The position numbers were made by a program, and so were the translations under genes. The notes below the pieces were generated by a model. The model was given only the letters and a program-made list of their open reading frames with translations. It searched no databases and had not been told where the DNA came from. From Pseudomonadota bacterium (lineage in GTDB: Bacteria > Pseudomonadota > Gammaproteobacteria > JAKAQQ01): a stretch of 64,000 nt of DNA. The stretch covers positions 1 through 64,000 of the forward strand of contig DAHXNI010000031.1 in assembly GCA_027365475.1 (NCBI GenBank), read 5' to 3'. Within the stretch, counting starts at the first letter, position 1. Every line of letters begins with the position of its first letter. Shown here piece by piece: positions 1-64,000 of this stretch.

Positions 1-280
1 TATAAGGAAGTCCGACGTATTCTTCTGGCACGTTCTCCGGCGCAACTGAGCGTCAATAGGCACGAGTTGCAGATGATGTCTGTCTATCAACCGTGTGCGG
101 ATAAATCCTCTGTACAGATTTGTACAGGTTTATAGGAACAGTGGCTGGAACCAATCCAGCCATGGCTCAGAGCGGCTTGAACTCTGGAGCGAGCGTTTGG
201 TCTAAACTGGCAGTCAACCAATGCAGGGTTCCATACGTTATCATCCGAGACTGCTGCCATATCAGCAGGAGGTGACTGAC

Positions 281-724
281 ATGAATAAATTGTTTGCTGT
301 TTCAAGTCTTGCCCTTTCCATTCTTTTGGCTGGTGCCGTATCTGCCAAACAGATACTCGTAAGCCCTTCGCGTCCACATGGGATTATCTCGACTGCACAG
401 CCCGCTGGGCCGCAGGGATACCGGGTCCAGGTGGTTACGATCAATGGGCAGCTCATGCCGGGCCTGCATACGCACCGCTCGACCTATTGGGTTGCGCCCG
501 GACGTTATACCATCGGGTTTCAGGCCATCATGAACAACTTTTCCGGACCGGGCTTTTCGCCAGCAGGTGTGGGCGGGCCCCAGAACCGGAAGACCATTAC
601 GGTGAATGTCCGGCCTGGCTGGGAGTATTTTTTTGCGGCGAAAATCGTCCATGACCGGGCTTATCTCTGGAGGCCCATGATTCTGGAAAAGAAGCGGATA
701 CCGGGCTATCACAGCCATAGCTGA
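281..724 (+). CDS. Small secreted hypothetical protein (signal peptide MNKLFAVSSLALSILLAGAVSA)
   Basis: ORF 221-724 with a better start at 281, preceded by strong SD AGGAGGTGA; N-terminal signal peptide; no family recognised. Confidence 0.7.
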   Translation: MNKLFAVSSLALSILLAGAVSAKQILVSPSRPHGIISTAQPAGPQGYRVQVVTINGQLMPGLHTHRSTYWVAPGRYTIGFQAIMNNFSGPGFSPAGVGGPQNRKTITVNVRPGWEYFFAAKIVHDRAYLWRPMILEKKRIPGYHSHS

Positions 725-867
725 CCCGGTTTCCGGAACCGTTGGGTCTACTCCTACACAAGAGTCTGTTTTTGTGTCAGAATCTCTGAACCCGGATGAA
801 CCGGGCCCTTAGTTTATGGCTGGGGCGAGAGTGATCCGGCCCGTAATTCAAAAGCGGAGAATAAATC

Positions 868-1797
868 GTGCGAGTGGGGATAGTAACTGATGCTACCTGC
901 GACCTGCCTGCGAACTTTATAGGGCCGGGTCGCATTGAAATTCTGCCTGTGAATCTTCATGTCGGAACCCAGATATTTGTGGACAAACGAGATGAGGAGC
1001 AGACCCAGCGTTTTTACCGGATGTACCTCGGTCGGCATGACCATCAGGCCATCACCAAGCCCTTTCCACCCAAGGAAATCGCGGATCTGTTCCTGAACGA
1101 CTGGGTGAAACGCTACGACCGGATTCTGGTGCTTACCGTCACTTCTGCGCGCAGCGAAATTTACAAGAATACGAGCGAGGCGTCTTACACGATCCTTCGG
1201 GACTACAAGAAGATACGGGCTCAGGTCAATCTCACCGAACCATTTCTCATGCGAGTCTTTGACACGCATACCCTTTTCACGGGCCATGGACTGATGGCCT
1301 TTGAAGCACTCAGGCTGCGGGATGTCGGACGTCAGGGATTTGACGTGATCCGCCGTCAACTTGAGTCGATCCACCCAAAGATCCGTGCCTATTTTCTGCC
1401 AAACGATGTGTACTATGTCTATAACCGGGCCAAACTGCGCGGCGAGGAAAGTGTGAACTGGCTGACTTACCAGATTGGAAGCATGCTTGATGTCAAGCCC
1501 ATCATTCAGATGGTGGAAGGCAGTACTGAAATTGTGGCTAGACCCAAGGGATTCAATGGTGGTCTCGACTGGCTGTTTACGAAGGCACGTACCGAAATTG
1601 AGCATGGTCTTTCAGTGAAGGCCGTCTGCATGAGCTATGGAGGTGAACTCGACGAGATCAAAAAACTGGAGCCCTATCAGGAATTCGTGAAATTTGCCCA
1701 TGGCCATAAAGTCGCTACCTCGCTTGCGCTGATGAGTGTCACAGCTGGGATCTATGTCGGACGAGGTGGATTTTCGATGGCCTACGCCGTCGCTTGA
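868..1797 (+). CDS. DegV family protein (fatty-acid-binding fold)
   Basis: MRVGIVTDATCDLP N-terminus, TSARSEIYKN motif, C-terminal domain 'LDVKPIIQMVEGSTEIVARPKG'. Confidence 0.85.
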   Translation: MRVGIVTDATCDLPANFIGPGRIEILPVNLHVGTQIFVDKRDEEQTQRFYRMYLGRHDHQAITKPFPPKEIADLFLNDWVKRYDRILVLTVTSARSEIYKNTSEASYTILRDYKKIRAQVNLTEPFLMRVFDTHTLFTGHGLMAFEALRLRDVGRQGFDVIRRQLESIHPKIRAYFLPNDVYYVYNRAKLRGEESVNWLTYQIGSMLDVKPIIQMVEGSTEIVARPKGFNGGLDWLFTKARTEIEHGLSVKAVCMSYGGELDEIKKLEPYQEFVKFAHGHKVATSLALMSVTAGIYVGRGGFSMAYAVA

Positions 1798-2303
1798 CCT
1801 TGCAGCCTTATTTTCTGACACTTGCCTCCTACCACCGTTGGGCCTACAGAAAACTGATCGAAAGCCTCAAGCCGATCGACGATCAGGAGTATCGGCAGGA
1901 TGCGGGTTTGCCATTCGGCAGTATCCACGGAACCTTGAACCATCTGCTTCTGGTTGACCGGTTGTGGCTCGCGCGTTTCGAGCATCAGCCGGCAGCGTAC
2001 ACCCGGCTAGATGAAGAAATCGAGCAGGACCGGTTGCGTCTCGCATCTGCTCTGGACCAGGGGGTCGAACGGTGGAGGCAGGTATTGATGGGCTGGTCAG
2101 ATGAGCGGTTCTCGGGCGATCTTTCATACCTCACGACCGAAGGAGTGCCGCGCTGCCTCCCGGTGATCCCACTGCTCGCGCACGTTTTCAATCATGGCAC
2201 TCACCACCGGGGTCAGATCACGGCTGTTATCACGAGACTGGGCTTCGATTATCCGGTCTTGGATTTGCCATATTTTTTGGCCGAGGCCCATTCGCTGTTG
2301 TAA
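1794..2303 (+). CDS. DinB family protein (putative metal-dependent)
   Basis: GTLNHLLLVDRLWLARF and HVFNHGTHHRGQITAVITRLG motifs; TTG start overlapping the degV stop. Confidence 0.85.
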   Translation: MTLQPYFLTLASYHRWAYRKLIESLKPIDDQEYRQDAGLPFGSIHGTLNHLLLVDRLWLARFEHQPAAYTRLDEEIEQDRLRLASALDQGVERWRQVLMGWSDERFSGDLSYLTTEGVPRCLPVIPLLAHVFNHGTHHRGQITAVITRLGFDYPVLDLPYFLAEAHSLL

Positions 2304-2329
2304 AGAATGCATGGTTCGACAAGCCGACT

Positions 2330-3157
2330 TCAATGGAGCATAAGAGCGCTGAGTCCCATCAACACGCAATAGACGGCAAAAGGCCTCAGTGCCGTGACTT
2401 CTCGAAAACGGAAGTAGCGCATGAGAAACCAGATGCTGAACCACGCGCAAAGACCTGCTACCAGACCTGCGAGCAGGATTGATCCGAGAAATGAACTCGC
2501 GCCGGTGTGGTTCAAAAACAGCTTGGGTATCTCGAGCAGACCGGCAGCGCCGATGATAGGGGTCGCGAGCAAAAAAGAAAAACGGGCGGCCGCTTCGTAA
2601 TCCAAACCAGTTGCGAGACCAGTCACCAGGGTTGCTGCCGAGCGCGAGATCCCGGGAATGAGCGCAGTCGCCTGCGCGAGGCCAATGCAGAGAACTTCTG
2701 CGGGCCTGAGTTCGTCCAGGTGTCGCCGGACTCCTTCGCGCCGCTTGAGGCGGTCTCCAACCCAGAGGCCCACGCCATTCAAGACCAGGAAAACCGCTGC
2801 GACTGTAAAGCCGGCAAAAAGGCCCCGGACCCACCTCTCGAGCAAGAGTCCCAGGAGGCCTGCGGGGACTGTACCCAGCACGAGTAGCCAGAACAGACGG
2901 GTTTCAGGCTGTGTGGTTCTACCCCGTGTCTGAATCAGGCTTTTCAAAATCCCCCACCAGTCGCGCCAAAAATAGGCGAGCAAAGCCGTTGCCGTTCCGA
3001 CGTGCAGAACTACGATGAATGGCAGAAACCAGGGTGCTGCGCGATTGATCTTGAGATGGAGCAGTGCCGGGATGATGATGCTGTGTGCGAGGCTTGATAC
3101 GGGGAAGAGTTCAGTCAACCCTTGGACGAGAGCCAGAAAGAGCAGGCGGAGAGTCAC
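2330..3157 (-). CDS. uppP: Undecaprenyl-diphosphatase (BacA/UppP)
   Basis: QGLTELFPVSSLAHS and IPGISRSAATLVTGL motifs, polytopic membrane protein. Confidence 0.9.
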   Translation of the reverse strand: MTLRLLFLALVQGLTELFPVSSLAHSIIIPALLHLKINRAAPWFLPFIVVLHVGTATALLAYFWRDWWGILKSLIQTRGRTTQPETRLFWLLVLGTVPAGLLGLLLERWVRGLFAGFTVAAVFLVLNGVGLWVGDRLKRREGVRRHLDELRPAEVLCIGLAQATALIPGISRSAATLVTGLATGLDYEAAARFSFLLATPIIGAAGLLEIPKLFLNHTGASSFLGSILLAGLVAGLCAWFSIWFLMRYFRFREVTALRPFAVYCVLMGLSALMLH

Positions 3158-4722
3158 CGGTCTTTTGCTTTCTCGGAACCGAGATCAAAGTGGATGCCCT
3201 GTGCGAGCGGTAACTCGCGACTGTAGTTAATGGTGTTGGTCTGGCGGCGCATGTAGTTTTTCCATGCATCCGATCCGGATTCGCGTCCTCCGCCCGTAGC
3301 CTTCTCACCGCCGAAAGCGCCACCGATCTCGGCACCGGAGGTACCGATATTCACGTTGGCAATTCCGCAATCGCTTCCCCGAGCTGAAAGAAACACCTCG
3401 GCATGGGCAATTTGTCTCGTAAAGATTGCTGATGACAATCCTTGTGGGACAGAGTTGTGGAACGCGATTGCTTCATCGAAATCACGATAGGTCAGGATAT
3501 AGAGTATGGGGGCAAAGGTTTCTTCTCGGATCAAGGGCCAAGTGGGTTCGGCCCGGACCAAGGTTGGCTCGACGAAATGGCCCGGACGATCCAGCACCTG
3601 TCCGCCGTATAAAATCTGTGCACCACGGGATCGAAGATCCTGTAGGGCAGCCTGGTACCGTTCGACTGCACCTCTGTCAATGAGGGGACCCATGAGTGTT
3701 TTCGGGTCGAGCGGATCGCCGATTTTGATTTGTTGGTAGGCGCGGACCAGTCGATCGATCAGGGTATCTGCAATCGAAGATTCGACAATGAGTCGCCGTG
3801 TGGAGGTGCAGCGTTGCCCAGCAGTGCCGACTGCGCCAAAGACGATGGCAGGTACGGCAAGATCGAGATCAGCCGATTCATCGACAATGATGGCATTGTT
3901 GCCGCCCAGTTCGAGGAGGCAACGCCCCAGTCGCTTGGCCGCAATTTCAGCCACACGAATTCCGATTGCGGTCGATCCGGTGAATGACATGAGCCCGATA
4001 CGCGAATCGGCGTAAAACCGCTCTGCCAGCTGATTGTCTGTGGTGGTGAACAGACTCGAAACCTGAGGAAAACCATTGGCTTCAAGCACATGGCTCACGA
4101 TTTTCTGAACTGCAACGGCCGATAGGACGGCCTTGGGTGATGGTTTCCATACTGTCACATCGCCACAGATCAAGGCCAGAAACGCGTTCCAGGCGTACAC
4201 CGCAACTGGGAAATTGAATGCAGTCGCGATCCCGACGATGCCAAGTGGATGCCACTGTTCGTACATCCTGTGTTCGGGGCGTTCGGAGTGCAACGTGAGT
4301 CCATAGAGCATGCGTGACTGCCCGACTGCAAAATCGGCCATGTCGATCATTTCCTGGACTTCTCCGTCTCCCTCTGCCTTGATTTTCCCCGTTTCCAGAC
4401 TGATCAGGCTGCCTAGGGCGTCTTTATATTGCCGCAAGGCCTCTCCGATCAATCGGACAGCCTGGCCGCGTTTCGGAGCAGGGATGCGTCGCCAAGCGTC
4501 GAAAGTCACCTGGCTTTCGATGAGAAGTCGTTCGTAGTGTTCTGGGTGAGTGGTCGCGAGAGTTGCGATGCGAACACCATTCGAGGGGCTGTGAATCTCA
4601 AGTCTCGGCATTTCCGGTGAGATGAGCCAACCGCACTGGCCGCTGAAGGTACCTGGCAGATCCCGACTGGGATCGAGATCCAACTGGGCGAGGATGTTTG
4701 CGGTGGTCATCGGGTTATGCAT
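3154..4722 (-). CDS. Aldehyde dehydrogenase, ALDH7/antiquitin-like (alpha-aminoadipate semialdehyde / piperideine-6-carboxylate dehydrogenase)
   Basis: LLELGGNNAIIV, GTAGQRCTSTRRL, EIGGAFGGEKATGGGRESGSDAWKNYMRRQTNTINYS: ALDH7-type active site and C-terminus. Confidence 0.88.
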   Translation of the reverse strand: MHNPMTTANILAQLDLDPSRDLPGTFSGQCGWLISPEMPRLEIHSPSNGVRIATLATTHPEHYERLLIESQVTFDAWRRIPAPKRGQAVRLIGEALRQYKDALGSLISLETGKIKAEGDGEVQEMIDMADFAVGQSRMLYGLTLHSERPEHRMYEQWHPLGIVGIATAFNFPVAVYAWNAFLALICGDVTVWKPSPKAVLSAVAVQKIVSHVLEANGFPQVSSLFTTTDNQLAERFYADSRIGLMSFTGSTAIGIRVAEIAAKRLGRCLLELGGNNAIIVDESADLDLAVPAIVFGAVGTAGQRCTSTRRLIVESSIADTLIDRLVRAYQQIKIGDPLDPKTLMGPLIDRGAVERYQAALQDLRSRGAQILYGGQVLDRPGHFVEPTLVRAEPTWPLIREETFAPILYILTYRDFDEAIAFHNSVPQGLSSAIFTRQIAHAEVFLSARGSDCGIANVNIGTSGAEIGGAFGGEKATGGGRESGSDAWKNYMRRQTNTINYSRELPLAQGIHFDLGSEKAKDR

Positions 4723-4746
4723 GGCAGGTGTTTGGAGCGGGTTGAG

Positions 4747-5874
4747 TCAGGAGTTATGGATGGTCGAGAGATTGGGAGATTGGCGATAGTACGCACCAAA
4801 CCGGTTGCCGAGAAAGGCATCGAGCGTGAAATTCTCCTGGCGGACTAGACCATGATGTGCCTTCGGGTTTGCCAGGACGAGATCGACTACAGCCGAGATT
4901 CCAGCCGCTGTGGTGATTTGAATGGCAGACCAGAGCGAGTTGCCGACCCGTCCAGGATAGACTGAGTTGACATAAGTCTCCTCGTAAAAACCGCCGTTGC
5001 GCAATCCATTGACATTGACATAAATCAAAACTACATCTTGCTCGGTCCGGGGGATCGAGTTTTCCAGGATCGATTTGAGAGTGGCACGGTCATGATTCAG
5101 CCGTAGGTCGTTCATGAGAAACCGAACCAGTTCACAGTGGCCCGGATATCGGATTGTCTTGTAGGTCAAGGTTTCGATTCTGCCGCTGTAGGTCTGGGAC
5201 AGCGATCCCAGCCCGCCGGATGTGTTGAAGGCCTCGTAGCGACGTCCCTCAAGTTCAATGCTCTCCATTCCTTCCAAAGGCTGGATTTCCACTTCCTTGC
5301 CGTCAATGATTCCCCGGCAAGCGTTGCCGTATTCATTGATGACCCCGTCGGAGGACCAGGTGAGCGCGTATTTCAGAGTATTGGAAGGAAACTGGGGTAG
5401 TGCACCCACGCGCAGTTTGGCTTCATGGAGTCGTTCAAAATGGCACATGAGCGAGTGGGCGACGATGCTGATAAAACCCGGGGCGAGTCCGCATTGTGGC
5501 ACGAAGCTTGAAGTGGCTCCCTGACTGATTCGGTTGACGGCATCAGTTACCGAGACATCCTCTGTGAGGTCAAAGTAGTGTCGATTCTTCTCACGAGCGA
5601 CCTCCGCCACTGTAACATTGCAATAAAAAGGCAGACTTGAGATCAGCGCTTCGATTCCATGCTGCTCAACGGCTCGGGCAATCTGGTTTCGATCCGTTGC
5701 ATCAAGATGCAGAGGATGAAGGGGTTTTTGCGGAAAAGCTTGAGCTGCGCGCGCGGCCACATCCGGCTGGCTGTCAGCCAGATATACCGTGTAATCTCCT
5801 GAATCGGCCAGCATGCCGGAAAGGAGCGAACCGATTTTTCCCGCTCCCAGAACTAGGACCTTTTTCATACTCAT
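4747..5874 (-). CDS. Saccharopine dehydrogenase family protein
   Basis: VLVLGAGKIGSLLSGMLADSGDYTVYLAD Rossmann motif; FVPQCGLAPGFISIVAHSL; saccharopine reductase-like C-terminus. Confidence 0.85.
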   Translation of the reverse strand: MSMKKVLVLGAGKIGSLLSGMLADSGDYTVYLADSQPDVAARAAQAFPQKPLHPLHLDATDRNQIARAVEQHGIEALISSLPFYCNVTVAEVAREKNRHYFDLTEDVSVTDAVNRISQGATSSFVPQCGLAPGFISIVAHSLMCHFERLHEAKLRVGALPQFPSNTLKYALTWSSDGVINEYGNACRGIIDGKEVEIQPLEGMESIELEGRRYEAFNTSGGLGSLSQTYSGRIETLTYKTIRYPGHCELVRFLMNDLRLNHDRATLKSILENSIPRTEQDVVLIYVNVNGLRNGGFYEETYVNSVYPGRVGNSLWSAIQITTAAGISAVVDLVLANPKAHHGLVRQENFTLDAFLGNRFGAYYRQSPNLSTIHNS

Positions 5875-6158
5875 GCACCTCAGCTTGCTAGGTCGTGCGG
5901 CGCTGTTCCATCCGCTGGTCCGGCAAGCGCCACGCCCGGAACGGATTCTGCAGGTATTCGCAATGGAACTTGATAATTGTGCCAGTTTTTAACGGCTGAT
6001 GCCAGTCGGTTTTCCGACATGGAGGCTGAGTCAGCGTTGATTCGGAGCTGAATACCGGTGATCACAAGTTCTAGAGTGCTTTGCTATAGTACGATTGACC
6101 AAGTCAAGTTCCTAAATTTTCCAGGAAGGCAACATCGATATTCACTGACTTCGGAGGA

Positions 6159-6557
6159 ATGCCAACCATGCGTACTGAATTGCTCATGCTCGGTCTAAGT
6201 GTGATATTGGGGCTCGTGCAAATCCTCTTACCGACTTGGACTCCCGTATCGTTGCGTGGATTACGCTGGGCTTTGGGGCCACGGGATGAGAGTTTCCCTC
6301 AACCATCCGGTTTAACAGGACGTCTCGATCGTGCGTTGCATAATTTCCTTGAAACCTTTCCCTTATTTGCCGGAGCCTTACTTGCGGTTTTGGTGAGTGG
6401 ACGCACCGATCAAGTGAGCATCCTTGGAGCGGAGCTCTATTTCTGGGCGCGTCTGATCTATGTTCCTGCATATGCCGCTGGGATTCCGGGCTTGCGCACT
6501 CTCGTCTGGCTTGTTTCTGTTCTCGGGATTGTTCTGGTTTTGATTGCCCTGCTTTGA
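6159..6557 (+). CDS. MAPEG family membrane protein
   Basis: ~130 aa, four TM segments, RLDRALHNFLETFPLFAGAL and WARLIYVPAYAAGIPGLRTLVW motifs. Confidence 0.85.
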   Translation: MPTMRTELLMLGLSVILGLVQILLPTWTPVSLRGLRWALGPRDESFPQPSGLTGRLDRALHNFLETFPLFAGALLAVLVSGRTDQVSILGAELYFWARLIYVPAYAAGIPGLRTLVWLVSVLGIVLVLIALL

Positions 6558-6630
6558 TAAAACGGATGGCCAGATAACTACCAAGGAGGCTTTGTGAGGG
6601 GGCGTTGAATAAAGACATGGAGATATAGTA

Positions 6631-6647
6631 GACTAGACGGTCTAGTC
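6631..6647. promoter_or_regulatory. Perfect inverted repeat GACTAGAC-G-GTCTAGTC, probable TetR-family operator
   Basis: 17-bp palindrome 23 bp upstream of the GTG start of the TetR gene heading the RND operon. Confidence 0.75.
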
Positions 6648-6669
6648 AATATTTTATTGAGCACAATCC

Positions 6670-7320
6670 GTGGCGAACGCACAAAACACGACCAAATGTG
6701 CCGAACGGGAAGCGGCCATTTTGTCCGGCGCAAGAAAAGTATTCCTCGCATGCGGGTTTGGAGGCGCGACAATGGATGCCATTGCGATCGCATCCAATGT
6801 TTCGAAGCAGACGGTTTACAACCATTACGGGTCGAAGGAGGATCTTTTTGCGTCAATGATCCGATCGAGTTGTCGGGAAATCCTCAAGGTACTTCAGTCA
6901 GCTGCCCCCAAAGGGGATCCGCAATCGCTTTTACGGCTGGTGGGCGAACATTTTCTTGAAATGGCATTGGATCCAGCCAAGATCGCCCTGCGTCGGGTTC
7001 TGTTGGCCGAGATTTCCCGGTTTCCCGAGCTTGGGCAGATCTATTACCGGTCCGGTCCGGCCTACTTGCGTCAGTTTCTCGCCGAGTATCTGGCGGAACA
7101 GAACGCCAATGGTACGCTTGACGTTGCGGATCCCTCCCTCATGGCCGACCAGTTCATCGGGATGCTCGCGGCCTGCTCGCAGAAGGCTGAACTGGGGATC
7201 CAGCCGGTGATGGATGAGAGTGCACGGAGGCGCTATATCGACCATGCCGTGGACCTGATCATCAGTGCTTCGCAACCCGCGCACCTTGGCGAGACCAGCC
7301 GGGAGGCACACCATGCTTGA
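6670..7320 (+). CDS. TetR/AcrR family transcriptional regulator
   Basis: GTG start; HTH 'GARKVFLACGFGGATMDAIAIASNVSKQTVYNHYGSKEDLFASM'. Confidence 0.93.
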   Translation: MANAQNTTKCAEREAAILSGARKVFLACGFGGATMDAIAIASNVSKQTVYNHYGSKEDLFASMIRSSCREILKVLQSAAPKGDPQSLLRLVGEHFLEMALDPAKIALRRVLLAEISRFPELGQIYYRSGPAYLRQFLAEYLAEQNANGTLDVADPSLMADQFIGMLAACSQKAELGIQPVMDESARRRYIDHAVDLIISASQPAHLGETSREAHHA

Positions 7321-8827
7321 ACCCAGCCACTCCACACGCACGGTCCGAACCATGACGTTGCTTGTGCTGGCATTTCTTGCGGGGTGTGCAGTCGGTCCCG
7401 CATATGTCAGACCCAAAGTTCCATCAGTCAAGGGATATACCGCGCGAGCCGAGCCTTTGCAGAGCCGGAATCATGCACACGTGCCGACGCAACGGTTCCA
7501 ATATGGTGCCGGACCCGGATCTGGATGGTGGCAGGGTTTCCACAGCAAGCTCATTGATTCATTGATCGATCAGGCTCTCCGGGACAATCCAGGGCTTCAT
7601 GCCGAGGAAGCAACCTTAGAGGAGGCGCACTATGCTCTGCGTGCGGACCAGGGGATTTTCTTCCCACAGGTCTCACTCGGGCTGAGTGGCGAAAGGAATC
7701 GGCCATCGGGAGCGACTTCCGGTGGAGTATTCCATCCGCCAATTTTCAACCTCTATACCGGACAGGTTTCGGTCAGCTACTATCCCGATATTTTTGGGCT
7801 CAATCATCTTCTGACTGACCAGGGACGTGCCGAGGAGGCTGTTGCCCAGGATGAACTCGACGCAGCCCGCCTCACGCTCGAAGGCAACGTCCTCAATACC
7901 CTTTTTGACTGGATCGCCTTGCGACAGGAAGTGGCTGCACAGTCCCGCACCATCCATGATCAGCGAACACTGCTATCCCTGGCCGTCAAGCGTTATCGGT
8001 TGGGAGCGGATTCGGAGCTTGATGTTCTCACCCAGCAGACGGAACTCGCCTCCTCTGAAGCCGCGCTTCCGCCGCTTGAAAGCGCACGCGACCAGGCAGC
8101 CCACCTGCTTGCGATCTATTTGGGTGAGTTTCCAGCACAGGCACTTCCTCTCGGCCAAATGGGATTCCGGACGATCCATCTGCCGCGCCACCTTCCGGTG
8201 GCGTTGCCCTCAGATCTGGTTCGCATCCGTCCGGACATCCTGGCTGCAGAAGCCCAGTTGCGCGCTGCCAATGCCGTGGTCGGGCAGCGTGTGGCTGCGA
8301 TGTATCCACTCGTCGAATTGACTGCGGGCGGGGGAGTTGAGAGCAACAGCTGGCGTAATCTTTTCCTCTCAGCGAGCCGGATCTGGGACATCGGTGCTGC
8401 CCTCACAATGCCTATTTTTGACGGTGGAACGCTTGAGGCTGAAAAGCAGGAGGCTGTTCAATCCTACCGTGCATTGTTTGCCGATTATCAGGCAACCGTG
8501 CTCAATGCGTTCGCGAACGTGGCAGATACACTGCGTGCACTGGAACACGATTCCAGCACACTGGCTGCACAAGCGCGTGCCTTGAATGCCGCGGAGCGCG
8601 CCTTTCATCTCGTGCAGGTTGAATATCGTTCGGGCGCTGTCAACTACTTGAGTGTTTTGGCCAGCGAAACGGCACTTGAAAATGCAAGGATCGGGTATGT
8701 TGAAGCCCAGGCAGGTCGCTATACCGATACTGTTGCTCTGTACGTAGCGCTGGGCGGCAGCCGTCTTCCGGTCGCCCCCCATCACCCCTCGTCCCAGTCT
8801 CATGCATCAGAGGAGGTTCGCCCATGA
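7313..8827 (+). CDS. RND efflux outer-membrane lipoprotein (NodT/OprM type)
   Basis: Lipobox LAFLAGC followed by AVGPAYVRPK; start 7313 overlaps the TetR stop (ATGCTTGA); OEP repeats. Confidence 0.92.
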   Translation: MLEPSHSTRTVRTMTLLVLAFLAGCAVGPAYVRPKVPSVKGYTARAEPLQSRNHAHVPTQRFQYGAGPGSGWWQGFHSKLIDSLIDQALRDNPGLHAEEATLEEAHYALRADQGIFFPQVSLGLSGERNRPSGATSGGVFHPPIFNLYTGQVSVSYYPDIFGLNHLLTDQGRAEEAVAQDELDAARLTLEGNVLNTLFDWIALRQEVAAQSRTIHDQRTLLSLAVKRYRLGADSELDVLTQQTELASSEAALPPLESARDQAAHLLAIYLGEFPAQALPLGQMGFRTIHLPRHLPVALPSDLVRIRPDILAAEAQLRAANAVVGQRVAAMYPLVELTAGGGVESNSWRNLFLSASRIWDIGAALTMPIFDGGTLEAEKQEAVQSYRALFADYQATVLNAFANVADTLRALEHDSSTLAAQARALNAAERAFHLVQVEYRSGAVNYLSVLASETALENARIGYVEAQAGRYTDTVALYVALGGSRLPVAPHHPSSQSHASEEVRP

Positions 8828-9924
8828 GCGGATCACAAAAGCGTGTACTCATCCTGAGTTCGATCGTTGCCGGTGTCGTTCTGGCTCTCCTCATCGGCAT
8901 CCGCACCTGGATGGGATATGAGGCCGCTGCGGCGATGGCACACAGGGGGCCGATGCTGGTGAGCGTGACCACTGCGCCGGTCCGGACGATGCCCTGGACG
9001 AAAAACATTCACGCGGTTGCCAACCTGGTGGCTGTATCAGGAGTGGAGCTTACCCCTCAGCTGGCGGGGCAGATTACTGCCATCGATTTTCACTCAGGCG
9101 AGTATGTCCATCGGGGACAGGTCTTGATCGAAATCGATGACTCCAACGTCCGTGCACAGTTGGCAAGGGACCGAGCCGCTCTCACGCTTGCAGAGATCAA
9201 CTATCGACGTGCGCTTCGCCTTTATAAGGTCAATGCGACGAGTCGTTCAACACTAGATACGGCGCTGGCCAATCGGAACTCGGCCCGTGCAGTGGTTGCA
9301 AATGATGAAGCGACTTTGGCCAAACTCCGTTTTCAGGCTCCTTTTTCCGGCTGGATCGGGGTACGGCAAGTGAGTCTTGGTCAATACCTCATTCCCGGGG
9401 CAACGATTACATCGCTCAACGTCTGGCAGCCACTGCGGGTTGAATTCACGGTTCCCCAAAATCAGGTCGCCAAGATCCGTCCCGGAGTACCGATCACGGT
9501 TCGGGTTGATGCCTACCCGAAGCATCCATTTGGGGGACATATCGTGGCTGTGAGTTCACGAATCAATCCGGCTACACGGAATCTTTCCGTCGATGCTGAA
9601 ATCCCAAACCGGCATCAATGGCTCCGCCCTGGCATGTTTGGCGAAGTTACACTTGAGATCGGGCATCCGCATCCCACGCTTGTCGTTCCGAGCACGGCAC
9701 TCACTTACAGTACTTTTGGGGATTACGTTTATGTGATCCACCAAAAGAAGATATTGGGTCACCTCCTTCCCGTGGCGATTGCAACGCCCGTCCAGGTGGG
9801 GTCTGTCCGGGGAAGCATCACACCCATACGTTCTGGCCTCAAGCCTGGTGAACGTGTCGTGACGGCCGGCCAAATCAAACTGAGAAGCGGTATGCCGGTT
9901 TCCATACACGGAACCCAACCCTGA
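8824..9924 (+). CDS. RND efflux periplasmic adaptor subunit (HlyD/AcrA family)
   Basis: GQITAIDFHSGEYVHRGQVLIEIDDSNVRAQLARD lipoyl hairpin; APFSGWIGVRQVSLGQYL. Confidence 0.92.
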   Translation: MSGSQKRVLILSSIVAGVVLALLIGIRTWMGYEAAAAMAHRGPMLVSVTTAPVRTMPWTKNIHAVANLVAVSGVELTPQLAGQITAIDFHSGEYVHRGQVLIEIDDSNVRAQLARDRAALTLAEINYRRALRLYKVNATSRSTLDTALANRNSARAVVANDEATLAKLRFQAPFSGWIGVRQVSLGQYLIPGATITSLNVWQPLRVEFTVPQNQVAKIRPGVPITVRVDAYPKHPFGGHIVAVSSRINPATRNLSVDAEIPNRHQWLRPGMFGEVTLEIGHPHPTLVVPSTALTYSTFGDYVYVIHQKKILGHLLPVAIATPVQVGSVRGSITPIRSGLKPGERVVTAGQIKLRSGMPVSIHGTQP

Positions 9925-9942
9925 GTCGAGGAGACCCAGATC

Positions 9943-12900
9943 ATGCGATTTACGGATCTCTTTATTCGACGCCCGGTTCTCGCAACCGCGTTGAATCTCA
10001 TTATCCTCATATTGGGGTTGCGTGCCTGGACGTCCATGACGATCGAGGAATACCCACAGGTGACGAGCACGCTTATCACCGTGACCACTGCCTACCCGGG
10101 TGCTGATCCTTCGACCGTACAGGGTTTTGTGACGGCACGGCTTGAGCAAGCCACCGCTCAGGCACCCGGTATCGATTACATGACTGCGGTCAGTGCACAG
10201 GGACTGTCGACCGAAACGGTCTATATGAAACTCAACTACAACCCGAATGCGGCTGTCGCCCAGATTCTTTCGAAGGTTCAGCAGGTGCAGAACCAGCTGC
10301 CTCCCGGAACACTTTCTCCGGTCATTAATGAAACGGTCGGTGATCAGACCGCACTGATTTACCTTTCGTTCTATAGCAAAACCTTGAATGAACAGGAAGT
10401 CAATGATTATGTGCTCCGAGTGGCACAGCCCATGATTCAGGGCGAACCCGGCGTAGGGGAGGCACAAATCGTTCCAGCCGGGACAGGGCCGAGTGGCAAC
10501 AGCTATGTACTGCGCGTCTGGCTCAATCCCAATAAGCTGGCTGCACTCAATTTGTCTCCTGCAGATGTGGTCCAGGCACTGGCTTCCAACAACTACATCA
10601 GTACTGTAGGCCGGACGAAATCGGCGAATATTGCACAGACGATTTCGGCTGAGACGTCGCTTGACAATGTCCGGGCTTTCAAGCGTCTCGTGGTCGCCCA
10701 GAACGGTCAGACCCTGATCCGGCTATCTGATGTTGGCCGTGTTACCCTCGGGGCGCAAAACTATAATCAAGCGGTTTATTACAACGGCACGCCAGCCGTA
10801 TTTATCGGTGTGTTTCCAAGCCCGGGTGCCAACAGCCTGACTGTCGCACACGGCGTCCACCAAGCATTCGCACGGATGCAACGGAGCCTTCCACCCGGCA
10901 TCCGGATCGCCATTCCTTATGATGGAAGCCGCTTCATCGTGCAGTCAGTTCAAGAAGTGATGCTCACGATCGCTATCACGCTCGGAATTGTTGTGATCGT
11001 GATCTTCCTGTTTCTGGGTTCGATGCGCTCGCTCACGATTCCTGCGGTTGCAATACCCCTTTCCATCATCGGTGCCGGAATCTTTATGTCGGCAGCCGGT
11101 TACTCGATCAACCTACTCACGCTCCTTGCCGTCGTTCTGGCGATCGGTCTCGTGGTTGATGATGCCATCATTGTGGTTGAGAACATCCATCGCATCATGG
11201 AAGAGGGGCACTCTGGGCGCGAGGCGGCGATTCTGGGCGCACGAGAGCTTGCCGCACCCATTGTGGTTATGGCAACGACTCTGGCTGCCGTCTTTGCGCC
11301 TATCGGACTGACCGGTGGACTCACGGGAACCCTATTTTCCCAGTTTGCATTCACATTGGTTTTCGCCGTGGCGGTATCGGCTATCGTGGCCCTGACCCTT
11401 TCGCCCGTTCTGGCTTCCAAGGTGCTGCGTCCGGCCCAGTCGCATGGATTTGCTCATTTTGCAGATGCCGTCTTTGATCGTATTCGCAAAAGCTACAGCC
11501 GATCACTGGCACGCGTGATTGAATACCGCATCGCGGTAGCAGCACTGATCCTCGTGGTGATGGTTGCCATTCCGGTTTTCTTTCTCAATATCCCGGGAGA
11601 ACTGGCACCGACTGAGGATCAGGGTCTTCTGCTGGTCTCCGCAACGGCTCCCCCGACGGCCACGCTCCATTACCTCAACCACTATTCCGCTGATATCCGG
11701 AAGATCTTTTTTAGCTTTCCGGAAACCAAACAGGTGTTTCAGATCAATGGAATCTCGCTCACGGGCGGAGCAGGCAATAACGCGAGCGTCAATGGCATGA
11801 AACTTGTCAGCTGGACAAAGCGCTCGAAAACCCAGATGCAGCTTCTGCCGCTCCTCCAGGCTAAGCTCAATGGATTGACGGGTGTCCAGGCGGCGGCGTT
11901 CCAGAAGCCTACCTTGCCAGGGTCACCCACGGGATTCCCGGTGCAGTTCGTCCTGACATCGAGTGGCTCCTATCTTGCGCTGGATCATTGGGCCAATGTG
12001 ATGATTGGCAAAGCGATGCAAAGTCACTTGTTCCTGTTTCTGACCAAGGATCTCCGCTATGACAACCCACAGATCAAGCTTCATATCCACCGTAACCTAG
12101 CGGGTACGCTGGGGATTACCATGGCGAAACTTGGCGAGAACCTGAGCCCGCTCCTCAGTGGAAACTATGTCAACCGGTTCAGCCTGAATGGGCGGAGTTA
12201 TAAGGTGATTCCACAGGTAGCCAATCGATTCCGGGTGGATCCGAATCTATTGAGCGGCTACTATATCCGTGCCCAATCCGGGCAGCTCATCCCGCTTTCG
12301 ACTCTCGTTTCGGTTCATACGAAGGTGGAACCCGAGTTCCTCCCCCAGTTCCAACAGCTCAACTCGGCTACTGTTGAAGGAGTAATGGCACCCGGAGTCA
12401 CGCTCGGGCAAGCCTTGTCTTATTTGCGCTCGCTTGCGCACCAGGTCCTCCCCAGAGGATTCAGTTACGATTATGCTGGTCTTTCGCGACAATTCATGCA
12501 GCAGGGTAACGCATTTTTGATTACCTTTGCCCTCGCTGTGATACTCGTGTATCTTCTTCTGGCCATGCAGTTTGAGAGTTTCCGTGACCCCTTGATTGTC
12601 TTGATCACAGTTCCGATGGCCATATCGGGTGCATTGCTGTTTATGTACTATGGAGCTGCTACGCTCAATATCTATACAGAAGTCGGACTGGTTACGTTGA
12701 TCGGCCTCATTACGAAACAGGGCATCCTGATTGTGCAGTTTGCGAACGTGATTCAGGAGAATGAAGGGCTCGACCGGGTGCACGCCGTACAGAAAGCATC
12801 CAGCATTCGTTTGAGACCGATCTTGATGACTACGGGCGCCATGGTATTCGGAGCCGTTCCCCTGATCCTTGCGGTCGGACCCGGAGCGGTCAGCCGTTTC

Positions 12901-13038
12901 GACATGGGTCTCGTCATCGCGACGGGTCTTGCGATCGGAGCCATTTTCTCTCTTTACGTGGTTCCGGTGATCTATACGTTCCTGGCTACGGAGAAGTCCC
13001 AGAGCCAGCCAAAGCCACCTCAAGGCCTGTCACCCTAG
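9943..13038 (+). CDS. RND multidrug efflux permease (HAE1 family)
   Basis: 1031 aa; MRFTDLFIRRPVLATALN N-terminus, AIGLVVDDAIIVVENIHR TM4 motif, KASSIRLRPILMTTGAMVFGAVPL. Confidence 0.95.
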   Translation: MRFTDLFIRRPVLATALNLIILILGLRAWTSMTIEEYPQVTSTLITVTTAYPGADPSTVQGFVTARLEQATAQAPGIDYMTAVSAQGLSTETVYMKLNYNPNAAVAQILSKVQQVQNQLPPGTLSPVINETVGDQTALIYLSFYSKTLNEQEVNDYVLRVAQPMIQGEPGVGEAQIVPAGTGPSGNSYVLRVWLNPNKLAALNLSPADVVQALASNNYISTVGRTKSANIAQTISAETSLDNVRAFKRLVVAQNGQTLIRLSDVGRVTLGAQNYNQAVYYNGTPAVFIGVFPSPGANSLTVAHGVHQAFARMQRSLPPGIRIAIPYDGSRFIVQSVQEVMLTIAITLGIVVIVIFLFLGSMRSLTIPAVAIPLSIIGAGIFMSAAGYSINLLTLLAVVLAIGLVVDDAIIVVENIHRIMEEGHSGREAAILGARELAAPIVVMATTLAAVFAPIGLTGGLTGTLFSQFAFTLVFAVAVSAIVALTLSPVLASKVLRPAQSHGFAHFADAVFDRIRKSYSRSLARVIEYRIAVAALILVVMVAIPVFFLNIPGELAPTEDQGLLLVSATAPPTATLHYLNHYSADIRKIFFSFPETKQVFQINGISLTGGAGNNASVNGMKLVSWTKRSKTQMQLLPLLQAKLNGLTGVQAAAFQKPTLPGSPTGFPVQFVLTSSGSYLALDHWANVMIGKAMQSHLFLFLTKDLRYDNPQIKLHIHRNLAGTLGITMAKLGENLSPLLSGNYVNRFSLNGRSYKVIPQVANRFRVDPNLLSGYYIRAQSGQLIPLSTLVSVHTKVEPEFLPQFQQLNSATVEGVMAPGVTLGQALSYLRSLAHQVLPRGFSYDYAGLSRQFMQQGNAFLITFALAVILVYLLLAMQFESFRDPLIVLITVPMAISGALLFMYYGAATLNIYTEVGLVTLIGLITKQGILIVQFANVIQENEGLDRVHAVQKASSIRLRPILMTTGAMVFGAVPLILAVGPGAVSRFDMGLVIATGLAIGAIFSLYVVPVIYTFLATEKSQSQPKPPQGLSP

Positions 13039-13122
13039 ATTTCCTGTCGATCTGGTCGAGCCAAAGCGGGATTGGCCCAGTCGGCTGGCGTGGTTTCCAT
13101 TGCCGAAGAAACGGATGCGATC

Positions 13123-14025
13123 TTACAGTGTGGGTGATGGCTGCTTCCGGGTCTGTTCGCCATTCGTGTTGGCAAATTGTCCCGATTGGTAGTCTTGTAT
13201 CGCGCGTTCGATCTCGGCACGCGTATTCATCACGAAAGGTCCGTATTGGACGATTGGCTCGTTCAGGGGATGTCCCGCCAGCAGTAGCGCGCGTGCACCG
13301 TTGACGCCCGCCTTGATTTCGATTCGATCTCCAGCTCCGAGGATGCCCGCGCTATCGATCGGAACGGATTGCATTTGAGACTGGGGACCGACTTCGATGG
13401 TTCCTTCGTAAAGATAGACAAACACGTGATGACCCGGATCAATCGTCTGTGTGCAGAGGGCCTCTCGGGTCAGTTCAAGGTCCAGGAAGAAAGGCTGCGT
13501 ATCGGCTCGTGCAATGGGTCCCTGAACCCTTCCTTTGTGGCCATCCGCATAACCAGCAATCACCCGGATGCGCGATCCCTCTCCGCATTCCACAACCGGT
13601 ATTTCACTGGAGTCAATGTCACGGTAACTTGGAGGATCCATCTTCCGTGCGTTTGGGAGATTGATCCAAAGCTGGAACCCCCTCATGCGACCTTCGGTTT
13701 GCATGGGCATTTCGGAGTGAATGATACCTCTGCCTGCGGTCATCCATTGAACATCACCAGGGCCGAGATCTCCTACATGGCCGAGATGATCTTCGTGGCG
13801 CATATGCCCCTCAATCATGTAGGTCACAGTTTCAAATCCACGATGCGGGTGGGCAGGAAAACCCTGAATGTAATCCTCTGGTTTTTCAGTCCCGAATGCA
13901 TCCAGCATGAGAAAGGGATCGAGGTAAAGACCTGGTTTTTGACCGATACTGCGTCTGAGTTTGACTCCAGCCCCATCGGTTGTGGCGACCGAAGGCAGGA
14001 TGGATTGGAGAAGGCGGGTTTGCAT
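13123..14025 (-). CDS. Pirin family protein
   Basis: LDPFLMLDAFG, GFPAHPHRGFETVTYMIEG, GRGIIHSEMP, FQLWINLP motifs; start at MQTRLLQS preferred over the 14091 ORF start. Confidence 0.93.
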   Translation of the reverse strand: MQTRLLQSILPSVATTDGAGVKLRRSIGQKPGLYLDPFLMLDAFGTEKPEDYIQGFPAHPHRGFETVTYMIEGHMRHEDHLGHVGDLGPGDVQWMTAGRGIIHSEMPMQTEGRMRGFQLWINLPNARKMDPPSYRDIDSSEIPVVECGEGSRIRVIAGYADGHKGRVQGPIARADTQPFFLDLELTREALCTQTIDPGHHVFVYLYEGTIEVGPQSQMQSVPIDSAGILGAGDRIEIKAGVNGARALLLAGHPLNEPIVQYGPFVMNTRAEIERAIQDYQSGQFANTNGEQTRKQPSPTL

Positions 14026-14220
14026 GTCGAGCACCACTCTATTGACAGACCGCCAAAGCTTGCGCCTGTTCCTTGAGAGAGGTCGTTGCAAAGCTCAGGT
14101 CAGTCAAGCGATGCTGTCATTTTACACCCATATGAGACCGCCACTCCAATAACTAGTGTAAAATTAATCCGCGAAAAGTGATGTGGTCACTCCACACATG
14201 CGCCCTTTGAGTTAGCACTG

Positions 14221-15540
14221 ATGAAGATTCAAAAAACAGGTCAACCGATCCGGGTACGTGCGGATCATGTACTTGAAGTCCCCCCCTATCCGTTGATCCC
14301 TGTGATTGAAGGAGATGGAGTTGGCGCCGATATCACACCAGTCATGCGCAAGGTCGTCGATGACGCAGTCTTCAAAGCCTATGGCGAAACCCGTGCCCTG
14401 ATCTGGCACCCCGTCGAAGCAGGGGGAGGGGCTCGTTGCAACTCTTCGCAAACCCATCCGCTACCAGAAGAGACCCTTGAGATCCTGAAGCAGGAGGTGG
14501 TTGCCATCAAGGGTCCGCTCGAGACACCGGTTGGACGGGGATGGCGCTCGCTCAACGTGGCCATCCGTCAGGCGCTCGATCTTTATGCCTGTGTGCGCCC
14601 GATCCGTCATTTCCCCGGCGTGGTAACGCCGGTACGCCACCCCGAAGACGTGGATATGGTGGTGTTCCGTGAAAACACAGAAGATATCTATACCGGCATC
14701 GAATGGCCAATGGGGAGTGATGAAACCGTACGGCTCCTGCGCTTTCTGACATCAGACCTGGGTGTGGCTCCCCTCCGTTTCCCGTTGACCACAGCCATCG
14801 GAATCAAACCGGTCTCGCGTGAGGGGTCGCAGCGACTGATCGCCAAGGCCATTCAGTATGCAATAGATGCCGATCGCAGATCTGTGACCCTGGTTCATAA
14901 AGGCAACATCATGAAATACACAGAGGGGGGCTTTTGCCAATGGGGGTACGAACTCGCTGAAGCCTCATTCGGAGCACGAAAACGCGAGGGGAAGCGGGGT
15001 CTCTGGTTTGTAAACCCGGTCACTGGTCGCGAGATCCATATACAGGATATGATTGCGGACAATTTTTTACAGCAGGCCTTGCTTCAACCGGCTCAATTTG
15101 ATGTGATCGCCACGCTCAATCTTAACGGAGACTACATTTCTGACGCATTGGCCGCACAAGTCGGGGGGATCGGGATCGCACCGGGTGCCAACATCGGAGA
15201 TGGGACGGCTGTTTTCGAAGCGACGCATGGGACGGCGCCCGATATTGCGGGTCAGGATTCCGCCAATCCCTGTTCTATGCTTCTTTCTGCCGAAATGCTG
15301 CTGCGTTATATCGGTTTTCGTGAAGCGGCCGATTTTCTGGTAACCGGCATTCGTGGTGCCTTGGCGCATGGGTTCTGGACGCCTGACCTGATCCGCGCAG
15401 CACAAAATGCAAAGGGAGGCGATCAGGGCGAGCAGCCCGTGACACTGGCTGAAACGGGATTCACCCTTCACCCGGTCGGAACCCGTGGGATGGGTGAAGC
15501 GGTGATGCTCTATATGGACGTGCCCGGCGCTCTGGGGTAA
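14221..15540 (+). CDS. icd: Isocitrate dehydrogenase (NADP+)
   Basis: VIEGDGVGADITPVM; LNVAIRQALDLYACVRPIRHF; VFRENTEDIYTGIEW; ATHGTAPDIAGQDSANP. Confidence 0.95.
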   Translation: MKIQKTGQPIRVRADHVLEVPPYPLIPVIEGDGVGADITPVMRKVVDDAVFKAYGETRALIWHPVEAGGGARCNSSQTHPLPEETLEILKQEVVAIKGPLETPVGRGWRSLNVAIRQALDLYACVRPIRHFPGVVTPVRHPEDVDMVVFRENTEDIYTGIEWPMGSDETVRLLRFLTSDLGVAPLRFPLTTAIGIKPVSREGSQRLIAKAIQYAIDADRRSVTLVHKGNIMKYTEGGFCQWGYELAEASFGARKREGKRGLWFVNPVTGREIHIQDMIADNFLQQALLQPAQFDVIATLNLNGDYISDALAAQVGGIGIAPGANIGDGTAVFEATHGTAPDIAGQDSANPCSMLLSAEMLLRYIGFREAADFLVTGIRGALAHGFWTPDLIRAAQNAKGGDQGEQPVTLAETGFTLHPVGTRGMGEAVMLYMDVPGALG

Positions 15541-15575
15541 GGTGAAGGGTAGAGAGCGGCCATATTCGGATCGCC

Positions 15576-16241
15576 ATGAACCGTGTTCGCGTTTTTTTGA
15601 TCGATGACCAGAAACTGATTCGGACGGGCGTCCGGAAAATACTTGAGGATGAGGAAGATATCGACGTGGTCGGGGAGGCATCCTCTGGCGAGGAGGCGTT
15701 GAGACTCGTGCGCGATCTCAAGCCTGACGTTGTGCTCATGGATATTCATATGCCTGGAATGGGTGGGCTCGAAACGACTCGCCAACTCGCTTCTCTCGAT
15801 CCGCGGCCTCGCATCATCGGGCTTTCCGTGTCGGGCCAGGAACCCTATCCCAGCCACTTGTTTGCGGTCGGAGCACAGGGTTACCTCAGCAAGGACTGTG
15901 CGGCCGACGAAGTGATCGAGGCCGTTTGGGCTGTCATGGACGGGGAGCGATATTTGAGCCGGGACGTCGCTCAGGATTATGCCTTGACGCATGCTGATCC
16001 CGCATCGGGGCAGGCGAATCTGAGCTGTCGTGAAACAGAAATCCTGGTGCTCCTGTGTGAAGGCAGGAATGCCAAGGATATCGCCGAGACGCTCCATATC
16101 AGCCCAAGTACGGTTCGCACCTATCGACACCGCCTCTACGCCAAGCTCAATGTCCATAGTCCCATCGAACTCATCCGCGAAGTTTGGCTCCAGGGACTCA
16201 TCCCGGGACAAGTCGGCCCGGAACATTCGCGGGATTCATAA
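15576..16241 (+). CDS. uvrY: LuxR/NarL-family response regulator, UvrY/GacA-like
   Basis: Receiver domain plus C-terminal LuxR HTH (NLSCRETEILVLLCEGRNAKDIAETLHISPSTVRTYRHRLYAKLNV); synteny with uvrC. Confidence 0.85.
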   Translation: MNRVRVFLIDDQKLIRTGVRKILEDEEDIDVVGEASSGEEALRLVRDLKPDVVLMDIHMPGMGGLETTRQLASLDPRPRIIGLSVSGQEPYPSHLFAVGAQGYLSKDCAADEVIEAVWAVMDGERYLSRDVAQDYALTHADPASGQANLSCRETEILVLLCEGRNAKDIAETLHISPSTVRTYRHRLYAKLNVHSPIELIREVWLQGLIPGQVGPEHSRDS

Positions 16242-17674
16242 TGCCATTCTTTCCGAAAAGAGTGCGTGCACCGGATTTTCCGGCTAATGGAATCTGGCTC
16301 AATGTGAATCAGCCACTTGATCTTGCGACACTCAGAGGCCAGGTGGTTCTCCTCGATTTCTGGACGTACTGTTGCATCAATTGCCTGCACGTCCTGCCGG
16401 ATCTCCATGCGCTTGAGACCCAGTTTCAGGGCCAACTGGCCGTGATCGGCGTTCACTCACCAAAGTTCGAAGAGGAGAAAAATCCGGAACGTGTGGCGCT
16501 CGCACTTAAGCGCTACGAGATCCATCATCCGGTTTTCCACGACCCGTCCATGCGCCTTTGGCAAGAATACGGTATTCGCGCCTGGCCCACCTTGGTTCTC
16601 CTGGACCGTGAGGGTCGTGTGGCATTCGCGGTGTCAGGAGAGGGTCAAAGGGAGGTTTTGGCTCGTGCCATTGTCCAGCTGCTAGCCGAGGGGGCGGATC
16701 GAAGCCCATCGGGTACCGATTTGCAAAAGGCGTGGCAGCAGGAGAATCGCAGTCTTTGGTTTCCGACCAAAATGATTTGGAGAGAGGGGCGGCTCTTCGT
16801 TGCGGATACGGGGCATCACCGTGTCGTCGCGATCGACCCAGATGGACAGATGATGGCACATTGGGGCGGTTTTGAGCCCGGATTCGCAGATGGCGATGGC
16901 GCGCAGGCCCGTTTTAGGGAGCCGCGTGGGCTCGCATGGATGAACGATACACTCTGGGTCGCCGATACCGCTAACCATGCCTTGCGTTCGATCGATCCAT
17001 CCCGGGATGTCATACGCACCGTTTTTGGAGATGGCGTTCAGTCCCATCGACTCCTCCTGCCAGCGCGGCCGGATTCCGCCCACCCTACCGTACGACTCAA
17101 CTCACCATGGGATGTCGCCAGATCAAAACACGGGCTTTATATAGCCATGGCAGGCTGTCATCAGATCTGGTTTGTCGAACCCATGAAGCAGGAGATCAGG
17201 CCGTATGCGGGAACCGGGCAGGAGGCCTTGACTGATGGTGGGCTTGCCGAGGCAACCTTTGCTCAGCCTTCAGGACTTTGTTGCACGCCGGACGGTTTGA
17301 TTTATGTGGCCGATTCGGAAAGCTCTTCGATTCGCCGTATCGATCCGGATCGCGGAGTCGTCTCGACCCTCATTGGGCGCGGTCTTTTTGATTTTGGCGA
17401 CCGTGATGGCGGAATCCGCTTTGCTCGGCTCCAGCATCCGTTGGCCGTGACTTGGCGCGACGGCAAGATATGGGTAGCCGATACCTATAACTCGAAGATC
17501 AAGATACTGGATCCGGATGAGGGTAAAATCACGACTTTTGAAATGGATATTGAACTCAATGAGCCGGAAGGCATTCTGGATACTCCCATTGGATTGTTCG
17601 TCGCCGATACCAACCAGCACCGGATTCTTTTGATCGACCCGGATCAGTGGTCTGCTCAAGTTTTTCATGGCTGA
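16241..17674 (+). CDS. Thioredoxin-like domain / NHL-repeat protein (NHLRC2-like)
   Basis: Trx-like VVLLDFWTYCCINCLHVLPDL followed by NHL repeats (FVADTGHHRVVAIDPDG, WVADTANHALRSIDP, WVADTYNSKIKILDP, FVADTNQHRILLIDP); ATG at 16241 overlaps the uvrY stop. Confidence 0.88.
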   Translation: MPFFPKRVRAPDFPANGIWLNVNQPLDLATLRGQVVLLDFWTYCCINCLHVLPDLHALETQFQGQLAVIGVHSPKFEEEKNPERVALALKRYEIHHPVFHDPSMRLWQEYGIRAWPTLVLLDREGRVAFAVSGEGQREVLARAIVQLLAEGADRSPSGTDLQKAWQQENRSLWFPTKMIWREGRLFVADTGHHRVVAIDPDGQMMAHWGGFEPGFADGDGAQARFREPRGLAWMNDTLWVADTANHALRSIDPSRDVIRTVFGDGVQSHRLLLPARPDSAHPTVRLNSPWDVARSKHGLYIAMAGCHQIWFVEPMKQEIRPYAGTGQEALTDGGLAEATFAQPSGLCCTPDGLIYVADSESSSIRRIDPDRGVVSTLIGRGLFDFGDRDGGIRFARLQHPLAVTWRDGKIWVADTYNSKIKILDPDEGKITTFEMDIELNEPEGILDTPIGLFVADTNQHRILLIDPDQWSAQVFHG

Positions 17675-19541
17675 GCCCCCGACAGTAGGCGTACAACGCC
17701 GGACGCGAGCCGGTTTGAGCCCGGATCTTCGGGCCAGTATTCTCGCTGCACCTCCGAAACCAGGCATCTACCGGATGTATGGACCGGAATCCAAACTGCT
17801 TTATGTCGGCAAAGCCAAGCACCTCGCACACCGGCTCAAAAGCTATCTGGATCCAGACCGCTCAGGCATCAAAACCCAGAAACTCATCGAACAGGTGGTG
17901 CGGGTTGATTTCACGGTTACGCCCACTGAAGCCGATGCGCTTCTGCTCGAGAGCAACATTATCAAACATGACCATCCGCGCTATAACATCGTCATGCGTG
18001 ATGATAAAAGTTATCCTTATATTCGTATTGAGGACACGCTTGGATTTCCAAGGTTGGTTTTCTATCGTGGACGAAGAGCCACCAAGGGAAAGTTATATGG
18101 GCCCTATCCGGATGCGAGTGGCGTCCGTCAGACTCTTCTTGACCTGCAAAAATTGTTTCGACTCCGCAACTGCAATGCCGGCTTTTTCAAAAACAGGACT
18201 CGACCGTGCCTCCAGCATCAGATTGGCCGCTGTTCAGCACCCTGTGTCGGCCGGATCAGTGAAGCGGATTATCGGCGTGATTTTGAAGATGCACTTCGGG
18301 TTCTCGATGGACGTGGGCGCTCACTGATTGATCACCTCTATACTCGTATGAATGAGTTTTCTTTGACTCTGGATTTTGAACGGGCGGCCGCACTACGCGA
18401 TCTTGTGGCCCGCTTACAGCAGAGCCAGGAGCAGGAAGCAATCATTGCCGAAAAGGGGGATTGCGACCTTTGGGCAATCGAAAACCGTCAGGATTTGTTT
18501 GTGGTCGGGCTCACCCGCGTTCGTGACGGGCGACATCTGGGAACCTGGACGTGGTTCCCGACGGGGGAGGCCTTGATGGATGCACCGAGCGTCCTTTCCG
18601 CATTTGTATCCCAGTTCTACGAGGAGATCGTTCCGCCGAAGGTCCTGGTTGACCGTCCATTGCGGGATCTCACAATTCTCCAGGCTGTACTCGAGAAGCG
18701 ATCCGATCACCCGGTTCTTCTGCTTGAGACCAGAGGGCACACGGAGAAACTTTGGCTTGAAATGACCTGCCAGAATATAAAGCTCGCAATCGATCGGCGT
18801 CTGGCCAGCCATGCGTTGCTTCGCGAGCGCTTCGACGCACTTCAAAGCAGGCTTGGTTGGCAGGGTCCGATTGGACGAATTGTCTGCTTTGATGTAAGTC
18901 ACACTCAGGGAGAGGAAACTGTAGCCAGTGCGGTTGTCTATGGGCCAGAAGGCCCCCTCAAATCAGCTTACAGGCGGTTCAACCTCACGCTGGAGCGGCG
19001 CGGGGATGACTATGCAGGTCTCGATCAGGCACTCAACCGCTATTTTTCACGCATTTTACGCGAATCTGAACCGGGTCCCGATCTTTTGCTAATCGATGGC
19101 GGCATTGGTCAACTGCGGGTGGCGGAAAGACAGCTTGAGGAACTCGGCATCGCGGATCTACCTGTGCTCGCAATCGCCAAGGGGCCGGAACGTAAAGTGG
19201 GTGCGGAACGGATTTTTCTCAACAGTGGAAAACATGAACTCCATTGGGATCCTTACGATCCAGCGTTTCATCTTCTGCAGCAGGTCCGTGATGAAGCCCA
19301 CCGCTTCGCCATCACAGGTCACCGCCGCCGTCGAGCAACGGCTCAGTTACAATCATTTCTGGAAGAGATCCCGGGGTTTGGACCCAAGCGCCGGGGGTTG
19401 CTGATTGCCGCGCTCGGCGGCTTGCAGGGCCTTACTACAGCCACCGAGAACGATATGGCACGCATTCCAGGCATCAGTCGTACACTCGCTAACCGCCTCT
19501 ATCTTCATCTGCATTCCCATGAAAACCATGAAACTCCCTAA
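17667..19541 (+). CDS. uvrC: Excinuclease ABC subunit C
   Basis: GIYRMYGPESKLLYVGKAKHLAHRLKSY GIY-YIG; LLIDGGIGQLRVA; C-terminal HhH. Confidence 0.96.
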   Translation: MAEPPTVGVQRRTRAGLSPDLRASILAAPPKPGIYRMYGPESKLLYVGKAKHLAHRLKSYLDPDRSGIKTQKLIEQVVRVDFTVTPTEADALLLESNIIKHDHPRYNIVMRDDKSYPYIRIEDTLGFPRLVFYRGRRATKGKLYGPYPDASGVRQTLLDLQKLFRLRNCNAGFFKNRTRPCLQHQIGRCSAPCVGRISEADYRRDFEDALRVLDGRGRSLIDHLYTRMNEFSLTLDFERAAALRDLVARLQQSQEQEAIIAEKGDCDLWAIENRQDLFVVGLTRVRDGRHLGTWTWFPTGEALMDAPSVLSAFVSQFYEEIVPPKVLVDRPLRDLTILQAVLEKRSDHPVLLLETRGHTEKLWLEMTCQNIKLAIDRRLASHALLRERFDALQSRLGWQGPIGRIVCFDVSHTQGEETVASAVVYGPEGPLKSAYRRFNLTLERRGDDYAGLDQALNRYFSRILRESEPGPDLLLIDGGIGQLRVAERQLEELGIADLPVLAIAKGPERKVGAERIFLNSGKHELHWDPYDPAFHLLQQVRDEAHRFAITGHRRRRATAQLQSFLEEIPGFGPKRRGLLIAALGGLQGLTTATENDMARIPGISRTLANRLYLHLHSHENHETP

Positions 19542-20082
19542 TTGCTTGACTGCTTTACGCATCGGTCTCATTCCGGCATTCGTGCTGGTTTTTTGGATGC
19601 CAGGTATCTCTGCCCATGTGTGGGCAGCCTTGATTTTCGCAGTCGCTGCGCTGACAGACTGGCTGGACGGCTATCTCGCGCGGCGGTTGAAGCAGGGTAG
19701 CCGTTTTGGTGTCTTATTTGACCCCATAGCCGACAAAATGATGGTGTCGACGGCACTCCTGCTTTTGATCCAGGAGTTGCCCTACTGGTGGTTGGTGTTG
19801 CCTGCGCTCATCATCATCGGCCGCGAGATCACGGTATCGGGCCTCCGAGAATGGCTGGCTGGAGGAGAGAGTCAGGATAAACTGCCCGTCAAATGGCTGG
19901 GTAAGCTCAAAACAGGCGTTCAAATGATTGCTCTTTTCTGTTTGCTCATTTCTATACCGGGTTGGACGTCGATTGGCCTGCCTTTTGGTCTCTTTCTGCT
20001 TTATATGGCTGCGCTACTCACGATTTTGTCGGGGCTGGATTATTTGTGGCAGGCTTGGCCGTCAATCCGCCAGGGTTTGTGA
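19519..20082 (+). CDS. pgsA: CDP-diacylglycerol-glycerol-3-phosphate 3-phosphatidyltransferase
   Basis: LTALRIGLIPAF; ALTDWLDGYLARRLKQGSRFGVLFDPIADKMMV CDP-alcohol motif; start 19519 overlaps the uvrC end. Confidence 0.95.
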   Translation: MKTMKLPNCLTALRIGLIPAFVLVFWMPGISAHVWAALIFAVAALTDWLDGYLARRLKQGSRFGVLFDPIADKMMVSTALLLLIQELPYWWLVLPALIIIGREITVSGLREWLAGGESQDKLPVKWLGKLKTGVQMIALFCLLISIPGWTSIGLPFGLFLLYMAALLTILSGLDYLWQAWPSIRQGL

Positions 20083-20159
20083 TCACCGTCGGGTCGCCCA
20101 AGTCTCATGTCAGAACATGATAAAGTTTATAGATATAGCTTGTAACATATTGTTATGAT

Positions 20160-20248
20160 TGGTGCCCAGGGCGGGACTCGAACCCGCATAACCCGCGAGG
20201 GTCCAGGGATTTTAAGTCCCTTGCGTCTACCAATTTCGCCACCCGGGC
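20160..20248 (-). tRNA. tRNA-Leu (anticodon TAA)
   Basis: Minus strand GCCCGGGTGGCGAAATTGGTAGACGCAAGGGACTTAAAATCCC...GGTTCGAGTCCCGCCCTGGGCACCA; long variable arm, encoded CCA. Confidence 0.96.
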
Positions 20249-20417
20249 ATACTTTCATCGCACCGATCGGCCATTCGGGCTCGATGCTTCATTCCATGAT
20301 TTTGCGAGCATCACAGTCTGCAGGGTCGGTGCCAGATTGCCTGTTCGCAAATCGCTGAGATCCAGTATACGCGGGGTTCACATTTGGCGGGCCGGTTTTC
20401 GACGGTGATCAGGCCTG

Positions 20418-20447
20418 TTGTGGCGGCTCCCCGTTTTTTGCTATGAT
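20418..20447 (+). promoter_or_regulatory. Candidate sigma70-like promoter for tRNA-Gly/tRNA-Cys (TTGTGG-18-TATGAT)
   Basis: -35/-10-like hexamers 27 bp upstream of mature tRNA-Gly. Confidence 0.4.
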
Positions 20448-20473
20448 CAAAACCATTGATAAGCTGGACGCGC

Positions 20474-20549
20474 GCGGGAATAGCTCAGTTGGTAGAGCGC
20501 AACCTTGCCAAGGTTGAGGTCGCGAGTTCGAGCCTCGTTTCCCGCTCCA
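20474..20549 (+). tRNA. tRNA-Gly (anticodon GCC)
   Basis: GCGGGAATAGCTCAGTTGGTAGAGCGCAACCTTGCCAAGGTTGAGGTCGCGAGTTCGAGCCTCGTTTCCCGCTCCA cloverleaf. Confidence 0.97.
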
Positions 20550-20587
20550 ATGCAGGCAACAGCTGCCGGGTTTGATGATGAAATAAA

Positions 20588-20661
20588 GGCCAGGTGGCAG
20601 AGTGGTCATGCAGCGGCCTGCAAAGCCGTCTACGCCGGTTCGATCCCGACCCTGGCCTCCA
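20588..20661 (+). tRNA. tRNA-Cys (anticodon GCA)
   Basis: GGCCAGGTGGCAGAGTGGTCATGCAGCGGCCTGCAAAGCCGTCTACGCCGGTTCGATCCCGACCCTGGCCTCCA cloverleaf. Confidence 0.97.
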
Positions 20662-20769
20662 TCTCACCAACAGTCTCGCCACCATGATTGATTGCTGGTG
20701 ACCATGTTGAACGTGCTCCGTTGCGGGTTCCGATGGATCTCTCGCGTTGGAGTGCCGATAAAAATCGGC

Positions 20770-21639
20770 ATAGGGGACGCGGTTACCCGCGCGCCCCTGC
20801 CACACCACCGGACATGCGGGTCCGCATCCGGCGGTTCGGTGGGTTGAGCTGATCCGCGAAGATCAGGCGTGGTAGTCCGAGAGAATCAAAGTAGGCATTG
20901 GGCAGCGCGATAGCCAGGGCCGGTGAGTTTGCCAAGTGCCACGGGCCGTGGGAACTGCCCGCCGTTTGAGCGGCTAGCGTGACCCCCACGCCGCGTTGGC
21001 GTAGCTCGGCAAATCTCGTGCGCCCTCGCTTCCACTGCTTCCATAGCACCGACCGCAATCGGCGCCGTAGCCACTGCTCAAGGTCACATTGGCACACAGG
21101 GCCGTGAGCGGTTCGATCCCTTCCCGGTCAGCCTTCGGAGCTTCACTCCTACGGTCTGCCAGCAAGGCCCGTCCCAATTGCTAGGGTCGTGTTTTCTGCC
21201 GCCTGTCGCTCATGAGTCGCGGCTACCTACTCCCCACTCCCATTACCCTGCTTGCGCAGGACCGTTGGGGCCTTCACCGGTTGCCCGGCTAGTACGCCCG
21301 CTGCTGACTTCTACCATCCGGTCAGGGCCGATCACTCGGTCCTCAGCCGTGAATCCAGGGCCAATGGCAGATCTCCCGAGGTAAGTTCGACCGCCTTCCG
21401 CACACAACCGCCGAATTTACAACCCGGGTGCTTGATGAATATGGACTTCGTGGCCCTTTGCCCACTCGCCCCACCCGGTATGCCTTGTATCCGGTTCTTG
21501 TCCATCGGCTCGTACGTTTGCTCCACGCTTCTTTCAGACCCCGCCTCGCGGCGACGCCCTTGCGCTTCGCTAACCCTTCACCTCCATCAGGTTGGGTAGG
21601 GGACCTGCACCCCCAAGCTGTCAAACAAGCTCGGCACAC
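20770..21639 (-). mobile_element. Group II intron (bacterial group IIC-like), ~870 nt, with internally deleted maturase ORF
   Basis: Minus-strand 5' end GTGTGCCGAGC...GGGGGTGCAGGTCCCCTACCC...GATGGAGGTGAAGGGTTAGCGAAGCGCAAGGG directly after a terminator T-tract; domain V-like CGCCGGATGCGGACCCGCATGTCCGGTG and domain VI-like GGGGCGCGCGGGTAACCGCGTCCCCTAT at the 3' end. Confidence 0.85.
20783..21213 (-). pseudogene. Remnant group II intron reverse transcriptase/maturase (N-terminal MSDRRQKTRP-stop, then C-terminal fragment only)
   Basis: ATG at 21213, in-frame TAG at codon 11; C-terminal piece CDLEQWLRRRLRSVLWKQWKRGRTRFAELRQRGVGVTLAAQTAGSSHGPWHLANSPALAIALPNAYFDSLGLPRL resembles IIC maturase C-termini; RT catalytic blocks absent. 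Confidence 0.85.
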
Positions 21640-21668
21640 AAAAAGAGGGCAGGATCGATCCTGCCCTC
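21640..21668 (-). terminator. Rho-independent terminator of the HAF-repeat gene; also the group IIC intron insertion site
   Basis: Perfect 24-bp palindrome GAGGGCAGGATC/GATCCTGCCCTC (21645-21668) followed on the minus strand by TTTTT (21640-21644) and then intron GTGTGCC. Confidence 0.9.
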
Positions 21669-21699
21669 AAGCGAAGTGGCTCGGTTCTCCAGAATCCGA

Positions 21700-22947
21700 T
21701 TAAGGCATCCGTGAAGCTGTGTGCAGGGCATCCCCTCCGGTACGCGTCGGTATGGCCATAAAAGCCACCAGCGTACCGGTCACCGGATCTAGCGCCTGAC
21801 CCGTAATCACTCCGCGATCGTTGATCTCCTGGGCATCGGTGAGGATGAGCGTGGTGCCCGGTGCAACCAGTTCATTAAGGTTCATCATGACACCCCTTTG
21901 CCAGATGAAGGCGGATTGTGCTGCCGTCCCACCAAATGATGTACCGACAACTTGGCCACGGTCGTTGATGCCGAGCGCTTCACTCAGCTGATTTCCGGGA
22001 AGTGTACCCAAGTTGCACGTCCCGTTCACTTTCTCGTCGTTGCAGATATATCGGCTGCTTGACCAGAAGAAGGCTTGAAAGTTGGGCGAACTCGGGCTGT
22101 CGCCAGGCAAATCGGAAAACCCGACGACTGCTCCACGGTTATTAATGTCCATGGGGGTATTCCAGTAGGAACCGCCCAGCGTGGGCAAAGTACGCACGAC
22201 TTTGCCATGACGCCACATCACCATGTGCTCGGCTGTTTCGCCCCCGATGGCGCCGCCACATGTACCTGAAATGCCGACCACTTGTCCTTTTTGATTGATG
22301 GCTGTAGCCGCGCCATCCAGGTCGCCCGTATCGGGAGGCAGCTCCATCACCCGATACTGGTTCCCATGGCGTGCCCACATGACAGCTTCGAACTGGAGCA
22401 CCTGATTGAACGCGTTGCAGGTCGGATCATGGATCGTGTTTTCAGCCCAGCCGACGATTTGACCACGATTGTTGATTCCCGTGGCGAATCCATCATATCC
22501 ACCGAGAGTGGGCAGGGCATGCATCTTTCCGTTTTGCCACACAAACCCGAGGCAGATGTGGCCAGTTACGGTTGGAAACACGGCGAGTCCGCAGCTCCAG
22601 TCCTCACCCAGGGGGTTGAGCGCAGCCGTTTCGGCAATTCCCACGATCTCGCCCCGGTCATTGCGGTTTGGCCACGCGACCGCGCTGTTGGGCCCGCCCA
22701 GTGTCCCAAGATCCTCAGAACTGCCGTGGTTCCACAATTCGGCATGCATGGTGCCATCGTTTGGAAGCTCCGCAAATCCGGTGACCCAGCCACGATTATT
22801 GATACTGCTGCCCTGACTTACGGTCCCACCCAGAGGATTGCCGAGATTGATGACGCGGTAGCTGATGGAATGAGCGCTGGCTGTTCCCAGCATTAAAACC
22901 AGGGTTGCCCAGGCTGTGAATGATCTGATCAAGTATTTTGTGTTCAT
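21700..22947 (-). CDS. Secreted HAF-repeat family protein
   Basis: Signal peptide; recurrent 'LGTLGG' and 'INNRGQIVGWA / INDRGQVVGTS' repeats. Confidence 0.85.
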   Translation of the reverse strand: MNTKYLIRSFTAWATLVLMLGTASAHSISYRVINLGNPLGGTVSQGSSINNRGWVTGFAELPNDGTMHAELWNHGSSEDLGTLGGPNSAVAWPNRNDRGEIVGIAETAALNPLGEDWSCGLAVFPTVTGHICLGFVWQNGKMHALPTLGGYDGFATGINNRGQIVGWAENTIHDPTCNAFNQVLQFEAVMWARHGNQYRVMELPPDTGDLDGAATAINQKGQVVGISGTCGGAIGGETAEHMVMWRHGKVVRTLPTLGGSYWNTPMDINNRGAVVGFSDLPGDSPSSPNFQAFFWSSSRYICNDEKVNGTCNLGTLPGNQLSEALGINDRGQVVGTSFGGTAAQSAFIWQRGVMMNLNELVAPGTTLILTDAQEINDRGVITGQALDPVTGTLVAFMAIPTRTGGDALHTASRMP

Positions 22948-23311
22948 CTGACCTCCTCGTTCAAAGGTTATAGTGAGTCATCAAATTTCCGATCTACGTG
23001 TGGAGTATCGGTCAGATGGGTTGAATCGTTCGCAATTTCCGGACCCGGTTGCCCGTCGCCTGAATACCTAAAAAACAGATCCATCCCCTTGGATTCCAAC
23101 AAAAAATGAAGGGCCTGGGGGGCAAGAGTATGCCAGCCATGCCCTGCATGGGGTTGTGACCATCACCTACGTTCTTGGAGCGCATGGGTGAAAATCCTCT
23201 CAAGAAGCGTTTCTAGCAGTTTCCAACTCCGACAACCGTGTCCGATAATGGCGAGCGGGGGAGGGGGATGCCCCTTAAGATAGCAATGTCCTCTCTTGCC
23301 GAGGCGCTGAC

Positions 23312-24751
23312 GTGGAACTTGATGAAGCGATCTGTGAACAAGCGCGGCTCGCCCGAGATCCGCGATTTGACGGGCGTTTTTTCATCGGCGTCACATCCAC
23401 CGGCATCTATTGCCGTCCGGTCTGCCCTTCCCCTCATGCCAAACGTGCCCATGTGTGCTACTTTCCGTCAGCCGCCGCCGCCGCAGATGCGGGGTTCAGG
23501 CCCTGTCTGCGCTGCCGCCCGGAGGTTGCTCCGGGCACTTCCGCCTGGCGTGGAACATCGGATACCGTGAATCATGCGCTGCGTCTGATTTCAGATGGAA
23601 CACTGGATGAAGGCGATGTGGAAGCCTTGGCGGCGCGGGTTGGGGTTAGCGCACGACACCTATCGCGCTTGTTCATGCAGCATCTCGGCACCCGACCCAT
23701 CGCCGTGGCGCAAACCCGCCGGCTGCATTTTGCGAAGCAACTCATCAGCGATACCGACCTGCCGATGAGCCAGGTGGCCCTGATTTCAGGATTTCAAAGT
23801 ATTCGGCGTTTCAACGATATGATCCATAAGGTTTATCAGCGCTCTCCATCTGAACTCAGACGACTTGCGGAAGCTGACAAGCCCCGGCTGAGTACAGAGG
23901 AGTACTTGTTTCAGCTGGCGTACCGTCCCCCATACGATTGGGAATCGCTCATGGCATTTTTGAGTGCGCGTGCAACACCTGGAGTGGAATCTGTGCTGGA
24001 TGGCCGCTATTTCCGGAGCATTCGGCTCAATCAGCATTCCGGAACCATCGAAGTGGGTCGCGTCGCGGGTAAGCATGCTCTTCAAGTTCGGATCCGCTTC
24101 CCGGATCCTGCGCATCTCCTGACCATCATCACCCGTCTCCGATCCATGTTCGATTTGGCTGCCGACCCGGAAGTCGTTTCTAAACATCTCGCCCATGATC
24201 CACTGCTTGCGCCACTGGTGGGGCGCTTCCCGGGGTTGCGCTTACCCGGGGCATGGGATGGTTTTGAGATGACGGTGCGTACGATTCTCGGGCAGCAAAT
24301 CCGCGTCCAGGCTGCAACCATGCTCGCTGGTCGACTGGCTGAGCAGTTCGGTGTTCCCCTGGGAGTGATGGCTTCTCACGGATTGACATATACCTTTCCG
24401 GAGGCTGCCAATTTGGCTGCTGCTGAGATACACGGGTTACCTGAGTCACGCAAGCGCGCTATACAATCACTGGCGCGGGCCGTTATCAGTGGCCGGATCG
24501 TGTTCAATGCGGAATTGACGAATGGTGACCTTCCGGAATGCTTCAAAGCCATCAATGGCATCGGGGAGTGGACGACTCAGTATGTCGCCATGCGTGTGTT
24601 GAATGACCCGAATGCATTCCCCGCGCCAGATCGAGTTCTGCGCCGGACTGCCGGGCAGGGCGCATTGCTCACGAAAGGAGCGCTTCTCGAACGCGCGGAA
24701 GCGTGGAAACCCTGGCGTGCCTATGCGGCGATGTACCTTTGGAGAGGCTGA
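23312..24751 (+). CDS. Ada-type Zn-binding / AraC HTH / AlkA-like DNA-3-methyladenine glycosylase fusion
   Basis: Ada C4 domain (DPRFDGRFFIGVTSTGIYCRPVCPSPHAKRAHVCYFPSAAAAADAGFRPCLRCRPE), AraC HTH (VSARHLSRLFMQHLGTRPIAVAQTRR), AlkA N-domain, HhH-GPD (AINGIGEWTTQYVAMRVLNDPNAFPAPDRVLRR). Confidence 0.92.
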   Translation: MELDEAICEQARLARDPRFDGRFFIGVTSTGIYCRPVCPSPHAKRAHVCYFPSAAAAADAGFRPCLRCRPEVAPGTSAWRGTSDTVNHALRLISDGTLDEGDVEALAARVGVSARHLSRLFMQHLGTRPIAVAQTRRLHFAKQLISDTDLPMSQVALISGFQSIRRFNDMIHKVYQRSPSELRRLAEADKPRLSTEEYLFQLAYRPPYDWESLMAFLSARATPGVESVLDGRYFRSIRLNQHSGTIEVGRVAGKHALQVRIRFPDPAHLLTIITRLRSMFDLAADPEVVSKHLAHDPLLAPLVGRFPGLRLPGAWDGFEMTVRTILGQQIRVQAATMLAGRLAEQFGVPLGVMASHGLTYTFPEAANLAAAEIHGLPESRKRAIQSLARAVISGRIVFNAELTNGDLPECFKAINGIGEWTTQYVAMRVLNDPNAFPAPDRVLRRTAGQGALLTKGALLERAEAWKPWRAYAAMYLWRG

Positions 24752-24807
24752 CGCAGTGAGGTATCGGACCAATCGATATTCGAAACATTTCTTGAGGAGG
24801 TGAGACG

Positions 24808-25281
24808 ATGTACTACTGGCATATACCGAGTCCTGTGGGCAAACTATTTCTGGCGGGTGACAAGGATGGTTTGCGGATGATCAATTTCCAGAAGGGCCGT
24901 CACCCGGGGCGCCACAAGCCCTACTGGAAGCGGGATTCCGCTCCATTCAGGGATGTCATCACTCTTCTGGAGGATTATTTTGCAGGTCTTCGACCCGAGT
25001 TCGATGTACCCATGATAGTCACAGGCACTCCTTTTCAGCTCGACGTGTGGTCCGCTTTAACAGCGATTCCTTATGGTGAAACCCGTTCCTACGGTGAAGT
25101 GGCACATGCGATTAAAAATCGCAGAGCCGCACGAGCCGTGGGCGCAGCTGTCGGGCGTAACCCTATTCCCATACTCATCCCCTGCCATCGGGTCATCGGT
25201 TCCACGGGCACCCTCACCGGATTTGGGGGCGGGCTTGATGCTAAACGGACCCTCCTTGCGATTGAGGCATCTGGAGCCTGA
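24808..25281 (+). CDS. ogt: Methylated-DNA-[protein]-cysteine S-methyltransferase
   Basis: PCHRVIGSTGTLTGFGGGLDAKRTLLAIE active-site motif. Confidence 0.94.
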   Translation: MYYWHIPSPVGKLFLAGDKDGLRMINFQKGRHPGRHKPYWKRDSAPFRDVITLLEDYFAGLRPEFDVPMIVTGTPFQLDVWSALTAIPYGETRSYGEVAHAIKNRRAARAVGAAVGRNPIPILIPCHRVIGSTGTLTGFGGGLDAKRTLLAIEASGA

Positions 25282-25434
25282 TTGCTTGCAAGTCAATGGC
25301 TCAGGAGCCACCCTGTGCAGATCAGGTTCCAAGTGCTCCGAGAGGCGCCGTCTGAGCTGTCCCCCAATCGGCATCTCAGGAGCGATCAGAGTCTGCGTGA
25401 TATAGTTACAGCCCTCATTCAAGTTTGATCGGGC

Positions 25435-26409
25435 ATGAACAAGTACCCTGATCCTCCAAGTGGAGCAGACACAGGCACAGCTCCGTTGCCTCTGCCTCCC
25501 AAGACGAGACGCGTACCGTTGCCGAATGCCGTGCCCAAGCCAGTCAGCGAAGATCCCGATGCTCCTGAGCGGCTCGCTGCCATTCTCAAAAGCGCCACAT
25601 ATCAGGAAGCATACTGCGATACGGGTTTTCTCTCCAATCCGGATACGCGCGGTGTACGCCTGCTCCTGGATTATACAAAAACTGAATCCTGCCTTCAGAA
25701 CAAAAACATTTCGGCCACAATTGTCGTATTTGGAAGCACCCGCCTGCGTGAGACGGCTGTTGCTGAGGCGCATCTCAAAGCAGCCCAGTTCTTGCTCGCT
25801 GAGGATCCAGATGATGAGGCGTTGCGGCAGCGGGTAGCGATCGCGGAACGCCTGTCCCGGAAAAGTGGCTACTACGAAGTCGCACGTGAGTTTGCACGTC
25901 TCGTCAATCAATCACAGGCACGTAGCCAGTCACAGCACCTTTGGATTATGACCGGTGGCGGTCCAGGCATCATGGAAGCAGCCAATCGCGGGAGTTTTGA
26001 TGTAGGTGCTGAGTCGATTGGGCTCAATATCACACTCCCCCATGAGCAATACCCCAACCCTTATATTACCCCAGAGCTTTGCTTTCTCTTTCACTATTTT
26101 GCGACACGAAAGCTGCATTTTCTACAGCGGGCCCGCGCGCTTGTGGCATTTCCAGGCGGATATGGAACATTCGATGAACTGTTTGAAACCTTGACTCTGA
26201 TACAGACCCGCATCATGCCGCCCGTACCCGTGATCCTTGTGGGTCAGACCTACTGGCGTCAGGCCATCAACATTGATTTTCTCGTGGCCGAAGGGGTGAT
26301 CGATCCGGAAGACCGGGAACTCTTCTGCTATGCAGAAACGGCGCCTGAGATCTGGGAGGGCATACAGCAGTGGTATCGGTTGAATGGAACGCCACTTATT
26401 CCAGCCTGA
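25435..26409 (+). CDS. LOG family / TIGR00730-type Rossmann-fold protein
   Basis: MTGGGPGIMEAANRG and FPGGYGTFDELFETLTLIQT motifs. Confidence 0.88.
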   Translation: MNKYPDPPSGADTGTAPLPLPPKTRRVPLPNAVPKPVSEDPDAPERLAAILKSATYQEAYCDTGFLSNPDTRGVRLLLDYTKTESCLQNKNISATIVVFGSTRLRETAVAEAHLKAAQFLLAEDPDDEALRQRVAIAERLSRKSGYYEVAREFARLVNQSQARSQSQHLWIMTGGGPGIMEAANRGSFDVGAESIGLNITLPHEQYPNPYITPELCFLFHYFATRKLHFLQRARALVAFPGGYGTFDELFETLTLIQTRIMPPVPVILVGQTYWRQAINIDFLVAEGVIDPEDRELFCYAETAPEIWEGIQQWYRLNGTPLIPA

Positions 26410-26480
26410 GGCGCAGAAAGGTTGATTCGCGACGTGTTAGGTGCCAGGCGAGAGAGATTTCCCGTTCGGGTCTCCCGTCT

Positions 26481-28754
26481 TCAGGGCCGCGGGTGCCGTA
26501 GCAGGGTTTCTTCCCAGAAACGGTTCATGGTTCGGAAAAGCTCAAGACGGGTTCGATGACCTGAGAGCACATGCGTGTTGTTTGGGAAAATCAGCAGCCG
26601 GTAAGGGCGATCCGCACGGGTCAACGCCTGGATGAACTGGAGTGTGTTCTGCCAGTGAACGTTGTCGTCGCCCGTGCCGGCCACCAGCAGAAGATGGGCG
26701 CGGAGGCGGGCGGCTGACCGGACATCCGAACTCGCATGGTAGCCATCGGGATTCGTTTCGGGCGTTCCCATGTAGCGCTCTGTGTAAATCGAATCGTAAT
26801 CCTGCCAGCGCGTCACCGGTGCGACTGCGATACCTGCGTGCCAGACCGTGGGGGCGTGGGTCAGTTCATAAAGTGTCATATATCCCCCGTAACTCCAACC
26901 CCATATTCCGATCTGCCGCTTGGCCACGTAGGGCAATTTTTTGAGCCAATCTACTGCGGCATGCTGGTCTGCAAGCTCGATACGACCGAGGTGATCTTTG
27001 ACAAGCGCTTGCTGAGTGTGGCTGAAAGTGCTCGCCACACGATTGTCCGCCTCAAAGACGATAAAACCTTCGCAGGCAAGCCGTTCGTCATATTCGATCC
27101 ATGGATTCCAGCTCTGACTGATCAAAGCCGGCACATCAGGCCCGCCATATTGATACATGACGACGGGATATCGGTGGTGTGGATTGAAGTGTTCGGGGTA
27201 AAACATTTCCGCATTGATGCGGATCCGGGGATCCGCGGATGGGATCCTGAGAAAATGAGGAGGCTTGAGGTGAATCCCAGCCGGCAATCGACCGCGTGCA
27301 AGCACCCAGTCTGTGCGCCCGCTCAGGGGATGAATGGTGAATACTGGAGGGTGGGTCGCGTCGGACTGGATCAGAAGCAGGTAACGGGCGTGGGGTGCAA
27401 AAATCGCACTTTCATCATCTTGCGCAGGGAAAACCCTGTGCCGGTCGTGCCCGTTGAAAGAGACAGATTCGATGCGATTGGTCCGGGGGCCCAATCCTGG
27501 AGAGATGAGATAGTAAACCCGCTTGGTGCGTACATTGACGGAGAGGAGATGGGCGACATTCCCGGGACCGGGAGTGAGTGAAGCCACTTTTTGCCCGTTG
27601 CGATTGAAGCGGTCCAAGTGATGCCAGCCGCTCTGATCGGTCCCAAAGATGAACCCGCCATGGGGCAAAAAGACGAGATCGTTGCGAACATCGATCCAGT
27701 CAGGATCGTTCAGGGTTAGGAGGTTCCGGATCGTTCCGTTCTTCGAAGAGATCCGATCGAGGTGAAGCAGGGTCTGAGCCCGGTTCAAAACCTCAGCGTA
27801 GAGAGCCCGGCCGTGTTCGTACCAGCCAAATCGGGCCAGATAGCCATGAGCTAGACCTGGAATGGATATCCAGCGAATCTTGTCCGTCTGGGTATTGTAA
27901 AGACCGAGTCGGGCACGCGGATTTTTGGCACCCGGCTCCGGATAACGCTGCCAGTAGATCGTTGGATGCTGGCGGACATTGTTGAGAAGTGGGTAACGGA
28001 GGACGCCACGTTCGTCAAACTCGATAAAGACCAGTTCATGCCCACGGGGTGACCATGCATAGCCCGAACGCAGGCCGAGTTCTTCGCGGTAGGTCCAGTC
28101 GAGCGCGCCTATTCGCATGTCGCGTTGAGGTCTGCGAATCGGATGGGGTTTCAAGGACGCACCTGGCTTGACCACCTCAATCGTATGATGGAGCACAAAG
28201 CTCAGCCAATGGCCATGGGGTGAAAGAGTGAATTGTGTTGGCCACCCGGAGACTCGGGCCAGAGTCGTGACGCGGTCGCTTTTGACTCCAATCTTCCCGA
28301 TCACATGCCCATTGGTAAAGATCAGATGATGGCCACCCGGAGACCAACGATAGTTGACGAGCCCATAGCGGCCGGTCCATTCTCGGATGCGGTCGTTATG
28401 AATACTGGATGCCGGGCGAAGAGCTGCACCCAGACGGTGGACGCCGGCACGCAGAATCGTCCGGCCCGTGCGGGCATCAACCACAACGAGCGTATTCGGA
28501 CCCTTGACCGCACGCTGGATGAGATAGGCCAGATCCTGACCATTGGGGCTCCAGGCGAACGCGTGCGGCATGAAACCGGTAAGCGGGGTGGGGCCTGTGA
28601 AACTCGAAATCGGAAATTGGTGATGGCAGGAATCGGCCGAGTGTGCCTCTGATCGATGTGGGTAAGCCACGACTAAAAATACCAAGCATGCCAAGAGCCA
28701 CATGGGAAAGCGTGTGAAGATCGGGGCAACTGGGGTGTGTGATGACCGTTGCAT
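26481..28754 (-). CDS. S9 family (DPP-IV-like) serine peptidase, secreted
   Basis: IGIWGWSYGGYMTLYELTHAP nucleophile motif; TGDDNVHWQNT; N-terminal signal sequence; start at MQRSSHTPV preferred. Confidence 0.9.
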   Translation of the reverse strand: MQRSSHTPVAPIFTRFPMWLLACLVFLVVAYPHRSEAHSADSCHHQFPISSFTGPTPLTGFMPHAFAWSPNGQDLAYLIQRAVKGPNTLVVVDARTGRTILRAGVHRLGAALRPASSIHNDRIREWTGRYGLVNYRWSPGGHHLIFTNGHVIGKIGVKSDRVTTLARVSGWPTQFTLSPHGHWLSFVLHHTIEVVKPGASLKPHPIRRPQRDMRIGALDWTYREELGLRSGYAWSPRGHELVFIEFDERGVLRYPLLNNVRQHPTIYWQRYPEPGAKNPRARLGLYNTQTDKIRWISIPGLAHGYLARFGWYEHGRALYAEVLNRAQTLLHLDRISSKNGTIRNLLTLNDPDWIDVRNDLVFLPHGGFIFGTDQSGWHHLDRFNRNGQKVASLTPGPGNVAHLLSVNVRTKRVYYLISPGLGPRTNRIESVSFNGHDRHRVFPAQDDESAIFAPHARYLLLIQSDATHPPVFTIHPLSGRTDWVLARGRLPAGIHLKPPHFLRIPSADPRIRINAEMFYPEHFNPHHRYPVVMYQYGGPDVPALISQSWNPWIEYDERLACEGFIVFEADNRVASTFSHTQQALVKDHLGRIELADQHAAVDWLKKLPYVAKRQIGIWGWSYGGYMTLYELTHAPTVWHAGIAVAPVTRWQDYDSIYTERYMGTPETNPDGYHASSDVRSAARLRAHLLLVAGTGDDNVHWQNTLQFIQALTRADRPYRLLIFPNNTHVLSGHRTRLELFRTMNRFWEETLLRHPRP

Positions 28755-28921
28755 GTGAGGCTCCGAGGTTGTAACGAATAAACGAATATAGGGTACTTGC
28801 ATTTTCAGGCGATTCGTCGGATGGGAGGATGCAAGGATATAATAAATAAGGGGTCCGGGTCTCCAGTGTTTGCAGGTCGCTCTGTTTTTCGTAAATTTGA
28901 CAATAGGATACCAACTTAACC

Positions 28922-30694
28922 ATGAGTTATCGCGCTCCGATTGCTGACTTTCAGTTCCTGTTTCGTGAAGTGTTCCCAATCGACCGGCTGTTTGCGCTGG
29001 CTCCGTATGCCGATTTTGATCAAGCCGTCACGAATGCGATTCTTGAAGAGGGTGGGCGTTTTGCATCCGAGGTGCTTGCGCCCATCAATCAGTCTGGTGA
29101 TCGCGAGGGAGCTCGACTCACCGAGACGGGTGTTGTGATGCCCCCATCTTTCAAGGACGCTTATCGCCGTTTTGTGGCGGATGGCTGGAATGGTGTTTCG
29201 GCCGACCGGGCTTATGGCGGGCAGGGGTTGCCTGAAGTGGTTGGTGCCGCGCTCAACGAGATGTGGCAGTCGGCCAATCTTTCTTTTGCTTTGTGCCCGC
29301 TATTGACACAAGGTGCGATTGATACGCTTGCGCTTTGTGGGAGCCCAGATCAGAAAAAACGGTATCTCGGAAAACTCGTGACGGGGGAATGGACTGGAAC
29401 CATGAACCTCACTGAGCCACAGGCCGGCTCCGATCTTGGTTTGATCGAAACGCTTGCTACACCCACTGGCGATCACTATGAAGTGCGAGGGCAAAAAATA
29501 TTCATCACATACGGTGAACATGACCTCACCGAAAATATCCTCCACCTTGCATTGGCTCGAACGCCCCACGCACCCTCTGGAACACGTGGTCTCACACTTT
29601 TTATCATCCCCCGCTATCGTGAAATGCCCCCTTCCGCTCGAACAGCCAACGAGGTCCGCGCACTTTCGATCGAACACAAGATGGGTATTCATGCATCGCC
29701 GACTTGTGTCATGGGTTATGGTGAGAAGACAGGCGCTTACGCCGAGCAGTTGGGCGGTCTCAATCGTGGCATGGAGCACATGTTCATTATGATGAACCGG
29801 GCCCGTCTTTCAGTAGGGCAGCAGGGTGTGGGGATTGCCGAGCAGGCGTTTCAGTCCGCTCGGGATTTTGCGCGCAACCGGATACAGGGTCGTGACCTCA
29901 AAACGGGCGAGGACCGGGTTCCCATCATTAAACACCCTGATGTGAGACGTATGTTGCTCACGATGGCTGCGCAGACGGAAGCTGCTCGGGCACTCACACT
30001 CTGGGCGTTTTTTCTGTCCGATCTCGCACGACATGCTGAATCCGAACCTGAGAGATCGATATCCGATTCATACGTGGCACTTCTTACGCCCATTGTCAAG
30101 GGATTTGCAACTGAAATGGCCCAGGAAGTTACTTCACTTGGTGTTCAGGTCCATGGCGGGATGGGGTACATCGAAGAAACCGGGGTGGCACAGCTTTTCC
30201 GGGATGCACGGATACTCACCATATACGAGGGTACAACCGGTATCCAGGCCATGGATCTCCTCGGGCGCAAGCTGATCCGCGATCGGGGCCAGGCTTGGTA
30301 TCTGCTTGAGGCGGATATCCAGCGCAGCCTGGATACGCCGGAGCTTGAAGCGGTCAGTCATTTGGTGGAACCGCTTCGCAAACGTGTTGAGCAGCTTCAT
30401 GGCGTGGTGGAGCACCTGCTTCGGGAGTACCCGAATGACCCCGATCATTGTGATGGTGCAGCCTATTTTGTGCTCATGCTATTCGGAACCGTATTGGGGG
30501 GCTGGCTGCTTGCGCAATCGGCTGCAGCGGCTACCCGCGTTCAATCCGTATCGGGCCATCAACCGTTTCTTAAACGAAAGATTCAGATTGCGGAGTTTTA
30601 CATGACGCTCCTGCTGCCCCGTGCAGATGCGTATGCAAAAGCCGCTCTCGCATCCAGTGTGTCTATCATGACGATGGATGATTCAGAGCTTTAA
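28922..30694 (+). CDS. Acyl-CoA dehydrogenase (with C-terminal extension domain)
   Basis: TGTMNLTEPQAGSDLG; QVHGGMGYIEETGVAQLFRDARILTIYEGTTGIQAMDLLGRK. Confidence 0.93.
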   Translation: MSYRAPIADFQFLFREVFPIDRLFALAPYADFDQAVTNAILEEGGRFASEVLAPINQSGDREGARLTETGVVMPPSFKDAYRRFVADGWNGVSADRAYGGQGLPEVVGAALNEMWQSANLSFALCPLLTQGAIDTLALCGSPDQKKRYLGKLVTGEWTGTMNLTEPQAGSDLGLIETLATPTGDHYEVRGQKIFITYGEHDLTENILHLALARTPHAPSGTRGLTLFIIPRYREMPPSARTANEVRALSIEHKMGIHASPTCVMGYGEKTGAYAEQLGGLNRGMEHMFIMMNRARLSVGQQGVGIAEQAFQSARDFARNRIQGRDLKTGEDRVPIIKHPDVRRMLLTMAAQTEAARALTLWAFFLSDLARHAESEPERSISDSYVALLTPIVKGFATEMAQEVTSLGVQVHGGMGYIEETGVAQLFRDARILTIYEGTTGIQAMDLLGRKLIRDRGQAWYLLEADIQRSLDTPELEAVSHLVEPLRKRVEQLHGVVEHLLREYPNDPDHCDGAAYFVLMLFGTVLGGWLLAQSAAAATRVQSVSGHQPFLKRKIQIAEFYMTLLLPRADAYAKAALASSVSIMTMDDSEL

Positions 30695-30921
30695 AGCATT
30701 GCGAATCCAAGTGACGATGTTTCGGGCCATGGATCTTAAGCCGCGTGGCTTCTTTGCAGCCCGGAGGTATTTGATGGCAATCAAGGCTCACTCGAGAAGG
30801 TCGGCTATAATTATTGACGTCTGACAACCCCTGGGTCCCCCAGGCGGGGCAAGCCTGTGAAATCTTCGGCATATGTGATCTAGATGCCTGGGTGCCTTGA
30901 CTACCACGGACTCTTGTAATC

Positions 30922-31554
30922 ATGTCTTCGGGACTTGCAATCCGTGCATTGGAGCTGCGTCGAGGTCGGCGTCTGCTTTCCCGTTCGCTTTCCTTCGAAC
31001 TTGCTCCTGGAGGGTTTATCGAGCTTTCAGGTCCGAATGGTTCGGGCAAAAGTACGCTCCTCAGAGTTCTGTCCGGGCTGGGCCGCCTTGAAGCGGGAGA
31101 ACTGTTATGGGACGGGCGAAGCTTCAATTGCGCGAGCGACGAGCATCGGTCGCGGACGCTTTATCTGGCTCATACCGACGGGCTCAAGGGGGCTCTGAGT
31201 GGTGAAGAAAATCTTCACCTCTTCGCCTCGCTGCGCCAGTTCCGAGATCGCAGTGAGGAGATACAGGAAGGGTTGGATTATTATGAAATGACTGGGTTGA
31301 AATCCGTTCCCTGCTTGCGACTTTCGCAGGGTCAGCGAAGACGCATCGCTTTAAGTAGGCTCCGGGCTTTTCCTGCGAGCCTCTGGCTTTTGGACGAGCC
31401 CACGACCGCACTCGACCGTGGTGGGATCGACCGTTTTGCGGATCACCTGTCGGATCATCTAGCAGCGGGTGGAATGGCCATCCTCGCAACTCACCAGAGC
31501 CTCCCTGAACGTCTTAAACCGGCGATTCGGATTGCACTTGGGCGTTCGTCATGA
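30922..31554 (+). CDS. ccmA: Heme exporter ATPase CcmA
   Basis: ABC ATPase: LSGPNGSGKSTLLRVLSG, LSQGQRRRIALSRL; synteny with ccmB-I. Confidence 0.95.
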   Translation: MSSGLAIRALELRRGRRLLSRSLSFELAPGGFIELSGPNGSGKSTLLRVLSGLGRLEAGELLWDGRSFNCASDEHRSRTLYLAHTDGLKGALSGEENLHLFASLRQFRDRSEEIQEGLDYYEMTGLKSVPCLRLSQGQRRRIALSRLRAFPASLWLLDEPTTALDRGGIDRFADHLSDHLAAGGMAILATHQSLPERLKPAIRIALGRSS

Positions 31555-32219
31555 ATCCGTGGATCCAGTTCTTCAGATCTGAAGTGGGCCTTTCGTGGCG
31601 GGAGCGGCGTCGTGCGTTGTTACCACTTGTTTTTTTTGTCATCGTGGCATCACTCTTCCCGTTGGCCATGAGTCCCCGTCCGCTCATTTTAAAACTGATC
31701 GCACCCGGTGTGATCTGGGTGGATGTGATGCTGGCCACTTTTCTGGGATTGGAGTCGCTTTTCCGTCAAGATTACGAGGAAGGTGTTCTTGAACAATGGA
31801 TCCTAAGCCCTTCATCGCTGGAACTTCGTGTATTTTTAAAAGTCATTTCATTCTGGACGGTGACATCGCTTCCGCTGATCGTAATGAGTCCGATTCTGAT
31901 TCTTTGGCTGTCCTTTCCGGTACGGGCACTCGGTATACTGCTTGTGGGTCTGTTTCTCGGGACCGTCACTTTAAGTTTCCTCGGTGCACTGGGTGCGGCG
32001 CTGACGGTGAGCCTGCGCCAATCTGGTATGCTCGTGGCTATCCTGCTGCTACCGCTTGCCACCCCGATTCTTATTTTCGGTGCGCACAGCGCCTTGCTCG
32101 CTGCGGATAAACAGAATCCACGACCCGCCCTTTATCTCCTGGCTACGCTTTTTTTTCTCACTGTGGGTCTGGTCCCCAAAGCCATCTCCACTGCCCTCAA
32201 AGTCAGCTATGAGGTCTGA
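31551..32219 (+). CDS. ccmB: Heme exporter protein CcmB
   Basis: RQDYEEGVLEQWILSP; TM protein, ATGA overlap with ccmA. Confidence 0.95.
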   Translation: MNPWIQFFRSEVGLSWRERRRALLPLVFFVIVASLFPLAMSPRPLILKLIAPGVIWVDVMLATFLGLESLFRQDYEEGVLEQWILSPSSLELRVFLKVISFWTVTSLPLIVMSPILILWLSFPVRALGILLVGLFLGTVTLSFLGALGAALTVSLRQSGMLVAILLLPLATPILIFGAHSALLAADKQNPRPALYLLATLFFLTVGLVPKAISTALKVSYEV

Positions 32220-32222
32220 TCC

Positions 32223-32963
32223 ATGACCCAATTCAGCCTGTTTTTCCACCGCCTCGCATCGCCACCACATTTCTATGAACTCTCTAAACCCTGGGGCAGG
32301 GCTTTTTCCTGGATCGCGCTAGTCCTGATTCTGGTTGGCCTCTTCGGGGGTCTCTGGCTGGCACCACGCGATTTTCAGCAAGGCAATGGTTTCCGCATCA
32401 TGTATGTTCATGTACCGAGCGCCTGGATGTCTTTATTCGTGTTCATGGTAATGGCGGCGAGTGCCTTTGTAGGTCTCGTTTGGCGTATGCGTTTGGCCTA
32501 TGCCGTTGCTGCTGCTTCTGCGCCACTTGGAGCTGCCTTCACGGCTGTTGCGCTGGTCACGGGATCACTCTGGGGCAAGCCAATGTGGGGAACCTATTGG
32601 GTATGGGATGCACGGCTTACTTCGGAGTTGATCCTGTTCTTCCTGTACCTTGGATTCATCACGCTCAACCGTTCATTTGAAGACCAGCAAACAGGTGATC
32701 GGGCAGCGGCGATTCTGGCTCTGGTGGGTGCGGTCGACATCCCGATTGTGCATTATTCTGTTGACTGGTGGCAAACCCTGCACCAGGGGTCGAGTTTCAA
32801 AGGGCTCACCTCGGAGATTGCGCCATCAATGCTGTGGCCGCTGCTCGTCATGATGACTGGATTCATGTTTTACTACGGATGGCTCGTCCTCTGGCGGACC
32901 CGTTCTGAGATTCTTTTGCGAGAATCAGACCGCGAGTGGACTAAGCGGGTTGTCGGATCATGA
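32223..32963 (+). CDS. ccmC: Heme exporter protein CcmC
   Basis: MYVHVPSAWMS, GSLWGKPMWGTYWVWDARLTSELILFFLYLG WWD-type motif. Confidence 0.96.
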   Translation: MTQFSLFFHRLASPPHFYELSKPWGRAFSWIALVLILVGLFGGLWLAPRDFQQGNGFRIMYVHVPSAWMSLFVFMVMAASAFVGLVWRMRLAYAVAAASAPLGAAFTAVALVTGSLWGKPMWGTYWVWDARLTSELILFFLYLGFITLNRSFEDQQTGDRAAAILALVGAVDIPIVHYSVDWWQTLHQGSSFKGLTSEIAPSMLWPLLVMMTGFMFYYGWLVLWRTRSEILLRESDREWTKRVVGS

Positions 32964-33136
32964 CGTCCCTGCATGAATTCCTGACCATGGGACGGTTCGG
33001 TGTATTTGTCTGGCCGGCGTTTGGATTTGGACTACTGGTGATGCTTTTCAATATCTACCTGGCCCACTGGCGCGAGAAATCTGCATTTCGGGAGGTGCGC
33101 GAAGTGCACCGTACTTCAGAGGAGAATCGCTCATGA
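32960..33136 (+). CDS. ccmD: Heme exporter protein CcmD (58 aa; absent from supplied ORF track)
   Basis: MTSLHEFLTMGRFGVFVWPAFGFGLLVMLFNIYLAHWREKSAFREVREVHRTSEENRS; position between ccmC and ccmE with overlapping start/stop. Confidence 0.93.
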   Translation: MTSLHEFLTMGRFGVFVWPAFGFGLLVMLFNIYLAHWREKSAFREVREVHRTSEENRS

Positions 33137-33603
33137 CTCGGAGATACCAGCGTTTGGTGATGGTGCTTTTGATGCTGGGCTGTGTCTCCCTGGCCGTTGG
33201 GTTCGCGCTACGCGCTTTCAATGGGGATCTGCTCTACTACATTACTCCAACCCAACTTTATGAAGGACATGCGCCGGTCCGCGGACAGTTTCGTCTCGGG
33301 GGTATTGTCGAAAAAGGAAGCGTGACCCGCATTCCGGGCAGCATGACCGTGCGATTCACATTGACCGATTTCAAACATACGGTTCCTGTCGTGTATACGG
33401 GTATCCTGCCGGATCTCTTTCGAGTCGGGCAGGGGATTGTCGTAAGAGGCCGGATGGTGAGCGGTATCTTTCAGGCGACGCAGGTGCTTGCAAAGCACGG
33501 AGCCAAATACATGCCTCCAGGCATACACCAGCCTCACCCCTCACCGAATGAGGAAAAAATGCTGGCACTCAAGCGAGATCTAGGTGAGGGCACAAAGCCA
33601 TGA
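33133..33603 (+). CDS. ccmE: Cytochrome c maturation protein CcmE
   Basis: TPTQLYEG; FRLGGIVEKGSV; LPDLFRVGQGIVVRGRM; VLAKHGAKYMPP heme-binding His motif. Confidence 0.96.
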   Translation: MTRRYQRLVMVLLMLGCVSLAVGFALRAFNGDLLYYITPTQLYEGHAPVRGQFRLGGIVEKGSVTRIPGSMTVRFTLTDFKHTVPVVYTGILPDLFRVGQGIVVRGRMVSGIFQATQVLAKHGAKYMPPGIHQPHPSPNEEKMLALKRDLGEGTKP

Positions 33604-35600
33604 TCGCCGAAATCGGAGTCTACGCGCTCATCTTGGCACTTCTCCTGGCGCTCTCCCAGTCGTTCTTTGGTTTGGCGGGGGCGGCGACCAGGCGTCTGCG
33701 CTGGATGGCGGTGGCGCGTCCCGCCGCATATGGCCAGCTCTTTTTCATGGCGCTCTCTTACAGTTGTCTCACTTATCTTTTTGTGATCAGTGATTACTCT
33801 GTTCGCTATGTTGCGAAATATTCCAACCCGTTGATGCCATTTTTCTACCGTGTGGCCGGGGTCTGGGGCGCACACGAGGGATCCATGATGCTCTGGCTCT
33901 TGGTGCTCGGGATCTGGACCGTTTTAGTCGCCATATTCAGTAGAAAACTGCCGGTTGAATTTTCGAGCCGTGTGCTTGGAGTCCTTGGAGTGATCTCGTC
34001 CGGGTTTTTCTTGTTCACATTGCTCACATCCAACCCTTTTGTGCGCATGCTGCCACCTGCGTTACATGGTGGCACACTCAATCCAATACTGGAGGATCCG
34101 CTGCTCGTCATACATCCACCGATGCTGTATATGGGCTATGTGGGTCTGTCCGTGGCTTTCTCATTCTCAGTTGCCGCCTTGATCAGCGGACGTATGGATG
34201 CTGCCTGGGCCCGTTGGACACGTCCATGGACGCTTGCTGCATGGGTTTTTCTGACGATCGGGATCATCCTCGGAAGTTTTTGGTCCTACTATGAACTTGG
34301 CTGGGGCGGTTGGTGGTTTTGGGATCCAGTCGAGAATGCGTCCTTCATGCCTTGGCTCGTGGCGACAGCCCTCATCCACTCGCTTGCGGTCAGTGAGAAA
34401 CGTGGGGCTTTTAAAAGCTGGACGGCGCTTCTTGCCATTGCTGGATTCTCATTGAGCCTGCTCGGTACGTTTCTGGTCCGATCCGGTGTGCTCATTTCGA
34501 TTCATGCCTTCGCACTCGACCCCAAACGTGGCATGTTTATCTTGATCCTGCTTGGCGTGATGACCGTTTTGGCTTTGATTCTCTATCTATGGCGCGCACC
34601 ACTCCTCTGGAATACGGGCGGGGGATTCCATTTCCTATCTCGGGAATCCTTTATTTTGTTCAATAACGTGTTGTTGATTGCAGGCTGCGGTGCGGTCTTT
34701 CTGGGCACGATTTACCCTCTTTTTATCGAAGTGCTGGGTCTCGGAAAAATCTCGGTCGGTCCGCCCTATTTTGACCACGTCTTCATCCCCATCATGTTCC
34801 CGCTATTTATCCTTATTGGCATCGGCCCCTTTGTGAGCTGGAAACGGGGGACCGGCTCCAAAATTTGGCGCCGCATCCGCTGGCCATTTTTTTTCTGGTT
34901 CTTGGCTGCGCTGACGCTCATTCTGGTAGCGGTCCGTCAAAACTGGCCGATCGAAACGCTTTTGGGTACGGTCTTTGGTGTCTGGGTTCTCCTGACGGCG
35001 CTCATCGAACCGGTTCGTCGATTGGTTCTGCGTTTTCGAGGTGAACCCGCCCGTCTCACGCCCAGCGTCCTCGGTATGAGCATTGCCCACTTCGGGGTTG
35101 GTGTGGTTGTCCTGGGGATTACCGTGAGCACGACGCTTGGAATCTGGAGGGATATGCCGCTCAAGCCCGGGCAAAGCTACCAAATGGCTGGATTTACCTA
35201 TCGCTTTGACCGGATCCGCCCTGCACGGGGGCACAACTGGAAAGGGGTGCGGGCGACCTTTTCGATCCACCAGGGACGGTCATCCTTTGCGATCGTGCAT
35301 CCAGAAAAAAGACGGTTTTTCCCGGATGGGGGAACCACGACGAATGCGGCCATCGTGGGTGGTGTGCTGCACGACCTTTTTGTGTCGCTCGGCAATCCGC
35401 TCGGGAAGGGTCGCTGGAGTATCCGCTTTCGATATGAACCCATGGTGATTTTGGTCTGGTTAGGCGGGCTCATCATGGCGCTGGGTGGTTTTCTCGCACT
35501 CTGTGACCGGCGCTACCGGATCCGGTTCGATGAGCCTCCCTATCTTCCTCTTGATGGACCCGGCCCATCTCCGGATTCCGGAATGGAGTCTCATTCATGA
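33600..35600 (+). CDS. ccmF: Heme lyase CcmF
   Basis: WGAHEGSMMLWLLVLGIW; ELGWGGWWFWDPVENASFMPWLVATALIHS. Confidence 0.96.
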   Translation: MIAEIGVYALILALLLALSQSFFGLAGAATRRLRWMAVARPAAYGQLFFMALSYSCLTYLFVISDYSVRYVAKYSNPLMPFFYRVAGVWGAHEGSMMLWLLVLGIWTVLVAIFSRKLPVEFSSRVLGVLGVISSGFFLFTLLTSNPFVRMLPPALHGGTLNPILEDPLLVIHPPMLYMGYVGLSVAFSFSVAALISGRMDAAWARWTRPWTLAAWVFLTIGIILGSFWSYYELGWGGWWFWDPVENASFMPWLVATALIHSLAVSEKRGAFKSWTALLAIAGFSLSLLGTFLVRSGVLISIHAFALDPKRGMFILILLGVMTVLALILYLWRAPLLWNTGGGFHFLSRESFILFNNVLLIAGCGAVFLGTIYPLFIEVLGLGKISVGPPYFDHVFIPIMFPLFILIGIGPFVSWKRGTGSKIWRRIRWPFFFWFLAALTLILVAVRQNWPIETLLGTVFGVWVLLTALIEPVRRLVLRFRGEPARLTPSVLGMSIAHFGVGVVVLGITVSTTLGIWRDMPLKPGQSYQMAGFTYRFDRIRPARGHNWKGVRATFSIHQGRSSFAIVHPEKRRFFPDGGTTTNAAIVGGVLHDLFVSLGNPLGKGRWSIRFRYEPMVILVWLGGLIMALGGFLALCDRRYRIRFDEPPYLPLDGPGPSPDSGMESHS

Positions 35601-36151
35601 AGCGTGGTCTGCGCTACGTGATTTTTGTAGTCCCCGTGCTACTGATGGTCGGGTTTCTGGGTATTCTCTGGGCTGGACTGGGTCACAACCCATCGATCGT
35701 CCCATCCCCGCTGATTGGCAAGTCTGCTCCTACGTTAATACTCCCTCGACTCAGGCATCCCGCGCAGATGGTCAACCGGTCCTATTTCCTGGGTCATGTG
35801 ACGCTTTTGAATGTCTGGGCAAGCTGGTGTATTTCCTGCCGTTACGAGCATCCAACGCTGCTTTGGCTCAAGCGCAAGGGAGTGCGTATTTTGGGTGTGG
35901 ACTATAAGGATAAACGGACCGCAGCACTTGATTACCTCAGAAAAAATGGCAACCCGTACCAGGAAGTTGTGTTTGATCGACGGGGACTCACAACGATCAA
36001 CTGGGGTGTCTATGGCACTCCTGAGACCTTTGTGGTGGGCCCGCATGCGATTATTCGCTACAAGTATGTCGGTCCCATTTCACTCCGGGTCGCCCGCCGG
36101 GTAATTTACCCCTTGGTACGACGGCTTGATAGCGATGGACCTTCCACATGA
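35597..36151 (+). CDS. ccmG: Thiol:disulfide interchange protein CcmG/DsbE
   Basis: LLNVWASWCISCRYEHPTL; GVYGTPETFVVG. Confidence 0.95.
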   Translation: MKRGLRYVIFVVPVLLMVGFLGILWAGLGHNPSIVPSPLIGKSAPTLILPRLRHPAQMVNRSYFLGHVTLLNVWASWCISCRYEHPTLLWLKRKGVRILGVDYKDKRTAALDYLRKNGNPYQEVVFDRRGLTTINWGVYGTPETFVVGPHAIIRYKYVGPISLRVARRVIYPLVRRLDSDGPST

Positions 36152-36582
36152 CCCGTGCATATTTTTTGTTCTGCCTCATTTGTCTACTGGCCTTGCCGGG
36201 TCGAGCGTATGCCATCGAAAATCACCCGCCACTTGCCAATCCTGTGCTTGAATCCCGATATGAACATCTGACCGAAGAAATACGTTGCCTGGTTTGCCAG
36301 GACCAGAATATTGCGAACTCGCCTGCGCCGTTGGCTGCGGATCTGCGCTATGAGGTTCGACGGATGCTCAAGGCCGGACGAAGCAACCGCGGTATCAAAG
36401 CCTACTTGGTTCACCGCTACGGTGATTTTGTTCTGTTTAAGCCCCCACTTCAGTCGGATACCTGGGTGCTCTGGTTTGGCCCCTTTCTGGCTGTTGCTGC
36501 AGGATTGATCCTGGTGGCTGTGCTGGCCTGGCAGCGGCACCGCACCTACCGAAAAGAACACCATGAGGCGCTGACACCATGA
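36148..36582 (+). CDS. ccmH: Cytochrome c maturation protein CcmH
   Basis: IRCLVCQDQNIANSPAPLAADLRYEVRRML. Confidence 0.95.
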   Translation: MTRAYFLFCLICLLALPGRAYAIENHPPLANPVLESRYEHLTEEIRCLVCQDQNIANSPAPLAADLRYEVRRMLKAGRSNRGIKAYLVHRYGDFVLFKPPLQSDTWVLWFGPFLAVAAGLILVAVLAWQRHRTYRKEHHEALTP

Positions 36583-37778
36583 TTTTTGTCCTGATCGCAC
36601 TTATTTTGACGGCTTTGGCCATCCTGACTCTCTGGTGGCCGCTCAAACGGGCTCGCCGGGTTCCGGGTACATCGACCGATGCCTTTAATCAGCAGCTTGG
36701 AGAAGATGCGTTCCGTGAGCTGGAGGAAGAAGTGTCTCGTGGTGATCTCGACGCTTCTGAACTGACTCGAGCGCAGGATGATGTCCAGAAAAACCTAGAC
36801 ACTTCTCGATCGGCCGTCGATCCGGATGCACGGATATACCTGTCCCGGGCGGAACCCTTTGGCGTGACTGTTGTGGCGCTCGTCTCTGCCGCTGTTTTGG
36901 CATTCTGGTTTTTTGGAAACTGGAGAAGCGCCATATTGGGCGTGCATGAGGCGAGCCATCATTCACTGGTGCGTGCGATTGACCATTTTGGTGTGCACCT
37001 TCGCAAGCATCCGAATGACATCGCGGGCTGGAAGGTCTATGCCCGTGCAGAAATTGTTCTGGGCCATTATGCCGAGGCAGCCCAAGCGTATCAGAAGCTG
37101 CTTCGTCTTCCGGCGAACTCGGATCACATGGCCACTTTGGCTGATTATGGGGAAACGCTCATTCTCGAGCACCCCACTCATTTTGACCGAACAGAGAATC
37201 GTATTTTCAACGAGGTTCTCGCGAAACAACCCGAAAACTCCAAGGCGCTCTGGTACGGGGGATTGCTTGCGCTCGCGGTTCAACACGATGTGCCACTCGC
37301 GATACGGCGTTTCCGCCATCTCCTTGAAGACGGGCCTTTGCCACCGGCCTTTGCAGCAATCGTCCGGGAGCGAATCGTGGCCCTTGGCGGAAAGGTTCCG
37401 GCCATATGGCATCCCAGGGAACTTCGGATCCGGGTGGGTTGGGCGAAGAGTCTCAACCGGAAGCCGGAGTTACCGGCAACACTTTATGTGTATGTCGGGC
37501 CCGATCGCCCACATGCCCCTCCAATATGGGTCCGCCGGGTGACGGTGAACCGTTTGCCTGTTACCGTGATCCTGGACGCTTCGGATGCGATGCTCGCAAC
37601 TTCTGGATTTGCGTCCAATGTTTCTTATCGGATCGGTGCGCGCCTTGCCCCTCAGGACAGCCGGGGGATGGGACACCATGACTTTCAGGGAAGGCAAGCG
37701 CTCGCCGGACGCCTGTTCCGGGGCAATCCGCTGATCCGGATTGCTCTTGAGTCGCCTCATCCACTGCACGGGTCTTGA
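36579..37778 (+). CDS. ccmI: TPR protein CcmI
   Basis: N-terminal TM plus TPR-like region; last gene of the overlapping ccm operon. Confidence 0.9.
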   Translation: MIFVLIALILTALAILTLWWPLKRARRVPGTSTDAFNQQLGEDAFRELEEEVSRGDLDASELTRAQDDVQKNLDTSRSAVDPDARIYLSRAEPFGVTVVALVSAAVLAFWFFGNWRSAILGVHEASHHSLVRAIDHFGVHLRKHPNDIAGWKVYARAEIVLGHYAEAAQAYQKLLRLPANSDHMATLADYGETLILEHPTHFDRTENRIFNEVLAKQPENSKALWYGGLLALAVQHDVPLAIRRFRHLLEDGPLPPAFAAIVRERIVALGGKVPAIWHPRELRIRVGWAKSLNRKPELPATLYVYVGPDRPHAPPIWVRRVTVNRLPVTVILDASDAMLATSGFASNVSYRIGARLAPQDSRGMGHHDFQGRQALAGRLFRGNPLIRIALESPHPLHGS

Positions 37779-37840
37779 TCGTGCCAGAAGGCACACCCGC
37801 TTTATAATCTTCACGATTTTCTGTCAAAGACTCGAACTCC

Positions 37841-38749
37841 ATGGAATACCAAGACTATTATCAGATCCTAGGCGTCAAGCGGGATGCGAGCGAGCAGGAA
37901 ATCAAAAAGTCCTATCGCCGGCTTGCCCGAAAGTATCATCCAGACGTCTCGAAAGAGCCGGCTGCCGAGGAACGGTTCAAGAACATTTCGATGGCCTACG
38001 AAGTTCTTGGCAACCCCGAGAAGCGTCGGGCCTACGACCAGTTGGGCGCGCATGCCCCAGGCCAGGATTTTCGCCCGCCACCGGACTGGGAGCAGCGTTA
38101 TGGAACGGCAGGTGATTTCTCAGAAATGAATTTTTCTGATCTTTTTGAGCAGATCCTTGGTGGGATGAATACCAGTCGGGCCCGGAGTTCGAGAGACTCG
38201 GGGCGCGCTGGTTTTCAGAGAACTGCAGCACCGAGCCTATCGGCGGAGACGCACATCAGCCTCGAAGAAGCTTTTTCAGGTACGGAACGCATGGTCGATC
38301 TGGATGGTCAGCGTTTAAGAATCCGGATCCCCAAAGGTTGTCAAGATGGTCAAAAGTTGCGCGTTCCGGTTCGCGCACGCAAGGGATGGGCTCGTCTCGG
38401 AGGAGGGGGCGATCTCCAGATCACGATCCGGATTGACCCGCATCCGCTTTACCAGTTCGTGGGTGATCGACTCGAGATGGAGATCATATTGACTCCGCCT
38501 GAAGCGGTCCTCGGGACGGAAATCGAAATTCAGACTCTCCATGGAAGAGTACGACTCAAAGCGCCAGCCGGCACGGACTCAGGCAAAGTCTTGCGGTTGG
38601 ACCACAAGGGGATGCCGCACCCGGGGGTAGGGTTCGGAGACCTCTACGTCCGCATTCGCATCATTTCTCCCCGAGACATGAGTGACCGCGAGCGTCAACT
38701 CTACCGTGAATTGCTCGAGATTCAGAATAGAAATCCGGCCAAACGGTAA
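37841..38749 (+). CDS. cbpA: DnaJ-class chaperone, curved-DNA-binding protein CbpA-like
   Basis: J-domain MEYQDYYQILGVKRDASEQEIKKSYRRLARKYHPDVSKEP with HPD; C-terminal CTDII; no Zn fingers. Confidence 0.9.
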   Translation: MEYQDYYQILGVKRDASEQEIKKSYRRLARKYHPDVSKEPAAEERFKNISMAYEVLGNPEKRRAYDQLGAHAPGQDFRPPPDWEQRYGTAGDFSEMNFSDLFEQILGGMNTSRARSSRDSGRAGFQRTAAPSLSAETHISLEEAFSGTERMVDLDGQRLRIRIPKGCQDGQKLRVPVRARKGWARLGGGGDLQITIRIDPHPLYQFVGDRLEMEIILTPPEAVLGTEIEIQTLHGRVRLKAPAGTDSGKVLRLDHKGMPHPGVGFGDLYVRIRIISPRDMSDRERQLYRELLEIQNRNPAKR

Positions 38750-38876
38750 TCAGCATGGATTCCGTTTTCCAGAGCCTGGAGAATGCGACTGTGAAGGGTA
38801 TGTCTGGGTCGCAAAACACCGGATGGCACCCAGTCCGGCGGGTGTCGTTCCCGCCCAAGCAGAGGATACCTGAAGG

Positions 38877-39347
38877 GTGGGTCTGAGGGACTCTCCGATT
38901 GCGATACGGCCGGTCGTGCCAGACGACTTTCCGGCCTGGAGCGTGCTTTGGGAGCGGTATAACAACTTTTACGGAAGAAAAGGTCCAGATGCCTTGCCTT
39001 TGGAAGTCACGCGTACGACCTGGGCACGCTTTTTGGATCCCGACGAGCCTATCCATGCTCTCGTCGCCGAACGCTCCGGTGATGTGCTCGGTTTGGCGCA
39101 CTTCCTGTTCCATCGCAGTACGATCCAGATCCAACCGGACTGTTATCTTAGGGATCTTTATACAGATGAAGCTGTCAGAAGGCAGGGGATCGGTCGCGCG
39201 CTCATCCATGCCGTCTGTGAGCGTGCCCAAGCAGCTGGTTCCACACGCGTCTATTGGCAGACACATGAGACGAATGCGCTTGCCATGCGACTCTATGATC
39301 AGCTCGCCATGAAATCCGGATTCATCGTATATGATCGGATTCTGTGA
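38877..39347 (+). CDS. GNAT family N-acetyltransferase
   Basis: LRDLYTDEAVRRQGIGRALIHAVCERAQAAGSTRVYWQTHETNALAMRLYDQLA; GTG start. Confidence 0.88.
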   Translation: MGLRDSPIAIRPVVPDDFPAWSVLWERYNNFYGRKGPDALPLEVTRTTWARFLDPDEPIHALVAERSGDVLGLAHFLFHRSTIQIQPDCYLRDLYTDEAVRRQGIGRALIHAVCERAQAAGSTRVYWQTHETNALAMRLYDQLAMKSGFIVYDRIL

Positions 39348-39849
39348 TTCGGGATACGACAGGAAAAGCAGTGCACCTCGGTAAGGGCGAGACCCTCCCA
39401 AACCAGTAAGTACAATGGCCCTTACCCCCTTTGCAACTCGCTCCCCTGAGCGCTGATAGCACGTGCCAGACTCGCTGACCCTGCCGGATGGAGAGCCACG
39501 GCTCACAGTTTGTCGGGCATGTACCGTCCCTGCAGAGCCGAAAAAGAGATCTGGCTGGTTGGTCTTCACCCGATGGGTCACGAAAGCTGAAAGCCAAGCC
39601 AGGCCGCTGCTTCCTTTTTGCAATCAAGAGCGCTGATCCCAGCTGCTCCGGCCATGCAATGACTCAAATGAGCTAGATTATTATTATGTAGAATATCTTA
39701 TAAGGTGTATAACACCATGATATCTAACAAGTTAGAATATAATTGCCGTATGGCATTGCTATGTATGTCAAAAAGGTTTATATAAACCCGAGAGGCAGCA
39801 CAACCCTCTGTAAGGAGATGGGGCCTGCCTTCTGTGACAAACCCAACCA

Positions 39850-40443
39850 TTGAGGTCCAATACGATGAACAGTCGAAATACGATCCTCTCGGCTTTTGGT
39901 TTTTTTCTCATTGCACTCACTCTGTGGCTGCATGGCCTCGCTCCAGCGGGGTGGAGTCATGGCGACCTGAACTCGGTTTATGGAGGCTTCCAACTTGCGG
40001 TTGGCCTCCTGTTATTGATTCTCGCCATTCTTTCGACGCTGAACGGTGAGCATCCCTTCGATGCCCTCGTTTTCTTTGCTCTGAGCACCATGGCCCTGAT
40101 TTATGCTTTGCCGAACTTCTCCCATGGGGGAGGTTCGATGAGCATGGGCGCACATGCTCTGGCGGGCTGGTTTTACCTTTTCTGGGGCATTTACTTTTTC
40201 TTTCTCTGGTTTGGAGCGCTCAAAACCCATCCGACGGTTCACATGCTTTTTCTGCTCGTAGCGTGGCTGACTTCCTTGTCTGCGGCCATCTTTGCCTTTT
40301 CCGGAGCGATGGGTTTCGTGGTTCTCACCGGCTACCTGATGCTGGTCTGGGGGATGGTATCCCTCTACATTTTCGCGGGATCCGCGCTCCATGCGCTCTG
40401 TGGTAAAAACTGCTTGCCCATGGGAAACAAGAATAAAGCCTGA
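39850..40443 (+). CDS. GPR1/FUN34/YaaH (AceTr)-like membrane protein
   Basis: Six TM segments; LYALPNFS-like and FFFLWFGALKTHPTVHMLFLL / SALHALCGKNCLPMG patterns resembling SatP/YaaH. Recognition is partial. Confidence 0.6.
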   Translation: MRSNTMNSRNTILSAFGFFLIALTLWLHGLAPAGWSHGDLNSVYGGFQLAVGLLLLILAILSTLNGEHPFDALVFFALSTMALIYALPNFSHGGGSMSMGAHALAGWFYLFWGIYFFFLWFGALKTHPTVHMLFLLVAWLTSLSAAIFAFSGAMGFVVLTGYLMLVWGMVSLYIFAGSALHALCGKNCLPMGNKNKA

Positions 40444-40495
40444 CCGGAGATCCTTGTGGCGAGGAGGATGGTGGTGTGAGCCATCCTCCCAGATC

Positions 40496-41284
40496 TCAGC
40501 GAAACCGGAAGTACAGCCCGACTACGTAGCTCAGGCTGGATGAACGATTGACGAGCGGGCTGGCGCGGATGCCGGATCCGTAGAACTCCTCCTCGAGTCC
40601 ACCCATGGCGGTGAAGTGGTTCCCGAGGTTTCTCCCGACGAGCAACTCGAGTAATGTATTGAATGTTGAGCCAGGAGCGTACTGCGGATGAAGCGGGGAA
40701 GCTTCGTACTCTGGAATCCCAAAGTAGTAATTGATGAGATTCGCGCTTTCCCACTCGATGCCGGCGCGCGGATCAAAAAACCACCCACCCGTATGGATGT
40801 GGGCAAAAAGCATGGCACGGAGTTTCTGCCCATGGCTGCGTGCGAGGAGGTCAGTCAACGCCGTTGCCCTCACACCGAGGAGTCCCCTGCGGTAGACCAA
40901 AGCCAGTCCGCCCATCGCGGATGCGAGCCGTGTGCTGAGACCGTGGAATCGGGAGCTGAAACCCGAGTTGTAATGCAGTGTTTCCGGTTCCGCCACGACA
41001 TCGACGTGAAGCGGTCCTGATTCATCGAGATGCCAGCCGATGGTGAGACCATGTAGGTAAAAGCCCGGCGTGCTGTAGTTAAAGAGTGGAATGAACCGGT
41101 TCCAGCTAGATGCTCCTTGATACGGGAAACCCAAACCCAGAAATCCGAAGCCCAACGACCAACCCGCCCGATTCAGGTTGATGTTTGTGATGGGTGGCGA
41201 GGCCTGTACTGGTGCCCCCCAGAAATTAAGTCCGAGCGCCAGGATTCCGATCGTGAGCCAGCCCAGTTTCGTGCGGTGCTTCAT
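40496..41284 (-). CDS. MipA/OmpV family outer-membrane protein
   Basis: Signal peptide, beta-barrel pattern, 'DPRAGIEWESANLINYYFGIPEYEASPLHPQYAPGSTFN', terminal FRFR. Confidence 0.75.
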   Translation of the reverse strand: MKHRTKLGWLTIGILALGLNFWGAPVQASPPITNINLNRAGWSLGFGFLGLGFPYQGASSWNRFIPLFNYSTPGFYLHGLTIGWHLDESGPLHVDVVAEPETLHYNSGFSSRFHGLSTRLASAMGGLALVYRRGLLGVRATALTDLLARSHGQKLRAMLFAHIHTGGWFFDPRAGIEWESANLINYYFGIPEYEASPLHPQYAPGSTFNTLLELLVGRNLGNHFTAMGGLEEEFYGSGIRASPLVNRSSSLSYVVGLYFRFR

Positions 41285-41296
41285 GAACTCTATTCC

Positions 41297-42307
41297 TCAG
41301 AACGTTTCGTGCAGGCCAATCATGAAACCGCCGGGCAAAATGCTCAGGATGAACGGTTGTTTTTCCTCATGGGCGTAGATGCCCCATGCGGTACCGATGG
41401 CAAATCCGGAGATGACATCAGTTTGCCAGTGGCCCTGCTCTTTCATCCGGGCTTCCGCGTCGTAGAGCGGCAGGATCTCAAGACCCCAGACCCAAGGATC
41501 ACGGCGGTAATACTCTGCGATAAAAGGGGTTACAAAACTGGCTTGCAACGCGACTTCACCACTCGGGAAGCTCTCACAACACCGGCCCTGGAAAAAATTG
41601 TGGGGGCTTGAGGACTGAATGGGCCGCGCCCGGCTGATGACATATTTCAGGGCTTGTGTCGTAATGGCTGTGAAAACCGAGGAATCCACGGCTTGCCAAA
41701 AGGTTCGTCCAATTCGGCTACGACCACCTAACCAGATCGCGCCAACCCCTTCGACGGCCATCACCGCGTGTTCGAGATCCAATGAATTATTCCGTGCCCA
41801 GATTCCCGTGTTATCAAGGGCGAGGCGGTGGTCAATCGCGTAACTCGCTCCCAGAGCAAAAAGCGGCGTCAGCGCTACCGTCCACTCGACCAGATGGCGA
41901 GCCTGCTTTGGTGACTGGACCAGAAAAGGGGGATTGGTGACCGGATCCGTTCGGGCCCAGGTATTACGCACCTGGCATTTTCGGAAGGATTGAACTGAAC
42001 AGGTGTTTCCCTCATGCGATCGGGTCCAGAGGGAGCCGGGCGGGTTTGAAGGGGGAGAGGAGCTTGCCACCATCTGATTGGACTGATCAGTCCACGTCGG
42101 GCCAAGCAGGTTCATGTTTAATAACCGGGAAGAGCTATTTTTTGAATGTATCGGCGTCAGAGTGGACAAATGGAGTGTCTCAGACAGACAGTTTGGGGAA
42201 GCTGGACTCGCTGCACATAAAAGACGATATTCTGGTGCGCCTCGGGCCCATGCACACGTGGCGATGGCCAACCCTAGAGCGATCAGCATTTCTCGTCCCC
42301 ACTTCAT
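41297..42307 (-). CDS. PAP2-superfamily phosphatase-like protein
   Basis: KYVISRARP, ESFPSGEVALQ, ARMKEQGHWQTDVISG motifs (middle motif PSGE rather than PSGH). Confidence 0.8.
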   Translation of the reverse strand: MKWGREMLIALGLAIATCAWARGAPEYRLLCAASPASPNCLSETLHLSTLTPIHSKNSSSRLLNMNLLGPTWTDQSNQMVASSSPPSNPPGSLWTRSHEGNTCSVQSFRKCQVRNTWARTDPVTNPPFLVQSPKQARHLVEWTVALTPLFALGASYAIDHRLALDNTGIWARNNSLDLEHAVMAVEGVGAIWLGGRSRIGRTFWQAVDSSVFTAITTQALKYVISRARPIQSSSPHNFFQGRCCESFPSGEVALQASFVTPFIAEYYRRDPWVWGLEILPLYDAEARMKEQGHWQTDVISGFAIGTAWGIYAHEEKQPFILSILPGGFMIGLHETF

Positions 42308-42745
42308 GCATATCCCCTGAGATCATACTGGTGCTTGACACATTTTGACCAGACTGTATGGATGGAAGTTTCACGATATCAAAATTTTATAGAATATTTA
42401 CACCGAGAGACGATCATGAATTGGGTTCTCCTGTGGCTCAGTGAATCATCCTCCTTATTGCGACCCGGTATTCGGGATGGCGAGCATGTTCTGGATACTT
42501 GCCAAAAACGGTACGAATATCCGATTGGAGGAATGCTGGCTGCCATTTAATGTCGTGCGTCGATTTGACTGTCATTCCGATATGACCGCATAATTAAAGA
42601 GGTTCGACTAGGCGTTTGCGTTTTGCATCCACGCCCTTGGCATCAGCGCCAAGGTGGGCCATTCTGTCGAGCCCCTCACAAACCGCACCCTGCGAACCAT
42701 GCAGAAACGGTTTATCCGACTCCCTTCCATACAGGAAATCGACCC

Positions 42746-43246
42746 ATGCGACTGAGATTCCTCCTGATGTTTTGTTTATTGTTGGCTACTCTTGCTGTGC
42801 CCACGGTCTACGCACACACCAAGAATCGGTTTGATATAGGCGTGAATGCGGGCCGAGCCCAGACGGTCATCGGAAGTGGGATCGCCTTTGGCGCATCCTT
42901 CGGGTACCGGGTCAAACGTTATTTGGATCTGGTGTTCAACTACCAGTCCATCCCGCATTATGAGATGACGATTGCCACTCTGTCAGCGCTGGGTCGCTAC
43001 CGGATTGGCCCTCGTTTTCATCTGTTGGGTAGGCTCGGTATTGCAAACTGGTACGAAAGCCCGCTGGGTACCCAGTCATCGATCGTGTCGTCAGGTGTTG
43101 ATCCGCTTGTGGGCGCTGGCGTATCCTACCGCTTCAGCCGTATGTTGAGCGGGCGTCTTCAATATCAGTTGATCATGGCGTCGAGTCACACTGGTTTGGG
43201 TGGCAACTTCCAAGGTCTATCTCTTAGTGTCATCTACCATTTCTGA
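42746..43246 (+). CDS. Outer-membrane beta-barrel protein (OmpA-barrel-like fold)
   Basis: Signal peptide MRLRFLLMFCLLLATLAVPTVYA; alternating beta-strand pattern; C-terminal aromatic IYHF. Confidence 0.65.
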   Translation: MRLRFLLMFCLLLATLAVPTVYAHTKNRFDIGVNAGRAQTVIGSGIAFGASFGYRVKRYLDLVFNYQSIPHYEMTIATLSALGRYRIGPRFHLLGRLGIANWYESPLGTQSSIVSSGVDPLVGAGVSYRFSRMLSGRLQYQLIMASSHTGLGGNFQGLSLSVIYHF

Positions 43247-43288
43247 CCTGCAGGTTTTGCAGGCTCATGATCGGAGGCAGAAGTCGGT

Positions 43289-43846
43289 ATGAAAACGCAC
43301 AATGCCCGAATCAGAGGAAACGGGAGTGGGTATCTGGTAGGTCGATTTCCTGCCTTTGCGACAGCTGGAGTCGTGTTCTCACTGGCGCTCACGGGTTGCA
43401 TGCAGGAACCCCTCATGCTCGCCCCGGCCCGCTCCCCGGTCTTGCGCCGTGCGGTGTGGTTCTACATCAAGCCCAATTGGCCCCGGCATTACAAACTCCT
43501 GGCGCGACTTGATACGAGTGAGCTGGGTGGATTCAGCAGCCTGGCAACGGATTGTTTCGTGTTGAAGAAACTGCAAAAACAGGCAGCCCGGATCGGTGCC
43601 AACGCCATTCTTTTGAAGGACCCGCCACCACCGGGTAACGACGGTGACGGAGATGGCGACATGGAACCCGATATGGATGGACCTCCGATGAATGCATACA
43701 ATGGCCCCAACAGTTATTATGGTGATGGTGGGATGTACGTCTCTCAAGCCGCCCCAACTTTTCATGGATACGCTGCTTATGCCCCAAATCATCCCAAGGC
43801 TCATGCAGTTCTGATAACGGCTATTTCATGCGGGAAGCTTCCGTAA
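43289..43846 (+). CDS. Hypothetical lipoprotein
   Basis: LALTGC lipobox at MQEP; Gly/Asp-rich segment NDGDGDGDMEPDMDG. Confidence 0.6.
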   Translation: MKTHNARIRGNGSGYLVGRFPAFATAGVVFSLALTGCMQEPLMLAPARSPVLRRAVWFYIKPNWPRHYKLLARLDTSELGGFSSLATDCFVLKKLQKQAARIGANAILLKDPPPPGNDGDGDGDMEPDMDGPPMNAYNGPNSYYGDGGMYVSQAAPTFHGYAAYAPNHPKAHAVLITAISCGKLP

Positions 43847-43864
43847 CCGGCAGAACGATTCGAC

Positions 43865-44683
43865 TCACGGATACGGCTCGGCAGTTTGGAACAGAGCGTC
43901 TCCCTGGCCGGGAGCAATTCCAAAGACTTTCCCCGTGATACCGCGGCTTTCGGGTCCTAAAAGATAAAGATAGGCGCCGATGATCGTCTCGGGTTGGGGC
44001 CAGTGGGCCGCGGGTAGCCCGGGAAACAGACTCTCCGTAATAGGAGTTGCAATCCATCCTGGATCCAGGGCATTGAAACGGAGATGGGGCCGGAACTCCA
44101 TTTCATCAGCGAGAATGCGCATAAACATTTCGATCGCTGCATAAGCCACGCCATAGGCTGCGGAAAAAGCCCGTGGATGGCGTACCCATTCGCAGGTCGT
44201 AAACAGAACCGAGGCATCCTCTGCAGTTTCGAGGAGCGGGAGGCAGGCACGCGTCAGGGCGAATGCCGCCTGAAGGTTCACCTGGATCACCTCGTGCCAG
44301 GCTTCGGGTGGATGGTTCAAAACGGGACCGTGGTATCCCAAGACACCTGCGTTGTGGAGTAGTCCATCCAGATGCCCAAACTGCTCCAGCAGAGCCGCTC
44401 CGATATCGTCATAGTCGCTGATCGTCGCGCCCCGAAAATCAATTGCCTGAAGAATCGGTGAGGGGCCTTTGGCAACGATGATCTCATCGTGGAGGCTGGT
44501 CAGGGTGTCAATTTCCGGTCCCAGCAACACCAGGGTTGCCCCGTAATCAGCAAGCGAACGCGATACTGCACGGCCAATCCCGCGCCCAGCACCAGTGATG
44601 GCAATCACTTTCCCACGAAGCGCATCCGCAGGGGGACGATAATGGGCGGACAGAAGTGAGATCGGATCAGGTTCGTTGTTCAT
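43865..44683 (-). CDS. SDR family oxidoreductase (YciK-like)
   Basis: GKVIAITGAGRGIGRAVSRSLADYGATLVLLG; LLHNAGVLG; YGVAYAAIEMFMRILADE; start at MNNEPDPISLLSAHY. Confidence 0.88.
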   Translation of the reverse strand: MNNEPDPISLLSAHYRPPADALRGKVIAITGAGRGIGRAVSRSLADYGATLVLLGPEIDTLTSLHDEIIVAKGPSPILQAIDFRGATISDYDDIGAALLEQFGHLDGLLHNAGVLGYHGPVLNHPPEAWHEVIQVNLQAAFALTRACLPLLETAEDASVLFTTCEWVRHPRAFSAAYGVAYAAIEMFMRILADEMEFRPHLRFNALDPGWIATPITESLFPGLPAAHWPQPETIIGAYLYLLGPESRGITGKVFGIAPGQGDALFQTAEPYP

Positions 44684-45482
44684 TTCGGGCAGCTTTCCAG
44701 GCTCGCCATAGTTTAGCGGGGATGGAGGGAGGATGGTGTGCTCCCCCACCTTTACCCGTATTCCAGGAGTGCTCAATGGTGCGGAGCGTGAGATCGGTAA
44801 GCGCTGACATGATACGTATGGAGCGGCAGGATGGTTCCCGGATAAAGGGGGTGAAGGCTTCGAGCCCGATTTGCAATTCCTGCTCTGCCGTTTCAAAAAT
44901 CTCAACCACAAGCGGGGGCGTCGCACTGGAATTGTAAACTCCGGCTTGCTCGGACGGTTTCTCGCCACTTGATACCTGGGATGAAAACAAGGCAAGCTGT
45001 TGCGTGAACCAGCTCGCTGCCGCCAAGTGCTGGACAGGCGCGCCCGGGATCTCCTCCATTCGGTTGAGCGTCGTCCAGTGCAGAAACACCCCGCGGGATT
45101 CGCGCAGGACGGCGCGTGCGATCGGGTCAAGGGTTGGATGCAGACCTCGTGCGAGTTCGAGATATGAGTGAAGTGCCTGAACCAGACGGGCGATGGGCAT
45201 GTACTCAAATGCCCGACCCCTTGAGAGAAGACGGATGACCGGATGGTTGGAGCGTTCGCGTTCTTCCTCAAGTTGTTCCAGCCACCAGGCGAGACGCATG
45301 GGTGCGATATCCTGGGCATTTCTTGATGCCACGATCGCTTCCCATTCGTTCTGCAGCGCGAAAATACCCGTGAGACGGATCTTCTCATCCCTTGGTGCGA
45401 ACTGAACGGCAAGGGACGCGCTTGTTCCCAAAGGGCCGATTCTCTCACGGCAATACCAGAGATCGTTTGCGTCTACCGGCAT
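44667..45482 (-). CDS. Phytoene/squalene synthase-like protein
   Basis: YCRERIGPLGTSASLAVQFAPRDEKIRLTGIFALQNEWEAIV; MRLAWWLEQLEEERERSNHPVIRLL; overlaps the SDR start. Confidence 0.65.
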   Translation of the reverse strand: MPVDANDLWYCRERIGPLGTSASLAVQFAPRDEKIRLTGIFALQNEWEAIVASRNAQDIAPMRLAWWLEQLEEERERSNHPVIRLLSRGRAFEYMPIARLVQALHSYLELARGLHPTLDPIARAVLRESRGVFLHWTTLNRMEEIPGAPVQHLAAASWFTQQLALFSSQVSSGEKPSEQAGVYNSSATPPLVVEIFETAEQELQIGLEAFTPFIREPSCRSIRIMSALTDLTLRTIEHSWNTGKGGGAHHPPSIPAKLWRAWKAARNEQRT

Positions 45483-45607
45483 GCCGGCTCCAGTTGTGAT
45501 CAGGGCGATTGATCCGCAGCCAGTATAACGGGTGCCCACCCTTCAAGACGCACTTGATCCGGGGCTTGCGGGTAGAATCAAGCATTCCATCGAGCGCGGA
45601 GCGAACC

Positions 45608-46708
45608 TTGATTCTCGCGAGTCTCGTGACCATCATTTGGGCGATTCTCCTATTGATGCCGGATCGCCCCTGGCGGATGCGGGAAGCACTCCGGTCCAAA
45701 CCTGAGGCGACTTCTGGCCAGCGGGTGAACGTGCTCATTCCGGCCCGGAACGAGGAACTGGTCCTGCCCCGGAATCTCGACGCACTTTCCAACCAGCGGC
45801 TTCCCATGCAAATCTGGGTTCTAAATGACGGGTCCACCGACCGAACCCGGGAAGTAGCGCTGGAGGCTCGTCTGCATAACCTGGCAGTTCTGGATATTCC
45901 AGTGCTGCCACTGGGTTGGACGGGCAAGCTCTGGGCACTCGAGCAGGGTTTCGGCCGAGTCAACGGCGACTGGGTGCTCCTTCTCGATGCCGATATCGCG
46001 CTTGCGCCGGGAATGCTGCCGACATTGCTTGCCGCGGCCGAACGGGAAGGTCTTGATTTGATATCGATCATGGCATCGCCCGCGCGATGCGGGTTCTGGG
46101 ATCGGTGGCTGATGCCGGTTTTCATTTATTTTTTCAAATGGCTTTATCCGTTTCATCGTGCCAATGATCCGGATTCACGTGTCGCAGCGGCAGCAGGGGG
46201 ATGTGTGCTCGTCAGGCATGAGGTGCTGGTCGCGATCGGAGGGTTTGCTGCACTCCGCGACGCAGTAATAGACGACTGTACATTGGCCCGTCTGGTCAAG
46301 AAACAGGGCTACCGGTCGTGGATCGGCGTCAGCCGATCCGTAGTGATGCTCCGGAATCATTCACTCCGTGATATTTGGCACATGGTCGCCCGAACGGCAT
46401 TCACCCAGCTCCATTATTCCTATCTTGCGTTGCTGGTTGCCATGGCCGGTCTTGGATTCGTCTTCGAGGCACCTTTACTCCTGCTCCTGTCCGGTCCTGG
46501 ACTCGTGCGGCTCATGGCCGGGGGTGCTTGGCTCCTGATGACTTTGAGCTATGTGCCCACGGCACGCTATTACGACGAGTCCCCCTTATGGGGCTTCCTG
46601 CTCCCGATAGCCGCTTTTCTCTTTTTTTTGATGAGTGTGCACTCGGCCCTGCGCTATGCTTCGGGGACGCGCACCCGCTGGAAGGGTCGCTCATATCGTC
46701 CAACCTGA
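45608..46708 (+). CDS. hpnB: Hopene-associated glycosyltransferase HpnB-like (GT2)
   Basis: NVLIPARNEELVLPRNLDAL; WVLNDGSTDRTREVA; PLGWTGKLWALEQG; ASPARCGFWDRWLMPVFIYFFKWLYPF; likely TTG start. Confidence 0.87.
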   Translation: MILASLVTIIWAILLLMPDRPWRMREALRSKPEATSGQRVNVLIPARNEELVLPRNLDALSNQRLPMQIWVLNDGSTDRTREVALEARLHNLAVLDIPVLPLGWTGKLWALEQGFGRVNGDWVLLLDADIALAPGMLPTLLAAAEREGLDLISIMASPARCGFWDRWLMPVFIYFFKWLYPFHRANDPDSRVAAAAGGCVLVRHEVLVAIGGFAALRDAVIDDCTLARLVKKQGYRSWIGVSRSVVMLRNHSLRDIWHMVARTAFTQLHYSYLALLVAMAGLGFVFEAPLLLLLSGPGLVRLMAGGAWLLMTLSYVPTARYYDESPLWGFLLPIAAFLFFLMSVHSALRYASGTRTRWKGRSYRPT

Positions 46709-46814
46709 TCCTGCTGGCATGGAGATATGACCCAAGCGGGGCGAGAGACGGGATTGAGACCGGCCGGATGTGCCGACGCGTCTCGCGCCCTGACAGCGGG
46801 TTTGTGATGAAGGC

Positions 46815-47240
46815 TCAGTACTGAGCTGGTATCGGCCGATGCATTTTCATGGTGCGATTCAGCGTTCCGAGATTCTGGTCCAGTGTCTTCTCGAGCAACG
46901 CAAGGGAGCGATGCCCCTTGGGGCGTGCCAGTTCGAGCCGCGCGAGTCTCAGGGATACATAGTTGCGCACAAGCGGGTTATGGCTCACAGCCAAAACGTG
47001 CTCATAAACTGTTTCCAGTGCAGCGGGATTGCGGGCCCAGAGAGCTAGATGCTGAATGGCATGAAGATCCCGGAAGACCAGAAGCAGGATCGGGTGTTCC
47101 ATCGTGGATCCACGTCTGCATATCATGGGGCGGTGCATACACATCATTTGAAATAGGGGACGCGGTCCAGCCTGAGCCAACCCAAGGGTTGAACCTGCGA
47201 TAAGAATGAGCATCGAAAGAGTACCGATGACGTTTTTCAT
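46815..47240 (-). CDS. Small secreted Met/His-rich hypothetical protein, third gene of ompR-envZ unit
   Basis: Signal peptide MKNVIGTLSMLILIAGSTLGLAQA; start overlaps the envZ stop (4-bp overlap). Confidence 0.7.
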   Translation of the reverse strand: MKNVIGTLSMLILIAGSTLGLAQAGPRPLFQMMCMHRPMICRRGSTMEHPILLLVFRDLHAIQHLALWARNPAALETVYEHVLAVSHNPLVRNYVSLRLARLELARPKGHRSLALLEKTLDQNLGTLNRTMKMHRPIPAQY

Positions 47241-48601
47241 GGCAAATGACCTCGTGTGTGAGTGGATGGGGTGCGAGCAGAGTCGCTTGGAGAATCTGGC
47301 ATACTGGTGGAAAACGTGAGATCGACCAGGAGTCCTCCGCCCTGGCGGTTTTCGATCGAGAGATGCCCGCCATGTAGGGCGACGATCCGTCCGACAATGG
47401 TGAGCCCGAGTCCTGCCCCAGATCCTGCGCTGCGATCAGAACTGCCACGCACGAAGGGTTCAAGCCAGTTATGCCGATCGACAGCTGGAAGACCGGGTCC
47501 ACGATCGAGGATTTGAATCCGGAAGGTGCGTGGCGCTTCGAGTCGGGTGTGGACCTCGATGTCGCGTTGGCCGTAGCGGACGGCATTGTCGAAGAGGTTG
47601 ACCAGCATACGGCGCAAGGCCAGTCTGCGGCCTGGGTAAGGTGGAAGGGCTTCCAGCCGAAGCCGGATGAGATGACCGGATTCCTGATAGCGTTGTGCGA
47701 CCTCCTGGATCAGGGTGTTCCAGTTGAGCATCTTTGGGGGTTCGGTGGATTCATCGCGTGCGTAGTCGAGAAACTGATTCAGGATGGAGTTGATTTCCTC
47801 AAGATCCTGAATCAGGCCTTCCGTAAGGTGGGGCTCTGCATGTTTGGCGAGAAGTTCGAGTCCAAGCCGGATTCGCGTAAGGGGCGTGCGCAGGTCATGG
47901 GAGATTCCGGCTAGCATGATCCTGCGGTCATCAGCAATCTTTTCGAGGTTGAGAACCATTTGATTGAAGCCGTGGCTGAGATCAACAATCTCCTGGGGTC
48001 CACGTTCCTCAAGCATACGTGGTTTTCGGCCATGACCAACATCACGGGCCGCATGCAGCACATCCTCCAGTCTCCGATTGGAACGAAACAGGATGAGGTA
48101 AGCCCCTCCGACTGAAGCCAGAATGCCCAAAATGATCCAAAGCAGTCGATAAAGATTGAGAAGCGACCGGGGATGGCTGGAATTCAGGATCAACCAGTAT
48201 CGATTTGATCCAGCTTTGAACCCGATCCATAGATGGTGATGGGATCCACGGGCGAAAACGATTTTTTGACCCAAGGACCGATCGAGTGTGCGGCGCAGGG
48301 CGCCCAGGCGGCGATGGGTCATGAGACGATGGTGTTCTCCATGCGTTGGTGCCGGTATGATCCGAAAGAAGCGTCCAGACCCGGATATCTGGAGGTAACG
48401 TGCCCGCTCGTTCGTGTGCGGACGGGTCAGGCTCAGTGCAGCCAGGCGGATTTCTTTTGTGAGAAAATCCGCACGATTGGTCAGCGCATGGGGAAACCAA
48501 AAAATCTGGACGATGGCAAACCACGCGACCTGAGTGAAGATGATGAGAAGTGCAATTAGAAGCGCTAGACGTGGAACGAGTCTGCTCGGAAGGAGTTTCA
48601 T
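47237..48601 (-). CDS. envZ: Sensor histidine kinase, EnvZ-like
   Basis: Two TM segments, HAMP, AGISHDLRTPLTRIRLGLELL H-box, HATPase (GAGLGLTIVGRIVALHGGHL); coupled to ompR. Confidence 0.88.
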   Translation of the reverse strand: MKLLPSRLVPRLALLIALLIIFTQVAWFAIVQIFWFPHALTNRADFLTKEIRLAALSLTRPHTNERARYLQISGSGRFFRIIPAPTHGEHHRLMTHRRLGALRRTLDRSLGQKIVFARGSHHHLWIGFKAGSNRYWLILNSSHPRSLLNLYRLLWIILGILASVGGAYLILFRSNRRLEDVLHAARDVGHGRKPRMLEERGPQEIVDLSHGFNQMVLNLEKIADDRRIMLAGISHDLRTPLTRIRLGLELLAKHAEPHLTEGLIQDLEEINSILNQFLDYARDESTEPPKMLNWNTLIQEVAQRYQESGHLIRLRLEALPPYPGRRLALRRMLVNLFDNAVRYGQRDIEVHTRLEAPRTFRIQILDRGPGLPAVDRHNWLEPFVRGSSDRSAGSGAGLGLTIVGRIVALHGGHLSIENRQGGGLLVDLTFSTSMPDSPSDSARTPSTHTRGHLP

Positions 48602-49326
48602 GTGGATTCCGGGTCATCAGGAATAAAAACATACCCGTACCCACGAACCGTCTGAAGGTATCGTGGTTTGGAACTGTCCTCCTCAATCAAGTGACGTAAC
48701 CTGGAAATTTGTACATCCATGCTGCGATCGAATGCAGTGTAGGCGCGCCCGCGCGCGAGTTCGAGCAGTTGCTCGCGGTTGAGGGGTTTCCGGGCATGTG
48801 AGACCAGGGCTTCAAGCACCGCAAACTCACTGGTCGTGAGCGGAATCAGTTCGGTTCCGCGGTAGAGGCATCGCTTGGCGCGGTTGAACACGAAGGGTCC
48901 AAATGGCACCCGGTGATCTTCGGTTGCAGGGGCGCCGGGTGGCGGATTGAAGCTTCTGCGGCGCAGAACCGCTTTGATCCGGGCCAGCAACTCGCGCGGG
49001 TTGAAGGGTTTGGCCACATAGTCATCGGCCCCGATTTCAAGCCCCACGATGCGTTCGATGGGGTCACCCTTGGCCGTCAGCATGATGATCGGGATTTCGA
49101 TGCCCTGACCCCGAAGCCGCCTGCAAATCGAGAGGCCATCTTCCTCTGGAAGCATGATGTCCAGAATGATGAGATCAGATTTATGAAGTGCCAGCTCCTC
49201 TTCAACATGAACCCCGTGATTCAGGGTCCGGACCTGATAACCTTCTCCACGCAAGTATTCTTCGAGCAGTGCGCGAATCCGGAGATCGTCATCAATCACG
49301 AGAACTCGGGTGGAAGGTGTGTTCAT
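48598..49326 (-). CDS. ompR: OmpR-type response regulator
   Basis: VLVIDDDLRIRALLEEYLRGEGYQV; MLPEEDGLSICRRLR; LEIGADDYVAKPFNPRELLARIKAVLRR; winged helix SMDVQISRLRHLIEEDSSKPRYLQTVRGYGYVF. Confidence 0.92.
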   Translation of the reverse strand: MNTPSTRVLVIDDDLRIRALLEEYLRGEGYQVRTLNHGVHVEEELALHKSDLIILDIMLPEEDGLSICRRLRGQGIEIPIIMLTAKGDPIERIVGLEIGADDYVAKPFNPRELLARIKAVLRRRSFNPPPGAPATEDHRVPFGPFVFNRAKRCLYRGTELIPLTTSEFAVLEALVSHARKPLNREQLLELARGRAYTAFDRSMDVQISRLRHLIEEDSSKPRYLQTVRGYGYVFIPDDPEST

Positions 49327-49371
49327 GGGGAATGAGTATAGTGGGCAAATACAGCCCTGTCGTCTTGGATC

Positions 49372-49415
49372 GGTTACCAAATATTGCGGTTCGCCCGCTG
49401 GTTACATTTGGTTAC
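49372..49415. promoter_or_regulatory. Candidate OmpR-family binding sites (three GGTTAC copies, two at 10-bp spacing)
   Basis: GGTTACCAAAT at 49372; GGTTACATTTGGTTACC at 49400-49416; upstream of the ompR start at 49326. Confidence 0.5.
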
Positions 49416-49623
49416 CGCATCCAGATGATGGGTTCAAAAAGAGGCGATTGCAAGGCATCCGGTTGATCCTCGTGACCAGGGTGAATGGGCAGTTCTAGAG
49501 GGTAGTCGATCGGTTGCTGCAAATGGCGCACGGGTGCATTCGGTCATTGATTCCGCATGCTCTTCGCTGTACGATGAGTCGCTGCGAGGTCTAGGAATCA
49601 AACGCCCATGAGAAGTTTATCCC

Positions 49624-49956
49624 TTGATGCGTGATGGTTTCCATCTGTCCATATGCGGATTCAGAAACCGGCGCTGGGCGCGAGGGCTGGTCTGGCTGGC
49701 CCTGGTCGCATCGGTTGGGCTCTATGCCCTGGACAGCGGGCATCGCCACCATACTGAAATGGCGCGGCTGCTCTGCCCGGTATGTCATGTGGTGGCCCAC
49801 AGTTCGATTGAAGTCTTTAGCCCACGAGTGGATAGCTTCCAACCGATTTATAGCTTCCTGGTCAGGCGCACCGCTGTTCGCAAAGCGAGGCCCACCGCCC
49901 GCATTTTCCTCGCACTGATCTCCGAGCCTCGCGCTCCCCCCCCCAAAGCCCCCTAG
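49624..49956 (+). CDS. Small hypothetical membrane protein heading the copper locus
   Basis: One TM segment followed by LDSGHRHHTEMARLLCPVCHVVAH; C9 homopolymer near 3' end. Confidence 0.5.
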   Translation: MMRDGFHLSICGFRNRRWARGLVWLALVASVGLYALDSGHRHHTEMARLLCPVCHVVAHSSIEVFSPRVDSFQPIYSFLVRRTAVRKARPTARIFLALISEPRAPPPKAP

Positions 49957-50060
49957 ATTTGAATCGGGCAGCCGTGCCCGTTTCAACCCCCAAGACCCGG
50001 GCATGCCTGGTACCGAAGAGGCATCCCGTGGGATCCATGTGTTTTCTAGAGGTACTGCTG

Positions 50061-51056
50061 ATGGACTTGAGAGATCGTTTTATTCATATTGATCGGTATA
50101 TTGAGCAAATCCAAGCGGTGTTTCTCAACCGAAGGCGATCAACCCGAGGGGTTCGGGTCAAGACCGGGTTGTCTCGTGTTGCAGTCGTTGGTCTCATGCT
50201 CATGGCTATGGGCGGGGGCGTTCCACAGGTTTTCGCGCATGCCGTAGTCGGTATGCGGGTATTTCCTGCCACACTGACTTTTGACGACCCTGGGGTGGCG
50301 GATGAACTCCCTCTCGCATTCGACTCGATTCATACGCCAGGCGGTGTTGACGATATTCTGTCGGCGTCGTACGCAAAAACACTCACGCGGAAGCTTGGAA
50401 TCGTGCTCGGAACCGATTATCAGCAGGTGATTCCGGGATCCGGACCCGCGCTGAGAGGCCTGGACGACTGGACGTTTGCAGTGGATTACCAGATCTATAA
50501 AGTGGCTTCCACCGAATCGATCGGAATGCTTCAGATGGCTGGCACATTCGGCGATAGCGGAAGCCGGGCCATCGGAGCACCCTACACGGTATACACGCCG
50601 GAGTTCGCATTCGGGCAGGGAATGGGTTTTCTTCCGTTTTCCCTGCGTTACCTGACCCCTTTCGCGGTGACCGGTGCCGTCTCGGAGAATATTCCGAGCA
50701 ATTCTGCGTTGGCACCACGGATTCTGAACTGGGATTTCTCTTTCCAATACAGTATTCCCTATCTTCAGGATTTTGTTCATGACGAGGGCATTCCGGCACC
50801 TTTCAATAATATGGTGCCGATCATCGAAGTGCCCATGCAGACCTGTCTGGGCAGAAATTGTCCTGTACATACAACAGGATATGTTGACCCGGGCATGATC
50901 TGGATCGGGCATTACATCCAGTGGGGGGTGGAGCTTGAGCTCCCCATCAACTCTGCAACCGGAGACCATCCCGGCATCCTGCTCGGTGTCGATTTCTATC
51001 TCGACGACCTATTTCCTTACACCCTTGGTGCACCACTCTGGAGTGCTGGTTCATGA
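50061..51056 (+). CDS. Hypothetical secreted/outer-membrane protein of copper locus
   Basis: Signal-like segment VAVVGLMLMAMGGGVPQVFAHA; beta-barrel-like pattern; overlaps the copC start by 4 bp. Confidence 0.65.
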   Translation: MDLRDRFIHIDRYIEQIQAVFLNRRRSTRGVRVKTGLSRVAVVGLMLMAMGGGVPQVFAHAVVGMRVFPATLTFDDPGVADELPLAFDSIHTPGGVDDILSASYAKTLTRKLGIVLGTDYQQVIPGSGPALRGLDDWTFAVDYQIYKVASTESIGMLQMAGTFGDSGSRAIGAPYTVYTPEFAFGQGMGFLPFSLRYLTPFAVTGAVSENIPSNSALAPRILNWDFSFQYSIPYLQDFVHDEGIPAPFNNMVPIIEVPMQTCLGRNCPVHTTGYVDPGMIWIGHYIQWGVELELPINSATGDHPGILLGVDFYLDDLFPYTLGAPLWSAGS

Positions 51057-51430
51057 ACAAAAAGTTTTTGATGCGGCTGATGTCTGCAATCCTGTTGATA
51101 TTAACTTCAGGGATCATCATCGTTCCCGCTTATGCACATGCCTTCCCGGAACGGTCTTCACCTCATGTGGGGGCTCATCTCAAAGCAGGTCCCAATACGG
51201 TCAAAATTTGGTTTGATGCCGGGATCGAGCCTATTTTTTCCAAACTGATTGTACGCAGTGCACAGGGTCAAAAGGTCAGTGTCGGCCCGGGATTTATTCC
51301 CAAGGGACAGCATGCCCTGCTCGAAACCCGACTGAAAACGTTGACGCCGGGTATCTACTTCGTGTATTGGAGTGTGATTGCGTTTGATGGCCATCATACG
51401 GAAGGGCGTTGGTATTTCCGGGTTAAATAA
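51053..51430 (+). CDS. copC: Copper resistance protein CopC
   Basis: Signal peptide then HAFPERSSPHVGAHLKAGPNTVKIWFDAGIEP...VYWSVIAFDGHHTEGRWYFRV. Confidence 0.88.
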   Translation: MNKKFLMRLMSAILLILTSGIIIVPAYAHAFPERSSPHVGAHLKAGPNTVKIWFDAGIEPIFSKLIVRSAQGQKVSVGPGFIPKGQHALLETRLKTLTPGIYFVYWSVIAFDGHHTEGRWYFRVK

Positions 51431-51448
51431 CTGAGGAGGGTTGATCTG

Positions 51449-52975
51449 ATGCATCCTTTGTACATTGCATTGACTGCCATTGACGTCATTGCGGTCGTTG
51501 CGGGGCTGGGCATGATTGCGGGCTGGCTCTGGGTGCTGCCCCGTGATCAGGACCCGATTTTCCATCGCTCATTCTGGAGACTTGAGGGTGTTTCGCTTCT
51601 CTTTCTGACATTGAGCAGTGCCCTCATTCTCGTCTCCCGAAGTCTTGAAATGAGCGGGGGCCCTTTCTCGGGTTTGCCCCAAGTCATACCAGAGGTGCTG
51701 CAGGCAACCCGGTTCGGCTCGATCTGGTGGTTCCGACCGCCGCTATTATTGGCACTGTGGCTACTGTGGCTTCTGGGATTCACCTCGAGCCGCCGCGCAC
51801 GCTGGGTCGGCATCCTGATGTTCATCGCTTTGGCTGGAGTAGCATTCACACGGAGCGAAACCGGACACCCGGCGGATCACGGTGATTTTCGGCTAGGAGT
51901 TTTCGTGGACTGGTTGCACCTTCTGGCAGCGGGGTTATGGATCGGAGCCCTCTTCTGCGTGACACTCGTGATCTTCCCAGCACTGAGGAGAAGAATGCGT
52001 GAGCGCCGACCGGATCTTGCTGCGGATATCTTTCAACGGCTTTCTTCCCTGGCCGGCTGGGGTTTGGCACTCATTCTCGTAACTGGCATCTGGACGGCCT
52101 GGAAGCAGTTGGGCACCTGGTCTGCTCTTTTCAATACGGCGTATGGGCAAATTCTTTTGGTCAAGCTCAGTCTGGTTGCGCTTTTGATCGTGATCGGTGC
52201 CTACAACCGCTTTATCCGTCTCCCGAGGATCCGCCATGCACACGGCTGGGACGCTCGTTCGAACAGATGGGTGCACTGGGCGGCGCGTATGCATCAAGTT
52301 ACACAGGATGAGTGCGGTCAAAAGCGAGAGATCAAGCGTTGCTATCGTGCTGTTGCGATCGAAAGTCTGATCGGGGTTGCAGTGCTAGTAGCCGCTTCTG
52401 TGTTGCTTCATGGTATGCCGCCGGTGGCCATGGTTCATGTACCTGCGGGATTTGGAACCGTGTCCGCGAATGGTCGCAGGTCTGGTTTTGGATCAGACCC
52501 CGCTTCATTGAACCCATCCATGAGTATGGCCTCAACGATGCCGATATCTGCCCGCACTGATAGATCGACGCCGCGTATTCATTTTTCATTTGGTGAGAGC
52601 GGGCGTGTGGACCAGGTCACCCAAACGATCAGAATCCGGGCTCTCGATACGATGCGATTTTCACCCGCTATCGTACACGTACAACCGGGGCAGACCGTTC
52701 GTTTTAGGGTCACCGATGCCGGACGGTTGGATCACGAGTTTGTCATTGGGAGTGCACGCGAACAGAAAAAACATGAGAAGGAGATGGAGGCACATCCCGA
52801 TATGCCCATGCACGATCCGAATGGGATCACTCTCAAACCGGGACAAACCCGTTCGATTCTCTGGCGTTTCCCGGATCACCCGATGAGGCTTGAATACGCA
52901 TGCCACGAGCCTGGACATTTTGCAGCGGGCATGATTGGTCAAATCGTGGTTGGACAACCAGGATCGACTGACTGA
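51449..52975 (+). CDS. copD: CopD family copper membrane protein with C-terminal cupredoxin domain
   Basis: CopD TM core (HPADHGDFRLGVFVDWLHLLAAGLWIGALFCVTLVIFPAL); C-terminal FSPAIVHVQPGQTVRFRVTDAGRLDHEFVIG...YACHEPGHFAAGMIGQIVV type-1 Cu motif. Confidence 0.88.
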   Translation: MHPLYIALTAIDVIAVVAGLGMIAGWLWVLPRDQDPIFHRSFWRLEGVSLLFLTLSSALILVSRSLEMSGGPFSGLPQVIPEVLQATRFGSIWWFRPPLLLALWLLWLLGFTSSRRARWVGILMFIALAGVAFTRSETGHPADHGDFRLGVFVDWLHLLAAGLWIGALFCVTLVIFPALRRRMRERRPDLAADIFQRLSSLAGWGLALILVTGIWTAWKQLGTWSALFNTAYGQILLVKLSLVALLIVIGAYNRFIRLPRIRHAHGWDARSNRWVHWAARMHQVTQDECGQKREIKRCYRAVAIESLIGVAVLVAASVLLHGMPPVAMVHVPAGFGTVSANGRRSGFGSDPASLNPSMSMASTMPISARTDRSTPRIHFSFGESGRVDQVTQTIRIRALDTMRFSPAIVHVQPGQTVRFRVTDAGRLDHEFVIGSAREQKKHEKEMEAHPDMPMHDPNGITLKPGQTRSILWRFPDHPMRLEYACHEPGHFAAGMIGQIVVGQPGSTD

Positions 52976-52982
52976 GCTGAGC

Positions 52983-53657
52983 TCAACCCAGCCAGGCCAG
53001 GAGATCAGATGGCTTAGCGAGCAGCCCGTCAGCGAGCCAGGATTCAGGGTGATCCGTGGGCGCGAGATATCCCCAGAGAGCGACCAGTGTTACGATGCCT
53101 GCTGCCCGTCCCGCCATGATGTCGCTTTCGGCGTCACCGATGAAGGCTGCTTCATGGGGTTCTCGGTGTGATTGGGATAGCGCTTCGAGGAGCGGGGCTG
53201 GATGCGGCTTGGGATGACTTGAAGTATCGCCCGAGATGATCACGCTGGGCTCGGATGGGAGAGCCAGCGAGTCGATGAGCGGGTGGGTGAGAAAGGCGGG
53301 TTTGTTTGTGACGATTCCCCAGGTTTGATGGTGCTGAGTGAGAATCTCGAGAAGCTCCGGGATACCAGCCATCAAGCGCGAGTCGTCTGCGAGATGCGCG
53401 CGATAAAATTGGATAAACTCTCCGCGTAATCCCGCAAGCAGCGCGGGATCCACGAGTGGCCCCCAGCTCAACTCGAGCATCGCGCGCACCCCTCCTGAAG
53501 CCACTGTCCGTGTGAGCTCCATGCTCGGTGGTGATCGTCCATGCAGGTGGCACACCTCCGTGAGGGAAGCGTGAAGATCCGGGAGCGTATCAGCCAGGGT
53601 TCCGTCGAGGTCGAACAGCCAGAGTTGCACGGCCGGGCGGTTTTTAGGTGCTTTCAA
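52983..53657 (-). CDS. gph: Phosphoglycolate phosphatase (HAD)
   Basis: WLFDLDGTLADTLPDL; TNKPAFLTHPL; FIGDAESDIMAGRAAG. Confidence 0.92.
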   Translation of the reverse strand: MKAPKNRPAVQLWLFDLDGTLADTLPDLHASLTEVCHLHGRSPPSMELTRTVASGGVRAMLELSWGPLVDPALLAGLRGEFIQFYRAHLADDSRLMAGIPELLEILTQHHQTWGIVTNKPAFLTHPLIDSLALPSEPSVIISGDTSSHPKPHPAPLLEALSQSHREPHEAAFIGDAESDIMAGRAAGIVTLVALWGYLAPTDHPESWLADGLLAKPSDLLAWLG

Positions 53658-54339
53658 AGTGGAGGAGGTAGTTGACCGAAAGGTCTCCCGTGAGGAATGC
53701 CGTATGCAATAACGGCAGATAGAGCAGTCCGCGCCGGTCCCGCAGGGTCAACCCGGCTTGTCCGGCCCATGACTCGATCTCTCCGGGTGTCCGAAACCAG
53801 TCATAGCGGTGGAGCCCCCGGGGAGTCAGTTTCAGCACATGTTCGGCCGCAACGATGGCGAAAAGCCAAGCCCGCAGCGTCCGGTTGATGGTTGAAACAA
53901 AGACGGTTCCACCGGGCCTCACGAGCTCAGCAGTGTTTTGAATGATGCTACAGGGATCCGGAACATGTTCGAGCATCTCGAAACAGGTCACAACATCGAA
54001 GCTTTGGTATTGGTCTGGCAGCAAGGCGGTAGCCTCGCCCACTTGATAGCTGATGCTGAGTCCTTGGTTGCAAGCATGGGCTTCAGCGACACGAATGGCA
54101 TCAGGAGAGGTGTCGACGCCCGTAACTTGGGCGCCAGCATGTGCCAAGGCTTCAGTCAGGATTCCGCCTCCACAGCCAATGTCGAGCACACGGCTGCCAG
54201 ACAGATTCGCGCGTTTTTTGATAAAGGACAGCCGGATCGGATTGATGTGGTGGAGTGTGGCGTAGCTTCCGTCAGGGCCCCACCAGTCGTCGGCCCAAGA
54301 CGTTTGCGGTTCTGAGATCGGATGAGAAGATGTGTTCAT
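53644..54339 (-). CDS. ubiG: Ubiquinone biosynthesis O-methyltransferase UbiG
   Basis: WWGPDGSYATLHHINPIRLSFI; VLDIGCGGGILTEALA; FEMLEHVPDP; FVSTINRTLRAWLFAIVAAEHVLKLTPRGLH. Confidence 0.94.
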   Translation of the reverse strand: MNTSSHPISEPQTSWADDWWGPDGSYATLHHINPIRLSFIKKRANLSGSRVLDIGCGGGILTEALAHAGAQVTGVDTSPDAIRVAEAHACNQGLSISYQVGEATALLPDQYQSFDVVTCFEMLEHVPDPCSIIQNTAELVRPGGTVFVSTINRTLRAWLFAIVAAEHVLKLTPRGLHRYDWFRTPGEIESWAGQAGLTLRDRRGLLYLPLLHTAFLTGDLSVNYLLHFEST

Positions 54340-54427
54340 AAATCTAGTGCTTATTATGATCTTGCGGGGTGGAGGAGAGCAAGATCAATGTTTCCTGCAT
54401 GACGCACGAACCGGTTAAGTCTTCTGA

Positions 54428-55804
54428 TCAATGACGGCTGGCTTGAGGAGCAGCGGAAGGGGAGAGCGCACCCAGCTGGCTTGCGATACGGTCACGCCAA
54501 TCGTTCACCGTATCGGCCATTCCTGGTGCAGCCGCGCTGAGCAGCCGACCGTTTTGCACTTTGAGCAGACCTTCGATCCAGACGTGGCTCACGTTCTGTC
54601 GACCGGCCGAATAGACAATCTGTGTCACTGGATCGTAGCAGGGCATTGTCGCTGGTGTTGCGAGATCGATGGCTACACAGTCGGCGGCTTTGCCCCGCTC
54701 GAGCGAGCCAATCTCATTGTCGAGTCCGAGTGCGCGCGCCGACGCCAGCGTGGCCATGTTTAGGACCTCACGGGCAGTCAGACGGCTCGGATCGCGGGTC
54801 AGTCCCTTGGCGAGGAAGGCGGCACTACGCATCTCTCCGAGCATGTCGAGATCGTCGTTGCTGGCCGCTCCGTCTGTACCCAATGCAACCCCCACTCCGG
54901 CCTGAAGCAGATCGGCTACGGGACAAAAACCGCTTCCGAGTTTGAGATTGGATTCCGGGCAATGGATGACCCAGCACTGTGCCTGCGAGAGGCGCTCGAG
55001 ATCTCCGGGTTCAAGCGTCGTCACATGAACCGCAAGCAGCCCCGCTGTCAGGAGGCCAAGCCGTTCGAGATGCTGGATTGGTGAGCAGCCGTGCTGTTCG
55101 ATGAAGTTGAGAACTTCCTGTTTAGTTTCATGAACATGGATGTGCACACGCAGATCAAGTTCATCCGCAAAGCGCGCCACTTGGAGGAGAGTGGACTCCC
55201 CGGCCGTATAAGGCGCGTGCGGGGCGAGCGTGAAATGGATCCTCTTCTGGTGACGGTAGCGGTCACGGATCGCAAAGCCCTTGTGAAAATATTCCTGAGT
55301 GCTTTGTGCAAAGCGGGTCGGAAAATCGAGCACGACAAGACCCGTGACCAGACGGATACCAGCTTCGATCGCCGCCTCGATTGTCGCATCCGGATAGAAA
55401 TACATATCGTTGAAACAGGTGGTGCCGGACAGGAGCATTTCGGCAATGGCGAGTTGCGAGCCGTCACGGACAAAATCGTGATCGACAAAGGCTTCCTCGA
55501 GAGGCCAGATGTAGTCTTTGAGCCAGCGCTCGAGAGGTTGATCGGCACCGAGTCCCCGGAACAGGGTCATGGCTGCATGGGTATGCGCATTGACGAGTCC
55601 TGGGATGAGTGCGTGATTCGCCAGTTCGATCCGTTCAACGTTCGCATACCGCGCATGCGCATCTGGAATGGGCAGGAGATCATGAATGCGACCGCCACGG
55701 ACAAGGAGCGCGTGATGCTCAAGCACTAAGCCGTCTGGTACGACCGGGATGATCCAGCGTGCTTCAATCAGGCATTCAGTTGGTGGCATCCGCCTGGTCC
55801 CCAT
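54428..55804 (-). CDS. mtaD: 5-methylthioadenosine/S-adenosylhomocysteine deaminase (TRZ/ATZ amidohydrolase)
   Basis: LIPGLVNAHTHAAMTLFRGLGADQPLERWLKDYIWPLE; HVHETKQEV; VALGTDGAASNDDLDMLGEMRSAA; start may be 55789. Confidence 0.9.
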   Translation of the reverse strand: MGTRRMPPTECLIEARWIIPVVPDGLVLEHHALLVRGGRIHDLLPIPDAHARYANVERIELANHALIPGLVNAHTHAAMTLFRGLGADQPLERWLKDYIWPLEEAFVDHDFVRDGSQLAIAEMLLSGTTCFNDMYFYPDATIEAAIEAGIRLVTGLVVLDFPTRFAQSTQEYFHKGFAIRDRYRHQKRIHFTLAPHAPYTAGESTLLQVARFADELDLRVHIHVHETKQEVLNFIEQHGCSPIQHLERLGLLTAGLLAVHVTTLEPGDLERLSQAQCWVIHCPESNLKLGSGFCPVADLLQAGVGVALGTDGAASNDDLDMLGEMRSAAFLAKGLTRDPSRLTAREVLNMATLASARALGLDNEIGSLERGKAADCVAIDLATPATMPCYDPVTQIVYSAGRQNVSHVWIEGLLKVQNGRLLSAAAPGMADTVNDWRDRIASQLGALSPSAAPQASRH

Positions 55805-55857
55805 GGAATTTAGGTTACATTATGAATCTTTTGCATTGAAACAAGGTACCCCGCGCG

Positions 55858-56937
55858 ATGGTTTCCATCCAAAGTCCCCTGGTCCAGGCTCTTGTACCCC
55901 TCATTTTTGAAGGGGATGTGCTGCGCGTTTTGGATCAACGTCTGCTCCCGGATGAGGTGCATTACGAGGCTTTGCATCGAGCCCATGATGTTGCCCGTGC
56001 CATCGAATGCATGATGCTTAGGGGGGCACCTTTGATTGGTGTTGCAGCAGCCTATGGATTGGCGCTTGAGGCGTGTGCCCTCGCAGTCAATGAAAAGACA
56101 TTTTACGCGGAACTCAATCAGGCTCTCGTGCGACTCGCGGCCACTCGGCCGACTGCGATCAATCTCAACCGTGCCTTGACCGAGGGATCCCGGCGGATCC
56201 ATGCAGGAGGCCGCCCCGATCAAGTCGCCCGGGCGCTACTTGAGGAGGCCCATCGGCTCGCGCGCTTTGAAATCGACGCTTCCACCCGGATGGGCCAGGA
56301 AGGCGCAGCGCACCTCGGTTCCGGTTCAAGGCTGCTGACCCACTGCAATACCGGATGCTTGGCAACGGTTGGGGAAGGGACTGCCCTGGCCGTGGTTCGG
56401 CATGCGTTTCGGACCGGCCGGGCCCTGAGTGTGACCTGTACCGAGACGCGACCGTGGCTCCAGGGTGCACGGCTTTCAGCTTTCGAACTCGCACGCGAGG
56501 GCTGGCCGACTGAACTCGTGACCGAATCGGTTGCCGGTGACAAGCTGCTCAATCGGGCCTTTGACTGGTTTCTGGTCGGTGCGGATCGGATCGGGCCCGA
56601 CGGACGGGTTGCAAACAAGATGGGTACTCACATGCTGTCCCAGTTGGCCCGGCTTGGTGGTGCGCGCGTCATGGTCGTGGCGCCAACGACCACGATCGAC
56701 TGGAGCTGGGATGACGATCATCCGGTTCCGATCGAACATCGGGATGGCGCTGAAGTCTGGCGGGCGACCGGTTCCGCACACATTCCCCCAGGAGTCCGGA
56801 TCGACAATCCGGTTTTTGACGTCACGTCGGCGGAACTCGTCGACTGGATCGTAACGGAGTGTGGCGCAATTGAACCCACCCGGGGTGAATCCTTTGATCC
56901 ATTGCGTTTCGGGGGAATACCAAAAGCTGTGATCTGA
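55858..56937 (+). CDS. mtnA: S-methyl-5-thioribose-1-phosphate isomerase
   Basis: MMLRGAPLIGVAAAYG; THCNTGCLATVGEGTAL; TETRPWLQGARLSAFEL; GADRIGPDGRVANKMGTHMLS. Confidence 0.95.
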   Translation: MVSIQSPLVQALVPLIFEGDVLRVLDQRLLPDEVHYEALHRAHDVARAIECMMLRGAPLIGVAAAYGLALEACALAVNEKTFYAELNQALVRLAATRPTAINLNRALTEGSRRIHAGGRPDQVARALLEEAHRLARFEIDASTRMGQEGAAHLGSGSRLLTHCNTGCLATVGEGTALAVVRHAFRTGRALSVTCTETRPWLQGARLSAFELAREGWPTELVTESVAGDKLLNRAFDWFLVGADRIGPDGRVANKMGTHMLSQLARLGGARVMVVAPTTTIDWSWDDDHPVPIEHRDGAEVWRATGSAHIPPGVRIDNPVFDVTSAELVDWIVTECGAIEPTRGESFDPLRFGGIPKAVI

Positions 56938-57058
56938 GGGAAGCCAGAAGCGTCACGATCGGGAGACCGGGTGGGATTATGGAACAAAATCAGTTAAAAT
57001 TGAGACCAGCAGAACATCTCGGCCCAAACCAGCTGCTTCACCGGCGGGTAGGATATAA

Positions 57059-59596
57059 ATGACTGATTTTGCTAAGGAGTTATCGAGCGTTGCCCTAGAG
57101 GAAGAACTCAAACGTTCTTATCTTGACTATGCCATGAGTGTCATCGTGGGGCGTGCACTTCCCGATGTACGCGATGGACTCAAACCTGTGCATCGCCGCG
57201 TGCTTCATGCCATGCGCGAACTTGGCAACGAATGGAACAAACCGTACAAGAAATCTGCCCGTGTCGTGGGCGATGTGATCGGAAAATATCATCCGCATGG
57301 CGATGTTGCGGTCTATGACGCCATCGTTCGTATGGCCCAGCCATTTGCCTTGCGTTATGTCCTCGTTGATGGCCAGGGCAACTTTGGATCAGTCGATGGT
57401 GACGCTCCCGCTGCCATGCGCTACACCGAGATCCGCATGGCCAAAATCGCCCATGCACTGCTTGAGGATATCGATAAGGAAACCGTCGATTTCATTCCCA
57501 ACTACGATGGCTCGGAATCCGAACCCCAAGTGCTTCCTGCCCGTGTCCCGAATCTCCTCATCAACGGAAGCGCCGGTATTGCCGTGGGCATGGCAACCAA
57601 TATTCCGCCACACAATCTCAGGGAGACGATCGATGCGGCACTCGCGCTTCTTGATCATCCGACGATGGAATTGCCAGAAATCCTGAAACTGCTTCCAGGG
57701 CCGGACTTTCCTACAGGCGGGATCATTCTCGGCGATGAGGGGATCCGCAAGGCCTATGAGACGGGCAGGGGAGGATTGACCGTCCGGGGCCGGGCCCGGA
57801 CCGAACCGATCGCAAACGGGCGTGAATCCATTGTGATCTATGAGTTGCCTTATCAGGTCAACAAGGCTACTTTGATCGAGTACATTGCGGCACAGGTACG
57901 AGAGCGAAAGATTGAGGGAATCAGCGAGTTGCGTGACGAATCGGACCGGGATGGCATGCGGATCGTCATCGAACTCCGGCGTGGGGAAAACGCGGATGTC
58001 ATTCTTAATAACCTCTATCAGCGTACGGCTCTCCAGAGTTCCTTTGTGATCAATATGGTTGCGCTCAAGGATGGCCAACCCCGTCTTTTCGACCTGCGTT
58101 CCATGTTGCTGTCTTTTCTTGAACACCGGCGCGAGGTAGTGACCCGGCGGACCATTTTTGAGCTCAAGAAGGCACGCGAACGGGCGCATGTGCTTGAGGG
58201 ACTGGCGCTGGCCATCTCGAATATCGACGAAATGATTCAGGTCATCAAAAAAGCGGGGCAACCGAGTGAGGCCCGAGCGGCACTCATCGCGCGTTCCTGG
58301 CCGGGAGATTTCCTTCGCGAGCTCCTAGAGCGTGCAGGTGACCGGGCGGCATCCGAGCGGAGGCGCGAAGTCTATCAGCTGACCGAGAATCAGGCACAGG
58401 CGATCCTTGAACTCCGGCTCCAGCGGCTCACCGGGCTTGAACGGGAAAAAATTGTCGATGAGTATCTGGATCTTTTGCACCGCATCGATGACTATGAGGA
58501 TATTCTCTCCAGGGATGTGCGCCTGATTGAGGAGATTCGTCTCGAGCTGGTCGCTGCGCGCGACGAGTTCGGTGATGCCCGTCGCACCGAACTCGCTCCC
58601 GCAGGCGGCATCCTACGAACTGAAGACCTGATTCCCCAGGAAGATGTCGTTGTGACCTTGTCGCATGATGGCTATATCAAATACCAGTCTCTGGATACCT
58701 ACCGTCTGCAGGCTCGGGGAGGGCGGGGCCGAAGCGCTGCAGCAGTCAAGGAAGAGGATTTCGTCGAAAAACTCTTTCTGACGCGTACGCATGACACACT
58801 TCTCTGTTTTTCAACCCGTGGCCGGGTTTACTGGACACGGGTGTTTGAGCTGCCGGAAGGCGGCGGAACCGCCAAGGGTAAGCCTCTGGTCAATCTCCTT
58901 CCGCTTGAGGACAGTGAGCGCATCACGGCCGTTTTGGATATCGATCGTTTTGATGACAGTCATTTTGTCTTCATGGCGACTGCGAAAGGAACCGTCAAGA
59001 AGGTTCCACTGAAGGATTTTTCGAGGCCTCGGGCCAGTGGCATCATCGCGATCGATCTTCCGGAAGACGATACGCTGATCGATGCCGTACGGACGGATGG
59101 AAGCCGTCACCTCATGCTTTTTGCCTCAAATGGAAAGGCCATCCGTTTCATCGAAACTGAAGTCCGCACCATGGGCCGACAGGCCACGGGGGTGCGCGGC
59201 ATCCGTCTCACTCCCGATTCCCGAGTGGTGGCAGTCACCGTCCTTGAGGATGAATCATCGGATATTTTGACCGTTACGGAGCGGGGGTACGGCAAACGGA
59301 CGGCGCTTGCTGCCTACTTGGCACAGGCGCGTGGCGGAAAAGGCGTGATTTCGATCCAAACCGGACCCCGCAACGGATTGGTCATCGGCGCGGCATCTGT
59401 TCACGAGGGAGATGAAGCCATGCTGGTGACCCAGAACGGAACGCTTGTCCGGATCCCCGTTGGGACCATATCCCGGGTCGGGCGCAATACCCAGGGTGTG
59501 CGATTGATTCGTCTTGATGAGGGTGACATCGTCGTCCACCTGGAACGGATCCCCGTTGACCCGGCTCCTGTTCTCACGTCCGAAGAGGGAATCTGA
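57059..59596 (+). CDS. gyrA: DNA gyrase subunit A
   Basis: [59 protein letters not shown] active-site Tyr; QARGGKG GyrA-box. Confidence 0.98.
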
Positions 59597-60744
59597 TGGC
59601 ACCCTCGATCCTGCACCAACCCGTGAGCGCGCCTTGCTCCGAGCGCGGCTGGAACTTCGGACCCGGTCCGGCCCTTCTCCCGGATTCCGTTTTGACGCAG
59701 GCTCGGGACGCGTTGTGGTGTTTTGAAGATTCAGGCATGGGAATTGCCGAAATCAGCCACCGGAGCAAACGTTTTCTGGAACTTGTGGAGCGCCTCCAGA
59801 TAGGATTACGCTCGCTGCTCGCGATTCCCTCCACGCATGATGTCCTTCTCATTCCGGGCGGGGCCACACCTCACTTCAGCCTCATCCCGATCAACCTGGC
59901 ACTGGCGCGCGGAACGCGTCATGCCACCTATGCCATCACGGGACATTGGTCGCGTCAGGCACACCGCGAAGCAAGGACGTTGATTGATTCCACAGTCGCC
60001 ATTGACATCTACACAGAGTCGGGGACACGGTCAAATGTGCGGATGATCCCAGAGCTTCCCCTTTGGTCGATTGACTCTAGCACAGCATTTCTTTATTACA
60101 CGGATAACGAAAGCATTGATGGAATCGAGTTTCCGGCGCCGCCTGCGATCACTATGCCTCCACTCGTATCAGACATGACAGCCAACCTATTCTCGCGGCC
60201 CGTCCCTATCGACCGGTTTGATCTCATCTATGCCGGTGTGCAAAAAAATCTCGGCATTACCGGACTAAGTATCGTAATTATCCGGAAAGACCATCTCCAC
60301 AAAGAGATTCCAGGCTGGCCCCCGATCCTGTGTTATGGAAGCTGGGCCGAGAGTCAATCCATGTACAACACTCCTCCTACACTCAACTGGTATTTTGCTC
60401 TGTTGATGGTCGAGTGGATGGAAGCACAGGGTGGACTCGAAGCGCTGGCCGCCCGCAATGACCGCAAGTCCTCTCTCCTTTATCAAACCATTGATCAAAG
60501 TGGAGGGTTTTATCAAAACGCGGTTTCACCGACGTGCCGATCACGGATGAATGTTCCATTCACGCTCACGTCTCAATCTCTGACAGAACAATTTCTCAAG
60601 GAGGCGTCCCATTCCGGGCTGCTTCAGCTTGAGGGTCACCGGACGGTGGGCGGATGTCGTGCGAGCATCTATAACGCGATGCCCGAAGCGGGAGTCCAGA
60701 ATCTTTGCGAGTTCATGAACGAGTTCAGGCATCACGCGGGCTGA
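59596..60744 (+). CDS. serC: Phosphoserine aminotransferase
   Basis: NFGPGPALLPDSVL; EISHRSKRFLEL; IYAGVQKNLGITGLSIVIIRKD; TPPTLNWYFALLMVEWMEAQGGL. Confidence 0.95.
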   Translation: MAPSILHQPVSAPCSERGWNFGPGPALLPDSVLTQARDALWCFEDSGMGIAEISHRSKRFLELVERLQIGLRSLLAIPSTHDVLLIPGGATPHFSLIPINLALARGTRHATYAITGHWSRQAHREARTLIDSTVAIDIYTESGTRSNVRMIPELPLWSIDSSTAFLYYTDNESIDGIEFPAPPAITMPPLVSDMTANLFSRPVPIDRFDLIYAGVQKNLGITGLSIVIIRKDHLHKEIPGWPPILCYGSWAESQSMYNTPPTLNWYFALLMVEWMEAQGGLEALAARNDRKSSLLYQTIDQSGGFYQNAVSPTCRSRMNVPFTLTSQSLTEQFLKEASHSGLLQLEGHRTVGGCRASIYNAMPEAGVQNLCEFMNEFRHHAG

Positions 60745-60773
60745 TAGACCCAGTACCATTCGCCGAGCCTATC

Positions 60774-61859
60774 ATGCCCTCCAACCCCCATATTTTTGCG
60801 ATTCGCCCCTACCAGCCGGGGAAGCCCATCGAAGAGGTCGAACGGGAATACGGGCTGCATTCGGTCATCAAACTGGCTTCGAACGAAAACGCGCTCGGTC
60901 CGAGTCCAAAAGCACTCCTGGCTGCACAAAAAGCGCTGACACGGAGTGCTTTGTATCCGGATAGCACCGCTTTTACCCTGGTTCAAAAGCTTGCAGAAAA
61001 GCACAAGTTGCCAGAAGACCATTTCGTGATGGGGACGGGATCCGATCACGTGTTCATGCTATTGGCCCTGGTTCTTCTGAATCCGGCGGTCAATGCCGTG
61101 ATTTCCGAATACACATTTCCGACCTATGCCATTGCTACCCATTCGGTCGGAGCCGAACTCCGGATTGCACGCGCGGGCCCCGGTCTGGGCCATTCGGTCG
61201 ATCATTTGCTCGCGGCCGTCGATCCATCTACGCGGGTCGTTTTCGTCGATAATCCCAACAATCCGGTTGGAAGTTATCTGCCCGGAGGCGAGGTCGAGCG
61301 TTTGCTCAGAAGCCTGTCTCCAGATGTCACTCTGGTACTCGATGAGGCTTACTTCGAGTTTGCCAATGCTCCGGATTATGTATCAGGCCTGGAATATGTT
61401 GGACGCTATCCCAACCTGATCGTCACCCGAACCTTCTCCAAGGCGTATGGCTTGGCCGGGTTCAGGATTGGTTATGGCGTGACGCAGCCAGCTCTGGTCG
61501 ATCTCCTGAAGCGTGTGCGCCTGCCATTCAGTCTGAGCCACGTGGCCCTGGCGGCAGCCGAAGCAGCCTTGTCCGACCACGCACACCTCAACAAAACCCG
61601 TGCCTTGATTGAGACTGAACGACCCCTTTTGGCTCAAAACCTGGCCCGCATGCTGCCCCAGGTGTTGCCTGGAGCCGGAAATTTCATATCAGCGAGGACC
61701 CCCATGCCAGCGCAGGATTTATTTGTGATGCTTCTCAAGCGTGGCATCATTATTCGGCCGCTTGGAGCCATGGGGCTGCCGGATTTCATCCGTATCACAG
61801 TCGGGCTACCAGATGAGAACCAAGCTCTCCTGAAAGCCCTGTCCGACATTCTTGGGTGA
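60774..61859 (+). CDS. hisC: Histidinol-phosphate aminotransferase
   Basis: IKLASNENALGPSPKAL; VFVDNPNNPVGSY; LDEAYFEFA; TRTFSKAYGLAGFRIGYG. Confidence 0.94.
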   Translation: MPSNPHIFAIRPYQPGKPIEEVEREYGLHSVIKLASNENALGPSPKALLAAQKALTRSALYPDSTAFTLVQKLAEKHKLPEDHFVMGTGSDHVFMLLALVLLNPAVNAVISEYTFPTYAIATHSVGAELRIARAGPGLGHSVDHLLAAVDPSTRVVFVDNPNNPVGSYLPGGEVERLLRSLSPDVTLVLDEAYFEFANAPDYVSGLEYVGRYPNLIVTRTFSKAYGLAGFRIGYGVTQPALVDLLKRVRLPFSLSHVALAAAEAALSDHAHLNKTRALIETERPLLAQNLARMLPQVLPGAGNFISARTPMPAQDLFVMLLKRGIIIRPLGAMGLPDFIRITVGLPDENQALLKALSDILG

Positions 61860-61871
61860 GAGACGACGAAC

Positions 61872-62552
61872 CTGGTCACTTCGTCGGTCCCCGTACTCAC
61901 GATTGACGGCCCAGGTGGCGCAGGAAAGGGAACCGTTGCGTCGGGTCTGGCTCTGAGGGCCGGGTGGCACTGGCTCGACAGTGGCAGTCTCTACCGCGCA
62001 CTCGGCTGGCTTGCAGCACGAGAAAACCTGCTCGATGCTCCAGATGATGCGCTGACCCACCTTCTGGAGCGCATCCACGTCGAGCCCGACGGTCCCGCGA
62101 CTCGCGTCGTAGTGGATGGGCAGGACCTTGACGGGTTGATCAGCGACGAACGGGCAGGCGAGCGGGCCTCGCGTATCGCGACTCGTCCCCTTGTTCGGGC
62201 CCGACTGCTTCCACTGCAGCGGACATGCCGCGTGAAGCCCGGTCTCGTGACTGATGGACGCGATATGGGCACGGTTGTGTTTCCAGATGCGGAACTCAAG
62301 ATTTTTCTTACGGCAAGCCCCGAGGCACGTGCCCAGCGACGGCTTAAGCAGTTGAATGCACTAGGAGTTCATGATAATCTAGCTCGCTTGACTCGTGAAA
62401 TTGCAGCCCGCGATGAACGGGATGAGGCCCGTCCGCTCTCTCCGCTCAAGCCTGCACCCGATGCATGGGTGGTCGACAGTACCCATCTCAGTGCCGAGCA
62501 GGTGATTGAAGAGATTTGGGAGGCGGGAGGTAGTTTTTTTGAGTCGCCTTGA
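61872..62552 (+). CDS. cmk: Cytidylate kinase (start codon uncertain; no ATG/GTG/TTG available upstream of P-loop)
   Basis: VLTIDGPGGAGKGTVASGLALRAGWHWLDSGSLYRALGW P-loop; VTDGRDMGTVVFPDAELKIFLTASPEARAQRR; candidate CTG start at 61872. Confidence 0.88.
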   Translation: MVTSSVPVLTIDGPGGAGKGTVASGLALRAGWHWLDSGSLYRALGWLAARENLLDAPDDALTHLLERIHVEPDGPATRVVVDGQDLDGLISDERAGERASRIATRPLVRARLLPLQRTCRVKPGLVTDGRDMGTVVFPDAELKIFLTASPEARAQRRLKQLNALGVHDNLARLTREIAARDERDEARPLSPLKPAPDAWVVDSTHLSAEQVIEEIWEAGGSFFESP

Positions 62553-62665
62553 TTTTTTGAGTCTGGGCCTTAAGGGAAGGGGTCTGATCGTTCACACGCT
62601 TCTTGGACCGGGATTGGCTCAAGCTGCGGACTTACCGAAAAGTGCCACCGGCACGGGATTTCTGA

Positions 62666-64000
62666 ATGTCGGAATCGTTTGCTGAACTACTCGAAGAAAG
62701 CCTCGCACAAACCCAACTCAACCCTGGCAGCATCATCAAGGCCCGGGTGATTTCCATCAATCCGGATGTCGTCATTGTCAATGCTGGACTCAAGTCGGAA
62801 GGCGTGATTCCGATCGACCAGTTTCGTGACGACGGAGGATCCGTACTGATCCAGGTTGGTGACGAGGTCGAGGTGGCCATCGATACGCTGGAAGACGGAA
62901 TGGGAGAAACACGCCTGTCACGCGAGCGCGCCAAGCGCCTCCGTGCATGGAAGGAACTGGAAGAGGCATTCGAGAAACAGGATATCGTGACCGGTACGAT
63001 CACGGGCAAAGTCAAAGGCGGGTTTACCGTCAATCTGAGTGAAATCCGGGCATTTCTCCCCGGCTCGCTGGTTGATATCCGGCCTGTGCGAGATTCTTCC
63101 TACCTCGAAGGACGTCCCCTCCAATTCAAGATCATCAAGCTGGATCAAAAACGGAATAATGTCGTTGTTTCACGTCGTGCCGTGGTTGAAGCGGAAAACA
63201 TGGGCGAGCGGGAATCGCTCATGGAAAAGATCAAGGAAGGTGCCATTCTCAAGGGAATCGTCAAGAACCTGACCGAATATGGAGCATTTGTTGATTTGGG
63301 AGGTATTGACGGCCTGCTGCATATTACCGATATGGCCTGGCGTCGTGTCCGGAATCCATCCGAAATCGTGACCGTTGGCCAGGAAATTGAAGTCAAGGTA
63401 CTGCGATTTGATCGCGAGCGGAACCGTGTCTCCTTGGGCATCAAGCAGCTCGGGGAAGATCCATGGACCGATATCGATCGCAGGCATCCCGTTGCAAGCC
63501 GGACCTATGGCCGGGTGACCAACGTAACGGAATATGGCTGCTTTGTTGAGATCGAGCCGGGTGTGGAGGGTTTGGTGCATCTGTCCGAGATGGACTGGAC
63601 GTCACGTAATGTAAACCCGGCCAAGGTGGTGCACGTGGGCGATGAGAAAGAAGTCAAGGTTTTGGAGATTGATACTGAACGGAGGAGGATTTCATTGGGC
63701 ATGAAGCAGTGCACCCCCAATCCATGGGAAGATTTTGCCGCAAACCACAAAAAAGGCGAGCGCATCCTCGGAAAAATCAAATCCATTACTGATTTTGGTA
63801 TCTTTGTGGGGCTTGATGGAGGGATCGACGGATTGGTACACGTATCGGATATCTCATGGGATCAACCTGGTGAAGAGGTGATACGGAATTACAAGAAGGG
63901 GGACGAAATTGAGGCTGTTCTCTTGTCCGTGGATCCTGAACGAGAGCGAATCTCGATCGGCATCAAGCAACTGGCTCAGGACCCATTTACAGGCTACCTG
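62666..64000 (+). CDS. rpsA: 30S ribosomal protein S1 (truncated by window end)
   Basis: [49 protein letters not shown]; repeated S1 domains ([46 protein letters not shown]). Confidence 0.96.

Follow-up and report, generated by a model that had tools for sequence, protein, structure and literature searches.

The DNA from position 21639 to position 20764, read on the minus strand of the window (the whole stretch of 64,000 nucleotides that was analysed), is a bacterial group IIC intron with a degenerate open reading frame (ORF). The best explanation of its structure, which can be held with considerable confidence, is that a IIC intron inserted into the T-tract of a terminator, that an IS3-like element then inserted into its ORF, and that a deletion reduced it to a non-autonomous relic. 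IIC introns with a degenerate ORF are of a kind already known; what is unusual here is that the history can still be read. The cause of the short length, which was not seen in an earlier note made from the sequence, is apparently this insertion and deletion: the tip of an insertion sequence (IS) lies as a scar between two remnants of the maturase gene (Table 1).

Table 1. Features of the intron-derived element and its exons.
Feature	Position	Strand	Evidence
Rho-independent terminator of the HAF-repeat gene, 24-nt palindrome plus TTTTT; 5' exon (IBS1 is its last nucleotides)	21640..21668	minus	direct reading; scan; orthologous terminator without intron in same-genus genome
Complete intron-derived element, 876 nt, GTGTGCC...CCTATGCCGAT	20764..21639	minus	termini common to dozens of homologs; empty site
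Ribozyme domains I-III, 107/110 consensus pairs kept	21263..21639	minus	RF02001, RF01998; homologs at 75-85% identity; pair count
EBS1 AAAG(GG), pairs 6/6 (including G-U) with 5' exon CTTTTT	21454..21459 (core 21459-21456)	minus	flank covariation in 33 insertions
Probable EBS3 (A), pairs with T at 20763	21417 (element nt 223)	minus	best single column, weak
Remnant of N-terminal part of maturase (IEP) gene, with in-frame stop (MSDRRQKTRP*)	21101..21213	minus	local alignments to L041, L042, L086, L050
21-nt terminal sequence of IS3-like element (CCCTGTGTGCCAATGTGACCT)	21081..21101 (element nt 539-559)	minus	exact match to two repeat termini in genome
Remnant of IEP C-terminus (DLEQWLRRRLRS...GLPRL), free of stops and frameshifts	20861..21085	minus	identity to intact IEPs; tblastn; PF08388
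Domain V, 30 nt, CGC triad at 20833-20831	20805..20834	minus	identical to intact relatives (e.g. L045, L051, L058); RF00029 35.4 bits
Domain VI and 3' terminus ...CCTATGCCGAT	20764..20804	minus	RF00029 match; homolog ends
3' exon start TTTT, rest of terminator T-tract	20760..20763	minus	conserved homolog intron end; empty site

Target site and termini

The hairpin of the terminator (GAGGGCAGGATCGATCCTGCCCTC-TTTTT, 21668-21640 on the minus strand) is a perfect 24-nt palindrome, and both a reading of the sequence and a scan place GTGTGCCGAGC at 21639, directly after the TTTTT and without a gap. The insertion thus splits the T-tract into CCCTC-TTTTT on one side and TTTT on the other. A genome of the same genus carries the HAF gene, the terminator and the tRNA-Cys/tRNA-Gly pair without the intron, and so provides the empty site (GAGGGCAGGACCACCTGCCCTC-TTTTTT-AGCGGC). 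In alignments to this empty site the joined flanks score 461, versus 422 with the intron kept; the T-tract counts nine T here versus six there, a difference of a few T at the junction. The exact docking on a terminator described in the earlier note is borne out by these data. Almost all relatives are likewise located just 3' of a terminator, judging from the flanks of the recovered homologs, and in full-length homologs the hairpin and T-tract stand immediately before GTGTGCC. The empty site shows that the terminator was the insertion site, and by analogy with the family the route was probably that of a class C retrointron, which would have entered the T-tract 3' of the HAF-repeat gene terminator by means of the hairpin and a short EBS1/IBS1 match.

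Independent homologs begin at exactly the same base as the element, and the alignments of relatives in plasmid and E. coli DNA start at element base 1. At the other end the sequence ...CCTAT(C/G)CCGAT is common to dozens of introns and is followed by unrelated DNA, usually with T first. The true 3' end is therefore 20764, and this position replaces the boundary at 20770 in the earlier note, which was 6 nt short.

State of the ribozyme

A comparison with Rfam models over the whole window at gathering thresholds, as the earlier note had proposed, gives matches above cut-off in domains I-III: RF02001 (group-II-D1D4-3) scores 127 bits (E 8.6e-26) at 21555-21385 and RF01998 (D1D4-1) scores 39 bits at 21348-21269. 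The domain V/VI model RF00029 matches at 20836-20764 with 35.4 bits, short of the 40 that its cut-off requires. Two intact full-length relatives, L042 and L050, fall below this cut-off as well, which argues that a low score is typical of the clade and not a sign of damage. The hairpin previously likened to domain V is in fact identical to domain V of intact relatives, and the hallmarks of a group II intron are present: a domain V with catalytic triad and bulge, a domain VI, and a 3' end in AT. The DNA of domains I-III is 75-85% identical to that of full-length introns. That ordinary intergenic DNA should resemble an intron by chance is practically out of the question, this reading having already been refuted by the RF02001 match, by the identity to full-length introns and by the empty site.

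A consensus structure of domains I-III, comprising 110 pairs and folded without the sequence of this element, has three broken pairs here, within the range of other introns (most have 0-7). The three cluster at element nt 278-321, and the RF01998 score of 39 bits compares with 47-58 in relatives; slight decay around nt 278-321 is possible. Excess decay of the ribozyme as a whole is not clearly seen, because private changes at otherwise invariant columns number five here versus four in L083, an intact intron of equal distance.

Exon contacts and class

The search for EBS1 compared every column of domains I-III with the sequences 5' of 33 insertions. One strong signal was obtained, at element nt 181-184, where 83% are paired versus 48-49% after shuffling (z 8-11). 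The scan gave no comparable signal for an EBS2 further upstream, as expected for IIC introns, which lack this contact. The column of the probable EBS3 is paired in 32/36 cases versus 25.9 after shuffling (z 3.2), a weak signal. A short EBS1, an EBS3, no EBS2 and the terminator habit are traits of class C (IIC) introns (PMC3522654, PMC4424553). The set of covarying EBS1/IBS1 sequences also makes up a clean dataset on target recognition for the IIC clade.

When the IEP of a full-length relative is compared with solved structures, the GsI-IIC reverse transcriptase (RT) is closest (E 8e-144), followed by 7uim, another group II maturase (E 1.6e-102), LtrA (9e-37) and the 6me0 maturase (1e-34). The C-terminal remnant of the element shares 65-71% identity with IEPs that are themselves closest, among solved structures, to the GsI-IIC RT. 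The assignment to group IIC, which the earlier note had worded as "IIC-like", is supported on four lines: the affinity of the IEP of full-length relatives, an EBS1 and weak EBS3 without EBS2, the terminator site, and the CGC domain V. Membership of class C rests on the ribozyme and the C-terminal remnant, and the element is a derivative rather than a complete member.

The maturase gene and its probable IS scar

The element was correctly called ORF-degenerate, and only N- and C-terminal IEP remnants are left around the IS tip. The N-terminal ORF homology ends at element nt 539; the alignments of L041, L086 and L050 stop at the IS tip and that of L042 a few nt before it. The tip has exact matches elsewhere in the genome at G000:C48:24776-24796 and C43:117-137, and the same 21 nt taken backwards as a control have 0 matches in the genome. 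The C48 and C43 copies have 137 nt in common up to the tip and diverge just beyond it. The C48 repeat encodes an IS3-type transposase of 347 aa that contains rve domains, and it has a small upstream ORF; the transposase ORF matches NF033516 with E 2.9e-45 and 155 bits, just below the curated cut-off of 160. The designation IS3-like reflects these DDE transposase ORFs beside the matching tip. The element at C48 extends up to 24796 (about 5160-6797 in L145), measures about 1.6 kb and, to judge from the ORFs, appears to interrupt an istB-like gene; at C43:1-137 the same tip of a second IS copy lies at the contig start.

The C-terminal remnant is 66-71% identical to the C-termini of intact IEPs (65% by tblastn), and matches PF08388 with E 0.0013, below the cut-off. 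It resumes inside the 21-nt tip, with GACCT common to both. A first alignment had placed a 24-nt stub of the RT motif GGPLSPLLSN between two deletions; this was dropped in favour of the local alignments, which show the end of the N-terminal homology and the IS tip.

Because the N-terminal homology breaks off at the start of the IS tip and the C-terminal homology resumes within the tip, IS insertion followed by deletion is the simplest reading. An IS3-like element would have landed in the N-terminal part of the maturase gene, and a deletion that began 21 nt into the IS and reached as far as the last ~80 codons would then have removed most of the IS, the RT domain and about 330 codons of the maturase gene. 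The IS itself is gone, and it is the scar that points to both steps. The deletion junction may carry a microhomology of at least 5 nt (GACCT), its true length depending on the ancestral ORF sequence. IS elements also lie inside other introns of the family: the E. coli copy carries IS100 and the S. fredii copy ISSme2. These IS21-family elements split the full-length relatives L035 and L036, which argues that IS insertion into these introns recurs.

The ORF might instead have been lost during retrotransposition, by template switching on intron RNA or cDNA, and the 21 nt would then be filler picked up where the ends were joined. The family does often show internal deletions that spare both ends (10 further shortened introns among those recovered with both ends). 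However, the end of the N-terminal homology coincides exactly with the IS tip, as insertion predicts, and filler need not start at a tip, so that this origin is unlikely. It may also be that a 21-nt IS fragment was captured during repair or reverse transcription, in place of IS insertion and deletion.

Splicing and mobility

Insertion followed by deletion would leave a non-autonomous element that retains a near-intact ribozyme but lacks a functional reverse transcriptase. As in other IIC introns, its transcription would presumably depend entirely on read-through of the terminator by RNA polymerase. Hydrolytic splicing in such read-through transcripts could rejoin the T-tract, and the spliced exons would read CCCTC-TTTTTTTTT-ATCGGC. 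Residual splicing is plausible on the sequence evidence; it is doubtful, though conceivable, that the free-standing ORF-less IIC ribozyme does this in vivo without any host class C maturase.

Movement would require a class C maturase supplied in trans. The earlier note had suggested a compact derivative dependent on such a maturase; the first part of this claim holds, in that the element is a deletion derivative, and the second is unsupported. An element that is non-autonomous yet mobilised by a maturase encoded elsewhere would fit the intact ribozyme, EBS1/IBS1 contact and termini, and other ORF-reduced forms exist in the family, among them a 642-nt ORF-less copy that adjoins a full copy (L091). 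Against this, the genome search that the earlier note had recommended for relatives with an intact IEP gave a single copy of the element and no class C maturase in the assembly, which is 94% complete, so that one could be missed. The element was also not detected in two same-genus genomes, and it contains an IS scar and broken ORF remnants, not a clean domain IV. With neither several copies nor a cognate IEP found in the genome, trans-mobilisation is quite improbable, and nothing in these sequences supports ongoing mobility.

The RTs found in the genome are only 33-36% identical. G000 C8, C25, C103 and C65 carry five further group II intron RTs that belong to different classes (Rfam D1D4-2, D1D4-4), two of them in tandem on C25; the genome's other RTs were rejected as trans-acting maturases because of their different intron classes and low identity.

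Relationship to other introns

In a tree of domains I-III the element falls among Acidobacteriota introns, with support of 97/99 for the clade and 86/91 for the nearest group. Its host neighbourhood is uvrC-pgsA-tRNA. Since this neighbourhood is presumably gammaproteobacterial and the intron clade is that of Acidobacteriota, transfer of the intron between phyla is likely. Copies of the compact form on plasmids or in E. coli were considered and rejected: only full-length or IS-split relatives occur there, and none covers 80% of the query.

The element resembles class C introns (GsI-IIC relatives; L032-L034, L041-L044) in its 5' GTGTGCC, short EBS1, probable EBS3, lack of an EBS2 signal, CGC-type domain V and insertion 3' of Rho-independent terminators. 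It differs in its length of 876 nt, versus 1820-1980 nt in full-length members, in the deletion of the RT domain, and in the IS tip within the ORF remnant. Bacterial group II introns without an ORF are described as rare, and a related IEP is almost always present in the genome; those that lack a cognate maturase there are described as very rare, with C. tetani C.te.I1 given as the only one (PMC4424553). Like ORF-less introns, the element has a ribozyme without a working IEP; no related IEP was found in the host assembly. Unlike them, it still shows clear remnants of the ORF together with an IS scar. It may thus be an exception to the rule of a related IEP, within an assembly whose 94% completeness means that a maturase could be missed. 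The fragmented group II introns of Enterobacteriales (PMC3522654) are likewise inactivated copies with no full-length counterpart in the genome, but the element keeps both termini and its ribozyme, and has lost only the ORF. It offers a readable example of ORF loss in bacterial group II introns, in which IS insertion and deletion apparently left the ribozyme and targeting contacts intact.

The ten other introns that are shortened internally with both ends recovered (423-1395 nt) come, as do all counts of shortened introns here, from a search with a C-terminal query and do not give an unbiased rate; 4/11, this element included, keep domains I-III. Most such deleted introns seem to have lost parts of domain I, and so could not be active ribozymes. 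Internally deleted introns of the IIC clade with both termini kept are L128, L046, L100, L078, L056, L061, L009/L024, L055 and L065. The 642-nt ORF-less intron of L091 (1307-1948) lies directly before the full-length copy (1949-3784), which appears to lack its first three bases (GTG); the pair is possibly a tandem or recombination product. The 1036-nt intron of L009/L024 (G053) has a 5' flank with an imperfect hairpin ending in GTTTCAAACGT and no clear terminator, and this flank might be an attC-like site.
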